Shown here piece after piece: positions 1-52,521 of a stretch of 52,521 nucleotides of DNA. The stretch lies in the IMG/VR virus record IMGVR_UViG_3300036715_004474, positions 1-52,521 of that record, one strand, 5' to 3'. Under the pieces are notes generated by a model, which was given only the letters and a program-made list of their open reading frames with translations, made no database searches and was not told the DNA's origin. Every line of letters starts with the position of its first letter. The first letter of the stretch is position 1. A program made the position numbers and the translations under genes. The stretch comes from a virus.

Positions 1-612
1 TCAGATCGCGGCGTGGAGGGTGGAGAACGCGGCCGCCTCGGCGCGGAGCCAGGCGTCGTGGAGCGGAGCGTGGGCGCCACGCGCGGAGCGCACGCGGCCC
101 GCGGCGACGTCGAGCACCCCGAAGACGGCGCCCGGGTGCGCGGCCCCGAGCGCCCGCCCGAGCAGCTCCACGACCAGGTCGACGCGCTTCTGGGGGAGCG
201 GCTCGGTGGGCCACCAGGTGGCGAGGATCAGCGGGGCGCCGGCGACCTCGAAGGCGAGCTCGGGCGCGACGTCGATCTCCAGCTCGCCCAGCGAGACGGC
301 CGCGCGTGGGGGCAAGATCCAGCGGAGCGCCTGCGACGCCGCCGCGAAGGCGCGGTACCCCGCGATCAGGGGCGGGAAGAGGCGCCGCTTGCGCTCGTCG
401 ACGAGCGAGGGCACGAGCGCGTCGAGGACCGCGTCCGGGTGCCCGCCGACGTGCATGGCGACGATGGCCTCGCGCAGCGGCTTGTAGAAGTCGGTCAGGT
501 GGTCGTAGCGCCGATCCTTGGAGGCCTGGACAGCGGCGGCCCGCGCGGGGCCAGCGGTCAGCGCGAAGTCGACGAACAGCGGCAGCGAGATCCTCTCCAC
601 GAGGTCCTCCAC
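1..612 (-). CDS. Hypothetical protein, 203 aa
   Basis: Soluble alpha/beta-looking protein of unknown function; no family recognised. It begins with GTG (MEDLVERISLPLF). The middle (about residues 105-150) alternates hydrophobic strands and acidic residues (SLGELEIDVAPELAFEV), which could be a beta-sheet core. The start is immediately preceded by a perfect 20-bp palindrome (615-634), so no ordinary ribosome binding site is visible. It is the leftmost gene and may be phage or host. The stop codon is the first base triplet of the window on this strand, so the gene is complete. Confidence 0.6.
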   Translation of the reverse strand: MEDLVERISLPLFVDFALTAGPARAAAVQASKDRRYDHLTDFYKPLREAIVAMHVGGHPDAVLDALVPSLVDERKRRLFPPLIAGYRAFAAASQALRWILPPRAAVSLGELEIDVAPELAFEVAGAPLILATWWPTEPLPQKRVDLVVELLGRALGAAHPGAVFGVLDVAAGRVRSARGAHAPLHDAWLRAEAAAFSTLHAAI

Positions 613-614
613 GG

Positions 615-634
615 GCGCGCCCTCGAGGGCGCGC
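615..634. repeat. Perfect 20-bp palindrome at a gene start
   Basis: GCGCGCCCTCGAGGGCGCGC is its own reverse complement and ends two bases before the GTG start of the leftmost gene. In RNA it would fold into a tight GC hairpin over the expected ribosome binding region; as DNA it could bind a dimeric regulator. Function is unknown. Confidence 0.5.
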
Positions 635-751
635 GGAACGGGGTCCAGAAACGACGACGCCCCGCGTGCCCGGGATGGGCGCGCAGGGCGCGGGGAAGGC
701 GAGAGCTGGGAAAGCGGGGAGAACCGCCGGCGGGCGGCGATCGCTGCGCTG

Positions 752-961
752 CTACGGCTTCTTCCGGTCGCGTCGGTCGTACGCCGCCGCGAGGTCGGCG
801 CTCATCCCGGCAGCCGCGGCGAACGCCGCCGCGGCCGCGTGGAGGTGCTGCGCCATCTCGGGAGCATCCGGTGCGGCGAAAACCTTGCCGAGCGCGAGCT
901 CGGCGCCCTGCAGGAGCTGGACGCGGAGGGCGGCGAGGCTGGGCACGGGCTTGTCGCTCAT
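752..961 (-). CDS. Hypothetical small protein, 69 aa
   Basis: Starts at ATG 961 (MSDKPVPSLAALRVQLLQGA) with a good GGAGG ribosome binding site 6-7 bases upstream. Mostly alpha-helical, Ala-rich, and ends in a basic tail (AYDRRDRKKP). A longer reading frame extends upstream in the same phase but is Arg/Pro/Ser-rich shadow, so the short form was chosen. No function can be assigned. Confidence 0.6.
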   Translation of the reverse strand: MSDKPVPSLAALRVQLLQGAELALGKVFAAPDAPEMAQHLHAAAAAFAAAAGMSADLAAAYDRRDRKKP

Positions 962-1001
962 GAAGGCCTCCGTACCGCGCGCGAATGCTTGCCGGAAGCC
1001 A

Positions 1002-2222
1002 TCACGCGGCGCCGATCTGCTCGCGTCCGGCGTTCCAGAGCCGGAGCGCGTGGGTGCGCGTGTCGGGCTCCGCGTCGCGCAGAACGACGTTGAGGAGGTC
1101 GAGCGCGCCGCGCATCGCCTCGGACGGCAGGGTCGGCAGGAGATCGGCCAGCGCGCCCACGACGGCGATCCGCTCGGCGTGGCCGCCGGGCTTCCACGCG
1201 AAGCGCGCGGCGACCTCGAGGTTGTTCCGCCACACCCTGACCCCGCGCATCTGGCAGCGCTCGCAGCCCCCGCGGATGCGACGCCGGCCGCCGTTGCAGC
1301 TCGAGCACAGGGCCGCGGCAGCTTGGACCTGGGGTTCGGCGGAAGCGTCGGGCTCCAGCGCCGCGGGGGTGGGCTCGGGAGGGAGCGGCGCCGGCGGGGC
1401 GGGCGCGGGAGGCGCGGCAGCGGGCGCGTCGTTGACGACATCGATGTCGTCGCCGTCGGGGTCGGCGACCATGGCCCCCGAGTCCCACCAGGCCGTCGCC
1501 CTGGCGCGGATGCCGGCGGGGGCGCGCCGGAGGAGCTGGCAGAGCAGCTCGCCCGCGCCGGCGTCGGCCTGCGCCGAGAGGGAGGGGCGGCGTTCCGCGA
1601 GCGCGGCCGCGATGGCGATGTACTCCGCGGCGTGGCTCGGCGTGAAGCCGGGCCCGACCTCCACATCGTTGCTCCAGATGCGGAGGCCGCGGCCGCGGCA
1701 GCGCGTGCAGGCGCCGGGGGCGCGGGCCATGTCGCAGTCCAGGCACCCGCGGACCCGGACGTCGCAGTCGAGCTCGGCGGCGATGTCGAGCGTGCGCTGG
1801 AGCTGCTCGGGCTCGGAGGCCTCCTCGAGGACGGGCTCGTCGACGAGGGGGGCGAGATCCTCGGCTGCCGGGGCGGGGGTGGGGGCCTCTTCGTCGACGT
1901 CGAAGAGCTGCTCGAGCGCAGCTTCGGCCGGGGCAGGCGGGGCGCCCTCGTCGACGAGCGCGACATCAAGCCCGGGAACATCCTCGAGGACGACGCCGGC
2001 GGGCTCCGGCGCGGGCGCCGCGGCCGCCGGAGCCTCCTCGACGGCAGCCGCAGGGATGGGCGCGCGCCCGGCGTGGTCGAGGACCTCCGCCAGGTCGAGG
2101 ACCTGGCCCTCGCCGGCGAGCTCGTACCCGAGCAGGGTCACGCGGTGGACGGCGCCGCCGCTCGGCAGCGGCGCGGACTCGAACAGGCACAGGCTGAGGA
2201 TGGTGGCGACGATCGGGGACAT
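1002..2222 (-). CDS. Protein with duplicated zinc-ribbon domain, 406 aa
   Basis: The start at ATG 2222 (MSPIVATILSLCLF) has a GGAGG site six bases upstream. A Pro/Ala/Glu-rich region (about residues 60-130) precedes two copies of one domain. Each copy has a four-cysteine ribbon (CLDC...CTRCRGRG and CSSC...CERCQMRG), then RIWSNDVEV or RVWRNNLEV, then a helical part with an AER/AEY-I motif and a W near the end. The copies are separated by a second Pro/Ala linker. The cysteine spacing resembles DnaJ-type zinc ribbons, but there is no J domain. The likely role is metal binding with nucleic-acid or protein contact. It sits in a minus-strand run of small unknown genes. Confidence 0.75.
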   Translation of the reverse strand: MSPIVATILSLCLFESAPLPSGGAVHRVTLLGYELAGEGQVLDLAEVLDHAGRAPIPAAAVEEAPAAAAPAPEPAGVVLEDVPGLDVALVDEGAPPAPAEAALEQLFDVDEEAPTPAPAAEDLAPLVDEPVLEEASEPEQLQRTLDIAAELDCDVRVRGCLDCDMARAPGACTRCRGRGLRIWSNDVEVGPGFTPSHAAEYIAIAAALAERRPSLSAQADAGAGELLCQLLRRAPAGIRARATAWWDSGAMVADPDGDDIDVVNDAPAAAPPAPAPPAPLPPEPTPAALEPDASAEPQVQAAAALCSSCNGGRRRIRGGCERCQMRGVRVWRNNLEVAARFAWKPGGHAERIAVVGALADLLPTLPSEAMRGALDLLNVVLRDAEPDTRTHALRLWNAGREQIGAA

Positions 2223-2300
2223 AACGACCTCCACGCCGGCAAGCCCGCTCTCCGCGAGGGAGGCAGGCCGGGGCTGAGCGCGTCGCGCTCGGGGTGCATG

Positions 2301-2326
2301 GCGGGCGCGCGCCGGGGCGCGCCCGC
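2301..2326 (-). terminator. GC hairpin between two minus-strand genes
   Basis: Arms GCGGGCGCGC (2301-2310) and GCGCGCCCGC (2317-2326) give a perfect 10-bp stem with a 6-nt loop. It lies just downstream of the gene ending at 2330 and upstream of the gene starting at 2222. No U-tract follows on either strand, so it may be an attenuator or mRNA-stabilising hairpin and not a full terminator. Confidence 0.45.
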
Positions 2327-2329
2327 AGG

Positions 2330-2647
2330 TCAGCGCGCGCGGCGCTCGAGGAGCTCGATCGCGATATCGAGTCGACGCACGACCCCCGCCAGCGCGGGCG
2401 CGAGGGTCGCCGGGTCCACCAAGGCCCCGGGGCGCAGCGCGCACGCGGCGGCGAGCGCCTCGACCGCATCGAGCTGGTGGCGCGCGTTGCGCACGGCACC
2501 GAGCGCCGGGTCGTCGTCGCCGGCGAGGGCGTAGAGGAGCAGCTCGACCAGGTCGGCGTCGCGCAGCTCGCCGCGGCTGAGGTCGCCCCGGGGCGCGGGC
2601 AGGGCAGGGGGGAAACCCCCGACGGCGCCGCCGTCGTGGGGGCTCAA
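2330..2647 (-). CDS. Hypothetical protein, 105 aa
   Basis: Begins MSPHDGGAVGGFPPALPAP at ATG 2647 and overlaps the stop of the preceding gene by four bases (ATGA), a sign of translational coupling. The C-terminal two thirds are alpha-helical with heptad-like hydrophobics (ADLVELLLYAL, QLDAVEALAAA, VVRRLDIAIELLE). No family recognised. It forms a coupled unit with 2644-2847 and 2847-3374. Confidence 0.6.
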   Translation of the reverse strand: MSPHDGGAVGGFPPALPAPRGDLSRGELRDADLVELLLYALAGDDDPALGAVRNARHQLDAVEALAAACALRPGALVDPATLAPALAGVVRRLDIAIELLERRAR

Positions 2648-2847
2648 GCTGCCACCCGCAGCGGGCTACGGCGCCGGCGACCGCGCGCCACGACGACGGC
2701 CCGCCGGGGCCGGACGCGCACCGGGACGCCGTGCGCGGGGTCGCGGAGCTCCATGAACAGCGAGTCGTGCAGGACGCAGGGGTCGCCCGCCTCGCAGCGC
2801 CGGCAGGGCGCCTGGATCACCACGACCGTCTCGGCCGCGGCGCCCAT
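2644..2847 (-). CDS. Small Cys/Arg protein, 67 aa
   Basis: The start at ATG 2847 shares one base with the stop of the upstream gene (TGATG), so it is translationally coupled. A cysteine cluster CRRCEAGDPC near residues 15-24 suggests a small metal site, and the C-terminus is strongly basic (VRVRPRRAVVVARGRRRR), suggesting nucleic-acid binding. A GTG directly before the ATG is an alternative start. Confidence 0.55.
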   Translation of the reverse strand: MGAAAETVVVIQAPCRRCEAGDPCVLHDSLFMELRDPAHGVPVRVRPRRAVVVARGRRRRSPLRVAA

Positions 2848-3374
2848 CACGCCACCTCGAGCTGCGCGGGGCCGCTCACCCGGACCAGGCCGCCGACCAC
2901 CTCGCCCGTGAGGTGGCGCATCGACAGCGAGGCCGCGAACATCTTGAGGGCCTGGCCGCGCGAGCCCGTGCCGTACCAGTGCGCGACGATGTGCCCGCCG
3001 GCGACGCCCAGCTCGTAGCGCCCCTGGGCGCTGTAGCCGAGCAGCATCCGGCCCGCCGCGACCCGGGCCACCCGGCCCGCCTCGAGGCGCTGCCCCTCGA
3101 GGGTGATGGGCGCCTCGTCGAGGGCGAGCCGCTCGGTGGCCAGGTAGCAGACCTCGGCCACCACTTCGGTGATGTCCGCGACGGTGGCGCCGTCGAGCTC
3201 GTACGCCGTGAGCGAGATCCGGCGGACGCGCACCTGGTCGATGACGGCCGAGGCGCCGAGGATGAGGGAGGCGACGCGGCGGGCGATGCGCTGGGCGCGG
3301 TCGGTAGCGTCGGCGAGGAGGTCGGAGAGGGCGCGCGGGTTGCCGGGCGCGGAAGAAGCGCGTACGTGGGCCAT
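2847..3374 (-). CDS. Hypothetical protein, 175 aa
   Basis: First gene of the coupled trio read toward the left edge. ATG 3374 (MAHVRASSAPGNPRALSDLL) was chosen because upstream residues in the same frame look non-coding and cross a hairpin-rich regulatory stretch. The body alternates strands and helices (VRRISLTAYELDG, ITLEGQRLEAGRVARVAAG, GQALKMFAASLSMRHL) without a recognised fold, signal peptide or membrane segment. The divergent spacer to 3583 probably holds its promoter. Confidence 0.6.
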   Translation of the reverse strand: MAHVRASSAPGNPRALSDLLADATDRAQRIARRVASLILGASAVIDQVRVRRISLTAYELDGATVADITEVVAEVCYLATERLALDEAPITLEGQRLEAGRVARVAAGRMLLGYSAQGRYELGVAGGHIVAHWYGTGSRGQALKMFAASLSMRHLTGEVVGGLVRVSGPAQLEVA

Positions 3375-3414
3375 AGCTCGATGCCTCTGCGTAGGAGGTG
3401 GAGGGTCAGGACCT

Positions 3415-3459
3415 CGCCAGCGCTTTCCTCGCTGGCGGAGTCCGTCTGTTTGCTCAGAC
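3415..3459. promoter_or_regulatory. Two adjacent hairpins in a divergent spacer
   Basis: CGCCAGCG (3415-3422) pairs with CGCTGGCG (3430-3437) across a 7-nt loop. GTCTG (3444-3448) pairs with CAGAC (3455-3459) across 6 nt. Both lie in the roughly 200-bp spacer between the minus-strand gene starting at 3374 and the plus-strand gene at 3583. They could be operators or a 5'-leader structure for the leftward genes. Confidence 0.4.
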
Positions 3460-3485
3460 AAGCCTGATACATGATGCGAGAACAT

Positions 3486-3551
3486 GCAAGGCATTAACGT
3501 GCGCGGCGCGCGTTTTTCTGACCGGATGCTTTCTGCGGGTTAAAGCCTTGC
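3486..3551. promoter_or_regulatory. Inverted repeat, candidate operator
   Basis: GCAAGGCATTAAC (3486-3498) and GTTAAAGCCTTGC (3539-3551) are inverted copies with one mismatch, arms centred about 53 bp apart. This is the most AT-rich part of the divergent spacer. The 107-aa ribbon-helix-helix-like protein encoded just downstream is the natural candidate ligand (inference). Confidence 0.45.
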
Positions 3552-3582
3552 GTTATCTCGCGCGCCGCGTAACCTGAACGGC

Positions 3583-3906
3583 ATGCCGAGACCCAGGGAG
3601 GTCGACCGTTCCACGGTGGCCGAGACGAATGTTACGTTTCGCGCCAGTAGGCGCACCCGTGCCCTGCTTGATGGCTTGGTCGGACGGGCGAAGGAGAAGG
3701 CTGCCGCCGTAGGCGGCAGCGCGTCGATGGGGTCCTACCTCACGGCGATGATCGAGCGCGAGGCCACTGCCGAGGGCATCAGGGTGGAGGAGGCTCAAGA
3801 GCCGCCTGCGGCGTCACCGGCGAAGAAGTCCCCGGCCCGAGCGGCGCCACCTTCGAAGCTGGCGCCGCCGATGAGCGCCCCCGGAAAGAAGGAGCGACGG
3901 CGATGA
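3583..3906 (+). CDS. Ribbon-helix-helix-like regulator, 107 aa
   Basis: Small basic protein. Residues about 15-62 (NVTFRASRRTRALLDGL, then a helix to SYLTAMIEREATAEGI) have the strand-helix-helix pattern of Arc/MetJ-type DNA-binding proteins. The tail from about residue 70 is Pro/Ala/Lys-rich (SPAKKSPARAAPP) and likely disordered. It is the first gene of a four-gene plus-strand cassette and overlaps the next by four bases (ATGA). It probably autoregulates the cassette through the inverted repeats upstream; function inferred from sequence pattern only. Confidence 0.6.
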   Translation: MPRPREVDRSTVAETNVTFRASRRTRALLDGLVGRAKEKAAAVGGSASMGSYLTAMIEREATAEGIRVEEAQEPPAASPAKKSPARAAPPSKLAPPMSAPGKKERRR

Positions 3907-4613
3907 CGAGACGGAGCGGCTTGGTCGTCCTGTTGGTGGTCGGAACATGGGCCTGTGGGCGCATGGAGACCGTGATCTCTGAAAAGAACCCGCCTCCGAC
4001 CGTCAAGCCAGCAGACGCGGCGGCGACCCCTATTGCGGTCCCCGACGACGAGGAGGCAGCGGAGGCGGTGACCGTACTGCGGCAGGTGTGGCCCATCGGC
4101 CAGGCGGACGACTTCGCCGAACAGGCCGACGACTGCGACAAGACCCCACGCGGCCTGCCGGCCATCCGGGCTTGCTACGCGAAGCTCCTCGCGTTGGCCG
4201 AGACCCAGCGCGCCAAATTGCTCGCGCAGTCGTTGGCGCGGCTCGCATGCGGTCGTGAAATCGAGGCCGCTCACCGGAAGCTCGCGGAGCACGAAGTTAC
4301 GTGGCTCCTCGCTGAGCTGGCTTGGCTTGACAAGAATCAGGCGGGGCTGGGCCGAGCCGCGGCGGGCAGAACGCTCACGGCGGCTTGCGACCTGCCCGGC
4401 GACGTCTGCGACGGACAGCCGGCACCGGGCGACGGCTACGCGGTCGTGATGCGCGTCGAGTGTACCAAGCGACTGTTTCGCTGCGGCTTGGCTGGCAACG
4501 TCTGCTCGATCAACAAGGTCGCGGCTGCTCTGGGACTTGGGCCTGACGCGAAGCCCAGCGGTGTAGACGGCGAGCTCTGCGTGAGATCAACCGGCAAGAC
4601 GCTGGCGCGGTAA
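3903..4613 (+). CDS. Putative lipoprotein, 236 aa
   Basis: N-terminus MTRRSGLVVLLVVGTWAC has a short basic end, a hydrophobic core and a cysteine at residue 18 followed by Gly, a plausible but non-ideal lipobox. After a Pro/Ala/Glu-rich linker there is a helical domain (about 60-150), then a Cys-rich C-terminal part (CDLPGDVCDG, VECTKRLFRCG, NVC, ELC) that could form disulfides outside the cytoplasm. It is coupled to the regulator upstream. Its position outside the structural genes and opposite their direction suggests a lysogenic-conversion gene. No family recognised. Confidence 0.55.
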   Translation: MTRRSGLVVLLVVGTWACGRMETVISEKNPPPTVKPADAAATPIAVPDDEEAAEAVTVLRQVWPIGQADDFAEQADDCDKTPRGLPAIRACYAKLLALAETQRAKLLAQSLARLACGREIEAAHRKLAEHEVTWLLAELAWLDKNQAGLGRAAAGRTLTAACDLPGDVCDGQPAPGDGYAVVMRVECTKRLFRCGLAGNVCSINKVAAALGLGPDAKPSGVDGELCVRSTGKTLAR

Positions 4614-4628
4614 GCGCAGGGGACTCCG

Positions 4629-5129
4629 ATGAACAAGCCGTTTTATCTTTTGCTCCTCGCGGGCCTCGCGGCGTCGAGCGTGGTCCACGCCCAGGAGGCC
4701 ACCCCCGTGGCGCCCGTGCTGCCGGCAACGACCTTGCCGCCAGCGGTCGCCAGCCCGCCGGCACCGCTGATGCCGCCCCCGGTGTTCCCGCCGGGCGCTG
4801 GCGCGCCACCGGCTCCCGCGACACCGGCTGCGCCCCCGCCAAGCTCGGGCCTCGCTTGGCTCGTCGTCGGCGGCCTGGCGACCGCTGGCGGTATCGGCAA
4901 CCTGGCGACGTCGCCGCTCTGCGAGCTGCACGCGATCCGCTTGAGCGCGCGGACGCCGTGCCTCGGGATGTCGCTGGCGTTCGGCGCTGGCCTGCTCGCC
5001 CTGGGGATCCCGCTCCTGGTCGTCGGGAGCGGGAAGCGGAGCGCGTGGATGGATTGGACGAAGCGCGCGCGCGTGGGGTTCGTGGGCATCCCGGGCGGTG
5101 GCGCGGCAACGTGGACGACTGCGTTCTGA
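4629..5129 (+). CDS. Secreted/membrane protein with Pro-rich linker, 166 aa
   Basis: Clear Sec signal peptide (MNKPFYLLLLAGLAASSVVHA, cleavage after AHA-like VHA), then a Pro/Ala-rich stretch (about 22-75), then two hydrophobic segments (LAWLVVGGLATAGGIG and LAFGAGLLALGIPLLVVGSG) separated by a loop with two cysteines. Likely envelope-anchored. It follows the lipoprotein gene by 15 bases with an AGGGGA ribosome binding site. This layout is common in myxobacterial envelope proteins of unknown function. Confidence 0.55.
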   Translation: MNKPFYLLLLAGLAASSVVHAQEATPVAPVLPATTLPPAVASPPAPLMPPPVFPPGAGAPPAPATPAAPPPSSGLAWLVVGGLATAGGIGNLATSPLCELHAIRLSARTPCLGMSLAFGAGLLALGIPLLVVGSGKRSAWMDWTKRARVGFVGIPGGGAATWTTAF

Positions 5130-5145
5130 TCTGAGGGAGGAAGCG

Positions 5146-5520
5146 ATGGGAGCGATGGCGAGACGGATGCAGGTGCTGGTGGCGTTGGCGGTGGGGTGCG
5201 CCTTCGGGAGCGGCGCGACGGGGTGCGCGTTCATCTTCCTGGGCACGGCGCGCGCTGACACCACGGTAACCACCGAGTGCAAGAGCACGGGGCAGACGGT
5301 AACCTATGCGCTACCTGACGACTCGCCGGAGACGCTGGCGGGGCTGTCCGTCGTGACCACCTACGTCTGCGGGGATGGCACGAGAACGGTGTCGGTGGTG
5401 GGGAACACGTTCGCGTTCAACGGCATCGCGACGGCGCAGTGCGACTTGAAGGCGCCGGACAAGGATCACCACCTGTGCACGGACGCTCCTTCGGAGACCA
5501 TCTCCTTCGTCAGCCGCTGA
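5146..5520 (+). CDS. Putative exported protein or lipoprotein, 124 aa
   Basis: ATG 5146 was chosen because it has a GGGAGG site five bases upstream; an in-frame upstream ATG has none. The N-terminus MGAMARRMQVLVALAVGCAF is a signal peptide, with a possible lipobox ATGC a little later. The mature part is beta-rich with four cysteines (TECKST, TYVCGDG, AQCDL, HLCTD), probably two disulfides. Last gene of the cassette; it converges on the tail-fibre gene with an 18-bp gap. Confidence 0.55.
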   Translation: MGAMARRMQVLVALAVGCAFGSGATGCAFIFLGTARADTTVTTECKSTGQTVTYALPDDSPETLAGLSVVTTYVCGDGTRTVSVVGNTFAFNGIATAQCDLKAPDKDHHLCTDAPSETISFVSR

Positions 5521-5538
5521 GGACGGGCATGATGTCCA

Positions 5539-6618
5539 TTATTCTTGGAGCTGCGCGGGAGCGTTTCCCGTGTACGTGATGACTGACTTCAGGAAGGGCT
5601 GCCACGCACCTCCAGTCAGGATGAACATGGCGAACGCGGGGGCCGGGTTATTCGTAACGGCGACTCCGCCGCCGGTGGTCACGCGCCCGATGTCGATGCC
5701 GTTCACCGTGACCAGCCCCACGCCGCCGACGGGCACGTAGACGGTGACCACCTGCCCGTCGGCCGCGCCGCCGGGCACGCTGAGCGCGACGGTGCCGATG
5801 CCCGAGCCCGAGGCGCCGTTGGTGACCGCCCAGAAGTCGGCGATGGTCGGGTCGGCGATCGTGACCGTGCCGCCGATGGTGAGCGCGAAGGTGGAGCGCC
5901 TGAAGAGGGTCTTGGCGCCCGCGCCGCTCTTCGTCAGCGTTCCCGTCTGGGTGCAGCTCACCAGGTCGAGGATGCTGACGGGGGAGTTGGCGCTCGAGGC
6001 GAAGCCGGCGCCGGCGGTGAGGACGATGGCGGCGCCGGCGGGGCTGTTGTTGTCGCCCGTGAGCGTGATCGTCGCCGGGTTGGTGTGCGTCCCGGTGACG
6101 TACACGTTGCCGCCCGCCTGCACGGTCAGGTCGCCGTACTGGGTGACGACCAGGTGACCAGCACCGCCGAAGGCGTCGCCGAGGAGGATGGTGCCGTTGC
6201 CGCCGCCCGAGCCGAAGTCGGCGACGATCATCTGGCCCGCGAGATCGAGGAAGCCGCCCGGCTCGACGACGGCGACGCCGCCGCTCTTCACGTCGATCTG
6301 GCCGCCCGAGCGCACGTAGGCGTAGCCGCCGCTCTTCACGTCGACGTTGCCGCCCGAGTTGATCCGGATCGTGCCCTCGACGTCGAGGTGGCCGCCCACC
6401 GGCACATCCCCGTCGGTGACCGCCAGGGGCGCCTCGAGGGTGATGTTGCCGCCGCCGGCGGGGAAGTCGAGGGTGTGGCCGGCCTGGAGGTTGTAGGTGC
6501 CACCACCGACGCCGTCGACGGCGTCGGCGACCGCGGCGCGGACGAAGTTCAGCCAGGCGCTGGTCACCGTCCCGGTGAACGCGACGAACGGCATCGAGGG
6601 GAAGAGGGCGAAGCTCAT
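5539..6618 (-). CDS. Tail fibre / beta-structured receptor-binding protein, 359 aa
   Basis: Last gene of the late operon, where tail fibres lie in Mu-like phages. Residues about 75-130 form short Gly-rich strands of 9-12 residues (NSGGNVDVKSGG, RSGGQIDVKSGG, LDLAGQM), typical of a beta-helix or beta-roll. The C-terminal 200 residues are Ser/Thr/Gly/Val-rich with no charge clusters, like trimeric fibre tips. The N-terminal 40 residues (ALFPSMPFVAFTGTV, then a helix) would attach to the baseplate. No enzyme motif is visible. Confidence 0.7.
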   Translation of the reverse strand: MSFALFPSMPFVAFTGTVTSAWLNFVRAAVADAVDGVGGGTYNLQAGHTLDFPAGGGNITLEAPLAVTDGDVPVGGHLDVEGTIRINSGGNVDVKSGGYAYVRSGGQIDVKSGGVAVVEPGGFLDLAGQMIVADFGSGGGNGTILLGDAFGGAGHLVVTQYGDLTVQAGGNVYVTGTHTNPATITLTGDNNSPAGAAIVLTAGAGFASSANSPVSILDLVSCTQTGTLTKSGAGAKTLFRRSTFALTIGGTVTIADPTIADFWAVTNGASGSGIGTVALSVPGGAADGQVVTVYVPVGGVGLVTVNGIDIGRVTTGGGVAVTNNPAPAFAMFILTGGAWQPFLKSVITYTGNAPAQLQE

Positions 6619-6622
6619 GGGA

Positions 6623-7249
6623 TCACCGCTGGTAGAGCTTCGCCCACTGGATCGCCTTGTCGGCGCGCCGCTGGACGTAGATGTGCACGTGGTTGAAGAG
6701 CACGGCCCACGCCGCGGGCGTGAGCAGCGCCGCGCCCGAGAGGCCGGGGAGCAGCGCCGCCACGGCGCTCGTGTTGGGCATGAGCTGGATGCGCCCGCTC
6801 GCGCTGGCGTCGGGCATCGTCACCAGAAACGGCGGCGCCGCGTACTCGGTGAGGGTCGGGCTGCCGGCGATGGGGTAGCGCCCCACGTCGCGGCGCAAAT
6901 AGACGTACCAGTCGTACTCGTGGACGCCGGCGACCGCGTCGTGGTCGGTGGGCGAGGGCGTGCAGGTGATGCTGAGCGGCCAGCACGTGTCGCCGTTGCC
7001 GAGGGTGGTGGGCGCGATGAGCGGGCCGATCGGGCCGCCGGGCGCGAACTGGTGCCCGCCCATGGTGGCCACCCGGAACGTCGACGAGAACCCGTTCACG
7101 CGGAGCTTGGAGCCGGAGCTCGTCCCGACGTTGTCGATGCTCCCGTCCGCGAGCAGCGGCCCCGGCCAAGCGGGGAGGCCGTCGCGGGCGATCGGCGCGC
7201 CCACGAGCGCCGCGAACCGCCGCCACTGGCTGTAGGTGGCGCAGATCAC
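6623..7249 (-). CDS. Tail-tip associated hypothetical protein, 208 aa
   Basis: Starts at GTG 7249 (VICATYSQWRRFAALVG), overlapping the upstream stop by four bases (GTGA); longer in-frame extensions are Arg/Pro shadow. Rich in Gly, Pro and aromatic residues (EYDWYVYLRRD, YIQ-type strands at the end), with a pattern like virion surface proteins. It lies between the gp48-like region and the fibre, so fibre attachment or assembly is plausible but unproven. Confidence 0.6.
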   Translation of the reverse strand: MICATYSQWRRFAALVGAPIARDGLPAWPGPLLADGSIDNVGTSSGSKLRVNGFSSTFRVATMGGHQFAPGGPIGPLIAPTTLGNGDTCWPLSITCTPSPTDHDAVAGVHEYDWYVYLRRDVGRYPIAGSPTLTEYAAPPFLVTMPDASASGRIQLMPNTSAVAALLPGLSGAALLTPAAWAVLFNHVHIYVQRRADKAIQWAKLYQR

Positions 7250-7854
7250 GCCGGGTGGCCCTGGGCGGGGGCGTGCTCGTCGAGCACGACGAAGCGCTCG
7301 CCGGGCGGAGGGCTCGCGGCCGGCGCGCCGCCCGGGGGGCTGGCCGCGTTCGAGCTCGCCGCCGGCGGCGGCGGCGAGGCCGGATGGGCCGCCTCGATGC
7401 GCATCACCCGGGCGTCGAGCTGGAGACCCTGGAGCCCGTTGACGGCGAAGACCCACACCTCGTCACCCGGGTAGACCTCGAGCAGGCGGATCTGCGCGAG
7501 CACGGCGCCGGCCTGGGGGCCGACGGAGCCCGCGAGCTCATCGAGCGTGAGGACGAAAGCGAAGACGCCGCACGCGGCCACCGGCGCGAAGAGCCCGATG
7601 CGCCGCTCGACGAAGCTCCGGCCGAAGGCGCAGTCGACGGCGCACACCAGCACGACCACCTCGGCGCCCTCGTCCATCTGGGCGAGGGCGTGCGCGCGCA
7701 GGGCCCTCCCCGTCGGGATGGCCTCGGCCGCGGCCCTGGTGAGGCGCCGGAGGCGCCCCTCCGGCGTCTGGGGGACGTCGCGCAGCGCGACCGTGAACGG
7801 CACGGCCTCGCGGCCGCCCTCCGGCGCCGGGGGGCCGTAGAAGACGAAGTTCAT
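7246..7854 (-). CDS. Tail-region hypothetical protein, 202 aa
   Basis: ATG 7854 (MNFVFYGPPAPEGGREAVPF) has an AGGAG site eight bases upstream. The N-terminal 150 residues look like a globular alpha/beta domain (VVVLVCAVDCAFG, VFAFVLTLDELAG, GDEVWVFAVNGLQG). The C-terminal 45 residues are Pro/Ala/Ser-rich. Found between the tail-tip genes; no homologous Mu gene is apparent. Confidence 0.55.
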   Translation of the reverse strand: MNFVFYGPPAPEGGREAVPFTVALRDVPQTPEGRLRRLTRAAAEAIPTGRALRAHALAQMDEGAEVVVLVCAVDCAFGRSFVERRIGLFAPVAACGVFAFVLTLDELAGSVGPQAGAVLAQIRLLEVYPGDEVWVFAVNGLQGLQLDARVMRIEAAHPASPPPPAASSNAASPPGGAPAASPPPGERFVVLDEHAPAQGHPA

Positions 7855-7871
7855 GAGCGAGCTCCTGCGGG

Positions 7872-8519
7872 TCAGATCAGGGTCATGTCGGGGATGGCGA
7901 CGTCGGGGATACAGCCGCCCTCGAAGGTACCGATGGCGACCTTCATCCAAGCGGGCACGAGGATCGCCAGCTCGAGGCGGAGGCGGCGCACCAGGTCGAG
8001 GAACGCGGCGTCGGGCAGGCCGCCGCGCACGAGCTGCACAGCGATCGCGGCGCGGTCGCTGGCGCGCTCGCAGCCGGGCGGGCCGGGGTTGATGCCGGGC
8101 AGGTAGATGTTCTCGGTCGAGGGGTCGACCATCGCGAGCCCGAGGAAGGTTGCACCGGCGAGGCGGACGCACAGGCCGTAGATCTGGGAGATCGCGTTGC
8201 CGGCGAGCCCCAGGAAGCGCGCCTGGAGCGCCGCGCGCCGGTCGGGCTCGGTGTCGGTCGGGAGGGGGCGCAGGTCGCAGGCCTCCTCCCAGGTGGGCAG
8301 GGTCTCGATCATGCGGGTCGGGTCGAGCTGGCCGCTGAGCCGCCGGTTGATGGCCCAGACGTTGGCGATGCCGAGCGCCTCGGCGTACGTCAGCGCGAGC
8401 TGCTCCGGAGCGGTCGGGTCGAGGCCGTCCTCGAGGGCCTGCAGGAGCGCGTCCTGCTCGACCTCGATGTCGTCGGGCCCGCCGCCCAGCGGCAGCGCCA
8501 GCGGGTAGCCCAGGGGCAC
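7872..8519 (-). CDS. Mu gp48-like tail-tip protein (DUF2313/YmfQ type)
   Basis: Position directly after the baseplate J gene block, length 215 aa and the central sequence (EACDLRPLPTDTEPDRRAAL, then a helix with ISQIYGLCVRLAG) match the YmfQ/gp48 family of Mu-like baseplates, which links the wedge to the tail fibre. It starts with GTG 8519, three bases after the upstream stop. An acidic N-terminal helix (IEVEQDALLQALEDGLDP) precedes the domain. Assignment rests on synteny plus the short motif. Confidence 0.7.
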   Translation of the reverse strand: MPLGYPLALPLGGGPDDIEVEQDALLQALEDGLDPTAPEQLALTYAEALGIANVWAINRRLSGQLDPTRMIETLPTWEEACDLRPLPTDTEPDRRAALQARFLGLAGNAISQIYGLCVRLAGATFLGLAMVDPSTENIYLPGINPGPPGCERASDRAAIAVQLVRGGLPDAAFLDLVRRLRLELAILVPAWMKVAIGTFEGGCIPDVAIPDMTLI

Positions 8520-8522
8520 GGG

Positions 8523-9041
8523 CTACCGCGCCTCGATGCGGATGGCGGCGCCGCCGCCGAGATCGCTGAGGGCGTTGCTGCCGTTGAGCACGTAGACGGT
8601 CAGCGTGTAGCCGTTGCGGTCCACGCGCACGGTGCATGCCGGCGTGGCCGAGCCGTCCGGCCCGCCCGACGCGTCGACGAAGATCACCTGCTCCGAGGTG
8701 ACGATGACGCCGTCCGGGTCGAGGCTGAAGGTGTACGTGCCCGGCGTCACCCAGCTGGCCGGTGTCGACACGGTGTAGATGCCCGAGCCCGTGCGCGTGA
8801 TCGTGGGCGCATTGGCCGAGCCCGCGCCCCACTGCGCCCCGAATCCGGTGCAACCGACGGGGCCGTTGGCGAGGGCGGTGTTGAAGTGGGCCCAGAGCTT
8901 CGTGGCGGTCTGGGTCATCTGCGCCGCGTCGTTGGCGAGGAGGTTCCACTCCGCCTGGCAGATGTCCGTCCGCGGGTTGGCGAGGACGCGCGCGTTCTTC
9001 TTCGGCGACGCGTACGAGCCGATGGTGCGCAGGAGGGTCAT
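8523..9041 (-). CDS. Baseplate-region structural protein, 172 aa
   Basis: Lies between the J-like and gp48-like genes, where standard Mu has no gene. The N-terminal 55 residues are helical and hydrophilic. The rest (about 70-172) is beta-rich with an Ig-like composition (TITRTGSGIYTV, GTYTFSLDPDGVIV, YTLTVYVLNGSN), suggesting an added surface domain on the baseplate. Function unknown. Confidence 0.55.
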   Translation of the reverse strand: MTLLRTIGSYASPKKNARVLANPRTDICQAEWNLLANDAAQMTQTATKLWAHFNTALANGPVGCTGFGAQWGAGSANAPTITRTGSGIYTVSTPASWVTPGTYTFSLDPDGVIVTSEQVIFVDASGGPDGSATPACTVRVDRNGYTLTVYVLNGSNALSDLGGGAAIRIEAR

Positions 9042-9050
9042 CTATCGGCC

Positions 9051-10544
9051 TCAGAACTGGATGAAGGCGAGGTTGCCGAGCACGAGTATGCCGGGCGGGT
9101 CCGCGGTGGTGGCGGGCACGATCGGCGCCGTCTGCGTCGTCGTCGTCCCGTGGGTGTAGGTGGCCGCGTAGTCGATGTCGGCCACCTCCGGGAAGCTGAG
9201 GTCGACGGCATCGAGCAGCCGGTGCGAGAGGTTGGGGGGCGCCATACCGCTGCCGGTGGCGGGCTGCCGGGCGGCGTCGGGGAGCAGGTCCGGCAGGCTG
9301 GTCTTCTCGCCCGGGCCGAGGAGCGCCACGCCGGCAGCGAAGGCCGCGGCGTAGGCCACGAGCGACACGGCGCCCGCCGACAGGTAGCCGCCGAGCGGCG
9401 AGACGACCCACGCGCCTTGCAGGGTGATCGTCCAGGCGCCTGCCCCGCCGCCCACGCTGGCGACGGTGCCCTCGCGCATGATGCCGATGACGATGCCGGT
9501 CACCGGGTCGGCGTAGGCCGGGTCCCAGTAGCCGATCGACTGCCCCACCACTGGCCCCGCCGTCGAGGACACCGTGGCCGTGCCGGTCCCGCTGTTGAAG
9601 GCGGTGACCTTGGCGAGCTCGGCCGGCCAGGGCGCGGCGTCGCGAAACCCTCCCCCGACGCCGGCGCCGAGCGGCAGGGGGAGGTCGATGCTGATCACCA
9701 CGTCCACGGCCTGGTCGGTCACCGACGTGACGTTGAGGTCGTTCTGGCCGGGCATCTGGGCCAGGATCGCCGCGCGGACGATGGCGAGCGTCGGCGCCGC
9801 GAGGAGGCGGGTGCCGCCGACCGCGGTGACCGCGACGTCGTAGGAGGCGGGCCCGCGGACGCCGGCGTAGACGTAGGGCGCCTCGACGCTCGCGGAGGCT
9901 GCCTCGGCCCACTCCCCGACGGAGCTGGCGTTGCCGCCGACGGGCGGAGCGGAGAGCTTGCGCAGGAGGCGCGTGCGGAGGCGGTCGTCGTTGTCGGCGT
10001 CGATGCCGCCCACGAGGCCGGCGCTGTCGACGGTGGCCTGGGGCGCGAGCCCCCCGATGGCCGCGCTGCTCCACGTGATCTTGGTCCCGGGGTCCTGGTT
10101 GCTGGAGAACCCGGGCGCGAGGGCGATGACGTCGACGCTGCCGCCGTTCGCGACCGTCTTCGTGGAGATCGTCTTGTAGACCTGCCCGTCCGGGCTCGTC
10201 CCGACGAAGCCCGCCGGGATCGTGACCGTCGAGGCCGCGGCGACGAGGACGGCGCCGGCGGCGGGCGCGGCGGGCCGCGGCTGGAGGCCGAAGATCGCCG
10301 CCAGCGCGATGAGGTCCGAACCCACCGCGGTGAGGGGGTTGGAAGCGGCCGCGGAGATCTTGTTGTTCGCAATCGCGATGGCGATGCGGTTCGAGTAGGC
10401 CTCGGCGCGCTTGTAGTGGTCGGAGCCCGGGAGGACGTTCGGCGGGCTGAGGCCCTGGGACGTGTACCCGAAGACGATCGCGACCAGGATCGTCGCCAGC
10501 AGCTCGCTGGGGGTCGGGTAGGCGGCCTCGCCGACGGCGGCCAT
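9051..10544 (-). CDS. Baseplate J-like wedge protein (Mu gp47 type), 497 aa
   Basis: Forms the baseplate wedge that triggers sheath contraction. The hallmark of the J family is clear around residues 185-225: DADNDDRLRTRLLRKLSAPP, followed by GGNASSVGEWAEAASASV and an ALVxAG-like PYVYAGVRG. The N-terminal half has the usual helical start and beta insertion. It is somewhat longer than Mu gp47 (about 380 aa) because of Gly/Ala-rich strands between about 300 and 400. Position between gp46-like and gp48-like genes supports the call. Confidence 0.85.
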   Translation of the reverse strand: MAAVGEAAYPTPSELLATILVAIVFGYTSQGLSPPNVLPGSDHYKRAEAYSNRIAIAIANNKISAAASNPLTAVGSDLIALAAIFGLQPRPAAPAAGAVLVAAASTVTIPAGFVGTSPDGQVYKTISTKTVANGGSVDVIALAPGFSSNQDPGTKITWSSAAIGGLAPQATVDSAGLVGGIDADNDDRLRTRLLRKLSAPPVGGNASSVGEWAEAASASVEAPYVYAGVRGPASYDVAVTAVGGTRLLAAPTLAIVRAAILAQMPGQNDLNVTSVTDQAVDVVISIDLPLPLGAGVGGGFRDAAPWPAELAKVTAFNSGTGTATVSSTAGPVVGQSIGYWDPAYADPVTGIVIGIMREGTVASVGGGAGAWTITLQGAWVVSPLGGYLSAGAVSLVAYAAAFAAGVALLGPGEKTSLPDLLPDAARQPATGSGMAPPNLSHRLLDAVDLSFPEVADIDYAATYTHGTTTTQTAPIVPATTADPPGILVLGNLAFIQF

Positions 10545-10547
10545 GGG

Positions 10548-10952
10548 CTAGCGGATCCTCAGGGTCATGGGGAGGTTGGTTCCGGCGTTCGTGTACGAGA
10601 TCGTCTTCAGCGTGGTGGCGCGCCCGTCGTCGGTGACGCCGATCTTGAGGCCGCTGATCGCGCCCTCGAGGACGAGCGGCCGGAGCGCCGTGCGCAGGGC
10701 CGCGGTCTGCCGGTTCATGGTCTGCGGCGTGATGATGTCCGCCGCGGTGTCGGCGCCGCACACGAGCCAGTAGACGCGCTGCTCGGTGCCATCCATGCCG
10801 AGCGGGTTGCCGTCGGCGTCGATGACGTAGCGCTGCGTCTCCGGGTCGATCTTCCACGAGGCGACCAGCGTGGTCGGGGTCACGCCGGCGATGGGGTTGG
10901 GCCCGCCGCAGGGTCCCGCACCGCAGCCGAATCCGCCGAAGCCTCCAGCCAT
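10548..10952 (-). CDS. Mu gp46-like baseplate protein, 134 aa
   Basis: Small baseplate protein in the gp46/W position between spike and J genes. After a Gly/Cys-rich start (GGFGGFGCGAGPCGG) it has YWLVCGADTAAD, QTAALRTALRPLVLEGAISG and a beta end (IGVTDDGRATTLKTISYTN), consistent with the small lysozyme-fold-like baseplate subunits. It starts at ATG 10952, sharing one base with the upstream stop (TGATG). Confidence 0.65.
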   Translation of the reverse strand: MAGGFGGFGCGAGPCGGPNPIAGVTPTTLVASWKIDPETQRYVIDADGNPLGMDGTEQRVYWLVCGADTAADIITPQTMNRQTAALRTALRPLVLEGAISGLKIGVTDDGRATTLKTISYTNAGTNLPMTLRIR

Positions 10953-11554
10953 CAGGGCACCGTGACGGGGGTTCCGTTGATGACCAGCGCGCCGGGAACC
11001 GGCGGCGCGGTGGTGATGTGCACGCCGGTCACATCCACGACCAGCGTCGTCCCCCCGACGGCGAGGGTGACCGCGGCGGCGCCCACCGTCACCGAGCCGC
11101 CGCCGGCGAGCGACATGGAGGCGGAGGTGGTGGTGAGCTGGACCTGCGTCGAGCCGACCGAGGCCGTGACCGTCCCGCCGGCGCCGTCGAGCGCCACCGT
11201 CATGTTGGTGGAGCTCAGCGCGATGCTGTTGCCCGCCTGGCTGAGCTTGAGCCGCGCGTCGCAGTTGCTGACGATCGCCCGGTCGCCCGGGGCCATGGTG
11301 CCGAGGACCGCGCTGAATCGCCCGTCGAGCGAAGCGATAACGAAACGGTCGTTGCCGAGGGTGAGGACGATGGCCTGGCCCGCCGCGCCCGCCGCCGGCG
11401 GGTTGGGGAGCCCCAGGAAGCCGTCCGCTGACAGGAAGGCCACGTCCTGGCCTACGCCCTTGCCGGTCGCGAGGTCGCCGACCTGGAGCCGGGCCTCGTT
11501 GTCGTTGGCGACGCTGTAGAGGATGTCGAGCAGCTCGACGTCGCCGCTGCTCAT
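10952..11554 (-). CDS. Baseplate spike protein (Mu gp45 / P2 gpV type), 200 aa
   Basis: Membrane-piercing tail spike. The N-terminal 100 residues fit an OB-fold (GDRFVIASLDGR-like strands, APGDRAIVSN). The C-terminal 100 are short repetitive strands (GNSIALSSTNMTVALDGAGG, VTASVGSTQVQLTT, SMSLAGGGSVTVGAAAVTLAVGG) as in the triangular beta-helix needle of Mu gp45. The tip ends TGVHITTAPPVPG. Position after gp44-like and before gp46-like agrees with Mu order. Confidence 0.8.
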   Translation of the reverse strand: MSSGDVELLDILYSVANDNEARLQVGDLATGKGVGQDVAFLSADGFLGLPNPPAAGAAGQAIVLTLGNDRFVIASLDGRFSAVLGTMAPGDRAIVSNCDARLKLSQAGNSIALSSTNMTVALDGAGGTVTASVGSTQVQLTTTSASMSLAGGGSVTVGAAAVTLAVGGTTLVVDVTGVHITTAPPVPGALVINGTPVTVP

Positions 11555-11564
11555 CGGCCGGGCC

Positions 11565-12752
11565 TCAATGGCCCTTCGTCGGCTTCTCGCCGAGGATGAG
11601 CGCGCCCTTGGGGATCCACGCCAGCGAGGCCCGCTGGCCCTGGCCCGCGTCGAGGTGGAGCGTCCGCTCGAGCAGGAACATCGGATCGTCCAGGTCCTCC
11701 AGCTCGACCACGACGCGCCCCATGGTGCCCGCGGTCCAGATGCGGCCGGTGCGCGAGATCCAGCCGTCGACGTCGCCGGTGACGACGTAGGCGTCCTTCG
11801 CCCGCATCCCCAGCTCGAAGAGGGCGGCGTTCTGTGCCTGGTTGGCGTCGCGGCTGCTCTTGTCCTTGTAGGTGAAGGGCTTGAAGGGCGCGGCGCTGGA
11901 GCGGTACCGGCAGCGGGCCGGGATGACGTCCTCGGCCTTCACCAGCGCCCGCGGCCGCGCGACGTTGCTGTCGCCGGCGGCGAGGTGGCGCATGCCGATC
12001 ACCTCGGTCTGCGCGAACTGGCCGGCGTTGGTCTCGCGGACCTTGGGGGCGCCGAAGAAGCGGTCGGCCCCGGGGTAGGTGCCGGGGGTGACCGCGCACA
12101 CCACCGTGTAGGCCAGGTCCTGGTCGTAGTCGGGCGCGACCACGAGGAGCGTGTCGTCCTCGGCGATCTTGATGCAGCATCCGAGGCGCGTGACGATCCG
12201 CGCGGCGAACTGGTAGGCAGTCTCGCCGTCGTGGGCGACGGCGTTCTTCATCTTGAGGTCGCCCACCGCGAAGGGCGGCGGCTTGCCGCCCGGGAGGGGT
12301 ACGCCCGTCAGGGCGTTCACGTGGGCGCGCGCGTCGGTGACGATCTTCGTGAAGCCGTAGGGCGCGAAGAGCGTGAGGAGCGCGTTCTCGATCGAGACGT
12401 CCGAGAGGCTCGTCAGCGAGAGATCGGGGTCCACCGCGCCCTGGTAGGGCGTCAGGAGCGGGGTGTGGCAAGTGACCTTGATGACCCCGCCGGCGCCAGC
12501 GCTGGTCTCGGCGTCGACGTCCTCGACGAGGAACCGGCCCTGGTGCGTTTTGTTGATGTAGAGGTGCACCTGCTCGCCCTTGCTGAGCTTCTTCCGGTAG
12601 TCGCGGTACTGGTTCCGCAGCGGCGCTGCGGTAATCGTCAGCGAGCCGAGCGGGTCGACGAAGCTGTCGTGCAGCGTCGCGTCCGTGAAGGAATCGATCG
12701 TGCCCCCGTCGTCGAACGTCAGGGCGACGCGCGCGCGGGTGGCAGAGCTCAT
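11565..12752 (-). CDS. Baseplate hub protein (Mu gp44 / P2 gpD type), 395 aa
   Basis: Central hub that carries the spike and continues the tail tube. ATG 12752 (MSSATRARVALTFDDGG) was chosen; the frame upstream is shadow of the neighbouring gene. Hub features are DPLGSLTITAAP, a barrel-like region KGEQVHLYINKTHQGRFLVEDV, a middle domain DVSIENALLTLFAPYGF and the C-terminal GTMGRVVVELEDLDDPMFLLERTLH. Length and position between gp43-like and gp45-like genes match. Confidence 0.75.
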   Translation of the reverse strand: MSSATRARVALTFDDGGTIDSFTDATLHDSFVDPLGSLTITAAPLRNQYRDYRKKLSKGEQVHLYINKTHQGRFLVEDVDAETSAGAGGVIKVTCHTPLLTPYQGAVDPDLSLTSLSDVSIENALLTLFAPYGFTKIVTDARAHVNALTGVPLPGGKPPPFAVGDLKMKNAVAHDGETAYQFAARIVTRLGCCIKIAEDDTLLVVAPDYDQDLAYTVVCAVTPGTYPGADRFFGAPKVRETNAGQFAQTEVIGMRHLAAGDSNVARPRALVKAEDVIPARCRYRSSAAPFKPFTYKDKSSRDANQAQNAALFELGMRAKDAYVVTGDVDGWISRTGRIWTAGTMGRVVVELEDLDDPMFLLERTLHLDAGQGQRASLAWIPKGALILGEKPTKGH

Positions 12753-12763
12753 GGGGCAGGTCC

Positions 12764-13717
12764 CTAGTTGGGCAGGTAGTAGTACAGCGTCGTGCCGCGG
12801 TCCGCGTACGGGCCGCGCAGCGCCTGCGCGTTGAGCGCCATGATCTCGGCGACGCTGTTCTTGTGCTCGCGGGCGAAGACGTCGAGCGTCTTGCGCCGGT
12901 CGAGGACGACGCGGCCGAGCTTGCGCGACGCGCGGGCGAGGTTCACCCGCTGGGTGTTGATCGCGGCCCAGAAGGCCCGGCACGCGTCGAGCGCGGGCCA
13001 GGTCATCACGTCGTCGAGCGCCATGAGCGCGTCGACCATCGCCGCGACGTCACCCATTAGCGTCAGGAGCTGGTCGGCGGCGCCGAGCACGCCGGCGAAG
13101 AGGGGCGCGCGGATCGCGGCGTAGAGGTCCACGAGGGTCGGGGGCGCGAAGCCGCTGGGGAAGCTGAGCCCGTACTGGGTCGCGAACATCACCGGGAGCC
13201 GCCCGGGGGCCACCTGGACGCCGAAGGCCGCGGCGCCGGCGTCGGCCGCGGCCGCGAGACGCGCGGGGTCGGCGGCAATGTTGCCGAGCAGCTCGAGGGT
13301 GCTGGGGTCCTCGTTCGTCTCCACCCAGGTGACGTCGACGAGGATGCCGGACCGCACCTTGCTCTCGACCACGCCGCTGCCCTCGGCCACCCGCGCGCGG
13401 ATGGGCCCGAGCACCGGGTGCTCCAGGTCGCCGGCGGCGCCGTCGAGCAGCTGGTCGCGCCAGGTCTCCCAGTAGTCCGGGAAGAGACGGCCGAGCCCGT
13501 CGAACGAGTGGTCGACGGTGTTGACGAAGTAGAGGCGCGCCGAGAGTCCCTGGAAGCTGTCGCGCCCCGTGGGGTCGTGCGCGTCGACGTCGACGTAGGG
13601 GTACTGCCGGGCGGCCAGCCGGTTGCGCCAGCGGAAGGGCAGGATGTCGTAGCCGGGCGCGAGGAGGCCGCGCCACTTCAGGTACGGCAGGTCCTTGGTG
13701 ATGGCGGCGTCGGACAT
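12764..13717 (-). CDS. Tail/DNA circularisation-type protein with C-terminal LysM-like part (Mu gp43 type)
   Basis: 317 aa. The N-terminal half (YLKWRGLLAPGYDILPFRWR, DSFQGLSARLYFVNTVDHSF) resembles the DNA_circ_N domain of Mu gp43 family tail proteins. The C-terminal 50 residues (TLDVFAREHKNSVAEIMALN ... LYYYLPN) have the pattern of a LysM motif, which binds peptidoglycan, or of the LysM-like ends of baseplate proteins. It connects tube, tape measure and hub. Start ATG 13717, three bases after the tape measure stop. Confidence 0.75.
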   Translation of the reverse strand: MSDAAITKDLPYLKWRGLLAPGYDILPFRWRNRLAARQYPYVDVDAHDPTGRDSFQGLSARLYFVNTVDHSFDGLGRLFPDYWETWRDQLLDGAAGDLEHPVLGPIRARVAEGSGVVESKVRSGILVDVTWVETNEDPSTLELLGNIAADPARLAAAADAGAAAFGVQVAPGRLPVMFATQYGLSFPSGFAPPTLVDLYAAIRAPLFAGVLGAADQLLTLMGDVAAMVDALMALDDVMTWPALDACRAFWAAINTQRVNLARASRKLGRVVLDRRKTLDVFAREHKNSVAEIMALNAQALRGPYADRGTTLYYYLPN

Positions 13718-13720
13718 GGC

Positions 13721-16036
13721 TTAGTGCTTCGCGCCCGGCGTGACCGGCGAGCCGGTGATGCTGGGCTTGGCGGCCGCGGCAAGGGCGCGGGCGGCGCCGT
13801 GGAGCTCCTTTGCGGCGGACTTGTGCATCTCGGCCGCTGCCTTCTGTTCGGCGGCGCCGGCGGCGGCGTTGTGGTCGCCTCCGGTGTTGCCCATCATCGC
13901 GCGGCGGCCCTCGCGCTGCGCGTCGGTCAGGCCCGGTGCGGACACGCCGCCGTAGTCCTCGACGCCGGCCTTGCGCGCCCACTTGCCCTCGCCCCGCTTG
14001 AACGCCCGCTCGTTCGCCTGCTGCTCAGGCGTGGGCCCCAGCCCCTCCCGCGTGCCCTTGCCCGCGGTGCGGATACCGATCTCCTCCTGATCTTTCTGGA
14101 AGGCTTCGAGCCGGCGCTGATCTTCGCCAGCTCGCTTGGAGGATTCGACGAGTTCGTCGGCCTTGAGCTTCTTGGCGTTGATGGCGTTGTACTTGGCCTG
14201 ATCCTCGTCGGAGAGCTTGTTGTACGCCGCCCCTCCGCCGATCGCGTTGAGCTGCTTCTGGTAGCTCTCGGACTTCAGCTGCGCGGCCGAGGCCTTCTCC
14301 TCCGGGCTCTTGCCCGTGATGAGGTTCAACTCCTCGAGCTTGGCGGCGAGCGCCTCGAGCGCGTCCGCCGCGATGCCGATGGCCGTTGCGAACATCTCGA
14401 AGACGGCGGGGTCGCCGGCGAGCCTCTCGACGATCTCCGCGATCTTGGGGGCGAGCCGGTCGCCGACGGCGGCCTTGATCTTCTCCCAGGCGCCGGAGAG
14501 CACCGCGCCGGCCTCGGCCTGCGCCTGGGCAGCGTCGCGCTCCACCTCGGCGAAGTCGCTCGCGGCCTGGGTGGCCTTCTTGAGCGCGCCGATGACCGCC
14601 TCGTAGCCGGCCTTCTGGGCGTCCTTGCCCGTGTGGCCCGCGGCCGCGTCGGTGTAGGCCGAGATCAGGGGGTTGATCGCGCGGACGCCCTGTTTCCCGA
14701 AGATCTTCAGCAGCCCGGCGTTCTTCTTCTCGAGGTTGCTGCCGCCGACGTTGGCGACGGTCTCCGCGAGGATCTCGTCGACGTCGCGCTTGCCGCCCGC
14801 CTTGTTGAAGACGTTGACCTTGCCGCCGTACTTCCCGCTCTTCAGGTCGCCGGCGTGCGCTGTCAGCGCCGAGAACACGTTCTCGACCGCTGTGCCCGCC
14901 TGCTGGGGGGAACGGGTGCCGGTGCGCGCGATCTGGACGAGGCCGCCGAGGCGCGCGACCGCCTCGGGGCCCTTCCCGATATCGAATGCCGCCCCCGCGC
15001 TGGCCAGCTTCTGGAACTGCGCGGCCAGGTCGGCCATGGTCATGGCGCCGCCCTTGCCCTGCATGGTCAGCCCCGCCATGACCTGGCGCATGTCCTCCAC
15101 GGACTTGACGTTGAATTTCTGACCGAGGCTCGCAGCCGTCGTCGCCACGTCTTCCACGGTCGCGCCGGTGGCGCTCGCCGTGGTGGCGAAGAGCTGCATG
15201 TTCTTGCGGGCGGTCTCCAGGTCGCCCGTGAGGTCGACGTACTTCTGGACGGCCTTCCCGATGTCGCCGGCGCTCTGCCCCGGCGTGGCGACGGCCGCGC
15301 GCTCGAACTCCTTGCGGAGTTGGGTGGGGTCGGCGCCTTCTTGGCCCGCCATCCGGGCGTTGATCGAGACGCGGTTGGCGATCGCCTGCGTCTCCATCGA
15401 CTCGCGGACGGCGCCGCCGACGAGTCCGATGCCGGTCGAGAACGCGCTCCCGGCGAGGCCGACGATCGCGCCGCCAGCGGCCCACGCGAGCCCCGGGATG
15501 GCGTGCGAGGGGTTCTTGAGGAAGCGATCGCGCGCCCGCTGCTCCGCGCGGGCCTTCTGCTCCGCGACCCGCTCGGCGTGCGCCGCCTCGCGGTCCATTT
15601 CGCGGCGGATGCGCGCGGCGGTCCGCTCGACCTCCGCCCAGCGTTGCGCCTCCGCCCGCTTGGTGGCGGCCGCGGCCCGCTGGGAAGCGCGCTCGGCGGC
15701 CTTGGCAGCCTGCTCGTGGGCGCGGACCTGCGCCTGGCCCGACCGGTTGGCGGCCGCCACGGCATCCCGGGCGGCGCGCTCCTGCGCGGCGCTGGCACGC
15801 TTCGCGGCCCGCTCCTGCTCCGCCGCGACGCGGCGGGCGAGCTGCTCGACGTCGCTGAGGTCGCGCCGGGTGGTGGTGGCGCTGCGGGCGGCCTCGCGCC
15901 CGGCGGCGCCGGCGGAGCGCCCGAAGGTGTCCTGCGCGCGCCCCGCGTCGAGCGCCGCGGCGCTGATCGACCGGATGGCGGAGACGACGTCCCCATGTCC
16001 CTCCGGTCGGAACTGGTAGACGATCGGCTCAGGCAC
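13721..16036 (-). CDS. Tail tape measure protein, 771 aa
   Basis: Sets tail length and is ejected ahead of DNA. Residues about 40-175 are an uninterrupted Ala/Arg/Glu coiled coil, followed by a hydrophobic segment (about 181-210, GGAIVGLAGSAFSTGIG). Next comes a TP901-type core (about 235-400) with QKYVDLTGDL, VEDVATTAASLGQKF, MTMADLAAQFQKLA and GGLVQIARTGTRSP, then a helical C-terminus. It starts with GTG. With about 1.5 Angstrom per residue, a tail of roughly 115 nm is expected (family rule, inference). It lies between the gp10-like gene and the hub genes. Confidence 0.85.
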   Translation of the reverse strand: MPEPIVYQFRPEGHGDVVSAIRSISAAALDAGRAQDTFGRSAGAAGREAARSATTTRRDLSDVEQLARRVAAEQERAAKRASAAQERAARDAVAAANRSGQAQVRAHEQAAKAAERASQRAAAATKRAEAQRWAEVERTAARIRREMDREAAHAERVAEQKARAEQRARDRFLKNPSHAIPGLAWAAGGAIVGLAGSAFSTGIGLVGGAVRESMETQAIANRVSINARMAGQEGADPTQLRKEFERAAVATPGQSAGDIGKAVQKYVDLTGDLETARKNMQLFATTASATGATVEDVATTAASLGQKFNVKSVEDMRQVMAGLTMQGKGGAMTMADLAAQFQKLASAGAAFDIGKGPEAVARLGGLVQIARTGTRSPQQAGTAVENVFSALTAHAGDLKSGKYGGKVNVFNKAGGKRDVDEILAETVANVGGSNLEKKNAGLLKIFGKQGVRAINPLISAYTDAAAGHTGKDAQKAGYEAVIGALKKATQAASDFAEVERDAAQAQAEAGAVLSGAWEKIKAAVGDRLAPKIAEIVERLAGDPAVFEMFATAIGIAADALEALAAKLEELNLITGKSPEEKASAAQLKSESYQKQLNAIGGGAAYNKLSDEDQAKYNAINAKKLKADELVESSKRAGEDQRRLEAFQKDQEEIGIRTAGKGTREGLGPTPEQQANERAFKRGEGKWARKAGVEDYGGVSAPGLTDAQREGRRAMMGNTGGDHNAAAGAAEQKAAAEMHKSAAKELHGAARALAAAAKPSITGSPVTPGAKH

Positions 16037-16038
16037 GG

Positions 16039-16380
16039 TCAGATCACCCGGGAGAGCCCCGCGAAGAGGTAGGCGAGCTCGCCGTCGGCCTCGGCCGCGA
16101 GCTCGTCGATGCGCATCAGGCCGCGGACGGCGACGTAGCGGGCGTACGGGGCGCGCGCGCCGAGCTGGACCTCGTCGGCATCGCCGATGGAGATCACCTC
16201 GGAGGCGTAGGTGGAGGCCTCCAGCTCGCCGGTGCGGTTCTGGTAGTCGTGCGTCGCCCGCTCGGTTGCCGCCTTCGCGTCGAGCGTGGCCTTCATCTGG
16301 CGCACGCCGTCCTGGTAGGCGGCCTCGAACCGATCGCCGGCGTCGGCGAGGTTGCCGAAGTCGACGACCAGGCGGAACAT
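16039..16380 (-). CDS. HK97 gp10-like minor tail component, 113 aa
   Basis: Starts at ATG 16380 (MFRLVVDFGNLADAGDRF). Middle motif YQNRTGELEASTYASEV followed by GARAPYARYVAVRG resembles the TGxLRxS ... YAxYVExG signature of gp10-like tail completion proteins. It sits directly upstream of the tape measure, three bases away. The assignment is tentative because it rests on one short motif. Confidence 0.55.
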   Translation of the reverse strand: MFRLVVDFGNLADAGDRFEAAYQDGVRQMKATLDAKAATERATHDYQNRTGELEASTYASEVISIGDADEVQLGARAPYARYVAVRGLMRIDELAAEADGELAYLFAGLSRVI

Positions 16381-16382
16381 GG

Positions 16383-17189
16383 CTATTCGGTGGGCGTGGG
16401 GTTCGCGGGCGCGGGGGCGCTCGCCGCCCACGTCGCCTCCCGGTCGGCCAGCAGCGCGTCCCGCTCGGCCCGGACGCTGGCGAGCTCGGCCTCGAGCGCC
16501 TCGCGCTCGGCCGTGGCCGCCTTGGCGTCCTCGAGGAGGACGTCGACGCTCTTCCGGGCGTCGGCGAGCTTCGCGGCCAGCATCGTCGCCAGGTGGGTCA
16601 GGAACCACCGCGGGTAGGGCGCCAGGACGGCCTCGGGGATGTCGTCGGCCAGGTGCTCGTGGAGGACGCGCGCGAGCGTCTCCACCATCTCGTCGTTGAT
16701 CTCGAGCGACGTCCCCCCGTACTTGCGCTTCAGCTCGTCGTAGAGGTTGAGGAGCGCCGCGATCTCGTCGGTGGAGAGCTCGTCGCGCATCCACGTCGGC
16801 CCCGGAAAGGCCGCGGTGCGGGTCGCCTGCCCGGCCTTGTCGACGCGTCGGCAGATCCGGAAGAGGGCCTCGATGTTCTTCTCGTTCGCGAAGATGTCGG
16901 CGTCCTTCGCCGCGGCCTCCGCGCCTCGCCCGGCGCGTTTCGCGAACTCCGCGAGGGTCGCGTGCGCGTGCAGGATCGACTCGGTCTCTTCGCCGTTCGG
17001 GATGATCTGCATCGCGATGCGGCGCACGACCTTGCCGCCGAGACCCAGGATGCCGGTGACGTCGAAGACGCGGACCGTGCGCCCGCGCGCCTTCAGCGCG
17101 GCGGCCAGGTCGCCGTCGTCCTGGGTCGTGTCGGGCGCGGCGGCGCCGGCGGCAGGAGCGAGCGGCGTGGGAGGCGTGGGAGGTCTCAT
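16383..17189 (-). CDS. Tail assembly protein (chaperone position), 268 aa
   Basis: ATG 17189 overlaps the upstream stop by four bases (ATGA). After a Pro-rich start it has a domain VRVFDVTGILGLGGKVVRRI, then a helical region and a C-terminal coiled coil (about 215-255, EDAKAATAEREALEAELASV). Being between tube and tape measure it occupies the place of the tail assembly chaperone, but no frameshift pair is seen and the sequence family is not recognised. Confidence 0.5.
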   Translation of the reverse strand: MRPPTPPTPLAPAAGAAAPDTTQDDGDLAAALKARGRTVRVFDVTGILGLGGKVVRRIAMQIIPNGEETESILHAHATLAEFAKRAGRGAEAAAKDADIFANEKNIEALFRICRRVDKAGQATRTAAFPGPTWMRDELSTDEIAALLNLYDELKRKYGGTSLEINDEMVETLARVLHEHLADDIPEAVLAPYPRWFLTHLATMLAAKLADARKSVDVLLEDAKAATAEREALEAELASVRAERDALLADREATWAASAPAPANPTPTE

Positions 17190-17773
17190 TTCCGGTCTTT
17201 CATGGCGGTGCGGGCGGCCTGCCAGGCGAGCCAGTGGCCGTCGAGGAGCTCGCACAGAGGGAGGCCCCAGTATCGGTCAGGGCGCGGGAGGATACCCCCG
17301 GGGGTGACGTCGACGCAGGTGGCCAGCACGCTAGCCTCATGGATGTTCGAGGGGTGCTCGGCGCCCCGCTCGAGCTCGGCACGCCAGCTGGCCACGTTGC
17401 TGCGCGCGGTGGTGGGAGCGATGTCGGCGAGCACGGCCCGCGTTTGGCTGGCCAGCTCCCGGATCTCGTGCTCCTCGAGCTCAGCCAGGTCGCCGGCGCT
17501 GGGGAACGCGCGGCCGCGGGGCGTGTGGAGGACGAGGCTGAGCAGCTCGAGGGCGGTCGTGGTGTCGAGGAGGGCCTCGACGACGCCCGCTGCGCGCTCG
17601 CCGGCGTCGTGGCTGAGGGCTTCGGCCATCGCCGGCGCCGCCCGCACGAAGAGGGGCGTCGCCTCGGCGGCGCGCAGGCGGTAGAGGATGGGGCGCTGCA
17701 GCTGCCGCGGTAGCAGCGAGCGCCACAGGACCGCCGCGGGGAGCGGGGGCGGCTCTCGCGGGTCGCGGCGCAT
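17186..17773 (-). CDS. Tail-region hypothetical protein, 195 aa
   Basis: Arg/Leu-rich helical protein starting at ATG 17773 (MRRDPREPPPLPAAVLWRSL). Helices at AEALSHDAGERAAGVVEALL and EEHEIRELASQTRAVLADIA; the last 40 residues carry many Trp (RYWGLPLCELLDGHWLAWQ). It follows the tail tube gene by 20 bases and is coupled to the next gene, so a tail assembly role is likely. Confidence 0.55.
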   Translation of the reverse strand: MRRDPREPPPLPAAVLWRSLLPRQLQRPILYRLRAAEATPLFVRAAPAMAEALSHDAGERAAGVVEALLDTTTALELLSLVLHTPRGRAFPSAGDLAELEEHEIRELASQTRAVLADIAPTTARSNVASWRAELERGAEHPSNIHEASVLATCVDVTPGGILPRPDRYWGLPLCELLDGHWLAWQAARTAMKDRK

Positions 17774-17793
17774 GGTAGGTCGCCGCGGTGGTC

Positions 17794-18192
17794 CTACCCG
17801 TTGTCCTCGAAGTTGGGCGGACCGCTGGTGATCGTCAGGTCCTCTTCGGTGTTCTTGCCGTCCGCCGAGTCGACGCTGACCGGGCTGGAGATGTGGCCCT
17901 CGCTCTCCAGGGGCTGGGCGCCGGAGAGCGGCGTGATCCGGTACCGGACGAACTCCCTGTTGGCTTTCGCCGCGAAGAAGTTGAACGAGGGCCGGAACAG
18001 CCGGAAGTTCTTCAGCGACACCTCGAAGGTCTGGGCGCCCGGCGTGAAGCCGCCATAGTCGAGCGCGAGCGTGGCGAAGGTCACGTCCTGCCCGTTCAAG
18101 GTCATCTTGAGGTCGGTGTTCTCGGCGACCAGGCCGCCCGGCCTGACGTCCGAGAAGACCTCGACGAAAAATCGTTCACCGAGCTGGGGCAT
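17794..18192 (-). CDS. Tail tube protein (Mu gpM type), 132 aa
   Basis: Directly follows the sheath gene, the universal myovirus order. Compact beta protein (MPQLGERFFVEVFSDV, FATLALDYGGFTPGAQTFEV, SLKNFRLFRPSFNFF, RYRITPLSGAQPLESEGHIS) of the length expected for Mu gpM-like tube subunits, which stack as hexamers inside the sheath. The acidic Asn-rich end (EDLTITSGPPNFEDNG) is probably surface exposed. Confidence 0.75.
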   Translation of the reverse strand: MPQLGERFFVEVFSDVRPGGLVAENTDLKMTLNGQDVTFATLALDYGGFTPGAQTFEVSLKNFRLFRPSFNFFAAKANREFVRYRITPLSGAQPLESEGHISSPVSVDSADGKNTEEDLTITSGPPNFEDNG

Positions 18193-18240
18193 GGGATCTT
18201 CCTTGCGTGGATGCGATATCGAAAACAGGCCGCGCCGGCG

Positions 18241-19785
18241 TCAGTACGCCGGACTGACGTCGCTGATCACGGTGTCGTCGAACAGGTTGTGGCGCACGGC
18301 CGCGATGGCCACGTCGAGCTCCCACCCGGCCGCGCTGAGGTCGACGTTGGTGGCCCTGAGCATGTCCTTGAGGACCGAGGGGTCCAGCAGCGCCTTGCCG
18401 TCCTGGTAGGCGCGCGTCATGGCTGCGATGAGCGTGTTGGCGATGCTCTTCACGCCACGCGGGTACATGAAGCCGGCGACCGGCTTCCCCGCCGCCGGCG
18501 GGTCGGCCGCCACGTTGGGCTGGTTCTGCGTGATGAGCTGGGCCTCGAGGTCCTCCCAGAACTTGAACAGCACGCTGGGGTAGTGGCCCTCGCGCGCCCG
18601 GAAGTCGCTCGTCGACGAGCTGCCGGTCCACGAGTAGCCGGTGATGCTCCGGACGATGTACGCGCTGCCATCGGCGTGGAAGCCGACCGTGGAGACGCCG
18701 CCCTGCAGGTCGGTGGTCTCCTGCGTGGGGGTGGGTCGATCCGCCTTGTTGAACGGATCGGGGACCCGGTACACCTGCCCGAGGGTGCTGTTCTCCGCCC
18801 AGTTGGTCAGGTTGGCCGCGGCGTAGTTCACCTCGGTCACGTGGTGGATCGCGGTGTGATGGGCCGCGATCATCGCCGGGTGCCAGTCGTTGTTCTTCAC
18901 GCGATAGCAGTGCGAGAACACGCTGTTGACGACCGCGGACTGCATGACGGCCGTGGCCTGCGCCGAGGTGCCGTCGACGCCGATGATCATCATCTGCGAC
19001 TTGTTGCCGACCGGCGCCACGCTGCTGGCGATGTAGGCGGCGTACTGGCCCACGCCGCCGTCGCTGGAGGTCACCGAGCTCACCGCGGTGCAGGCCAGCG
19101 AGTGGTACGTGAACTCGCTTTGGTCGATCGCGACGATGGCGTTGGCGACGCTGTCCGCGGTGGTGCCGGCGGTGACCGAGCCCTTGGTGATGGTGGTCGC
19201 CTGGGTGGGATCGTCGCTGGTGATCCGGAGCTGGAGGATCCAGTACTTCGACCGCGGTCCCTTCTGGTAGGTGGTGATATCGAGCACGGCGGCGCTCGAC
19301 CCGTTGATGGCCGCGCTGAACGGGAGGTCGGGGTCGGCGTTGATGGCCGCGACGGCGTTGATGACCTGGGTCGCCGGCGCGTCGCCGGCCGTCACCTGGA
19401 ACTGCAGCCGGCCCTTGCAGGAGTCGACGTTGACGACGGTGCTCACGCTCGCGGTCGTAGCGAACGTGTAGGACACCGTCGACGCCGCGGCGCCGCCGCC
19501 CTCGGCGACTGCCACGCCGTAGATCAGGGCGAAGGGATCGACGGCGACGTACGCGCGGTACTTCCAGGCCATCTCGCTGCGCTGCCCGAAGCGGGTGTAG
19601 CAGTCGGCGAGGCTCTGGATGGGCGCGCCGAGCGTCTCCACGGCCTCGGTGCCGCTGGCGAGCTTGTTGGCGACGAGGACGACGGGGCGGAGGGAGCCGG
19701 TGCTCAGCCCCCGGCCCGCCGCGGGCTTGAACTGCCGCGCGCGGCGCGGGATCGGGGAGCCGGTCGGGATGCCTTGGAGGGCCAT
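18241..19785 (-). CDS. Contractile tail sheath protein (Mu gpL type), 514 aa
   Basis: Long Ala/Thr/Ser-rich protein at the sheath position. The start VVLVANKLASGTEAVETLGA matches the sheath pattern of small-molecule-like strands, and the C-terminal third carries sheath-like features: GFHADGSAYIVRSITGYSWT, then RAREGHYPSVLFKFWEDLEA and VKSIANTLIAAMTRAYQDG. Together with the tube gene after it, this identifies the phage as a myovirus. ATG 19785 starts MALQGIPTGSPIPR; the upstream gene stops three bases away. Confidence 0.85.
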   Translation of the reverse strand: MALQGIPTGSPIPRRARQFKPAAGRGLSTGSLRPVVLVANKLASGTEAVETLGAPIQSLADCYTRFGQRSEMAWKYRAYVAVDPFALIYGVAVAEGGGAAASTVSYTFATTASVSTVVNVDSCKGRLQFQVTAGDAPATQVINAVAAINADPDLPFSAAINGSSAAVLDITTYQKGPRSKYWILQLRITSDDPTQATTITKGSVTAGTTADSVANAIVAIDQSEFTYHSLACTAVSSVTSSDGGVGQYAAYIASSVAPVGNKSQMMIIGVDGTSAQATAVMQSAVVNSVFSHCYRVKNNDWHPAMIAAHHTAIHHVTEVNYAAANLTNWAENSTLGQVYRVPDPFNKADRPTPTQETTDLQGGVSTVGFHADGSAYIVRSITGYSWTGSSSTSDFRAREGHYPSVLFKFWEDLEAQLITQNQPNVAADPPAAGKPVAGFMYPRGVKSIANTLIAAMTRAYQDGKALLDPSVLKDMLRATNVDLSAAGWELDVAIAAVRHNLFDDTVISDVSPAY

Positions 19786-19788
19786 CGG

Positions 19789-20271
19789 TCACTCCGTGCG
19801 CGGCGGGGCCGCGGCGGGATCGGGGGTGGGGGTGGGGGTGGTGTGCTCGAGCGGGGCCGTGGCGGCCTCCAGCAGGCGGACCGGCGCCGGGTCGACGGCG
19901 GTCGCCTGGAGCTCCGGCGTCGTCGACGAGCTCGCCGCGGCCGCGGCGGCCGCGGCGGCCGCGAGCTCCAGCGCCTCGAGCTTCGTCAGTGCCTCCTCGG
20001 GGTCGGCCGCCTGGACGGGCCCGACGATGCGGAGCGTGCCGGCGTCGGCCTCCATGCGGTAGTGCGCCAGGTGGAGGACGTCGGTGACGTCGACGGCGTG
20101 CGCCCGCGGCTTGAAGTGCTCGGCGAAGTGGTCCGGGCTCGTGGGCACCGGGTGGACGCGCTCCACGCCGACCCGGCGGGAGGTCGCGCGGCAGTCCGCG
20201 ACCAGGTAGGGGACGTCGTTCTCGTCGAGGACCGCCTCGACGAGGATGTAGCTGCGCAGCGGCTTTTTCAT
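19789..20271 (-). CDS. Hypothetical protein upstream of sheath, 160 aa
   Basis: Starts MKKPLRSYILVEAVLDENDV. The first 80 residues look globular (VADCRATSRRVGVERVHPVP). A poly-Ala helix (EALELAAAAAAAAAASSS) and a Pro/Thr-rich tail (TTPTPTPDPAAAPP) follow. In Mu the gene before the sheath is a short gp38; this protein has the same place but no clear sequence similarity. Confidence 0.5.
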   Translation of the reverse strand: MKKPLRSYILVEAVLDENDVPYLVADCRATSRRVGVERVHPVPTSPDHFAEHFKPRAHAVDVTDVLHLAHYRMEADAGTLRIVGPVQAADPEEALTKLEALELAAAAAAAAAASSSTTPELQATAVDPAPVRLLEAATAPLEHTTPTPTPDPAAAPPRTE

Positions 20272-20306
20272 GGATCACCCGAGCAAGCGAGAGAAGCGGG
20301 CGGAGG

Positions 20307-20840
20307 TCAGGGCATCGTCCCGCCGCGGCGTTGCACCCAGTCGGCGCCGTCGAACCAGAAGAGGCCCCACGCCTTGGAGCTGACCGGCATCACGCTGAGG
20401 GTCCCCGCGGCCGGGCCGCCGTTGACCCAGGTGGCCGTGTGCGCGGAGACGTCCTCGCGGGTCACCTCGAGGCGGTGGCCGCGGCGGGCGCCGGTGGGGT
20501 CGAGGATGTAGACGGCGTCGCCGCCCGCGAGGGCAGCGACGGGGATCATGCGCCACGGCCCGCCGGCGACGCTGAGCGTCTGCGAGGTGCCGTCGAGGTC
20601 GGTGCCCCGGTCGTCGTCGGGGTCGAAGAGCCAGGCGCCTCCGCCGCCGCTCGGGCGGATGGCGTTCCAGCTGTCGTCGGCCGTCGCGTCCAGCGGCACG
20701 AACCGGAGCAGCCGGGGGAAGCCCACCACGCGCGCGAACCGCTGCACCAGCGACGCGGGCGCGGCGCGAAGGGCGCCGAGGCTCGGCCAGATGCCAGCGG
20801 CCAGGATGCCGGGGTTGGCGTTGGAGGGGCTCTGGCTCAC
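20307..20840 (-). CDS. Neck/tail hypothetical protein, 177 aa
   Basis: Begins at GTG 20840 (VSQSPSNANPGILAAGIWPS), overlapping the upstream stop by four bases (GTGA). Trp-rich beta pattern near the end (GGPWRMIPVAALAGGDAVYI, KAWGLFWFDGADWVQ) resembles virion proteins. It precedes the sheath cluster and is probably a head-tail joining or tail-completion protein; not identified further. Confidence 0.55.
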   Translation of the reverse strand: MSQSPSNANPGILAAGIWPSLGALRAAPASLVQRFARVVGFPRLLRFVPLDATADDSWNAIRPSGGGGAWLFDPDDDRGTDLDGTSQTLSVAGGPWRMIPVAALAGGDAVYILDPTGARRGHRLEVTREDVSAHTATWVNGGPAAGTLSVMPVSSKAWGLFWFDGADWVQRRGGTMP

Positions 20841-21637
20841 GTGGAGGTCTCGTAGGGCGGCGGGGGCAGCACGCGCAGCCCGAGGGGCAGGGCGTTCACG
20901 ATGTCGCCCGACTCGTTCACGCCGGTGCGCACCTGGAGGTCGGGCGTCGCGTCCGCCGGCGTCGCCGTCTTGCCGTCCTCGCTCTCGAAGACTTGGTAGC
21001 TCGCGAGCGCGACGGGATAGGCCCGGATGGCGGGCTGGTCGCTGCCCTGCACCTGGTCGTACAGCGGGCTGAGCATGGTGCGCTCCGAGCCCTGGTAGAC
21101 GATGCCGTGTCCCGCTAGGCCGAGCTGCACGGCGATGTGCTCCCGGGTCGTGTAGGCCTCGTGCCAGCCTTGCTCGATCGCCCGAAAGAGCGTGGCGCAT
21201 GCGGCGGCGCGCAGGCCGTGCCGGTCGACGTGCCAGGCGGGGAGGAGCGCCTCCTCGAAGATCCACGCCGCCATGACGGTGCGCTCGCGCATTCCGCGGA
21301 CCTGTCCGAAGGGCGCACGCTTGTCCTTGTCGTCCCACACGTAGAGGGCCGGGAGCGGGTGCGCCGCCCCGTCACCCGCGCCGCGCGTGAAGAACGCGGT
21401 CGGCTTGGTGGGGTTCCAGAGGAAGACGTTGCCCACCGGCACCGCAGTGATGACGGGCGAGCCGTCGTCGCTGCGCCCAGTGTTGAGGCTGGCGAGCTTC
21501 GCGTTGAGGTCGTAGTTGAGCCAGAAGGCCAGAAAGGCGGCGAGGCCGGCCAGGGTCGGGTCGTCGACGGCGCTGTTGGCGGCGCCCGGCGGCAGGGGGA
21601 GCTGCAGCGGGCCGACGGTGCCGATGGAGGAGGGCAT
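20837..21637 (-). CDS. Neck/tail completion hypothetical protein, 266 aa
   Basis: ATG 21637 (MPSSIGTVGPLQLPLPPGAA). Contains AFLAFWLNYDLNAKLASLNT, LYVWDDKDKRAPFGQVRG, and a strand-rich C-terminus (PAIRAYPVALASYQVF, LQVRTGVNESG). The latter half, with residues that look like a tail terminator fold, and the location between capsid and sheath suggest a tail terminator or completion protein (inference). Confidence 0.5.
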   Translation of the reverse strand: MPSSIGTVGPLQLPLPPGAANSAVDDPTLAGLAAFLAFWLNYDLNAKLASLNTGRSDDGSPVITAVPVGNVFLWNPTKPTAFFTRGAGDGAAHPLPALYVWDDKDKRAPFGQVRGMRERTVMAAWIFEEALLPAWHVDRHGLRAAACATLFRAIEQGWHEAYTTREHIAVQLGLAGHGIVYQGSERTMLSPLYDQVQGSDQPAIRAYPVALASYQVFESEDGKTATPADATPDLQVRTGVNESGDIVNALPLGLRVLPPPPYETST

Positions 21638-21644
21638 GGCGACC

Positions 21645-22094
21645 TCAGAACGGGAGCTTGCGGTCGAGTGCCTTGAGCTTGACCGTGTAGTGCAGGGGGC
21701 GCGTCGTATCGATGCCGCGAGGCACCACCTGGTACTGCCGGGAGACGCCGTCCGGGAACGTCAGCAGCCAGTAGGACTCGACGTTCGGCGCGGGGCCGGG
21801 GTTGAGCTGGGCGACCGTGAAGCCGCGGGGCGCGGTCACCGGGTCGAAGGGCGTCAGCGGCCCCACGGTGACCTCGGGGTCTCCAGAGGTGCCGGCGACG
21901 TGGGGCGGGAGCATGGCGCCCGAGATGGGGTCGGGCGCGCCGAGCACGACGGTGGAGACGGCGGACGTCCCGGTCTGCACGTGGCCCGACCAGGTGCGCG
22001 TACGCACCGAAACGGTGACCCGGTGCAGGCCCAGCGCCGGCGCGATGCCGCGCGCCGTTTGGAGCACCCCGAGCAGCTGCTGCTGGAGGGTCAC
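21645..22094 (-). CDS. Neck hypothetical protein, 149 aa
   Basis: Starts at GTG 22094, overlapping the stop of the 57-aa gene upstream by four bases (GTGA). Beta-rich with many Thr/Val/Pro (HRVTVSVRTRTWSGHVQTG, SYWLLTFPDGVSRQYQVVPR). The location in the neck block implies a virion or assembly role; no family recognised. Confidence 0.55.
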   Translation of the reverse strand: MTLQQQLLGVLQTARGIAPALGLHRVTVSVRTRTWSGHVQTGTSAVSTVVLGAPDPISGAMLPPHVAGTSGDPEVTVGPLTPFDPVTAPRGFTVAQLNPGPAPNVESYWLLTFPDGVSRQYQVVPRGIDTTRPLHYTVKLKALDRKLPF

Positions 22095-22264
22095 GGCTTC
22101 TTCGGCCAGGCCCAGCGGGCCGTCGCGTCGTGGAGCTGCTCGCCGGCGACCTCAGCGAGCTGGGCAGCGCGGCGGACGGCGATCGCCAGGCCCCAGAGCG
22201 GGTGCGCGACCAGGTGGTGCGCGAGCTCGGCGGCTACGCGACCGGCGTGCTTGAGCTTGCCCAT
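22091..22264 (-). CDS. Small helical basic protein, 57 aa
   Basis: Short gene between two neck genes. Translates as MGKLKHAGRVAAELAHHLVA then HPLWGLAIAVRRAAQ and ends ATARWAWPKKP. The stop overlaps the GTG of the next gene (GTGA) and the ATG is four bases after the previous stop, so spacing supports real coding. Amphipathic helices with Lys/Arg at the ends suggest a small neck or scaffold-type protein. No ribosome binding site stands out. Confidence 0.55.
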   Translation of the reverse strand: MGKLKHAGRVAAELAHHLVAHPLWGLAIAVRRAAQLAEVAGEQLHDATARWAWPKKP

Positions 22265-22268
22265 CGCG

Positions 22269-22667
22269 TTATCGCATCCCCGGGCCGACCCAGAGGAACG
22301 GCTCGTAGCCGCCGACGTGCACGGCGGTCGCCGTGGGGGCGCCGGCGATGGCGTCGACCCGCAGGTAGGTCTCTCGCCCGTACACGTCGAGGACCACGCT
22401 CTGGCCGTCGCTGATCGGGCCGACTTTCTCGCCGGCGGCCCAGGCGGCGCCGACGCGCCGGAGGATCTGCAGCGTGATCGTGGGCGCCGTGCCGCCGGTG
22501 AAGCGGGGGACCACCAGCACGCTTCTCCAGCCGTTGCAGACGATGTCGCTCGCCGGCGGGAAGTTGGTGTCGTTGATCGTGGTGGAGTCGGCCGAGGGGC
22601 TGGCCGTCAGCGCGCGCGCGATGGCGCTCTGGCTGCCCGCGATGCTGCCCGGGGTGACCTGCGCCAT
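22269..22667 (-). CDS. Virion hypothetical protein, 132 aa
   Basis: MAQVTPGSIAGSQSAIARAL start, then Ser/Thr-rich beta strands (GWRSVLVVPRFTGGTAPTIT, SVVLDVYGRETYLRVDAIAG) ending GYEPFLWVGPG. Jelly-roll-like composition of a small surface or neck protein. It is packed against neighbours with 1-4 base gaps in the head-neck block. Confidence 0.55.
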   Translation of the reverse strand: MAQVTPGSIAGSQSAIARALTASPSADSTTINDTNFPPASDIVCNGWRSVLVVPRFTGGTAPTITLQILRRVGAAWAAGEKVGPISDGQSVVLDVYGRETYLRVDAIAGAPTATAVHVGGYEPFLWVGPGMR

Positions 22668-22668
22668 G

Positions 22669-23292
22669 TCAGTACGCCTCCAGCCTGGTGACCGGCCCCG
22701 CGTCGAGGCCGCCGACGGGCTCCACGCGCGTGAGGCGCGAGAGCTGGATGATGATTTCCTGGTACTGCGCGAGGATGGCCCGCTGCACGGCCTGGCCGTG
22801 GAACCAGACCACCTCGCCCTTGTCGACGCTCTGCAGGCCCGCGATCGCGGTGAGCGCCGGCGAGAGCAACGCCTTGTAGACGCGGTCGGCCGCGTGGAGC
22901 AGCTCCCGCAGGCGCGTGACGCCCGTCTCGACGGCGATGGGGTAGCCGCTGACGTCGTGGGAGAGCGCGAACTTGGCCGTGAACGTGGTCGCCGTCACCG
23001 ACTTCACCACCACCGTCTCCACGTCGTCGCCGTTGTCGATGACGAGGCGGACGTTGGCGCCGATCCCCGTCATCGCCGTCGGCGTCACGGTGACGATGAC
23101 GGGCCCGGCCGAGGCATCCACCGCGGTGGTGGCGTTCGTCTCCGGGCCCGCGCTGAGGTAGAGCGCGATGACGTTGGTGAAGAGCTCGAAGAAGCCGTCC
23201 GGCGTCCACGGGTAGGCGCCCACCTGGAGGTTGCCGTAGCCGAGGTGGAACCGGAGGTTCTCGATCTCCTCCGGGGTCAGGACGGCGGGCAT
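22669..23292 (-). CDS. Head-tail connector-like protein, 207 aa
   Basis: MPAVLTPEEIENLRFHLGYG, with helices at both ends (RLRELLHAADRVYKALL, AILAQYQEIIIQLSRL) around a beta domain (VIVTVTPTAMTGIGANVRLV). The mixture and its location soon after the major capsid resemble head completion/adaptor proteins, but an inserted Ig-like part is present. Assignment tentative. Confidence 0.5.
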   Translation of the reverse strand: MPAVLTPEEIENLRFHLGYGNLQVGAYPWTPDGFFELFTNVIALYLSAGPETNATTAVDASAGPVIVTVTPTAMTGIGANVRLVIDNGDDVETVVVKSVTATTFTAKFALSHDVSGYPIAVETGVTRLRELLHAADRVYKALLSPALTAIAGLQSVDKGEVVWFHGQAVQRAILAQYQEIIIQLSRLTRVEPVGGLDAGPVTRLEAY

Positions 23293-23322
23293 GGCGTTGG
23301 TGGAGGAGGCGCGGCCGCTCCG

Positions 23323-23703
23323 CTACCGCTGGCTGCCCTGCTGGAGGTAGCGGTAGATCAGGGTCGCGCTCGAGCTGGTGACCGTGCCGGTCCCCTGCAC
23401 GGTGGCCCGGAAGAACTTCCACCCCGCCATGCTGGGGAGCACGTAGCAGCGGGTGGCGTCCGCGGTGATGGTCTCCGAGATCGCGGCGCTGCCAGTGTTG
23501 AGGGGCTTGTACGTCACGCCGTCGACGCTCGCGTAGAAGCGCACGACGACGTTGGTGAGGCTCCCCAGCGTGAAGGCGAGGTCGACGGTGACGCGGGACG
23601 CGTAGCTCTGGTTGAGGTCGAGGGCGGATCCCGCCACCTCGGCGGTGGTGAGGATCGCGGCCGCACGCGCGGCGAAGGCCTTGTTCGGGGCGGAGGATGC
23701 CAT
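23323..23703 (-). CDS. Capsid decoration-like hypothetical protein, 126 aa
   Basis: Second gene downstream of the major capsid direction (35 bases after it). Beta-rich, Ser/Thr/Val-rich (SRVTVDLAFTLGSLTNVVVR, FYASVDGVTYKPLNTGSA, ATLIYRYLQQGSQR). Could be a head fibre or decoration protein; the sequence does not match a known family on inspection. Confidence 0.5.
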   Translation of the reverse strand: MASSAPNKAFAARAAAILTTAEVAGSALDLNQSYASRVTVDLAFTLGSLTNVVVRFYASVDGVTYKPLNTGSAAISETITADATRCYVLPSMAGWKFFRATVQGTGTVTSSSATLIYRYLQQGSQR

Positions 23704-23737
23704 GGTGAGCTCCTGAGGGTGGCCTGAGCGGGTGGGA

Positions 23738-24877
23738 TCAGGCCTGGAAGAGGAAGCGCTGCACGCCCCGCGCGTCGAGCGTCTGGAAGGCCTCCACCGA
23801 GCGCCAGATCACCTTGACGTTCTTGCCGTAGTCGGTGTCGCTCGTCGTGTGCATGGTCGGCGGCTCGGCGTCGCCGAAGCCCACGGCCTCGGGGGAGATG
23901 AGCAAGCCCTCGTAGACCGTGGCGCCGGCGGGGACGACGTTGCCGTCGTTGGGGACCGTGTCGCCGGCGTTGTAGGTCTTGCTCGTGGTCGACTCGAAGA
24001 TGTCGACGTCCTCGACCGTCGAGAGGTAGCGGAAGAGGATGTTCCGGTCGACCGCGCTCGGGCCCGACGCGAGCTGACGGTAGGCCGGGTCCTGGACCAT
24101 CTGGGTGTTCCAGGCGGTGGGCACGATGGCCATGTACTTGCCGTTGGCGAACGGCTTGCGCTCGCGGTCGCTGAGCGCCTTGCGCGCCTGCAGCACCAGG
24201 TCGATGTTGGTGTAGTGCCCGGCGCCCGCGGTGAACGCGAGCACGTTGGCGACGGCGTCCGCGTAGGTGATGTTCGGGGTCGCGCGGAAGCGGTCCCGGA
24301 TCACCGCGTCGAGCCACTTGATGTAGTCGTAGCTCAGGTGGTTGGAGACCTCCTGCGCGAGGTTGTCGGCGCTCCGCCGGTAGCGCGCGTCGAAGTTGTC
24401 GATCTGGTACGGGCCGATGCGGTTGTTCGTCGTGTCCCAGGGACCCTCGAACTGCTTGAGGACGACCGGCACCTCCTCCATCTGGATCGACTGGCCGACC
24501 AGCGACGTGGGCTGGGTGGGGTTCACCATGCGGCTCGCCTCGTCGTAGCCGCCTCCGGTGTAGACCGGGCGGCGCAGCTTGAGGGTGTCCCCCTTGCCGA
24601 GGCCGAAGCCGTCCACGTACTGAATCATCCCGACGTAGGCGTCCGCCGTGCGGGCGAACATGTCGAGATTGGCCGGCACGGCGGCGCCCGGACCCGCCAT
24701 GAGTTTCACGAAATTGACGGCGGTGTCGACGCCGGCGGCAACGCCCGCCGTGCGCATCGCGGCGGAGATCGCTGCCATCGCGAAAAAGAACTGGGGCTGG
24801 GGCTGCGGCAGACGCATGCCCGCGCGGACGTTCTCGACGAATTCTTGCGGGAGGGAGTTGAGGTTGACGGCGGACAT
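23738..24877 (-). CDS. Major capsid protein (P22 coat / N4 gp56-like), 379 aa
   Basis: HK97-fold shell subunit. It follows a scaffold gene and has the AGVAAGVDTAVNFVKLMAGP N-arm and MFARTADAYVGMIQYVDGFG, plus GDTLKLRRPVYTGGGYDEAS, VVLKQFEGPW, then the helical run ADNLAQEVSNHLSYDYIKWL. These, and VYEGLLISPEAVGFGD near the end, fit the P22-coat/N4-gp56 class and not the Mu T protein. It has an AGGAG ribosome binding site. An intergenic stretch of 110 bases separates it from the scaffold gene; nothing else is seen there. Confidence 0.75.
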   Translation of the reverse strand: MSAVNLNSLPQEFVENVRAGMRLPQPQPQFFFAMAAISAAMRTAGVAAGVDTAVNFVKLMAGPGAAVPANLDMFARTADAYVGMIQYVDGFGLGKGDTLKLRRPVYTGGGYDEASRMVNPTQPTSLVGQSIQMEEVPVVLKQFEGPWDTTNNRIGPYQIDNFDARYRRSADNLAQEVSNHLSYDYIKWLDAVIRDRFRATPNITYADAVANVLAFTAGAGHYTNIDLVLQARKALSDRERKPFANGKYMAIVPTAWNTQMVQDPAYRQLASGPSAVDRNILFRYLSTVEDVDIFESTTSKTYNAGDTVPNDGNVVPAGATVYEGLLISPEAVGFGDAEPPTMHTTSDTDYGKNVKVIWRSVEAFQTLDARGVQRFLFQA

Positions 24878-24987
24878 GGACCAGCTCCTGCGAGCGCGGC
24901 AAACGCCGACTCGATGGCGCGCTCAAACGGAGCGCAGGTGGATGGTTGAGAGGGGGCGGGGACGAGCTCGGCGGAGGCCGATGGGAA

Positions 24988-25710
24988 TCAAGCGGTGGGC
25001 GCGGGCCTCGAGGCGGCGATGGCCGCGCGGTTCGCCTGGAAGAAGATGTCGGCCTGCATGCCGCCCTTCTTCGAGAGCTCCTGCCACTGGTCGTAGGGCG
25101 TCTTCACGCCGCCGGGCTTCGGAGCGCCGAGCGCGGGCGCCGAGGTCGTGGGCGGCGCGGGGGCAGGCGGCGCACCGGGTGGGCCACCGAGCTTGCGGAT
25201 CATCTGGAGGGCCCGCAGGGTGTCGGCCGGGGAGGTGCCGGGCGGCGCGAACTCCTCGAGGGCCTGGCGCTGCGCATCGGTGAGGGTCCCGCGGAGGACC
25301 TCCAGCGCCTGGGTGGCGACGTCGCCGGCGACCTTGCCCGCGGCGGCCGCGGAGCGCGCCTCGTCGAGCTCTTTCTTGGTCCGCTCGTCCGCCGTGAGCT
25401 TGGCGTCCTCGAGCTCCCTGAGGGCCTTGAGCTTCGCGACCAGATCCTCGGGCTTCTCCAGCCCATGCTCCTTGAGGAAGCGCGTCCGCGCCGTCGCGCG
25501 CTCCTCCTCGAGGCGCTTCTTGAACGCCCCCTCGGTGAGGTCGACCTTGGCGTCCGCCGCGGCGGCGGCGGCGGCAGCAGCAGCTACGGCCGCGGCGTCG
25601 GCCGGCGGAGCCCCCCCCGCCGGAGGAGGGGCGCCTCCGGGAGGGGGAGCACCACCGCCGCCTTCGGGAGCGGCGGCGGCGAAGAGCATGGCGAGCAGGT
25701 GATGGCGCAC
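24988..25710 (-). CDS. Capsid scaffolding protein, 240 aa
   Basis: Precedes the major capsid gene. GTG 25710 has GGAG seven bases upstream. The sequence has a low-complexity Ala/Pro/Gly start (about 10-50), then a long charged helix (about 55-125: EGAFKKRLEEERATARTRFL, ELEDAKLTADERTKKELDEA), a Pro-rich linker and a basic C-terminal helix (WQELSKKGGMQADIFFQANR). That is the standard layout of phage scaffolds, whose C-terminal helix binds coat protein. Confidence 0.75.
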   Translation of the reverse strand: MRHHLLAMLFAAAAPEGGGGAPPPGGAPPPAGGAPPADAAAVAAAAAAAAAADAKVDLTEGAFKKRLEEERATARTRFLKEHGLEKPEDLVAKLKALRELEDAKLTADERTKKELDEARSAAAAGKVAGDVATQALEVLRGTLTDAQRQALEEFAPPGTSPADTLRALQMIRKLGGPPGAPPAPAPPTTSAPALGAPKPGGVKTPYDQWQELSKKGGMQADIFFQANRAAIAASRPAPTA

Positions 25711-25787
25711 GGGGAGCTCCAGAGGGGAAGGTGATGATGGCGCGGGCGCGGGCGCGCCTCAGCGGACGCGCCCGCGGTGGCTGTGCC

Positions 25788-26192
25788 TCAGCTCTCGACG
25801 AATGAGACCGCGAAGCCCATGGGGGTCATCGCGGGGATCGCCGTGGCGTCGGCGAACTCGGTGGCGAGGTCGAGCGTGTTGGCGGTCGCCCCCTCGGTCA
25901 GCTCGAAGGTGATGTCGCTGCCCGAGATGGCGATCGTCTTCGCGCCGAGCAGGAGCCCCGGCGTGGCCGTGTCGAACGCGGGCTGGAACAGCATCGCGTC
26001 CTTGAGCGTCACGGTCTTGCCGTTGCGCCGGCTGTTCTGGATCAGCGCGTCGACGCCGAGCAGCTGGCTGTTGCTCGCCTGGGCGTACGTGCCGGAGATG
26101 GTGAAAAGCACGAGCGCGATCTGGAGCGTCGTCTCGTCGTTGTCGGCCTTGAGCGTGTTGACGCCTTGTCCGGTTGCGGTGGTCACGGCCAT
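25788..26192 (-). CDS. Head-region structural protein, 134 aa
   Basis: Thr/Ser/Ala-rich beta protein (TLQIALVLFTISGTYAQASN, TVTLKDAMLFQPAFDTATPG, ITFELTEGATANTLDLATEF), 75 bases after the next gene's region and upstream of the scaffold. Composition is like small capsid-associated or cement proteins. No signature found. Confidence 0.5.
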   Translation of the reverse strand: MAVTTATGQGVNTLKADNDETTLQIALVLFTISGTYAQASNSQLLGVDALIQNSRRNGKTVTLKDAMLFQPAFDTATPGLLLGAKTIAISGSDITFELTEGATANTLDLATEFADATAIPAMTPMGFAVSFVES

Positions 26193-26268
26193 GACGGCTT
26201 CTCCTGAGCGGTGGTGGCGCGCGCGGCGCCGCGGGTGGGGTTACGGGGTGAGGGCTCGGGCGGGCGAG

Positions 26269-26709
26269 TCAGCCGTGGGACTCGTCGGCCTTGGGCGGGG
26301 CGGCGTCCGCCGGCGGCGCCGACGGCGCGTCGACGTCGGCCTTGGGCGGAGCGTCTGCCTTCGGCGCCTCGACCTTCGGGGCCTCCGCCTTCGCGGGCTT
26401 GTCGGGCCTCGTCGTCGCCTCCTGCCTGGCCTCCTGCCTTGGCTTCGGAGCGGCCGGGCGCCCGGCCGGCGGCGCCGCCGCCTTGTCGACCTTCGGGACG
26501 GCGCTGGCCGCGCTGGCGGCCGCGCGCAGCGCGACCGGGCTGGGGGCCGCGGCGGGGCTCGGGGGCTCGGCCGCCAGCGCGCGCTCCGCGGCCCGCTCGG
26601 CGGCGATCGCCTCGTCGGAGCCATCGTGCTCGAGGATGTCGCCGCCGGCGCTGATGCTGATGCCCGGTGCCACGATGCGGACGCCGCTGGTGGTGCAGAA
26701 GAAGGCCAC
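26269..26709 (-). CDS. Hypothetical protein with Lys/Ala/Pro-rich tail, 146 aa
   Basis: Starts at GTG 26709, three bases from the portal stop. A short ordered start (MAFFCTTSGVRIVAPGISIS) is followed by a low-complexity tail in which (K/A)-A-x-x-P motifs recur (KVEAPKADAPPKADVDAP). The tail resembles histone-H1-like phage proteins that could bind DNA or coat protein; role unknown. Confidence 0.5.
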   Translation of the reverse strand: MAFFCTTSGVRIVAPGISISAGGDILEHDGSDEAIAAERAAERALAAEPPSPAAAPSPVALRAAASAASAVPKVDKAAAPPAGRPAAPKPRQEARQEATTRPDKPAKAEAPKVEAPKADAPPKADVDAPSAPPADAAPPKADESHG

Positions 26710-26712
26710 GAT

Positions 26713-28938
26713 CTACTCCTTGGCCGGCGGTGCCGGCTGCTTGGTCCCCTGCGCGGGGGATCTGGTGATGGGGGCTTTGCCTGCGCCCTGGGGGGCGCCC
26801 GGCGGCGCCGGCGAGCTCGGCGGACCCTCTGCGGTCTCGCAGGCGGCCGCGCAGGCCTTGGCGGCCGAGACCAGCCCGGGCAGCCAGGACGCCGCCAGCG
26901 CCAGGGCGCCGGCAGGACCGGTGGGCGCGGGCAGGACCTGGAGCATCCGGCGGACGAGCTCCTCGACGCCGTGTGCGGCGCCGTCGGCGGCCTCGTGCCC
27001 GATCGTGCCCTCGGCGCCGATCTCGCACTCGATGGCCTCGTGCAGCGCCGTGGCGACGAGATCGGCCGTGTTCTCAGCGATGCGTCGCTCGATCCAGAGC
27101 TCGCCGGCGGACACGTAGGTGTAGAAGCTCGGGTTCGCGCTGTCGCTGAAGCACACGTCGAACCCGCGCACGGCGGCGCCGTCGACGGTCCACACCGAGT
27201 ACTCCCCCAGCTGGCCGACCTTGGAGCGGCCGAGGGTGGCTAGGAACGCCGCCGGGAGCGCCAGGCGCCGCGCGTCGTCGCAGACCTCCATGTGGAGCGG
27301 GTTCATGCCGTGCATCTGGCCCTCGGGCGTGGGGGACGAGCGCCGCGGCGCGCCGTCGTCGTCGTCGTCTTCGTCGAGGTCGGTCTCCCCGAACGCGCTG
27401 GCGACGTTGCGCTTGGCCGTCTCCGCGCCGATGAGCCCCGCGTCCTTGGCGCTCACGGTCGCCGTCACCAGCTCGCCGATCTCGGCGTTGGTGGGGCTGA
27501 AGTAGCTCCCCCAGCTGGGGACCATCTTGGGTGGCACCCAGAGCGTCTCGCCCTCGAAGGCCACCAGGAAGGGCGCGCAGGCGTTCGCCACGGCCGCGGC
27601 CTGGGGCACCAGGATCCCGCGGCCTCCGAGGGCCACGGTGATGCGCAGGATCATCGAGAGGATGCGGGCCAGGCCCGTGGACCACCAGCAGTCGCGCAGC
27701 TCGTCGACGAGCGCCAGGAGCGGCGCGTACATCATGGCCAAGGCCTTCGCCGACAGCTCGCCCTTGCCCGCGACCGTCATGGGGTCGAGGAGCACGACGT
27801 CGATGGCCTCGAGGATGCGGGCGCGGACGTCGAGCACGTGCTTGGTGGAGACGTCGAAGGCGATGCCGGTCGTCTCGATGATGCCCGGCAGGGCGTCGGG
27901 CGACTGGTAGCTCCAGATCTCGTCCGGTGCGCGTTTGCGCGCCGCGCCGCCGCCCGACTTGGTGTAGCCGTCGCGCTTCGCAGCGGGGTCCGTGCTCGCC
28001 TTTGCCGGGCGCTCGGTGCGGGCGATCGCGCCGGGCTGCTCGTCCTGGCTGACGCCCACCTCGTAGGCCTGGGGCGTGCCGAAGTAGACGATCCCACGGT
28101 GGCGCTGGCTCAGCGCCAGGTTCATGGCGTCGAACTCGTCCTCGAGGTCCTCGTAGAGCGCGAGCCCGTCGACGTCGGCGCAGTCGTCCGCGGGGAGGTT
28201 GCGGGTCCACACCACCGGGCAGAAGCCGAGCTTGTGCGGCTTCGTGCGCTTCTCGTCGCGCACCCACTCGACGGCCTTGCCGGGGACGAAGGGGGCGTCC
28301 TCGTAGAACACGACCTCGGTGTCGTTGAAGTCGCGCCTGAAGTAGTGCGTCTCCGTCGTGACGACGTCGCCGCGCTTCACCGCCTTTTCGAACTGGTAGC
28401 ACCAGACCATCTGCGCGACGTCGCCCTCCGGGTCGTCGTCGACGAAGCGCACCCAACAGTCCTGGGGGCGGGGCATGTCCAGCGAGAAGCGGCCGCGGCG
28501 GACGCTGAGGACCGCGACCGCGGAGCGCTGCGAGAGCCCGATCCGGAGGAGCCGGCGCATCGCGCTCTTGAGCCGCGCGAGCTCGATGACGTGGGCGAGG
28601 TACGTGGTGAGGAGCTTGGCCTGGTCGGCGTCGAGCGCCGTGGTGGCGTCCTCGCTCTCGGCCTCGGCGACGGCGACCACGGGGAAGCGCCCCTCGCCGA
28701 AGGTGAAGCGCGCGGCCTGGTTGCAGGCCGCCTTGGGCAGCGGGTAGACGATGCAGGGCTTGCGCTCCCGGATCGGCACCACCTTGCCGCCGGCGTCGAG
28801 GCCGGTGAAGAAGTCGGGCCGTCCGTCGTACTGCGAGCCATCGTAGTAGGCCGCGAGGCGCGCGATCTGCTGAGCCCGGCGCGTGGACGCGATCCGCTCG
28901 GGCTCGGCGAAGTAGTCGGGCGCCGCGGCGGTGGTCAT
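26713..28938 (-). CDS. Portal protein with C-terminal LHExxE domain, 741 aa
   Basis: Forms the dodecameric vertex for DNA entry. The N-terminal 500 residues have portal features: YYDGSQYDGRPDFF, PLPKAACNQAARFTFGEG, LRIGLSQRSAVAVLSVR, ALYEDLEDEFDAMNLALSQR and the stem/clip-like IETTGIAFDVSTKHVLDV. An acidic linker (521-529) follows. Then residues 575-665 carry YSVWTVDGAAVRGFDVCF, YTYVSAGELWIERRI and ALHEAIECEI (H633, E634, E637) with GHE at 647-649. Independent phage proteins are known with a similar VDGExVR...YxY..EIWID...LHExxE..M pattern; a metal-binding or peptidase role is inference. The tail is Pro-rich. Confidence 0.8.
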   Translation of the reverse strand: MTTAAAPDYFAEPERIASTRRAQQIARLAAYYDGSQYDGRPDFFTGLDAGGKVVPIRERKPCIVYPLPKAACNQAARFTFGEGRFPVVAVAEAESEDATTALDADQAKLLTTYLAHVIELARLKSAMRRLLRIGLSQRSAVAVLSVRRGRFSLDMPRPQDCWVRFVDDDPEGDVAQMVWCYQFEKAVKRGDVVTTETHYFRRDFNDTEVVFYEDAPFVPGKAVEWVRDEKRTKPHKLGFCPVVWTRNLPADDCADVDGLALYEDLEDEFDAMNLALSQRHRGIVYFGTPQAYEVGVSQDEQPGAIARTERPAKASTDPAAKRDGYTKSGGGAARKRAPDEIWSYQSPDALPGIIETTGIAFDVSTKHVLDVRARILEAIDVVLLDPMTVAGKGELSAKALAMMYAPLLALVDELRDCWWSTGLARILSMILRITVALGGRGILVPQAAAVANACAPFLVAFEGETLWVPPKMVPSWGSYFSPTNAEIGELVTATVSAKDAGLIGAETAKRNVASAFGETDLDEDDDDDGAPRRSSPTPEGQMHGMNPLHMEVCDDARRLALPAAFLATLGRSKVGQLGEYSVWTVDGAAVRGFDVCFSDSANPSFYTYVSAGELWIERRIAENTADLVATALHEAIECEIGAEGTIGHEAADGAAHGVEELVRRMLQVLPAPTGPAGALALAASWLPGLVSAAKACAAACETAEGPPSSPAPPGAPQGAGKAPITRSPAQGTKQPAPPAKE

Positions 28939-29375
28939 GCGGGCTCAGCGCTCGAGCGGACCGTCACCCGGAGCGAGGCCGCGCGCGGGACGTTTCCGAG
29001 GGGAGTGGAGTCGTCGACGTCGGCGGCGCCCAGGTCGCGGAGGCGCTTCGCGAGCTCGCTGATGCGGACGAGGCAGGCCTTCTGGTCGACCGGGTGGGCG
29101 ACGGAGGGCGGCACGTAGGAGATCAGGCCGCCGGGCGTGCGGACGCTCCGCAGGGGCTTGAGCACGTCCTCGAGGAGGAGCGGGTGGAGCTCGGGGTGCG
29201 CTGCCGTTGCCTCGGCCAGGCGCGCCTCGACGCGGCGGAGCAGTTCCGCGCGGAGCTCCTTGCCCTGCCGCTCCGTGGCGGCGAGCTCGCTCTCGACGGC
29301 AAGGAGCGCCGCGGCCAGGTCCTCGAGGGACGCTGGCGCCGTCGCGACGTCTGGCGGGGCCTCGGGGTCCTGCAC
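28935..29375 (-). CDS. Helical hypothetical protein between terminase and portal, 146 aa
   Basis: Starts at GTG 29375 and overlaps the portal start by four bases (ATGA), so it is made together with the portal. The first 60 residues are a coiled coil (LEDLAAALLAVESELAATER, KELRAELLRRVEARLAEATA). The middle has the phrase PGGLISYVPPSVAHPVDQKA and the end is a short helix. Location suggests packaging or head assembly. Confidence 0.55.
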   Translation of the reverse strand: MQDPEAPPDVATAPASLEDLAAALLAVESELAATERQGKELRAELLRRVEARLAEATAAHPELHPLLLEDVLKPLRSVRTPGGLISYVPPSVAHPVDQKACLVRISELAKRLRDLGAADVDDSTPLGNVPRAASLRVTVRSSAEPA

Positions 29376-29381
29376 GGCGGG

Positions 29382-29570
29382 CTAGACCTTGAACTGGTGC
29401 GGCTTGCGGGACCGGAGCCCGGCGCGCATGTGGAGCGGGGCCCACAGGCCCGTGGGGCCCTGGCCACCACCGCCGGCGCGCCCGCCGTTGCCGGCCGGGA
29501 GGCTGCGCGCGGAGGTGCCGAGGGAGGCGAGGGTCGCGACGAGGGCGAGGGCGGACGCGGACAGACGCAT
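29382..29570 (-). CDS. Small putative exported protein, 62 aa
   Basis: MRLSASALALVATLASLGTS has a short N-region and a hydrophobic core like a signal peptide; the mature part is Gly/Arg-rich. GGAG lies eight bases before the ATG. It occurs in a 300-base space between terminase and the portal cluster, an unusual place for an exported protein, so it could also be an over-predicted ORF. Confidence 0.4.
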   Translation of the reverse strand: MRLSASALALVATLASLGTSARSLPAGNGGRAGGGGQGPTGLWAPLHMRAGLRSRKPHQFKV

Positions 29571-29670
29571 GGGCGGACTCCGGGGCTGGACGTGGGGTGG
29601 CGCTCGCGCGCGCCGGCGCGTTGAAGTCGATGGGGTGGGTGGGCGATGCGATATCGCTCGCTGGAGCAGG

Positions 29671-31101
29671 TCAGCCGCCGCGGCTCTCGTGGCTCGCGCT
29701 GTTGCGTCCGCGAGTTTTCCGGCCCTGGAAGTAGTGGGTGAAGACGCCGTACCGAATGCCGTCGAGGCAGTGGTCGTTCTTCTTGATGGGGCGCTCGTCG
29801 TACTCGTCCTCGGCGCCGCGCGTGGCCGCCCAGCGGTAGCCCTGGAACTCGCCGACGGTGATCGTGCACGTGTCGAGCACGTAGAAGCGCGGCGCCTCGC
29901 CGAGCACGTCGTCGTAGTGGATGAACGACTGCACGGCGGAGAGCCCCAAGCTCACGCGGTTGTCGCCAGGCAGCACGGTCGTGCGCCCGACCTGGGAGAG
30001 CACGCGCTGGAGCTGCAGGAGGTAGCCAGCGGCCTCGGCCTCGGTCTCCTCCTCGGAGCCGCCGGCGGGGTCGCAGTACCAGGTGGTGGGCCCCCACGTG
30101 CGCTGAATCTGCCGGGCGATGCCCCACCAGCCGTCGCGCTCGCCGGACCTGTCCGCGTAGGCCAGGCCCGCGTGGCTGTGCTCCTCGAGCACCCAGACGC
30201 GCGGCAGCTCGCAGCCCTCGTAGTCCTCGGTCTCGGGCACCCAGACGCGGTCCAGGCCGAGGACGATCATGGAGCCGCGCTTGGCCGTGCCCCAGTCGAC
30301 CCCGACGATCACCTCGTCGAGCTGGTCTCGCCTCGGCACCTGGTCGGCGCGGACGATGTGCCGCTCGTCGTTCCACTCGTCGTAGATGAGGCCGACCGGC
30401 GCGTTGAACGTCGCCAAGTACTCCTGCGCGAAGGCACGCTTCGGCCGGGTGCGGCGCGCGCGCTCGATCTCGGAGCGGTCGATGATGCCCGCCTCGAGCG
30501 CGGTGACCTGGATCGACTCGTAGTCGGGGTCGCGGACGTCCGCCGGCGACGCCGCTTGGCCCTTGCGGAACTCCCGGTAGAGCCGCCCGCGCCCCTTCGG
30601 GGTGCCCAGCTGGACGAGCCGGCCCTTGTTGTCCGCGAGGGCCGGCCAGACGCACTCGTCGAAGACCTCAGGGGTGAAGTTGGGGTCGTCGCTCTCGTCG
30701 GTGATGAAGAGCTTGAACCCGTCGCCTCGCACCCGCTCCGGCGCCTGGGCCGAGTAGAGCATCAGGCGGCAGCCCGTCTTGAACTCGACGAACAGCTCGG
30801 AGCCGTTGGGCCGCCCGGTGATGAAGTGCTTCGCGGCGGGGTCCCGTAGATCCTCCATGAGCGGCCGCCATAGGAGGCGCTTGGCCTGCCCCAGCGTCGG
30901 CGCCATGTAACCGACGTCGCCCGGGCCCGAGTCGAGGCACGCTTGGATGGCCAGCGCCCGGGTGCTGACCGTCTTGCCCGAGCGGCGGGCCGCCACGGCC
31001 ACCAGATGGCGCGTGGCGCGCGTGAGCAGCCAGCTCTGGAACCAGGTCAGCCGGCTCCCGGCTCGTCGCCTGGCGGGCTTGAAGTTCCAGACGACGGACA
31101 T
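29671..31101 (-). CDS. terL: Terminase large subunit, 476 aa
   Basis: Packaging motor and genome-cutting nuclease. ATPase: Walker A-like ARRSGKT (38-44), Walker B LFITDES (131-137, catalytic E136), coupling motif LGTPKG (165-170). RNase H-like nuclease: D269 in VGVDWGT, D344 in CDPAGG, D447 in HCLDGIRY. The length is typical. It overlaps the small subunit gene by 55 bases. The C-terminus ends in a short Arg/Ser-rich tail (GRKTRGRNSASHESRGG). Confidence 0.9.
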   Translation of the reverse strand: MSVVWNFKPARRRAGSRLTWFQSWLLTRATRHLVAVAARRSGKTVSTRALAIQACLDSGPGDVGYMAPTLGQAKRLLWRPLMEDLRDPAAKHFITGRPNGSELFVEFKTGCRLMLYSAQAPERVRGDGFKLFITDESDDPNFTPEVFDECVWPALADNKGRLVQLGTPKGRGRLYREFRKGQAASPADVRDPDYESIQVTALEAGIIDRSEIERARRTRPKRAFAQEYLATFNAPVGLIYDEWNDERHIVRADQVPRRDQLDEVIVGVDWGTAKRGSMIVLGLDRVWVPETEDYEGCELPRVWVLEEHSHAGLAYADRSGERDGWWGIARQIQRTWGPTTWYCDPAGGSEEETEAEAAGYLLQLQRVLSQVGRTTVLPGDNRVSLGLSAVQSFIHYDDVLGEAPRFYVLDTCTITVGEFQGYRWAATRGAEDEYDERPIKKNDHCLDGIRYGVFTHYFQGRKTRGRNSASHESRGG

Positions 31102-31916
31102 GGGTCGGTCTCCGCCGGCGGGCGCTCGGGGGAGGCGAGCTCCACGCGGAACGTGGGCGGCTCGTCGTGCCGCTCGATGGGCTCCGCCTTGGGCTTGACG
31201 CCGGCGAGCTCGCCGAAGGCCTTCACCAGCGAGGCGAGGCCTCCGAGGGCGCGCGGGTCACCGCGCTCGGTGACCTGGACGTTGTCCTCGACGGTGACGC
31301 GCGGCCGGAGCATCTCCAGCCCGTGGCCGAGGGCCTCGTCGAGCGCGGCCGCGATGCGGGTGCGCACGTAGTCGGACTCGCCCACCGCCTTCACGCGGCG
31401 CGAGGCCTCGGCGGCGTAGTGGTCGAGCGTGCCGGGGTGGAGCCCCCACTCGGCGGCGAGCTCGGGGCCGGTGACGCCGGTTTCCCACTGGTTGGAGGCC
31501 ATGAGCCCCATGCAGTGGCGGACGCGGCCCTCGCGGTCGCGGGGCGCGGCCGGGGCCGCGGCGCCGTGCTCCGGACCCATGTAGCCCGGCGAGCCCGGCG
31601 CCGTGGAGGTGGGCGCTTCCGCCGCCGGGGCGGGCGAGGAAGAAGAGGGTGGTGCGACCTGGACAGCGGCGCGCGGAGCAGCTCGGGCGCGCGGCGGCTT
31701 CGCCGAGCTCGGCGCCGGCGGCGCAGGGGCTACAGCGGCAGCGGGTGGCGCGGACGCGGTCGCGAGGTGGTGGCCCGCGCCGTGGTGGCGCGAGACGCTG
31801 TCCTTGAGCGCGCCGGGGTGGGCGCGGGCGATCGCGCGGGTGGAGTCGCCGCGGCGCAAGGCCTCGTCGATGGCTGCCCGGTCGGGCCGACCGCAGATGG
31901 TGCACGGCCTCGACAT
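31047..31916 (-). CDS. terS: Terminase small subunit-like zinc-finger protein, 289 aa
   Basis: Recognises the packaging site. The N-terminus has CTICGRPDRAAIDEALRRGD, then SVSRHHGAGHH; C5, C8, H43/H44 and H48 could bind zinc around a helix-turn-helix. A Pro/Ala/Ser linker (about 50-120) follows. A second HTH-like region (about 145-175, GVTGPELAAEWGLHPGTLDH) and an acidic helical end complete it. It lies immediately before the large subunit gene, in the usual order. The family match is by layout, not by a strong motif. Confidence 0.7.
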   Translation of the reverse strand: MSRPCTICGRPDRAAIDEALRRGDSTRAIARAHPGALKDSVSRHHGAGHHLATASAPPAAAVAPAPPAPSSAKPPRARAAPRAAVQVAPPSSSSPAPAAEAPTSTAPGSPGYMGPEHGAAAPAAPRDREGRVRHCMGLMASNQWETGVTGPELAAEWGLHPGTLDHYAAEASRRVKAVGESDYVRTRIAAALDEALGHGLEMLRPRVTVEDNVQVTERGDPRALGGLASLVKAFGELAGVKPKAEPIERHDEPPTFRVELASPERPPAETDPCPSSGTSSPPGDEPGAG

Positions 31917-32115
31917 CGGGTGTGCCTCCGAGGGCGCCGGCGCGCGGGTCTAAAGCCGTCGGGCCTCCGCGGGTGCACCTCTGGACGCGCGTTGAGGATG
32001 ACACCGATAGCGGTGACACGGGGTGACATTCGACAGCGCGCGATCGCCTTCAAATCGGCTCGAACGCGTGCGACGGGTGACATGCAGTGCGCCAGCGGGA
32101 CACGCGAGATCACCC
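31917..32115. promoter_or_regulatory. Intergenic with four GRTGACAY repeats, candidate pac site
   Basis: A 199-base spacer upstream of the terminase small subunit start. GATGACAC (31997-32004), GGTGACAC (32012-32019), GGTGACAT (32022-32029) and GGTGACAT (32076-32083) are direct repeats. CACCG/CGGTG around 32003-32016 make a small dyad overlapping two of them. The small subunit or another HTH protein could bind here to start packaging or to control the late genes. Confidence 0.4.
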
Positions 32116-32412
32116 CTATGCGGCGAGTCGACCCGGCTCTCGCGCGCCCGACGGTCGGTGCGCCTCCCAGGCGACCGCGAAGACCTCGAGGTGGGCCGGG
32201 AGGAGGTACGCGCGGCCGTTCGGGTAGACCAGGACCGGCAGCCGCGGCCGCCAGCCGCGCGCGGCCTTCGCCCACCGCTTGGCCGTGCGGACGCAGACCG
32301 ACCTCTTGAGCCTGGCGCTCGCCGCGGCCGCGATCGCCTCGTACCCGATGATGGGCGTGGCGCGCGCGCGGCGGCGCCTCCGGAGTGACCGGGCGAGCGC
32401 GCCCCCGATCAC
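32116..32412 (-). CDS. MerR/AlpA-type HTH protein, 98 aa
   Basis: Starts at GTG 32412 with a four-base overlap of the upstream stop (GTGA). After an Arg-rich start (SLRRRRRARATP) comes PIIGYEAIAAAASARLKRSV, then VRTAKRWAKAARGWRPRLPV, then a wing-like strand VYPNGRAYLLPAHLE. The sequence 'TAxRW' plus 'RLPV' is typical of phage winged-helix regulators of the AlpA/excisionase kind. It could be an activator of the late operon whose first genes follow, or an accessory factor of the neighbouring recombinase. Confidence 0.6.
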   Translation of the reverse strand: MIGGALARSLRRRRRARATPIIGYEAIAAAASARLKRSVCVRTAKRWAKAARGWRPRLPVLVYPNGRAYLLPAHLEVFAVAWEAHRPSGAREPGRLAA

Positions 32413-33974
32413 GAGATGCTCCCGACGCCGGCGAACGGGTCGCTGGAGGGCGCGCGCGACCGCGACGGCGCCCCCTTGTCGCGCGCGAGCGCGGGGATGA
32501 GCTCCCGGTCCTCGAGGACGTGCGCGATCGCGCGCCGCGCGGCCTTGAGCATGATGCGCGCCTCGTGCTCCGTCCGCGGCGCGCCCTCGAGGCCCTGCAG
32601 CCTGACCACGGCGTCGCGCGGGTGGAGCTGCTCCACCGCGTCGCTCACCACCCTGGTGATGCCGCCGCGCCGCTCGGTGATGGCGAGGCTGACCAGCCCG
32701 CCGTCGACCAGGCGGACCAGCTCGATCTCCGCCTCGGTGAGCGGGCGCCCGGGCTCCCGGACGAGCTGCCCTCCCTCCCACCGCGTCCGCGCGCCGACGC
32801 GCGCCGCGCGGATCGCGTCCCAGACGTCGCCGGCGTTGGTGGAGGGCTCCCGGGGCGCGGCCGCGCGCACCTTCGACGGCTTCACCGCCATCCTGCCGAA
32901 CTGCACGCCCTGGGGCAGCTTGTGCGTGCCCATGGCCGAGAACGGGATGGAGGAGCCGCTCGACGTGTCGTTCGTCCCGAAGGCCCCCCGGATCGCGTGG
33001 CGCAGGCCGGCGTAGGGCTCCGCGCGCTGCAGGCGTGGGTGGATCTGGTCGAGGCTGCCGTCGTACTCCACGCCGCGGCGCCGGAGCGCGTTGACGGCGA
33101 TGATCGCCATGGCGCGGAGCTCGCCCTGCAGGGCGGCGTGGATGGCGGCGCAGAGCGGACCGAACCAGGAGGGCGGCGCGGCCGCGGACACCTCGCTGGA
33201 GGGCGCCGGCTCACCCACGACTTCGGACGTGTGCTCGAGCAGGAGCTCCCCGAGGTCGAGGCGTGCCCGGCCGGGCTTCTTCGAGCTGGTCCGGCCGCGC
33301 TTCGCGGGCGCGTCGCCGTGCAGCCGCCCCATGTACCGCCGCATGGTGTCGAGCGCGACGACCAGCGCCTGGGTCTGCTCCGTGTGATGCCGGATGTCGG
33401 CGTCGAGCTGGGCATCCTGCAGCCCGAGGACCGCCTCGGCACGCACGCGGGGCGCGGGCGCCTCGGTGGTGGCGTCGGGGCCGGTGAAGCCGGCGCTCTC
33501 CCGATCGGTGGACCGGCCCCACTCCTCCAGCAGGCGGCCCGGGCGCGAGTAGGCGTCCCACGGCTGGACCCGGAGATCGAGCTCCCACAGGGGCAGGTCG
33601 AGATCGCGCGAGGGCGGGGGCAGGACGGCCGCGCACGCCGCGCACTCGAGGACGCCGGTGCGGGCGACCAGGAGCGCGGTGGACAGGCAAAGGGGGCAGC
33701 GGCGCGACCAGCTCCCGTGCCGGCGCGGCGGGGCGTCCTGGGCCGGCGCACTCGCGGCAACCACAGGCGGCGCCCAGCCCAGGCCGTAGCGCTCGGCCAT
33801 CGCGCGCTGCTGGTCCAGCGGCAGTCGCCCGATTTCGGCGAACGTGTACTCGCGCCCACCCGGCCCGGGCGGCGCGCTACCCGCCGTCGCGTTATCGGAT
33901 GGCGCGACACCCGGCGCGGTATCCGGCGATGGTGCGACAGGCTCCGCGACACCCCGTGCGTGATAACTGATCAT
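32409..33974 (-). CDS. Zinc-ribbon protein of unknown function, 521 aa
   Basis: ATG 33974 overlaps the recombinase stop by four bases (ATGA). A Pro/Ala-rich start (to about 40) is followed by TFAEIGRLPLDQQRAMAERY and a zinc ribbon (C93, C96, C111, C114; CPLC...CAAC). Three helical domains follow with conserved-looking runs: LDADIRHHTEQTQALVVALD, GPLCAAIHAALQGELRAMAI and RPLTEAEIELVRLVDGGLVS near the end. The ribbon and the coupling to a recombinase suggest DNA contact. The length is unusual for a regulator; no family was recognised. Confidence 0.6.
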   Translation of the reverse strand: MISYHARGVAEPVAPSPDTAPGVAPSDNATAGSAPPGPGGREYTFAEIGRLPLDQQRAMAERYGLGWAPPVVAASAPAQDAPPRRHGSWSRRCPLCLSTALLVARTGVLECAACAAVLPPPSRDLDLPLWELDLRVQPWDAYSRPGRLLEEWGRSTDRESAGFTGPDATTEAPAPRVRAEAVLGLQDAQLDADIRHHTEQTQALVVALDTMRRYMGRLHGDAPAKRGRTSSKKPGRARLDLGELLLEHTSEVVGEPAPSSEVSAAAPPSWFGPLCAAIHAALQGELRAMAIIAVNALRRRGVEYDGSLDQIHPRLQRAEPYAGLRHAIRGAFGTNDTSSGSSIPFSAMGTHKLPQGVQFGRMAVKPSKVRAAAPREPSTNAGDVWDAIRAARVGARTRWEGGQLVREPGRPLTEAEIELVRLVDGGLVSLAITERRGGITRVVSDAVEQLHPRDAVVRLQGLEGAPRTEHEARIMLKAARRAIAHVLEDRELIPALARDKGAPSRSRAPSSDPFAGVGSIS

Positions 33975-34948
33975 CGGTCCTCTCCCTTCCCGCCGCCCTC
34001 GAACGGGACTCGAAGCAATTCCGCCGTGCGCACCATGGTGGCCTCGCCGCGGCGGTCGTATCGCTGTGTCGTCGTGACCTGGGCATGGCCCACCATCTTC
34101 GCCACCGTCACGAGGTCGCCGCCGGCGTCGAGCGTGTCGGAGATGCACGTCCTGCGCATGTCGTGCGAGGTGAACGAGGCGACGCCCGCGCGCTCCCGCA
34201 CCTGCTCGAGGATGAAAGCGATCGCCCGGTCGGAGAGGCGGCGGACGGTGGGGCGGTCACCCTTGGAGATCCCGACGAACAGCGGCCCCGGCGCCTCGCC
34301 GCGTGCTGCCAGCCAGGCGCGCAGCGCGCGCAGGCTCCCCGGCGGCACGAAGGTGCTGCGCTCCTTGTTGCCCTTGCCCAGCACGCGCAGCCCGCCGGTC
34401 ACCAGGTCGAGGTGCACCAGGTCGAGGGCAACGGCCTCGGAGCGGCGGACGCCGGCGCCGTAGAGCACGCCGACGATGGCGGCATCGCGAGCGCCGGCAA
34501 CGGTCGACCCGTCGCATGCCTGGAAGAGCGCGACCAGCTCGCCGGGCTTCAGCGCGCGCCCAGCCGGCATGCGGAAGCCCCGCACGCCCCGCACATCGCA
34601 GGCGCGCGCGCAGTCCTCGGCCGACATCTGGCCGAGCCGCATGGCCTCGCGGAGCACGCCGCGGACCGCGGCGAGCACCTTGTTCGCCGTCGCAGGCGCG
34701 CAGCTGGCGGCGAGCCGCGCTCGGAGCGCGACGAGGTGCTGGTAGCGCAGGCTGGCCCACGGGACGTCTCGGGGATCCTCCACCCCGAGCTCGCGGGCGA
34801 TGGTGCCCAGCGCGCTGCGCATCCCGGCCCGGCTCTTCTCGCTGCCGAGGCCGGCGAGGTAGACCGCGGCCGGGTGCTGATCCGCGGGTTGGGGCGTAGC
34901 GAGGGAGACCAGCGGGGCGCCGCCGTCAGGCTTGATGATATCTGCCAT
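33971..34948 (-). CDS. Tyrosine recombinase (XerC/D-like), 325 aa
   Basis: Complete site-specific recombinase: R168 (GVRRSEA), K192 (GKGNKERST), H262-x-x-R265 (SHDMRR), H288 (VGHAQ) and nucleophile Y297 (QRYDR) are all present, and the SAM-like N-terminal domain spans about 25-120. The length is close to XerC/D (about 300 aa). ATG 34948 (MADIIKPDGG) was preferred to upstream starts in an Arg-rich region. It is the second tyrosine recombinase of the phage; the distal integrase is at 51226-52521. Possible roles are dimer resolution, inversion or a captured element. Confidence 0.85.
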   Translation of the reverse strand: MADIIKPDGGAPLVSLATPQPADQHPAAVYLAGLGSEKSRAGMRSALGTIARELGVEDPRDVPWASLRYQHLVALRARLAASCAPATANKVLAAVRGVLREAMRLGQMSAEDCARACDVRGVRGFRMPAGRALKPGELVALFQACDGSTVAGARDAAIVGVLYGAGVRRSEAVALDLVHLDLVTGGLRVLGKGNKERSTFVPPGSLRALRAWLAARGEAPGPLFVGISKGDRPTVRRLSDRAIAFILEQVRERAGVASFTSHDMRRTCISDTLDAGGDLVTVAKMVGHAQVTTTQRYDRRGEATMVRTAELLRVPFEGGGKGEDR

Positions 34949-34969
34949 CGGGCGTCTCCCAAACTGCTT

Positions 34970-34989
34970 CCTAGAATGTAGATTCCAGG
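34970..34989. promoter_or_regulatory. Imperfect AT-rich palindrome upstream of recombinase
   Basis: CCTAGAATGTAGATTCCAGG matches its reverse complement at 16 of 20 positions, with an AT-rich centre. It starts 21 bases before the recombinase start and could be an operator or a recombination core site. Confidence 0.35.
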
Positions 34990-35041
34990 GAGTAATGACG
35001 AATACCGCGACAGCGGGGGACCGCCGGCGCACTATCCCTAT

Positions 35042-35064
35042 CACCGCATTTCGACAATGCGGTG
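35042..35064. repeat. Perfect 9-bp hairpin
   Basis: CACCGCATT (35042-35050) and AATGCGGTG (35056-35064) enclose a 5-base loop TCGAC. It lies in the spacer between the HTH gene ending at 35126 and the recombinase. It could terminate the upstream gene or be a recombinase binding site; there is no U-tract. Confidence 0.45.
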
Positions 35065-35125
35065 CGCGCACCCCGCAGTCGGGGCGAGCGCAGCTACGAG
35101 GCCGCGCGCCGACGTGGCACGCAGC

Positions 35126-35470
35126 CTATGATGCCTTGCTGGCGCGCGTGAACAGGCCGACGTCGACGGCCTCGAGGTACGTCCGCTTCTGGGCCTCGCG
35201 GAAGGCCGACGCGTACGCCTCGGTGACGAACACGCCGTTGATGTCGGTCTGGAGGACGAAGGGATCCTTCGCGCGCCGGATGAGCACGTCGAGCCTGCGG
35301 CGCTCGACGTCGAGGAAAGCCGCGATCGCCTTCTTGCCCCTGAGGAGCGGAACGCCGGCATCGTTCGCCTGTGCCGCCGTGCCCGCTGTGACGCCCCCCT
35401 CCACGATGAGCATTGTGGACGTGGACACCGTCTGTGCGGAAGGCGAATAAGTGCCGTTTTTGCTGCGCAT
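35126..35470 (-). CDS. HTH regulator, 114 aa
   Basis: ATG 35470 (MRSKNGTYSPSAQTVSTSTM). After a Ser/Thr-rich start, residues about 48-100 (LLRGKKAIAAFLDVERRRLD, VLIRRAKDPFVLQTDINGVF, VTEAYASAFREAQKRTYL) have the helix-helix-wing arrangement of excisionase-type winged helices: a recognition helix, then 'RRAKDPF' and a 'GVFVT' wing. It may control or assist the recombinase downstream of it. Confidence 0.55.
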   Translation of the reverse strand: MRSKNGTYSPSAQTVSTSTMLIVEGGVTAGTAAQANDAGVPLLRGKKAIAAFLDVERRRLDVLIRRAKDPFVLQTDINGVFVTEAYASAFREAQKRTYLEAVDVGLFTRASKAS

Positions 35471-35621
35471 GAGCACCCCGGGCGAACTGTCGGCGATGTC
35501 AGGATTGTACCAGACGGACGGCGCGCGCGCTGAGCGACGTGGTCGGGGAACGCCTGGGTTTCGGCGTGCGTGGGCTGGGGTATGTCCGAGCGCGGGGGAG
35601 CGCGGTGGGACGAGGTGCGCA

Positions 35622-35645
35622 ACGCGGCGCGGTGCTGCGCCGCGT
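35622..35645 (-). terminator. Hairpin after the partition operon
   Basis: ACGCGGCGC (35622-35630) and GCGCCGCGT (35637-35645) form a perfect 9-bp stem with a 6-base loop, 12 bases after the stop of the ribbon-helix-helix gene on the minus strand. It probably ends or stabilises the partition transcript. The rest of the spacer to 35470 shows nothing else. Confidence 0.5.
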
Positions 35646-35657
35646 CTGGAGGGCGCG

Positions 35658-35894
35658 CTACTCGTCGTCGGCGCCGCCGGCCATCTCGGCGACGTCGACG
35701 CCGTCACGCCGGGCGAGGCGCACGAAGTAGGCGGCGACCGAGATCCCCTCGGCCGCGGCGCGCGCCTTGAGCGCCCGCCTCGTGGCGGGCGGCACCTTCA
35801 GCGTGAGCCGCTCCAGCTCGCCGGCGGCGAGCTTCGCGGCGGCGGCCTTCACGTTCACCGCCCGGGCCGTCGAGGGACGCTGGGGGGCCTTCAC
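35658..35894 (-). CDS. Ribbon-helix-helix partition partner, 78 aa
   Basis: Starts at GTG 35894, overlapping the parA stop by four bases (GTGA). The N-terminal 25 residues are basic and flexible (RPSTARAVNVKAAAAKLAAG). The C-terminal core LERLTLKVPPATRRALKARA, then AAEGISVAAYFVRLARRDGV, is a ribbon-helix-helix. A flexible basic arm plus this fold directly after a small ParA is the ParG/ParF-type (type Ib) arrangement, where the protein binds the centromere and represses parA. The role is inferred from layout. Confidence 0.75.
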   Translation of the reverse strand: MKAPQRPSTARAVNVKAAAAKLAAGELERLTLKVPPATRRALKARAAAEGISVAAYFVRLARRDGVDVAEMAGGADDE

Positions 35895-36547
35895 GCGGCT
35901 TCCGCCATGGCGGCCTCGTAGAGCCGGGTGATCTCGTCGGCCGCCGGCGACGCCGGCGCGCCGAACGTCAGCACGCTCTCGCCCGTGAACATCGACTCGG
36001 CGAACGCCACCCGGTTGCCGATGGTGATGGGCGCGAGCTCGCCGTTGGGGGCGATGGCGTCGAGGGCCAAGCGGGTGATCCGGGTGTTGGAGGCGACCCC
36101 GTTGAGCACGAAGAGCCGGCGCGTGACCGGGAGCCGGAGCTCGGCGCGGATCTGGTCCGCGCTGTCGAGCAGCTCGATGGTCTCGCTCGCCGCCCACCAG
36201 TCGAGCGGCCCCGCGCGGAGCGGGATCACGATGACGTCGGCGGCCACGGCCGCGGCGCGCGTCACGTCGCCGATCCGCGGCGGGCCGTCGCAGAGGACGA
36301 CGTCGTAACCCTGCGACAACGTCCTGAACTTCGGCAGGCTCAGGGCCTTGTCGGTGCGCGCCACGTTGAGGCCGTCGAGCCGCGACCCCGCCTCCCGCGC
36401 GCTGAACCAGTCCAGGCTCGAGCCCTGCTGGTCGAGGTCGAGGATGAGGGTGCGCTGGCCCGCCAGATGCGCGGCCGCGGCGAGGTTCGCCGCGATCGTC
36501 GTCTTCCCCGTCCCGCCCTTCTGGTTGAGCACGGCGATGGTTCTCAT
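35891..36547 (-). CDS. parA: ParA-type partition ATPase, 218 aa
   Basis: Small Walker-type ATPase: deviant Walker A KGGTGKTT (10-17, signature K10), Walker A' LDLDQQGSSLDWF (36-48), Walker B DVVLCDGPPR (82-91). There is no N-terminal HTH, so it belongs to the short class (type Ib, such as ParF, about 206 aa). ATG 36547 was chosen; the frame stays open through the repeats upstream but that part is non-coding in character. It lies just downstream of 9-bp and 22-bp repeat arrays, consistent with a centromere-operator. It would move the free phage genome to daughter cells. Confidence 0.85.
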   Translation of the reverse strand: MRTIAVLNQKGGTGKTTIAANLAAAAHLAGQRTLILDLDQQGSSLDWFSAREAGSRLDGLNVARTDKALSLPKFRTLSQGYDVVLCDGPPRIGDVTRAAAVAADVIVIPLRAGPLDWWAASETIELLDSADQIRAELRLPVTRRLFVLNGVASNTRITRLALDAIAPNGELAPITIGNRVAFAESMFTGESVLTFGAPASPAADEITRLYEAAMAEAA

Positions 36548-36552
36548 GGCCG

Positions 36553-36678
36553 GTGAACCTAGTGCAACCAGTGAGACCAGGTCAACCAGGGCGACAGGTT
36601 GCGCCGGTGCGACGGGTACGACCAGGCGCACCGGGACACCTGGTGCGCCGAGGGCGACCAAGACGACGGGGCGCGGCG
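36553..36678. repeat. Degenerate 9-bp tandem array next to parA start
   Basis: About 14 contiguous nine-base units with consensus near GTGCGACCA (for example GTGCAACCA, GTGAGACCA, GGTCAACCA, GTACGACCA, GTGCGCCGA). The first unit begins six bases upstream of the parA ATG. Type Ib partition operators are also made of short degenerate boxes bound by the ribbon-helix-helix protein, so this may be the parA operator. Confidence 0.55.
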
Positions 36679-36955
36679 CCGTCTCCAGCGGGCGGACCTC
36701 GGGTGCGCGCCGTGGCGACCAGGTCCTCGTGGCACCTGGCGCGCCGGCAGCCGGGCGCGCGGGCGCGCCGCCGAGCTCCGCATGGTCGGCGGCCCGCGGC
36801 GCCGTTGTTGGCCAGCTCTGGGCTCGCGGCGCCCCCTGGCGTAGCCCCTGCTGGACCCCAAGAACCGACCGACATCGTGTGTGTGCCCGCCGGGAGGCCG
36901 CTCTCACATCGGGTGATCCTGAGTTCAATCCTCGGAGGTTCCTGAGGAGATCCTC

Positions 36956-37084
36956 TCGTCGTCGAGCCCGCTTGGCAGGGTCGTCGAGCCCGCTTGGCAG
37001 GGTCGTCGAGCCCGCTTGGCAGGGTCGTCGAGCCCGCTTGGCAGGGTCGTCGAGCCCGCTTGGCAGGGTCGTCGAGCCCGCTTG
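36956..37084. repeat. Six tandem 22-bp iterons
   Basis: Units beginning GTCGAGCCCGCTTGGCAGGG start at 36961, 36983, 37005, 37027, 37049 and 37071. The first five are identical and contiguous with exact 22-bp spacing; the sixth is true only for its first 14 bases. Such an array near an initiator gene and parA fits replication iterons or a partition centromere. There are no unique spacers, so it is not CRISPR. Confidence 0.9.
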
Positions 37085-37231
37085 ACTAGATGGGTAGGCG
37101 TAGATCCAGGGGTCGGCCGTTCCTGGCGAGGTCGAAGTGCGCTCGCCCGGCCGAACCCGAAACGCGGACAGGCCGGCCCATGGCCGGGTCGGCACCCAGC
37201 CACAGACCGGCCTCTCGAGGGCCTCAGCGTC

Positions 37232-38977
37232 TCAGCGCGCTGGTGGGCCGCGGCCGTTGGCCGCGGCCCACCAGGTGGCCGCGGTCTCGCCGCGTTCGGC
37301 GCGCCTGAGGATGCGCCGGATGACGTTCACAGGCTTGCGCGCGCCGTCGCCCGTGCGCGCACAAGCAACCGCGAAATCGCGAAAGGTCCGCCCCTTGCGG
37401 TCGGGCGTGTTCGCGGCCTGCTCAATCCCAAAGAGAGCGCTCCCCAGCGGGACCTCCTCCCGTCGCACAATCTGGGCAAACGTCCACGCGAAGGCCTCGA
37501 GCGGGACGTTCATCTCGGCCTCGACCTCCGGGTGCTGGCGGAGCAACTCGAGGATCGCGCCCTCGAGGACGCCGGGCGGTGCGAGGGGGTCGCGCGGCGG
37601 CGCTGCTGCTGCCGCGGTCGCGCTCGGCCGAGGACGCTCCGGGACGTACTCCGGCTCGGGCACAAACAGCGGCGCGGGCTGGTACGTGGGCTTCGGCACG
37701 AGCGCGAGGGCCGCGGAGGTCGCCGCCACCGGGACCAGGATCTCGCCGGTGGCCTGGGCGTGGGCGAGATCCGCCGCAGCCTCAGCGTCGACGATCCGCT
37801 CGGCCGCGGCGCGCAGTTCCCGCTTCTCGCAGTCGACGTCGCTCTTGGGCCGCCAGCGATCGAGCTGCCTGCCGGGGGATCGTCGCTGGGCTTCACGTAC
37901 GCGCGCCTCGTGTGCCGCCTCGGCCTCCTGCGTGAGCTCTGCCAGGACGTGGGCGATCTCCGCCTCGCGCGCCGCGCCGGCCGCGGAAGGTGGCTGCGCG
38001 AGCGCGCGCAGCTCTTCGGCGGCCGCGGCGATCTCCGCGGCCTCGTCGACCATCTCCGGTCCGCCCTCGATCGCGTCGTCGCTGAGCGGCCCGCCCTCGG
38101 GCACCGGCGGCTCATCGCGCTGCGCGTCCTCACCGACGTCCTCACCGACGTCGGCGTCGTTGGCTGGTCCGGGCGCCGCCGGTTCGTCGTGCTGTGCGCC
38201 CTCGCCGACGTCGTTGGCGGCGGCGTCGCCGGCATCGTTGGCTGGTCCGGGCGCCTGCGCCTCGTCGCGCTGCTCGCCCTCTCCGACGTCGTTGGCAGCG
38301 CTCTCCTCACCCAGCTCGACGACGCCGGCGAGCGCGAGCTCGCGCTCGCCGATCTGGTTGAGTTTGCGCAGCTGCTCCGCGACCGCGGGGCCCTCGTTGG
38401 CGACGTCGGCCGCGATCAAATCGATCACGACCTGCGGTACCTTCGACCAAATCGCGTTCCGGAGGTTGCCGAACGCCTCGTGCTTGCGCTGACGGATCGC
38501 GACCAGGTCGAATGCCTCCGCCTCCGCCGCGTGCGCGATCGAAGAGGCGCGACTTTGCTCGCAGTCCAGCGCGAGCTCCCGGGCGCTTCGGAAGATGCAG
38601 GCCCGGCCGTTACCCTCGTGCGCGCTCTCGTTGATGATCTGCAGGAAGCCGCGCAGCCGATTCGGCACGTTGAGCACGACGTGGATCTTGCCGATGCGCG
38701 TGAGCGGCTCCATGCCCGGCGTCGCCATGATGCGCCGCACGCCTGCCAGCGCGCGCGCGGTCACCTGGAGCACGCGCGGCGTGCGGATCGGCGAGCAGCG
38801 TGGCGACGCCTGCCCCTTCGCATGCATCGGGGACGAGGCAGGGTCGGGCACATGCGTCCGGTACCAGCCCTTTTTCAGGCGCCGCCGGCCCTCACCAGGC
38901 GCGTCCACGCGCGGCAGCCGCTTGGGGCGTAGCACTGGCGCCTCGTCGACGTGGTCGGCGAGCTCGGGGGCCGTCAT
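37232..38977 (-). CDS. Winged-helix replication-initiator-like protein, 581 aa
   Basis: ATG 38977 overlaps the DnaA-IV-like gene stop by four bases. Residues about 95-170 hold a winged-helix pattern: KIHVVLNVPNRLRGFLQIIN, then CIFRSARELALDCEQSRASS, then IAHAAEAEAFDLVAIRQR. The 'sAxEiAxdcexSrxt..h..eaeafgLv' form is common in plasmid and phage initiators. A long acidic Ala/Pro/Asp-rich linker with internal repeats (about 225-310) follows, then a coiled coil and a C-terminal helical domain (about 465-575). It is unlike the neighbouring structural proteins. Initiator function is inference from the fold plus iterons beside it. Confidence 0.55.
   Translation of the reverse strand: MTAPELADHVDEAPVLRPKRLPRVDAPGEGRRRLKKGWYRTHVPDPASSPMHAKGQASPRCSPIRTPRVLQVTARALAGVRRIMATPGMEPLTRIGKIHVVLNVPNRLRGFLQIINESAHEGNGRACIFRSARELALDCEQSRASSIAHAAEAEAFDLVAIRQRKHEAFGNLRNAIWSKVPQVVIDLIAADVANEGPAVAEQLRKLNQIGERELALAGVVELGEESAANDVGEGEQRDEAQAPGPANDAGDAAANDVGEGAQHDEPAAPGPANDADVGEDVGEDAQRDEPPVPEGGPLSDDAIEGGPEMVDEAAEIAAAAEELRALAQPPSAAGAAREAEIAHVLAELTQEAEAAHEARVREAQRRSPGRQLDRWRPKSDVDCEKRELRAAAERIVDAEAAADLAHAQATGEILVPVAATSAALALVPKPTYQPAPLFVPEPEYVPERPRPSATAAAAAPPRDPLAPPGVLEGAILELLRQHPEVEAEMNVPLEAFAWTFAQIVRREEVPLGSALFGIEQAANTPDRKGRTFRDFAVACARTGDGARKPVNVIRRILRRAERGETAATWWAAANGRGPPAR
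37240..37274. repeat. Perfect 16-bp hairpin at the end of the initiator gene
   Basis: CTGGTGGGCCGCGGCC (37240-37255) pairs fully with 37259-37274 across a 3-base loop GTT. It lies within the last codons of the initiator-like gene, 155 bases before the iterons. Such a strong stem could terminate transcription into the origin or be a structured origin element. Confidence 0.7.
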
Positions 38978-39438
38978 CCGGTCCTCGCCAGGTCCGCCGC
39001 CGCGGGCCCGTTCGCCGGCGCCGGCTGGCGCGCGATGTAGTCCCGCACCGCCTCGGCCGCGGCGAGCTCGCCGGCGAGCCGCCGCGCGTGCAGGCGCACG
39101 CCGGCGAGGACCGTGGTGTGGTGGGTGCCCCCAAACGCCCGGGCCACCACCGGGTAGCTCTTCGACGCCATGCCGGTGTAGCAGTCGTACCAGGCCCGGC
39201 GGCGCGCCGCTGCGGGGGCGCGGTGGCGGTCGCCGCCGAGCAGCTCGGCGAGCGTGACGCTGTCCGCCAGCGCGCCCGCGGCGGCGACCTCGAGGAACGT
39301 CCGGCCGTCGGCCAGCAAGTGGAGCCGGAGACCCCGGGCCACGTCGCGCAGCGCGGCGGGGAGGGCGGCCACGGCCCGCTCGAGCGCGGGGTCGACGAAG
39401 AGCGGGACCTGCTGGAGGCGCGGCGTGGGCTGGGTCAT
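38974..39438 (-). CDS. DnaA domain IV-like DNA-binding protein, 154 aa
   Basis: Residues 92-121 read SKSYPVVARAFGGTHHTTVL then AGVRLHARRL. This matches the DnaA C-terminal signature (Y/P-x-IG-x-x-FGGRDHTTVLHA), which reads the DnaA box; here R/D are T/H. The N-terminal 80 residues are helical and not an AAA+ domain, and there is no Walker motif, so this is a stand-alone DNA-binding version. ATG 39438 overlaps the upstream stop (ATGA), and the gene is coupled to the initiator-like gene. It may mark the origin or interact with host initiation. Confidence 0.7.
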   Translation of the reverse strand: MTQPTPRLQQVPLFVDPALERAVAALPAALRDVARGLRLHLLADGRTFLEVAAAGALADSVTLAELLGGDRHRAPAAARRRAWYDCYTGMASKSYPVVARAFGGTHHTTVLAGVRLHARRLAGELAAAEAVRDYIARQPAPANGPAAADLARTG

Positions 39439-39851
39439 CCGGTCGGCCTCCGCGCGGCCTCGCGGGCCCGCACGAGGGACTGCTCCAGCGCCGCGGCCGC
39501 GGCGGCGCGATCGGCCGCGCAGCTCTGGCACGCGCAGTTCTCCCGCGCGCGGTCCGTGCCCACCTGGAGGGCGGAGGCGACCTGCCGGCGGGTGCGGGGG
39601 GACAGCAGCGACGCGATCACGACCAGCGGGCCGCCGAGGAGATCGCGGAGCCGCCCCGCGGCCGCGCCGTGGCTGGAGATCTCGCCGAGCAGCTCGAGCA
39701 GCGCGACGTCGAAAATGATGTGGTCGGGCCCGACAGGGAGATCCGCGAGCGCCGTGACCAGCTCGGTGACGAGCTTGCCGATCAACGGCGCGGCGATGCG
39801 CTGGGCGGCGAGGGCCTCCCGCGCGAGGGCGAGCAGCTCGGCGCGCGTCAC
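39435..39851 (-). CDS. Hypothetical protein, 138 aa
   Basis: First gene of the replication-partition operon, starting at GTG 39851. Mostly helical (LALAREALAAQRIAAPLIGK, LVTELVTALADLPVG) with a cysteine pair ENCACQSCAAD near residue 105-115 that may bind metal, then Ala/Arg helices. A G13 tract lies 31 bases upstream of its start. Function unknown. Confidence 0.55.
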   Translation of the reverse strand: MTRAELLALAREALAAQRIAAPLIGKLVTELVTALADLPVGPDHIIFDVALLELLGEISSHGAAAGRLRDLLGGPLVVIASLLSPRTRRQVASALQVGTDRARENCACQSCAADRAAAAAALEQSLVRAREAARRPTG

Positions 39852-39881
39852 GGTCGCCTCGCGATCACGTCGAAGTCCCGC

Positions 39882-39894
39882 GGGGGGGGGGGGG
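39882..39894. repeat. Homopolymer run of 13 G
   Basis: Uninterrupted G13 between the divergent 39851 and 39944 genes. Such runs are prone to slipped-strand length change. It lies upstream of both starts, so it could vary promoter spacing; a sequencing or assembly length error is also possible. Confidence 0.7.
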
Positions 39895-39932
39895 CGCCGA
39901 TTGCCCGTGGAACACGCTCTCCCCGCCCGTGC

Positions 39933-39938
39933 TATCCT
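39933..39938 (+). promoter_or_regulatory. Candidate -10 box for the toxin-antitoxin pair
   Basis: TATCCT begins 11 bases before the antitoxin ATG. If used, transcription would begin at or near the start codon, giving a leaderless or nearly leaderless mRNA. No good -35 matches (a weak GAACAC lies 17 bases upstream). Tentative. Confidence 0.3.
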
Positions 39939-39943
39939 GAGCC

Positions 39944-40108
39944 ATGAGCACCGGGAAGGAGCAGCCCCAAGCGGAACGGGATGAGGCCCTGACGCCCGAG
40001 GACGAGGACGAGCTCGAGCGCCGCCTGGAGGAGTCGCTGGACGCCGAGCGCGAGGGGCGCCTGGTCGCCTGGGACGCGCTCTTCCCGCCCCAGCGCCTCA
40101 CCGGATGA
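39944..40108 (+). CDS. Antitoxin-like protein, 54 aa
   Basis: Small acidic protein MSTGKEQPQAERDEALTPED, then EDELERRLEESLDAEREGRL and a hydrophobic end VAWDALFPPQRLTG. An amphipathic acidic helix with a hydrophobic tail is typical of antitoxins that wrap ParE/RelE toxins. It overlaps the toxin gene by four bases (ATGA). It is too small to hold a clear DNA-binding domain. Confidence 0.65.
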   Translation: MSTGKEQPQAERDEALTPEDEDELERRLEESLDAEREGRLVAWDALFPPQRLTG

Positions 40109-40410
40109 GGCACTTCACGGTCACCTGGGACCCGCGGGCATCGCTGGAGGTCCTCGCCGCGCGCACCTACCTCGGCGTCGTCCGCGCCGCCGCCCTCGAT
40201 GACGAGCTGGTGCGCATCCGCGAGCGGCTCGAAGGCCTGCCAGAGAGCGGCAAGCCGGTGGAGAAGAGCCGCGGCACGTGGTCGACCGAGATCCGCAAGG
40301 TCAGCCTCTCGCAGAGCCCGTACCAGCTCTACTACCGGGTGAACCTCGAGGCGCAGCGGGTGGTGATCTTCTGCCTGCGGCACGAGAAGCGGCGCCCCCT
40401 GCGACTGTAG
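40105..40410 (+). CDS. ParE/RelE-superfamily toxin, 101 aa
   Basis: Beta-alpha protein with the ParE pattern: TVTWDPRASLEVLAARTYLG, a pair of helices to RERLEGLPESGKPV, then IRKVSLSQSPYQLYYRVNLE and VVIFCLRHEKRRPLRL. Family members poison DNA gyrase or ribosomes. The pair faces opposite to its flanking genes and lies between replication and immunity regions, as plasmid and prophage addiction modules often do. Confidence 0.75.
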   Translation: MRHFTVTWDPRASLEVLAARTYLGVVRAAALDDELVRIRERLEGLPESGKPVEKSRGTWSTEIRKVSLSQSPYQLYYRVNLEAQRVVIFCLRHEKRRPLRL

Positions 40411-40443
40411 ATCCTCGGCACGTAGCATCGGCGTCCTCATCCC

Positions 40444-40890
40444 CTACGCGGCGGGCGCCGCGACCTTCGGTGATCGGCGCGTCCCGCGCGGCGCCCGGGC
40501 CGCGGGAGCCGGTGTGCTCGGGGCACGGGTGCGGCCTGGTCGAGCGGGCTTCGCCGGGCTGGAGGAGGGCGGAGAGGAGGGGCGGGGCTTGGTCTTCGGG
40601 GCGGGCTTCTTCGTGGAAGCCGGCTTCGCTGGGGCGAGCTCGCGGGCGCGCAAGCGTCGCGCGCGTTCGGCTTCGGTCTCCCATGCCTCGCCCGGGACGC
40701 CGCCCCATTCCAGCGCGACCGCTCGGTGCTCCGGGCGTGGGCGGTTGTTACCGCTGAGCCAGTCGGACATGCTCGCTTCGCTGACGCCGAACACCTCCTT
40801 GGCCACGTAGCCGGCGGTGAGTCCCGAGGCGTCGATCGCGGCCCGCAGCAGCGTTCGCCCTGATCCCGGCGGCGGATCGTTGGTGCTCAT
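40444..40890 (-). CDS. HTH repressor with basic tail, 148 aa
   Basis: N-terminal residues about 10-60 form an HTH of the Xre/Cro type (LLRAAIDASGLTAGYVAKEV, FGVSEASMSDWLSGNNRPRP). The C-terminal 75 residues are Pro/Ala/Lys/Arg-rich without a peptidase domain, so this is not a LexA-like self-cleaving repressor. It is divergent from the HTH gene at 40976, with a shared operator region. The most likely function is phage repressor or Cro counterpart. Confidence 0.7.
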   Translation of the reverse strand: MSTNDPPPGSGRTLLRAAIDASGLTAGYVAKEVFGVSEASMSDWLSGNNRPRPEHRAVALEWGGVPGEAWETEAERARRLRARELAPAKPASTKKPAPKTKPRPSSPPSSSPAKPARPGRTRAPSTPAPAARAPRGTRRSPKVAAPAA

Positions 40891-40898
40891 GTGCCCTT

Positions 40899-40926
40899 AG
40901 CTTAGGCGAAGTGAAGCAAAGATCAA
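40899..40926 (-). promoter_or_regulatory. Promoter for the leftward HTH gene with operator O1
   Basis: On the minus strand -35 TTGATC (40926-40921) and -10 TAAGCT (40904-40899) are 16 bases apart. Operator O1, TTAGGCGAAGTGAA (40902-40915), covers the spacer and -10 and is the most degenerate of the four. Transcription would start very near the ATG at 40890. Confidence 0.5.
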
Positions 40927-40936
40927 CCCCGTCGAC

Positions 40937-40950
40937 TTCGGCTTGCCTAA
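40937..40950. promoter_or_regulatory. Operator O2 of the immunity switch
   Basis: TTCGGCTTGCCTAA is a near-perfect palindrome of the form TTNGGCNNGCCNAA. It is found in the divergent spacer before the plus-strand HTH gene and would block its promoter. Confidence 0.65.
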
Positions 40951-40975
40951 ATCGGTCGCGTGCTACGCGGGATCC

Positions 40976-41515
40976 ATGTCGCGGTCGATGCCCAACCAGA
41001 TCGCCAGGTACCTCCAGTGGCGCGTGCGCGAGTGGGTCAGCTCCGGCAAGACCGCCGCCGAGTTGGCGAAACTCGGGGAGATATCAGGCGCACAGGTATC
41101 CGAGGTGCAAAACCACGCGGTGGGAGTCGGATGGAAGACAGCCGATGCCCTGGCCAAAGCCTTCGGCATGACGATGCCGACGCTCATCGCCGCCGCGACC
41201 GAATGGGCGGCCCAGGACCCGGCACCGGCACCTCCATCCGTCGCCCAGGCAGCAGGCCGAGCTCATCGACGAGCCGTAGCCGCCGACCTGGCGCGCGAGG
41301 ACGGCATCTCCGAGGAGGCGATCCGGGACGTGCTCGCCGCACCGGCCTCGCCTGCGGACGCTGATGCCTCGACCGTCTGGTGGATCCTGCGCATGCGCCG
41401 GCGAGACCTCGAGCTGGCGGAAGCCCCGCGCTTGGCGACTCCGGAGGAGAGCGGCGAGGTGCGCACGTCGCGTCCGCCCCAGCCGCGGAACCGTGCAGCG
41501 AGGAGACAATCTTAG
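40976..41515 (+). CDS. HTH regulator, 179 aa
   Basis: The partner in the lysogeny switch. ATG 40976 was chosen because an earlier TTG (40943) lies inside operator O2. Residues about 20-75 (QWRVREWVSSGKTAAELAKL, GEISGAQVSEVQNHAVGVGW) are a Xre-type HTH domain, followed by helices (KTADALAKAFGMTMPTLIAA) and a hydrophilic C-terminus (WWILRMRRRDLELAEAPRLA). No peptidase motif is seen. It is flanked by operator pairs on both sides, so it is either repressor or anti-repressor. Confidence 0.65.
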   Translation: MSRSMPNQIARYLQWRVREWVSSGKTAAELAKLGEISGAQVSEVQNHAVGVGWKTADALAKAFGMTMPTLIAAATEWAAQDPAPAPPSVAQAAGRAHRRAVAADLAREDGISEEAIRDVLAAPASPADADASTVWWILRMRRRDLELAEAPRLATPEESGEVRTSRPPQPRNRAARRQS

Positions 41516-41525
41516 GCTAGCCGAA
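41512..41525. promoter_or_regulatory. Operator O3 of the immunity switch
   Basis: TTAGGCTAGCCGAA, nearly a perfect palindrome (only positions 3 and 12 break it). It begins within the last codon of the HTH gene and lies about 30 bp from O5, on the same helical face. Confidence 0.65.
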
Positions 41526-41534
41526 AACTTTCGG

Positions 41535-41563
41535 TTGCCACTTCGGTTCGCCTAACCTAATCT
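41535..41563 (+). promoter_or_regulatory. Early-operon promoter with operator O5 in the spacer
   Basis: -35 TTGCCA (41535-41540) and -10 TAATCT (41558-41563) are exactly 17 bases apart, close to sigma-70 consensus. Operator O5 TTCGGTTCGCCTAA (41542-41555) fills the spacer, the ideal place for repression. The GGGAGG site before the first early gene at 41604 follows downstream. Confidence 0.7.
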
Positions 41564-41603
41564 TTGCCTTCGTGGTGCTCGTTCGAGCGCCAGGGAGGCT
41601 CCG

Positions 41604-41792
41604 ATGTCCCTTGCTTCGCGCTCGCTCGCGCCTTCGGCTTGCCCGCCCGCGCTCCTCCAGCTCCTGCGCGAGCTGCCGGACATGCAGCTCCCGCCCCGCG
41701 GAGACCTCGACGTCGAGGCCTGGCTGGCGCTGTGCGCGCAGTCGCTCCCGCGCGACAGGTGGGTCCGGCTCGCCGCGGCGGTGCTCTCGTGA
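41604..41792 (+). CDS. First early gene, hypothetical 62 aa
   Basis: First gene after the operator-controlled promoter, with GGGAGG before ATG 41604. Sequence MSLASRSLAPSACPPALLQL then LRELPDMQLPPRGDLDVEAW suggests a small helical protein. It ends with a four-base GTGA overlap to the next gene. Function unknown; early position suggests regulation or host interaction. Confidence 0.55.
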   Translation: MSLASRSLAPSACPPALLQLLRELPDMQLPPRGDLDVEAWLALCAQSLPRDRWVRLAAAVLS

Positions 41793-42178
41793 GCCCCCAG
41801 CCGTCCCCGCAGTTCACCGAGCGCGACGCCGCGTACCATGCCTACCTCGCGCTGCGCGCGCTCGCCTCGATGCGATCCGCGCTGGTCGGCGCCAAGCCCG
41901 AGGCGGGTCGTCGCTGGTCCGGCGACTTGTTCGCCCACGCCACGCGCGGCGATCTCGTGGCGGGGACGGTCAGCGCGCGCACGATGGCAGCCGACGCGCT
42001 CCTGGTCGTGGCGGCCTACGCCGACAAGCTCGACCTCGACGCGACGAAGATCACCCACCTCCAGCTCCTCGTCGAGGCCAGCGCGGAGGACATCGGCGAG
42101 GACCTCGCGGCGGCGTTCATGTTCCTCGACGCGCACAACGCGCTCGAGAGCCGGCCGCCCGGCGGAGGTGCCGCTTGA
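41789..42178 (+). CDS. Hypothetical protein, 129 aa
   Basis: Starts at GTG 41789 (VSPQPSPQFTERDAAYHAYL), coupled to the previous gene. A helical protein (ARTMAADALLVVAAYADKLD, THLQLLVEASAEDIGEDLAA) ending in a Gly/Pro tail. The same phase extends upstream as shadow. No family recognised. Confidence 0.55.
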   Translation: MSPQPSPQFTERDAAYHAYLALRALASMRSALVGAKPEAGRRWSGDLFAHATRGDLVAGTVSARTMAADALLVVAAYADKLDLDATKITHLQLLVEASAEDIGEDLAAAFMFLDAHNALESRPPGGGAA

Positions 42179-42798
42179 GCGCCACCGACCGGACGCCCGA
42201 CCCCGAGGACGGCCTCGACGCCACCGAGGTGCTGCTCCTCGTCCTGGTGGTGGGGATGCTCGCGTTGATCCTGGCCATCGCGGCCGTGACCTCGGCGCAC
42301 GTCGCGCCGATCCCAGGGAGGACAGAGACCATGGAGACCAAGCCGAGGCTCGCGCACGTCAACGGCACCCCGGAGGCCGCCGGCGCGGAGGGCAAGGCCC
42401 AGGCGCTGGTCGCGGCGAACCGCGACGCGCTCGAACAGCTCGCGCGCTGGGCGGTCTCGCGACACCACAGCGAGGCGACGCACCTGCTGATGTGCATCGC
42501 GGTCGAGCCGTGGGTCTGGCTCGCGGAGCGCCTGAGCCCGCCCGGCCTGGTGAAGGCGCTCCGGGCCGCGGCCGCGACGAAGGGCGGGACGGCGATGGTG
42601 TGCGGCTTCCAGCCGCCCGAGCGCGTGGTCGCCCTGATGCGCGAGCACTACGAGCTGGACCTCACGCCGATGTTGAGCACCCCGCCGCCAGCGCCGGGCG
42701 AATGGCGGGTGGTGGTGTGCTTCGACGGCGGCATGGCCATCGGCGGGGTGCCTACGAGCGCCAGCGGCGGCTGCAACGCGCCGGGTGGTGACGCGTGA
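42175..42798 (+). CDS. Membrane-anchored hypothetical protein, 207 aa
   Basis: Start TTG 42175 has GGAGG six bases upstream and overlaps the previous stop. The first 45 residues contain a transmembrane helix (VLLLVLVVGMLALILAIAAV). The rest is soluble and mixed (LEQLARWAVSRHHSEATHLL, TAMVCGFQPPERVVALMREH). A second in-frame start at ATG 42331 (METKPRLAHVNG) has its own GGAGG, so a soluble form without the helix is possible. Confidence 0.5.
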   Translation: MSATDRTPDPEDGLDATEVLLLVLVVGMLALILAIAAVTSAHVAPIPGRTETMETKPRLAHVNGTPEAAGAEGKAQALVAANRDALEQLARWAVSRHHSEATHLLMCIAVEPWVWLAERLSPPGLVKALRAAAATKGGTAMVCGFQPPERVVALMREHYELDLTPMLSTPPPAPGEWRVVVCFDGGMAIGGVPTSASGGCNAPGGDA

Positions 42799-43301
42799 GC
42801 GCGCGGCCTCCCGCCTCGGCGCCCGCGCGCGCCCCCGCGGTCGAGTGCAGCGGCTCGGGCCAGCTCGTGTTCGCCGACGCCAAGCCGCCGTTCCGTTGCG
42901 ACGTGTGCGGTCGCCCCGTCGACGTCGTACTGGCCAACGGCGCCACCAACGGCGAGCGAGCGATCGCGTCGCACCGGCCCGTCACCAAGGCCGCTCCCAC
43001 GCTCGCCGCCCTCGAGCAGCTCCGCCAGCTCCTCAACGTCGAGGTCGTCGAGGTCCCCGTCGCCGCCTACGACGCCGCGCTGGAGCTGCTCCGGGATTTC
43101 TTCGCCATCGGGGATCGAGAGCGGAACTCCTGCGGGCTCTGCGAGATGGTCCCCAACGAGGAGGGCCCGGGGTACTACCCGCTCCACACCGACGCCTGCC
43201 CCGTGGGCCGCGCGCGGACGGTCGCGGAGGCCCTCGACTACACGGACCCGCCGGCGCAGGCCCGGGCCCTGGCGCAGCTCGCGCGGGAGGCCTCCCGATG
43301 A
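42795..43301 (+). CDS. Zinc-binding hypothetical protein, 168 aa
   Basis: GTG 42795, four-base overlap with the upstream stop. Cysteine pairs at FRCDVCGRPVD and NSCGLCEMVP, with H and C near HTDACPVG, could form two zinc sites. The central helix TLAALEQLRQLLNVEVVEVP is followed by an acidic helical part. Unknown role in the early operon. Confidence 0.55.
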   Translation: MSARPPASAPARAPAVECSGSGQLVFADAKPPFRCDVCGRPVDVVLANGATNGERAIASHRPVTKAAPTLAALEQLRQLLNVEVVEVPVAAYDAALELLRDFFAIGDRERNSCGLCEMVPNEEGPGYYPLHTDACPVGRARTVAEALDYTDPPAQARALAQLAREASR

Positions 43302-43945
43302 GCGCCCTCTACGTCGACCTGGTGGCCCGCCTCCGCCAGGATGCCGCCGCGGGGGCCACCAAGCTGCTCCGGGTCCTCAATCGCCCGGACGCGCGCGTGA
43401 CGCCCGTGGAGCCCGTGGAGACGGAGATCCTGACCTGGTGCACCGAGGCCGGGCGGTGGCACGCGCGCGTGAATCGGTTCCTGGATCGGCCCGGGTGGGA
43501 AGACGGCGCCGACCTCGTCGGGTGCGCCTCGGTCACCGAGGCGCTGTGCGCCCTTGTCGAGCAGCTCCATCAAGACATCGAGGACGCGGACTCGGTGGCC
43601 CCGCTGCACGTCTTGCACCGCCTCGACGAGGCGGTCGACGGGATCGCCGCCCACCGCGCCCTGACGATGCTGACGCTCGAGGGGCTGGCCGCCTCGCTCG
43701 ACGGCCTCGACGCGGTGGCCGAGCGGCCCGACGACTACTATCCGGCCGCGAGGGCCGACCTCACGCGGCTGCTGGGGGACGTGTTTCGCGCGCGCCGGCT
43801 GCGGGACGCGATCCGTCGCGACCTGTCCCAGTTTGGCGGCGGCGCTGGTACCGCGGAGGAGGAGGCGCGCGGCTACTTCGAGGCGCGGGTCGCGCCCGAG
43901 CTCGCGCACCTGTGGACCGAGCCGGCGGCGGGAGGTGCAGCGTGA
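43298..43945 (+). CDS. Hypothetical helical protein, 215 aa
   Basis: ATG 43298 (MSALYVDLVARLRQDAAAGA) overlaps the upstream stop (ATGA). It is mostly alpha-helical (TEALCALVEQLHQDIEDADS, RADLTRLLGDVFRARRLRDA) with acidic character and ends in a Gly-rich tail. No signal peptide or known motif. Confidence 0.55.
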   Translation: MSALYVDLVARLRQDAAAGATKLLRVLNRPDARVTPVEPVETEILTWCTEAGRWHARVNRFLDRPGWEDGADLVGCASVTEALCALVEQLHQDIEDADSVAPLHVLHRLDEAVDGIAAHRALTMLTLEGLAASLDGLDAVAERPDDYYPAARADLTRLLGDVFRARRLRDAIRRDLSQFGGGAGTAEEEARGYFEARVAPELAHLWTEPAAGGAA

Positions 43946-44151
43946 GCGCGGCGCGGACGTGGGGGGTCGAGCTGACCCAGGACGACGCTCGAGCGCTCGG
44001 CGCGAAGATCCCCGAGGGCTCGACGCTCCCGGTCGTGCTGACGGTCGAGGTCGACGAGGCGGAGGTGCGGACGCTCTACCGCGCCGCGCTGACGAACAAG
44101 GGCGGCCGCGCGAAGAGCGGCGCGCTGTCCGTGCGCCGAGGTCGAGCGTGA
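43942..44151 (+). CDS. Hypothetical small protein, 69 aa
   Basis: Starts at GTG 43942 (VSAARTWGVELTQDDARALG) coupled to the previous stop. A short strand-rich middle (LPVVLTVEVDEAEVRTLYRA) and a basic C-terminus (RGRA). Too short to classify. Confidence 0.5.
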   Translation: MSAARTWGVELTQDDARALGAKIPEGSTLPVVLTVEVDEAEVRTLYRAALTNKGGRAKSGALSVRRGRA

Positions 44152-44375
44152 GCGCCCGGCGTCACGCATGGGCCGAGCGCAAGGTCCTCCGCCTCGGGCT
44201 GTGGGTGCAGACCTGCACCCGAGAGGGCTGCTCCGCCGCCAAGCGCCGCCTGGAGCCGGCCGGCGTCACGGTGTACCTGTCGGGCCGGACGGCCGGGTGG
44301 GTGGAGAAGGCGCCACCCTGCGTAGGCAGCGTCGCCGCCGAGCAGCTCGAGCTGGGCGTGGGAGGCCGGCGATGA
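44148..44375 (+). CDS. Small Cys protein, 75 aa
   Basis: GTG 44148 (VSARRHAWAERKVLRLGLWV), overlapping the upstream stop. The middle CTREGCSAAKRRL has a C-x4-C pair; another C lies in PPCVG. Probably a minor zinc or disulfide site. Coupled to the following gene by ATGA. Confidence 0.5.
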   Translation: MSARRHAWAERKVLRLGLWVQTCTREGCSAAKRRLEPAGVTVYLSGRTAGWVEKAPPCVGSVAAEQLELGVGGRR

Positions 44376-44836
44376 AGGCCACGAAGAGGCCCGCGACGCC
44401 CACGGATAAGTGGGTCCACGCCGCGCTCCGGCGCGTCGACGACGCCCTGGCGCCCCTCCGCGCCATCACGCCGGAGACCAACCCCGCGGTCATGGCGACG
44501 CTGCTCGAAGGCCTCACGCCCGAGCAGCTCCAGCGGGCCGGCGACCCCATGGGCATCGCCCTCGCCGCGGAGGAGGCGCGCGCCAACGCCGCGGCGCTCC
44601 GCGCAGTGATCAGCGATGGTTCTGATGGTTCTACGAGCTCGGTGCGCCAAGCGGTCAACGCGAAGCTCGCCCACAGCGAGATCCACGACGCCCTCGGGGG
44701 CTACATCGGGCAGGGCAGTGATCCCAAGCGCGCCCTGTCGGGAGGCGAGGGGTTCGGGGGCGGGGTGCGCGCCCTCATGCACGCCGCCGGCGAGCGCCTC
44801 CCGGCGATGCCCAAGCGCCGCGGGGGCTCCCGATGA
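44372..44836 (+). CDS. Hypothetical protein, 154 aa
   Basis: ATG 44372 (MKATKRPATPTDKWVHAALR). A helical protein with TPEQLQRAGDPMGIALAAEE and a Gly-rich region near RALSGGEGFGGGVRALMHAA. Unknown function; part of the coupled early operon. Confidence 0.55.
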   Translation: MKATKRPATPTDKWVHAALRRVDDALAPLRAITPETNPAVMATLLEGLTPEQLQRAGDPMGIALAAEEARANAAALRAVISDGSDGSTSSVRQAVNAKLAHSEIHDALGGYIGQGSDPKRALSGGEGFGGGVRALMHAAGERLPAMPKRRGGSR

Positions 44837-45156
44837 CGCTCCGGCGCCCGACTGCCACCATCGATCTCGCCTCGCCGCGCGCCGCGAAGTGGCTGGCCGA
44901 CTTCGGTACGGACACCGTCCCGATCAAGTCTCCCGTGCCGCACCGGTCGCACCTGGAGGGCCTCGGCGTGCGGGAGGTCTACGTCGTCGACGTCGCCGCC
45001 CTCGCGCCCGAGGTCCTTGAGCGCCTGGTGCGCGGGCTCGCGGCCGACTTCGCCATCCCGCCCGAGGAGGTCCGCGCGGGGCTCCTCGGCGACCACGGGC
45101 TCCCGATCCTCGCCTCCGAGGTCAGCGTCACGTTCGACGCAAGGCTGGTGCTCTGA
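44833..45156 (+). CDS. Hypothetical protein, 107 aa
   Basis: ATG 44833 (MTLRRPTATIDLASPRAAKW). Alternates strands and helices (VREVYVVDVAALAPEVLERL, GLAADFAIPPEEVRAGLLGD) and ends in a beta strand (ILASEVSVTFDARLVL). The last base of its stop starts the next gene (TGATG). Confidence 0.55.
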   Translation: MTLRRPTATIDLASPRAAKWLADFGTDTVPIKSPVPHRSHLEGLGVREVYVVDVAALAPEVLERLVRGLAADFAIPPEEVRAGLLGDHGLPILASEVSVTFDARLVL

Positions 45157-45335
45157 TGGCCACGCCCTGCCTCGACGAGACCCTCGTCGTCGCCTTCTGC
45201 GCCGGCAAGGCGACCCCGGCGCAGATCGAGCGCATCGAGGCGCACGTCGACACCTGCAAGCTCTGCCTCGACCTGATCGCGTTCGCGGCCAAGGCCGGCG
45301 CCGAGCTGCTCGAGCTGGGAGGGGGCGCCCGATGA
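45156..45335 (+). CDS. zf-HC2-like anti-sigma zinc-finger protein, 59 aa
   Basis: Small gene. Sequence MATPCLDETLVVAFCAGKAT, then PAQIERIEAHVDTCKLCLDL. The H-x3-C-x2-C motif (H30, C34, C37) with an upstream Cys after a short N-terminal helix is the zf-HC2 pattern of anti-sigma factors. There is no membrane helix, so it would be a soluble stand-alone form. The start shares one base with the upstream stop (TGATG) and the stop overlaps the next ATG (ATGA). Regulation of a host sigma factor is inference. Confidence 0.65.
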   Translation: MATPCLDETLVVAFCAGKATPAQIERIEAHVDTCKLCLDLIAFAAKAGAELLELGGGAR

Positions 45336-45901
45336 CGCGGCCCGCAGACCTGCCGGCCGCCGACCACTGGCCCCACGGGGTGCGCGCTCGCTACACGAGC
45401 GGCTGCCGGTACGCGGACTGCCGCCGCGCCAACGCGGCGTATCAGAGCGGGCGGGCGCGGGCGCTGGTCTACGGCCGCGCCAACCCCATCGTGGACGCCT
45501 CACCCGTCCGCGCCCACCTACAGCAGCTCCGCGCGCAGGGCCTCGGCCGCGACGCCGTCGCCGCGGCCTCCGACGTGCGCGCCACGACCGTCGGCGATCT
45601 GGCCGCGGGGAAGAAGAAGCGGATCCGGAAGGCGACGGCCGATCGCCTGCTCGCGGTGACGGCCGCGGCGATCGCCGACGGCGCCCTGGTCGACGCCGGG
45701 CCGACCTGGAAGCTCATTCGCAAGCTGCTGCGCGAGGGATTCACCAGGGGTGAGCTCGCCCAGCGCCTCGGCGCCAAGACGCCCGCGCTCCAGCTCCGGA
45801 GGCGCCGCGTGCTCGCCTCCACCGCGCAGAAGGTCGCGCGCTTCTACAGCACGATCATGGCCGGCGCCGAAGCGGTGCCGGCGAGAGGAGCCGCACGATG
45901 A
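45332..45901 (+). CDS. HTH protein with N-terminal Cys motif, 189 aa
   Basis: ATG 45332 (MTRPADLPAADHWPHGVRAR). The N-terminus HGVRARYTSGCRYADCRRAN, then AYQSGRAR, is a motif common in phage HTH proteins with a GCR-x2-DCRxAN signature. Then GLGRDAVAAASDVRATTVGD and RIRKATADRLLAVT resemble an HTH, followed by a second helical domain ending in LQLRRRRVLASTAQKVARFY. A DNA-binding early regulator is likely. Confidence 0.65.
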   Translation: MTRPADLPAADHWPHGVRARYTSGCRYADCRRANAAYQSGRARALVYGRANPIVDASPVRAHLQQLRAQGLGRDAVAAASDVRATTVGDLAAGKKKRIRKATADRLLAVTAAAIADGALVDAGPTWKLIRKLLREGFTRGELAQRLGAKTPALQLRRRRVLASTAQKVARFYSTIMAGAEAVPARGAAR

Positions 45902-46161
45902 GCACGGAAACCCGTCCCGCGCGCCCAGTTCATCCGCCGCCGCCGCCGGCGCCAGCGCCGGACCAGCGCACCACCGAGGTCGCGCTCGGCACCTGGAACG
46001 GCAAGGACGGCGTCTACGAAGCGCGCCTCATCATCCGCCCTGCGCAGGCCGCGGCCCTGGTCCGGCGCGCGATGTCGTCGCTCCGCGGCCGCGCCGAGGC
46101 CGCCGGCGGCGCCGTCGTGGTGCTGGTGCGCCGGACGACCAAGCCCACGGGTGCGCCGTGA
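45898..46161 (+). CDS. Hypothetical protein, 87 aa
   Basis: ATG 45898 (MSTETRPARPVHPPPPPAPA). Pro-rich start, then a small beta-rich domain (RTTEVALGTWNGKDGVYEAR, LIIRPAQAAALVRRAMSSLR). Possibly a small DNA or protein ligand; unknown. Confidence 0.5.
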   Translation: MSTETRPARPVHPPPPPAPAPDQRTTEVALGTWNGKDGVYEARLIIRPAQAAALVRRAMSSLRGRAEAAGGAVVVLVRRTTKPTGAP

Positions 46162-46604
46162 CGCCCGGCGAGCTGGCCGCGACGCAGGTGCGCCTCATCC
46201 TCGAGCGGCAGTGCGCCGACCTCGGGCGCGAGATCCACGCGGCCGTGAAGGGCGACGCGCACTTCATCCTGTTCCTGGTCGACCTCGGCGCGGACGGGAA
46301 CCTGGCTTTCTTCTCCAACGCGAAGCCGAGCGCCACCGTGGCGAGGCTCCGATGCTGGCTCGACGCCGGCGGCATCGTTCCGGCGATCCCTGCCTCGGCC
46401 GAGCAGCACGCACGGGCGGTCGAGGACATGCGCGCGCTCGGCAAGAACCTCGCGCACCGGATCCCTGCCGGCGTCGGCTTCGCGCTGCTGCTCTGGTCGG
46501 GTGAGACGGCGCTCGCCTACGCGAGCAGCTGCGATCGCGAGGACATGAAGAAGGTCGTCGACGAGTGGCTCGCCGGGGCCGCCAGCGCGGGCGGTGGATC
46601 ATGA
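46158..46604 (+). CDS. Hypothetical protein, 148 aa
   Basis: GTG 46158 (VTPGELAATQVRLILERQCA). Globular pattern: HFILFLVDLGADGNLAFFSN, ATVARLRCWLDAGGIVPAIP, LGKNLAHRIPAGVGFALLLW. Similar in appearance to small proteobacterial phage proteins of unknown function. The overlap at both ends supports the borders. Confidence 0.55.
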   Translation: MTPGELAATQVRLILERQCADLGREIHAAVKGDAHFILFLVDLGADGNLAFFSNAKPSATVARLRCWLDAGGIVPAIPASAEQHARAVEDMRALGKNLAHRIPAGVGFALLLWSGETALAYASSCDREDMKKVVDEWLAGAASAGGGS

Positions 46605-46963
46605 GCGCCCGGCTCGTCGTGCTTCCGTCTCGCGTCGTCGCGGCCGTGATGGACGTGTTGGACGAGGTCATGGAATTGGGCCCGCGGCTCGGGGCGGCGT
46701 GCCGGTTCTGCGTGATGCGCGGCGCGAACACCCACGCGGTCGACTGCGTCGTGGTGAAGGCCGGCGTCGCGTACATGGCGCTCGGTCAGGACGAGGACGC
46801 GATCAAGTCGCTCCTCGGCTGCCGGCGCCCCTGCCTGCCCTCCGACGGCCAGGGCGCGCTCTGCGTCGGCTGCGCGGCTGCCCAGGTCGACGAGACGCGG
46901 CCCGAGCTCCCTGCGAGCGCGGGGAGAGTGACGGCCGAGATCTACGCGGGAGCGAGCCGATGA
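46601..46963 (+). CDS. Cys-rich hypothetical protein, 120 aa
   Basis: ATG 46601 (MSARLVVLPSRVVAAVMDVL). The N-terminal 35 residues are helical. CRFCVMRGANTHAVDC, then LLGCRRPCLPSDG and LCVGCAAAQVDE give at least six cysteines in pairs, which suggests two zinc sites. Coupled to flanking genes. Confidence 0.55.
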   Translation: MSARLVVLPSRVVAAVMDVLDEVMELGPRLGAACRFCVMRGANTHAVDCVVVKAGVAYMALGQDEDAIKSLLGCRRPCLPSDGQGALCVGCAAAQVDETRPELPASAGRVTAEIYAGASR

Positions 46964-47826
46964 GGACCTGCGGTTGCGGCCAGCGTGGGAAGCACCGGGA
47001 GGGCTGCCGGGATGCGCAGGCGCCCGCGACGCCGCCCCAGGCAGCGGCGGAGGCGCCCGACGAGACTCCGGTGGCGCCGGAGTACCTGGCGCTCTTCCAG
47101 CGGCGCCCGCGGCGCGCCAGCGCGGCGAGCTCGACGCCGGCGCGCCCGGCCCGGAAGGCGCGCGAGCCGGCGCCCGCCCCGGTTGCGGCGGTCGATCCGC
47201 GCGTCGCCCACCTCGAGCGTGAGAGCGACGCCTGCCAGCGCCGCGTGGGGGAGCTGGAGCTGCTCCTCGAGGAGCGCGAGGGCGAGCTGCTGGAGGCGCG
47301 CCGCGGCGCCGCCGCCCGCGTGCTCCTGTCGAGCAAGTGGAAGGGCCTCGCGCGCGCCTACCGCGCTCGCCTCGGCGCCCTCGGGGCCGAGGTGGTCGCC
47401 GCTGCCGACGTCCCGGCCGCGCGGCTCCCGGCGGCGCGGCGCCGGCGCAAGCCCGCGGCTGCCCCCCCCCCATCCGGAAAACGACGGGGCGCCGCCTCCG
47501 AAGCGCACCGCGCCGGTACCCGAGGCCGGGCCGACCATCACCAGGCCGCGGCCTCCGGCGCCCATGGTGCGGCTCACCGTGCTCCCGATCGCCGAGATCG
47601 CCCGCGCGAGCGACGCCTTCCACTGCGCGCGGCTGCACGCCAACCTGACGGCGGGGGCGTGCTCCTCGCGCCAAGGGAGCGCGAACGCCGACACGACAGG
47701 GAAGGCGACGTCCAGGCTGGTGGAGCGCCGCGAGGTCGCCAGGATCACCGCGCCGTGCCGGGACTGCGCCGTGGGGCGGCAGGTGGTCGCGCAGCTCAAG
47801 CCGGCGCGGGAGGTGGCCTGACATGA
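46960..47826 (+). CDS. Coiled-coil protein, frame disrupted at a C10 tract
   Basis: ATG 46960 (MRTCGCGQRGKHREGCRDAQ). A Cys-rich start, Pro/Ala linker and coiled coil (HLERESDACQRRVGELELLL, EEREGELLEARRGAAARVLL) lead to RLPAARRRRKPAAAPPP at the C10 tract (47462-47471). After it the frame stays open to 47826 but is Arg/Gly/Ala-rich and looks non-coding. The plausible coding continuation (ENDGAPPPKRT...) is in the frame one base further and runs to 47821. A tract of nine C would join the two into one protein of about 286 aa. An assembly error, phase variation or two separate genes are the alternatives. Confidence 0.5.
   Translation: MRTCGCGQRGKHREGCRDAQAPATPPQAAAEAPDETPVAPEYLALFQRRPRRASAASSTPARPARKAREPAPAPVAAVDPRVAHLERESDACQRRVGELELLLEEREGELLEARRGAAARVLLSSKWKGLARAYRARLGALGAEVVAAADVPAARLPAARRRRKPAAAPPPSGKRRGAASEAHRAGTRGRADHHQAAASGAHGAAHRAPDRRDRPRERRLPLRAAARQPDGGGVLLAPRERERRHDREGDVQAGGAPRGRQDHRAVPGLRRGAAGGRAAQAGAGGGLT
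47462..47471. repeat. Homopolymer run of 10 C inside a gene
   Basis: Poly-C within the coiled-coil gene, at the point where the coding-looking frame changes. One C fewer would give a single continuous reading frame, so it is a candidate phase-variation tract or an assembly error. Confidence 0.75.
47564..47821 (+). CDS. Cys-containing C-terminal domain or separate 85-aa gene
   Basis: ATG 47564 (MVRLTVLPIAEIARASDAFH). Contains CARLHANLTAGACSSRQGSA and TAPCRDCAVGRQV; the two Cys pairs could bind zinc. It may be the C-terminal part of the 46960 gene if the C10 tract is one base long, or a separate gene with its own start. No ribosome binding site was recognised before this ATG, which favours the fused form. 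Confidence 0.45.
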   Translation: MVRLTVLPIAEIARASDAFHCARLHANLTAGACSSRQGSANADTTGKATSRLVERREVARITAPCRDCAVGRQVVAQLKPAREVA

Positions 47827-48170
47827 GCACCGAACACGCCGCGAACCTGTTCGCCCTGGCCGCGTCCGCCGAGGAGTGTCTCCTCGAGGCCGAGAGCACC
47901 ATCGAGGGGCTCCTCGCCGCGATGAAGGCGGTCGGCGCCCCGGCGCCGGGAGACGCGCGGCTCGACCCGACCGTCCTCGCGCGGATCGCCGCGGTGACGC
48001 TCCGCGCCCGGCTCTGCAACGACATGATGGGCACCGCGCTCCGCGGCATCGGCGCCGTGGCGCACGACGTCGGCGGTGCGGCGGCCCTCGCCCGCGTCAC
48101 CTCCCAGCTCCAGCGCGGGGTCGCCGCCACCGAGCTCGGGGCGAAGGCCTCGGTGAGGAGCGGCTCATGA
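47823..48170 (+). CDS. Hypothetical helical protein, 115 aa
   Basis: ATG 47823 (MSTEHAANLFALAASAEECL). All-alpha pattern (EAESTIEGLLAAMKAVGAPA, VLARIAAVTLRARLCNDMMG) with an Ala-rich tail. Possibly a small adaptor protein. Coupled to the next gene (ATGA). Confidence 0.5.
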   Translation: MSTEHAANLFALAASAEECLLEAESTIEGLLAAMKAVGAPAPGDARLDPTVLARIAAVTLRARLCNDMMGTALRGIGAVAHDVGGAAALARVTSQLQRGVAATELGAKASVRSGS

Positions 48171-48361
48171 TCCGCCGTTGCATCGCGTGTGGGTGCACGG
48201 ACCTCGCCGCCTGCGAGATGCCCGATGGGAGCGCGTGCGCGTGGGTCGCCGACGACCTGTGCAGCGCGTGCGTCGACGAGGCGGACCTCGAGCCGGCGCC
48301 CGCGCCCGCGTCCCTGAGGTTCGATCCCCGCCGCGACTTCGACTTCGACCCGAGGAAATGA
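48167..48361 (+). CDS. Zinc-ribbon protein, 64 aa
   Basis: MIRRCIACGCTDLAACEMPD, then ACAWVADDLCSACVDEADL. The C-x2-C-G-C-T-D-x3-C and W...LCSAC pattern is a recurrent small zinc protein in proteobacterial phages. An acidic and Asp/Phe-rich tail (RRDFDFDPRK) follows. Function unknown, likely a host or DNA contact. Confidence 0.65.
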   Translation: MIRRCIACGCTDLAACEMPDGSACAWVADDLCSACVDEADLEPAPAPASLRFDPRRDFDFDPRK

Positions 48362-48690
48362 CCCCCATGGCAGCGACAGCAACGACCGAACAGGACTACC
48401 AGGATCGTCGAGACGATCTCGCCGGCGCCATCGAGCGCCTCCACCAGGCGGCCGGCACGCTGCGCGAGCTGGCCGCCGTCGACGTGCAGATCCTGGTGCG
48501 CGCGATCGCGCTTCACCGGGTGGTCGGCGCCGAGCTGGGCCGGCTCCTCGAGGAGCACGCCGGCCACGCCCGGCCAGAAGAGCGCGGGACCTTGAGCTGG
48601 AGCGTGGAGCTCATGATCGACGTCGAGAGCGCCCACCTCGCCCGCGAGCTCGAGGAGCTCCACCCCACCCCGAAAGGAACGGCCTCGTGA
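48358..48690 (+). CDS. Hypothetical helical protein, 110 aa
   Basis: ATG 48358 overlaps the upstream stop (ATGA); ATG 48367 (MAATATTEQDYQDRRDD) in the same frame is an alternative that sits 11 bases after GAGG. Helical, acidic (GAIERLHQAAGTLRELAAVD, HRVVGAELGRLLEEHAGHAR). No family. Confidence 0.5.
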   Translation: MTPMAATATTEQDYQDRRDDLAGAIERLHQAAGTLRELAAVDVQILVRAIALHRVVGAELGRLLEEHAGHARPEERGTLSWSVELMIDVESAHLARELEELHPTPKGTAS

Positions 48691-49055
48691 ACGTGCCCGT
48701 CTCACCCGGCATCCCGGCAATTCTCCTCGCGACCGCCGCCAAGCTCGGCTACCGCGTCACCCTCGGCGCGCGCGGGAGCGCCCCCGAGCTCGGCGTCTTC
48801 GTCAACGCCGACACCGGCGCCGACCAGCCGCTGCTCCTCGTCGACGACCCCGACGACGACAAGCCGGTCGTCCTCTGGGCGCTCGTCGGCGCACCCTCGT
48901 GCATCCCATTCGTGTTCGATCGCCTCACGTACAACGTGCTGCACGAGGGCGTGCACGCGGACGGGATCGACCTCCTCGAGTGGCAGGGGCGCTCCTACAG
49001 CATCGGCGCCACGTGGGATGGCTTCCGACCCGTCGCACAGGCGGCGCTGGTATGA
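48687..49055 (+). CDS. Hypothetical protein, 122 aa
   Basis: GTG 48687 (VNVPVSPGIPAILLATAAKL). Mixed alpha/beta with QPLLLVDDPDDDKPVVLWAL and a hydrophobic LLEWQGRSYSIGATWDGFRP. Overlaps neighbours at both ends. Unknown. Confidence 0.55.
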   Translation: MNVPVSPGIPAILLATAAKLGYRVTLGARGSAPELGVFVNADTGADQPLLLVDDPDDDKPVVLWALVGAPSCIPFVFDRLTYNVLHEGVHADGIDLLEWQGRSYSIGATWDGFRPVAQAALV

Positions 49056-49699
49056 GCACGCCGCCGCAGCCCGGCATCTGGTACGCGCTCGCCGCGCTCG
49101 CCGCGGTGCTGGCCGTCTGGCTCGCCCATCGGCGCGCCGAGCACCGGCCGATCGCCGTGTTCCTCGTGGCCATGGTCGCGATCGACCTGGCGCGCTTCGC
49201 GCTCGCGCGCGCCATCGACTTCGCCGCGGCGCCGCGGCCGCATGTCGGCCTGGTGCGCCTCGCGTTCCACCTCGACGAGCTGGGCTTCCTGGCGTGGCCC
49301 GCGGGCCTCGTGGGCCTCGTCCTGGTGGTGTTCGCGGGGCGCCGTGCGTGGCCCGCCCTGGTCGCGTGGCTCCTGACGTGGGCCGGGCTCGTGGCGCTGT
49401 ACCCGTCCGACCTGGTGAGGGGCCCCGGGCTGGCCCGGGTCTACCTCGCGGCGCTGCTGGTCTCGCTCGCGATCTACGTCGCGGCGCTGACGGAGTGGGG
49501 CGCCAGGCGGGCGCGGCCGACCAGCGCGCACGCCGTCTTGCTGGTGCTCGGCGCGGTGGAGCTCGCGCGCCTCGCGCCGTTCTACGGCTCCATTTTCGAG
49601 CGCTGGGCCACCTACGCGGGCCCGACCAACGTCGTCTTGTACGCCGTGATCGCGGCGGTGGAAGGGGGGTATCTGTGGGAATCGTCGCAGTCGTCGTGA
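49052..49699 (+). CDS. Multispan membrane protein, 215 aa
   Basis: ATG 49052 (MSTPPQPGIWYALAALAAVL). At least six hydrophobic segments: YALAALAAVLAVWLAH, PIAVFLVAMVAIDLARFALA, LAWPAGLVGLVLVVFAG, PALVAWLLTWAGLVALY, VYLAALLVSLAIYVAAL and VVLYAVIAAVEGGYL. It overlaps the next gene by 25 bases. It might act as a holin-like or host-membrane modifier, but it is larger than ordinary holins. Confidence 0.65.
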   Translation: MSTPPQPGIWYALAALAAVLAVWLAHRRAEHRPIAVFLVAMVAIDLARFALARAIDFAAAPRPHVGLVRLAFHLDELGFLAWPAGLVGLVLVVFAGRRAWPALVAWLLTWAGLVALYPSDLVRGPGLARVYLAALLVSLAIYVAALTEWGARRARPTSAHAVLLVLGAVELARLAPFYGSIFERWATYAGPTNVVLYAVIAAVEGGYLWESSQSS

Positions 49700-50763
49700 G
49701 TCTCGCCGCCGCCGCGCTGTGCAGCTTCCTGCTGTACTGCCTGCGGCAACAAGGGGCGCGGATCGCCACGCTGTCGGGCACCGTTTCGGCCGTGGGGCAC
49801 AGCGTATCGCGGCAGGCGGCGACGCTGGAGGCCCTCGGCCAGACGGTGGCCGGGATCGTCGTGCCCGCCGACGCGCGGGTGACCGCCGCGCCCGTCGCGG
49901 CGATCGCGCACTCGGCAGGCGCACCTTCGCCGCGCGCGCCCGCGCCCGCTCGCCCGCGTCGCGACGTGGCGCGCGAGCTCGAGGTTGCCCTCCTGCCGGA
50001 GCCGGCGGTCGACGACACGGGGGACCGCGGGGGCATCAACCCCGGCGACCCGGTGCCCATCGTCCTGCCCGCGCTGAGCCCGGTGGCCGACGCCGCCCCC
50101 GACACCACCCAGCGCGAGCTGGAGCGCGCTGAGCTCCGCAGGTCCGCCGAGGCGGCGGAGGACGCGCGCGACCAGGATCGGGCGCGCCGCCAGCTGCCGA
50201 CGCTCCTGCAGGCCCTCTCCATGGCCAGGCAGGCCCCCACCCAGGCCGACGTCGACCCCGATGCCCGCCGGACGCTGGCGGAGGCCCCGCGCCTCGGCGA
50301 CGAGGACAGCGACGACGAGCTCACGGTCGTCACCACGCTCGCCCCCATCACCAGCGCTCGCCCCACGCTGAGCGGCATCGCGCCCGCGGGCAGTCGGCGA
50401 CGGCACATCCTGCCGGAGGAGAGGGCGGCGGCGCGCCAGGCCTGGGCGGAGGAGACCCAGACCTCCGCCGGCGTGGTCCGGTCGTCGCCGACGCCACCGC
50501 CGGCGCAAGGGGACGCGGTCGAGCAGCGGTACGCGGCGCACTGCGCGATCGCGCGCGCGGCAGGTCTCGCGGTCGATCACTGCGCCGGCGCGGACTGCAC
50601 GACCACGGCGGACGGCAGGCTGTGCACCTGCGACTGCGAAGGGTGCGCGCGGGCCGCCCGGCTGCTCGCCCAGGCGCGCCGCGAGCTCCTCGGCCCGCTG
50701 CCGGCGAACGACGGAGCGCCGGACGCGGCGCCCGCGAACGATCGCCGTCCGGGGGCGTCGTGA
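49675..50763 (+). CDS. Membrane-anchored protein with Cys-rich end, 362 aa
   Basis: GTG 49675 lies five bases after a G-rich site (AAGGGGGG) inside the end of the membrane protein gene. One N-terminal transmembrane helix (VVVSLAAAALCSFLLYCL), then a charged helical and Pro-rich middle (RRDVARELEVALLPEPAVDD, QRELERAELRRSAEAAEDAR), and a Cys-rich end CAGADCTTTADGRLCTCDCE. Likely works with the adjacent membrane protein. A spanin-like or signalling role is possible; no lysis enzyme is adjacent. Confidence 0.55.
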   Translation: MGIVAVVVSLAAAALCSFLLYCLRQQGARIATLSGTVSAVGHSVSRQAATLEALGQTVAGIVVPADARVTAAPVAAIAHSAGAPSPRAPAPARPRRDVARELEVALLPEPAVDDTGDRGGINPGDPVPIVLPALSPVADAAPDTTQRELERAELRRSAEAAEDARDQDRARRQLPTLLQALSMARQAPTQADVDPDARRTLAEAPRLGDEDSDDELTVVTTLAPITSARPTLSGIAPAGSRRRHILPEERAAARQAWAEETQTSAGVVRSSPTPPPAQGDAVEQRYAAHCAIARAAGLAVDHCAGADCTTTADGRLCTCDCEGCARAARLLAQARRELLGPLPANDGAPDAAPANDRRPGAS

Positions 50764-50864
50764 TCGTAAAGCCCCCGCCCGGGCACGCCGGGAGGCCCGA
50801 CGCGCGAGCGCCTGAGTTTCCAGGCGCCTCGGTGGTCAGCGTGCGAGCCATGAGGACGAGATGA
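50760..50864 (+). CDS. Tiny ORF, 34 aa
   Basis: GTG 50760 overlaps the upstream stop (GTGA) and its stop overlaps the next ATG (ATGA), so it fills an exact gap in the coupled operon. Sequence MIVKPPPGHAGRPDARAPEF then GASVVSVRAMRTR is basic and Pro-rich. Real coding is uncertain; it could serve only for translational coupling. Confidence 0.4.
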   Translation: MIVKPPPGHAGRPDARAPEFPGASVVSVRAMRTR

Positions 50865-51229
50865 GCGCGCGCGTGATCGATCTGACCCAGCGGCGCCGGG
50901 TCGCGCAGCTCCAGCAGCAGATGCTCTCGGCGCAGACCGAGCTGGTGCACCTCCTTTGTGGCGGGCCGGCGCCGGAGCCGACCCCCGTGCCCGCCCCCGA
51001 CGATGAGGACGAGCTGGTCGCCCGCGCGCGCTTCGCGGCGGAGCTGGAGGCGATCGCGCCGCCGACGCCGCCCGTGCCCAGCTCGCCGGGGCGCGCGCCG
51101 GTGGTGACGGAACCCTCGCCGCGGCCGCGCCGTCGGCGCCGTCGACAACCCGCGGCCGCGGCCGCCACGGAAGCCGACGTTCGGCGCGCGCAGCGGGCCA
51201 CCAAGGCGAAAGGTATGCTGCTCCGATGA
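50861..51229 (+). CDS. Basic hypothetical protein, 122 aa
   Basis: ATG 50861 (MSARVIDLTQRRRVAQLQQQ). Helical start, an acidic Pro-rich middle (PAPEPTPVPAPDDEDELVAR), then a strongly basic end (PSPRPRRRRRRQPAAAAATE). Overlaps the integrase start (ATGA), so it may act with it, for example as an accessory DNA-binding protein. Confidence 0.5.
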   Translation: MSARVIDLTQRRRVAQLQQQMLSAQTELVHLLCGGPAPEPTPVPAPDDEDELVARARFAAELEAIAPPTPPVPSSPGRAPVVTEPSPRPRRRRRRQPAAAAATEADVRRAQRATKAKGMLLR

Positions 51230-52521
51230 GACCGCGAGACGTGCCATTTGGCGGCGGAACGATCGAGGAGCGCCGCGGCAAATTCCGCGTGCGCGTCCCC
51301 GTCGATGGGAAGTACCGCGACCTCGACACGGTGACGACGAGGGAGGAGGCGGAGAGCCTCCTGCGCGGGTTCTCCGTGTTGCAGGCCCGCGGCGACGTGG
51401 TGACCTCGGGCGAGACGCTCCGGGAGTACGGCGCCAAGTGGCTCGCCCAGCGTGAGCTCGCCGGCGGGAAGAACACCGCGAGCGATCAGGGGCGGTGGAC
51501 GCGCTACGTGCTCTCCGCGCCCTTCGCCGACGACCCGCTGCGGACGATCGGGCGCCGCGACATCAAGACCTGGCTCGCCAGCCTCGCGGGCCGAGCTGCC
51601 GCGGACAAGCGCACGAAGAGGAAGATCTCCCCGCAGACGCAGAAGCACTGCCTGACCCTGCTCCGGTCATGCTTGCAGGGCGCCGTCGACGACGAGCTGC
51701 TCGCCGTGAACCCAGCGAGCAAGATCCGGGGGCCGCGCGTCTCGCGCGACGAGGGCTGGACGTACCTGCCGCCCGAAGAGCAGCGCGCGCTCCTGACGTG
51801 CGCAGCGATCCCCGAAGCCGATCGGATGATCGTCGCGTTCGCCATCGGGGTCTGCCTGCGCCAGGGCGAGCAGTGGGCGCTCGAGCTACCCGACCTCGTG
51901 GTGAGCGGCCCCTACCCGCACGTGATGGTGCGGTACGGCGGTCCCAACCACGCGTCGACGAAGGGGAAGAAGATCCGGCGGGTGCCGCTGTTCGGGCTCG
52001 CCCTCGCCGCGGCCAAGCGCTGGCTGCAGCTCCTGCCGGTCTTCGCGCCACGGAACCCCAAGAACCTCGTCTTTCCGACGCCGCGCGGGTGCCATCGCGG
52101 GAAGAAGGCGCCGCGAGGCTGGAGCGACTACCTCGCCGCGGCCGGGCTCGGCGAGGCGAGCAAGCGCCACGACGGGCGGTCGGTGCGCTGGCACGACCTC
52201 CGGCACACGGGCGCGAGCTCGCTGGTCGCCGGCTGGTGGGGGAGGGTGTGGCGCCTGGAGGAGGTGCGGGACGTCCTCGGGCACACCTCGATCACCGTCA
52301 CGGAGCGCTACGCCCACCTCGCGCCCGGCGTGCTCGCCGAGGCCGGGCGGCTGACGGTGGCGGCCCTGCCGGAGGCCGCGGGAGCCGGCGGCCGAACTCT
52401 CCCCCAATTCTCCCCCAGCGATTCGGCGTCGCCGGCGGGAAGTGCTGCAAAACAAGGGCGCGCCACAGAGGATTCGAACCTCTGGCCTACGGCTCCGGAG
52501 GCCGTCGCTCTATCCAGCTGA
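51226..52521 (+). CDS. int: Phage integrase (tyrosine recombinase), 431 aa
   Basis: Catalyses integration at the tRNA-Arg gene. The N-terminal arm-binding domain runs to about 60 (TIEERRGKFRVRVPVDGKYR), the core-binding SAM-like domain to about 170, and the catalytic domain has R212 (CLRQGEQ), K246 (STKGKK), H323-x-x-R326 (HDLRHT), H353 (GHTS) and Y362 (ERYAH). After a Gly/Ala/Ser-rich stretch the final 19-20 residues (ATEDSNLWPTAPEAVALSS) are encoded by the complement of the tRNA, and the stop TGA is the complement of the tRNA D-arm. The C-terminus would therefore change when the phage excises. It is coupled to the gene before it. Confidence 0.9.
   Translation: MRPRDVPFGGGTIEERRGKFRVRVPVDGKYRDLDTVTTREEAESLLRGFSVLQARGDVVTSGETLREYGAKWLAQRELAGGKNTASDQGRWTRYVLSAPFADDPLRTIGRRDIKTWLASLAGRAAADKRTKRKISPQTQKHCLTLLRSCLQGAVDDELLAVNPASKIRGPRVSRDEGWTYLPPEEQRALLTCAAIPEADRMIVAFAIGVCLRQGEQWALELPDLVVSGPYPHVMVRYGGPNHASTKGKKIRRVPLFGLALAAAKRWLQLLPVFAPRNPKNLVFPTPRGCHRGKKAPRGWSDYLAAAGLGEASKRHDGRSVRWHDLRHTGASSLVAGWWGRVWRLEEVRDVLGHTSITVTERYAHLAPGVLAEAGRLTVAALPEAAGAGGRTLPQFSPSDSASPAGSAAKQGRATEDSNLWPTAPEAVALSS
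52459..52521 (-). tRNA. tRNA-Arg(CCG), partial at the window edge; attachment site
   Basis: Read on the minus strand from the window edge: D-arm TCAGCTGGATAGAGC, anticodon stem ACGGC/GCCGT with loop CTCCGGA (anticodon CCG, 52498-52496), variable AGGCC, T-arm AGAGG-TTCGAAT-CCTCT, acceptor 3' strand GTGGCGC and discriminator G at 52459. CCA is not encoded (CCC follows). About 11 bases of the 5' end lie beyond the window. The 3' half is the likely phage attachment core, since the integrase gene overlaps it. Confidence 0.9.

Follow-up and report, generated by a model that had tools for sequence, protein, structure and literature searches.

The closest described counterpart of the system analysed here is the integrase of Myxococcus phage Mx8, whose IntP and IntR forms were reportedly described by Tojo in 1996 and Magrini in 1999. 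In the integration-dependent immunity of mycobacteriophages and Gordonia phages, attP lies inside the repressor gene at a tRNA and integration changes the C-terminus of the protein, while in partitioned integrases of the SSV type the catalytic part is separated by integration. SSV-type archaeal viruses carry attP inside the integrase gene, which integration splits (PMC4383910). For the serine integrases of streptococcal ICEs in rumA, the att site likewise lies in the integrase gene, and both the length and the C-terminus of the enzyme change on integration (PMC4701971). In Mx8, integration swaps a 112-residue end for 13 residues and leaves a less active product (PMC4701971); the integrated product has also been described as altered in specificity (PMC6070905). 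Detailed knowledge of an arrangement of this last kind has so far come from phage Mx8 alone.

Integrase end, tRNA overlap and att core

The window, by which we mean the whole 52,521-base contig of an IMG/VR virus record, has gene ends at both of its termini. It holds a contractile-tailed prophage, in which sheath, baseplate, tape measure, portal, terminase and major head protein were recognised, and a tyrosine integrase occupies its right end. The features that bear on the argument are as follows.

35891-37195, minus strand: ParA/MinD-like ATPase gene within the prophage (AAA_31, E 5e-19)
50861-51229, plus strand: 122-aa ORF sharing 4 bp with the start of the integrase gene, with a homologue (40% identity) at the same place in relative L137
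51226-52521, plus strand: tyrosine integrase gene (PF00589) in its integrated (lysogen) form, 431 aa
52309-52311, plus strand: codon of the catalytic tyrosine Y362, recognised from sequence as invariant
52396-52417, plus strand: two 11-bp direct repeats (ACTCTCCCCCA / ATTCTCCCCCA) within integrase codons, from sequence
52458-52503, unstranded: att core, bounded by the Polyangium attL/attR repeat (46-47 bp)
52458-52521, minus strand: 3' 64 nt of tRNA-Arg(CCG), by identity to a complete tRNA; anticodon loop at 52494-52500
52504-52521, plus strand: host-only integrase end, V-A-L-S-S and stop (TGA at 52519-52521)

The enzyme itself is a tyrosine recombinase, with a Pfam PF00589 match (E 9e-13, residues 182-366) and the catalytic series R..K..HxxR..H..Y (R212, K246, H323, R326, H353, Y362). 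Across 20 relatives R212, R326, H353 and Y362 are invariant, and K246 and H323 nearly so. All of the sequence considered below to be exchanged lies downstream of the Y362 codon. Between that codon and the core, the two 11-bp repeats are candidate arm-type integrase sites; similar repeat pairs occur some 30-40 bp ahead of the core in L137 and in Polyangium attR/attL. The 122-aa ORF stands in the same position relative to the integrase as the excisionase gene uoi of Mx8, and by that analogy is a candidate directionality factor.

The TGA that closes the 431-aa frame ends on the final base of the record. At 97% identity over 66 bp, positions 52456-52521 correspond to the complete tRNA-Arg(CCG) of Minicystis rosea (L003), and the same stretch closely matches the tRNA-Arg(CCG) of Polyangium (L002); ARAGORN makes no call here because the 5' 11 bp of the tRNA fall outside the record. 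A preliminary description had proposed that the integrase ends antisense to this tRNA, with its TGA the complement of a D-arm TCA, and this was borne out: the tRNA encompasses 20 integrase sense codons together with the TGA. The same description attributed the whole tail to the host, which stands for the stop and the last 5-6 residues, whereas about 14-15 of the 20 residues fall in an att core that the phage carries. The division rests on two boundaries. The Polyangium att repeat ends just beyond the anticodon loop, and similarity of the window to the attP of L137 falls off at 52500, the end of that loop; thus only the terminal V-A-L-S-S or A-V-A-L-S-S and the stop are host-only. The core therefore lies inside the integrase reading frame.

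No second copy of the core occurs in the window, either exact at 16 bp or longer or over 26 bases with at most 3 mismatches, so the window's attL lies outside the record. Comparison of the window's left-end genes with the L137 left arm and with Polyangium, aimed at placing attL, gave no match. Two observations concern the Minicystis site. At L003:10001-10306 a decayed remnant of a related integrase is fused to the same tRNA-Arg(CCG), marking a former insertion there. The first gene of the window (1-612, minus strand), for which no family match was found, has a homologue (48% identical) at L003:14941-15534, on the host side and 4.7 kb from the same tRNA-Arg.

Free and integrated forms among relatives

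Because its own attL and any extension fall outside the record, the free form of the window's integrase is one that we infer from relatives. The integrase of Polyangium sp. 6x1 is 45% identical to that of the window and uses the same tRNA. The two ends of its prophage sit about 34 kb from each other on a single contig and carry the sole two copies of the core in that genome; the layout of the window's end is identical to that of the Polyangium attR. For 10 elements, attP was rebuilt from both prophage ends by joining only the two flanks, and in these the integrase frame continues for 47-122 codons past the core.

Natural attP forms tell the same story. That of L137, whose 513-aa integrase (...RATKDSNLWPSAPEFDALLNGSAHLDSEAGKIGETLRPLAERVLRAVAGRSRFAGRLAVQFADAFL...) is 70% identical to the window's, reads ...SNLWPSAPEFDALLNGS... 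through a partial tRNA-Arg core and on into a further helical region. Other natural examples are found in L138, L140, L144-L149 and L151-L155, and from genomes in L019, L048, L053 and probably L015. One pair displays both states side by side: L138 and L139 are related phages, about 74% identical over 7.4 kb, that align colinearly as far as the core and part right after the anticodon loop, where L138 continues into the extension (free) and L139 is closed by tRNA-Trp (integrated; ...GFGIRCSTN-stop). A longer C-terminus in the free phage is thus present in relatives, naturally in L137, L138 and others and in the 10 rebuilt attP sites, while the window's record ends without attL.

These relatives lend support to the earlier proposal that excision gives the integrase a different C-terminus. 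Had the free phage kept the same tail and stop, the proposal would have failed, yet in L137, the closest relative, they are absent and the frame runs on. The core does leave out the last 5-6 codons and the stop, as delimited by the 46-47 bp of Polyangium, but these are on the host side, and so the tail changes.

Some far att copies have more complicated surroundings. In L083/L241 (the far end of the G286 element) and L242 (G001), a piece of integrase tail precedes the far att copy, in frame with the extension; this forms a 145-bp repeat, as if an older free-form integrase end had stayed behind, possibly from a tandem insertion. At L100 (G176 contig 149), the far att site occurs twice, 1.1 kb apart, with each copy followed by its own version of a 47-aa extension; these represent nested or successive insertions at tRNA-Thr(CGT).

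Frame survey, extension domain and alternative readings

The least improbable alternative is neutral read-through: at 73% G+C stops are rare, and the integrase frame might simply run into the tRNA and beyond, giving tails without a role. Long chance ORFs are indeed common here. We weigh this reading against a survey of 59 loci with a tRNA core, drawn from homologous integrases of the class Polyangia. In 54 of the 59 no stop interrupts the integrase frame across the T-arm, a far higher share than for the two other frames (24/59 and 27/59; McNemar p 7e-8 and 5e-7), and a stop before the T-arm end was found in 5/59 members. More distant integrases, which carry their own stop ahead of the tRNA, behave otherwise: among 20 with a nearby T-arm motif, two reach the T-arm (p 2e-11 vs the family). 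Targets span tRNA-Arg (CCG, CCT, ACG, TCG, TCT), Gly, Lys, Thr, Asn, Asp and His. In L011, L017, L018, L025, L034, L036 and L069 the tRNA is in sense orientation to the integrase, and the integrated tail of such elements is read from the host flank. Judged from sequence, reading into the tRNA core is the rule across this integrase family.

The position of the stop speaks for chance. A TGA at this D-arm position, 11 bp in from the 5' end of the tRNA, serves as the stop in 18 of 42 overlapping lysogens, no more often than random frames predict and close to the share expected of one in three. We accordingly rejected the D-arm stop as a selected feature; its position is a property of the tRNA.

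The extension itself fares differently. A profile built from 4 sequences, run against 11,644 six-frame ORFs from upstream regions, returned as its only other matches at E <0.01 three other extensions. A second profile, of 9 extensions, gave matches in 52 of the 318 Polyangia genomes searched. Among 30 extension loci examined, 8 were profile sequences; of the 22 non-seed loci, 17 carry the T-arm motif of a tRNA immediately ahead of the extension, with one frame open across both, vs 14.5% at random positions in any frame (p 7e-11). A blind search thus recovers the conserved extension almost always in frame and behind a tRNA fragment. Values of pN/pS in four close extension pairs were 0.44, 0.28, 0.38 and 0.83, below 0.5 in three of the four. 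On these grounds of conservation and selection in the sequences, the extension is a real conserved domain, and neutral read-through is very unlikely. A 4-base overlap of the extension stop with the next start codon (18/29) was discarded as a signal, since a similar share arises by chance given TGA.

The domain also has its limits of recognition. Searches with the extension against Pfam, PHROGs and PDB sequences gave no convincing match, and its profile has no significant match within the window. Neither the Mx8 extension against the 4-sequence profile nor the Polyangium extension against a profile built from other elements reached significance, though the latter resembles the L137 extension by eye. 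In an AlphaFold model of L137 IntP the catalytic core is confident, residues 368-429 are disordered and a helical hairpin is predicted at 432-473 (pLDDT ~68-77); the best fold matches, the Tn1549, XerH and lambda integrases, come via the core. The disordered stretch carries the residues encoded by arm and core DNA. The model thereby suggests that the att DNA may encode a flexible linker, and that the arrangement would be tolerated for this reason.

Less probable still is that the window is not integrated at all, with the phage itself carrying a whole tRNA-Arg and the tail being the same in both states. The record ends inside the tRNA, and the host junction is therefore unseen. Against this, the attP sites of L137 and Polyangium leave the tRNA right past the anticodon region, and the anticodon stem, broken in the L137 attP, is intact in the window, where an A27-T43 pair compensates for T27-A43 of Polyangium. 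Least plausible is a separate short gene that starts on its own at the left end of the phage and sits behind attP by chance. Some extensions do have an internal ATG (e.g., MAGRVST... in Polyangium), but the extension continues the integrase frame in 10/10 rebuilt and all natural attP sites, in two tRNA orientations, and in most cases its frame is already open ahead of the tRNA fragment.

A proposed integration-state switch and its relation to known systems

We assign a probability of about 0.83 to the reading that the 3' end of the integrase gene harbours attP, and that integration swaps a conserved C-terminal domain (IntP) for a tail from the host tRNA (IntR). In relatives, the gene arrangement, both of its states and the conservation of the stranded domain are directly visible. 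Under the proposed mechanism, attP would be located past the catalytic tyrosine, and in the free phage the gene would run through the arm sites and the tRNA-derived core, across attP, into the helical domain. Crossover at the anticodon loop would strand this domain at the far end of the prophage, and the host tRNA, read antisense, would close the integrated gene with a few residues and a stop. The exchange of C-termini needs only an attP inside the gene and ordinary recombination. Because attP lies inside the gene, the integrating and excising enzymes would be different proteins, set by the state of the DNA.

What the swap does to the enzyme is suggested by Mx8, by analogy with which a change of activity between the long and short forms may be expected. 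The long form, made on infection, would carry out attP x attB recombination and favour integration. The short form, the sole one that a prophage can make, would excise with lower or altered activity or with a bias toward excision; either would stabilise lysogeny and lend direction to the reaction. Alternatively, the domain may act through turnover, contact with arm-bound protomers or partner binding. On balance, we favour the broader view that in temperate phages of Polyangia, over about ten kinds of tRNA and both tRNA orientations, a conserved helical C-terminal domain, encoded beyond attP and amputated by integration, works as an integration-state switch governing either the direction or the level of recombination.

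The literature that we searched, a set without the original Mx8/Mx9 papers, contained no paper stating a family-wide arrangement. What appears to be new is that the arrangement is family-wide, with a recognisable detachable domain, many tRNAs and all reading frames. The detachable domain is absent from current family libraries, and prophage annotation would usually miss it because it sits at the far end of the prophage. An orphan domain behind a tRNA fragment would, conversely, locate attL and hence the exact prophage ends. The family also offers a concrete test of how an integrase can tell an integrated phage from a free one: which version of the enzyme is made depends on the DNA state itself.

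Several known systems resemble the locus in part. The SSV-type partitioned integrase is not a match, as Y362 lies about 150 bp ahead of the core; only residues past the catalytic tyrosine are exchanged here, and the enzyme stays catalytically complete. Integration-dependent immunity also alters a protein C-terminus by integration, but the gene there is a repressor, whereas the core here is inside the integrase, and that assignment was set aside. The rumA ICEs differ in using a serine recombinase and a target, rumA, that is not a tRNA. Klebsiella prophage integrases (MK448233) are, as here, next to and convergent with tRNA-Arg, yet have their own stop 18 bp ahead of the tRNA, the ordinary layout.

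Mx8 remains the nearest kin, and the likeness to it that had been pointed out beforehand is supported. Both enzymes are tyrosine integrases of myxobacterial phages with attP inside the gene; in Mx8, and likewise in the window's relative L137, a partial antisense tRNA core (GLEPVLLGS in Mx8) leads into a helical extension. The proteins are homologous: pairwise with Mx8 Int, the Polyangium form gives 25% identity (E 2e-11) and the window's integrase E 7e-11. The similarity is remote, however, and the targets differ, tRNA-Arg(CCG) here and another tRNA in Mx8; the stop here lies in the D-arm. As a remote homologue of Mx8 Int that would work in the same way, the window's integrase is therefore assigned to the Mx8 IntP/IntR kind. 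So far regarded as one of only a few examples, Mx8 is joined here by a large integrase family in which the arrangement is the norm.
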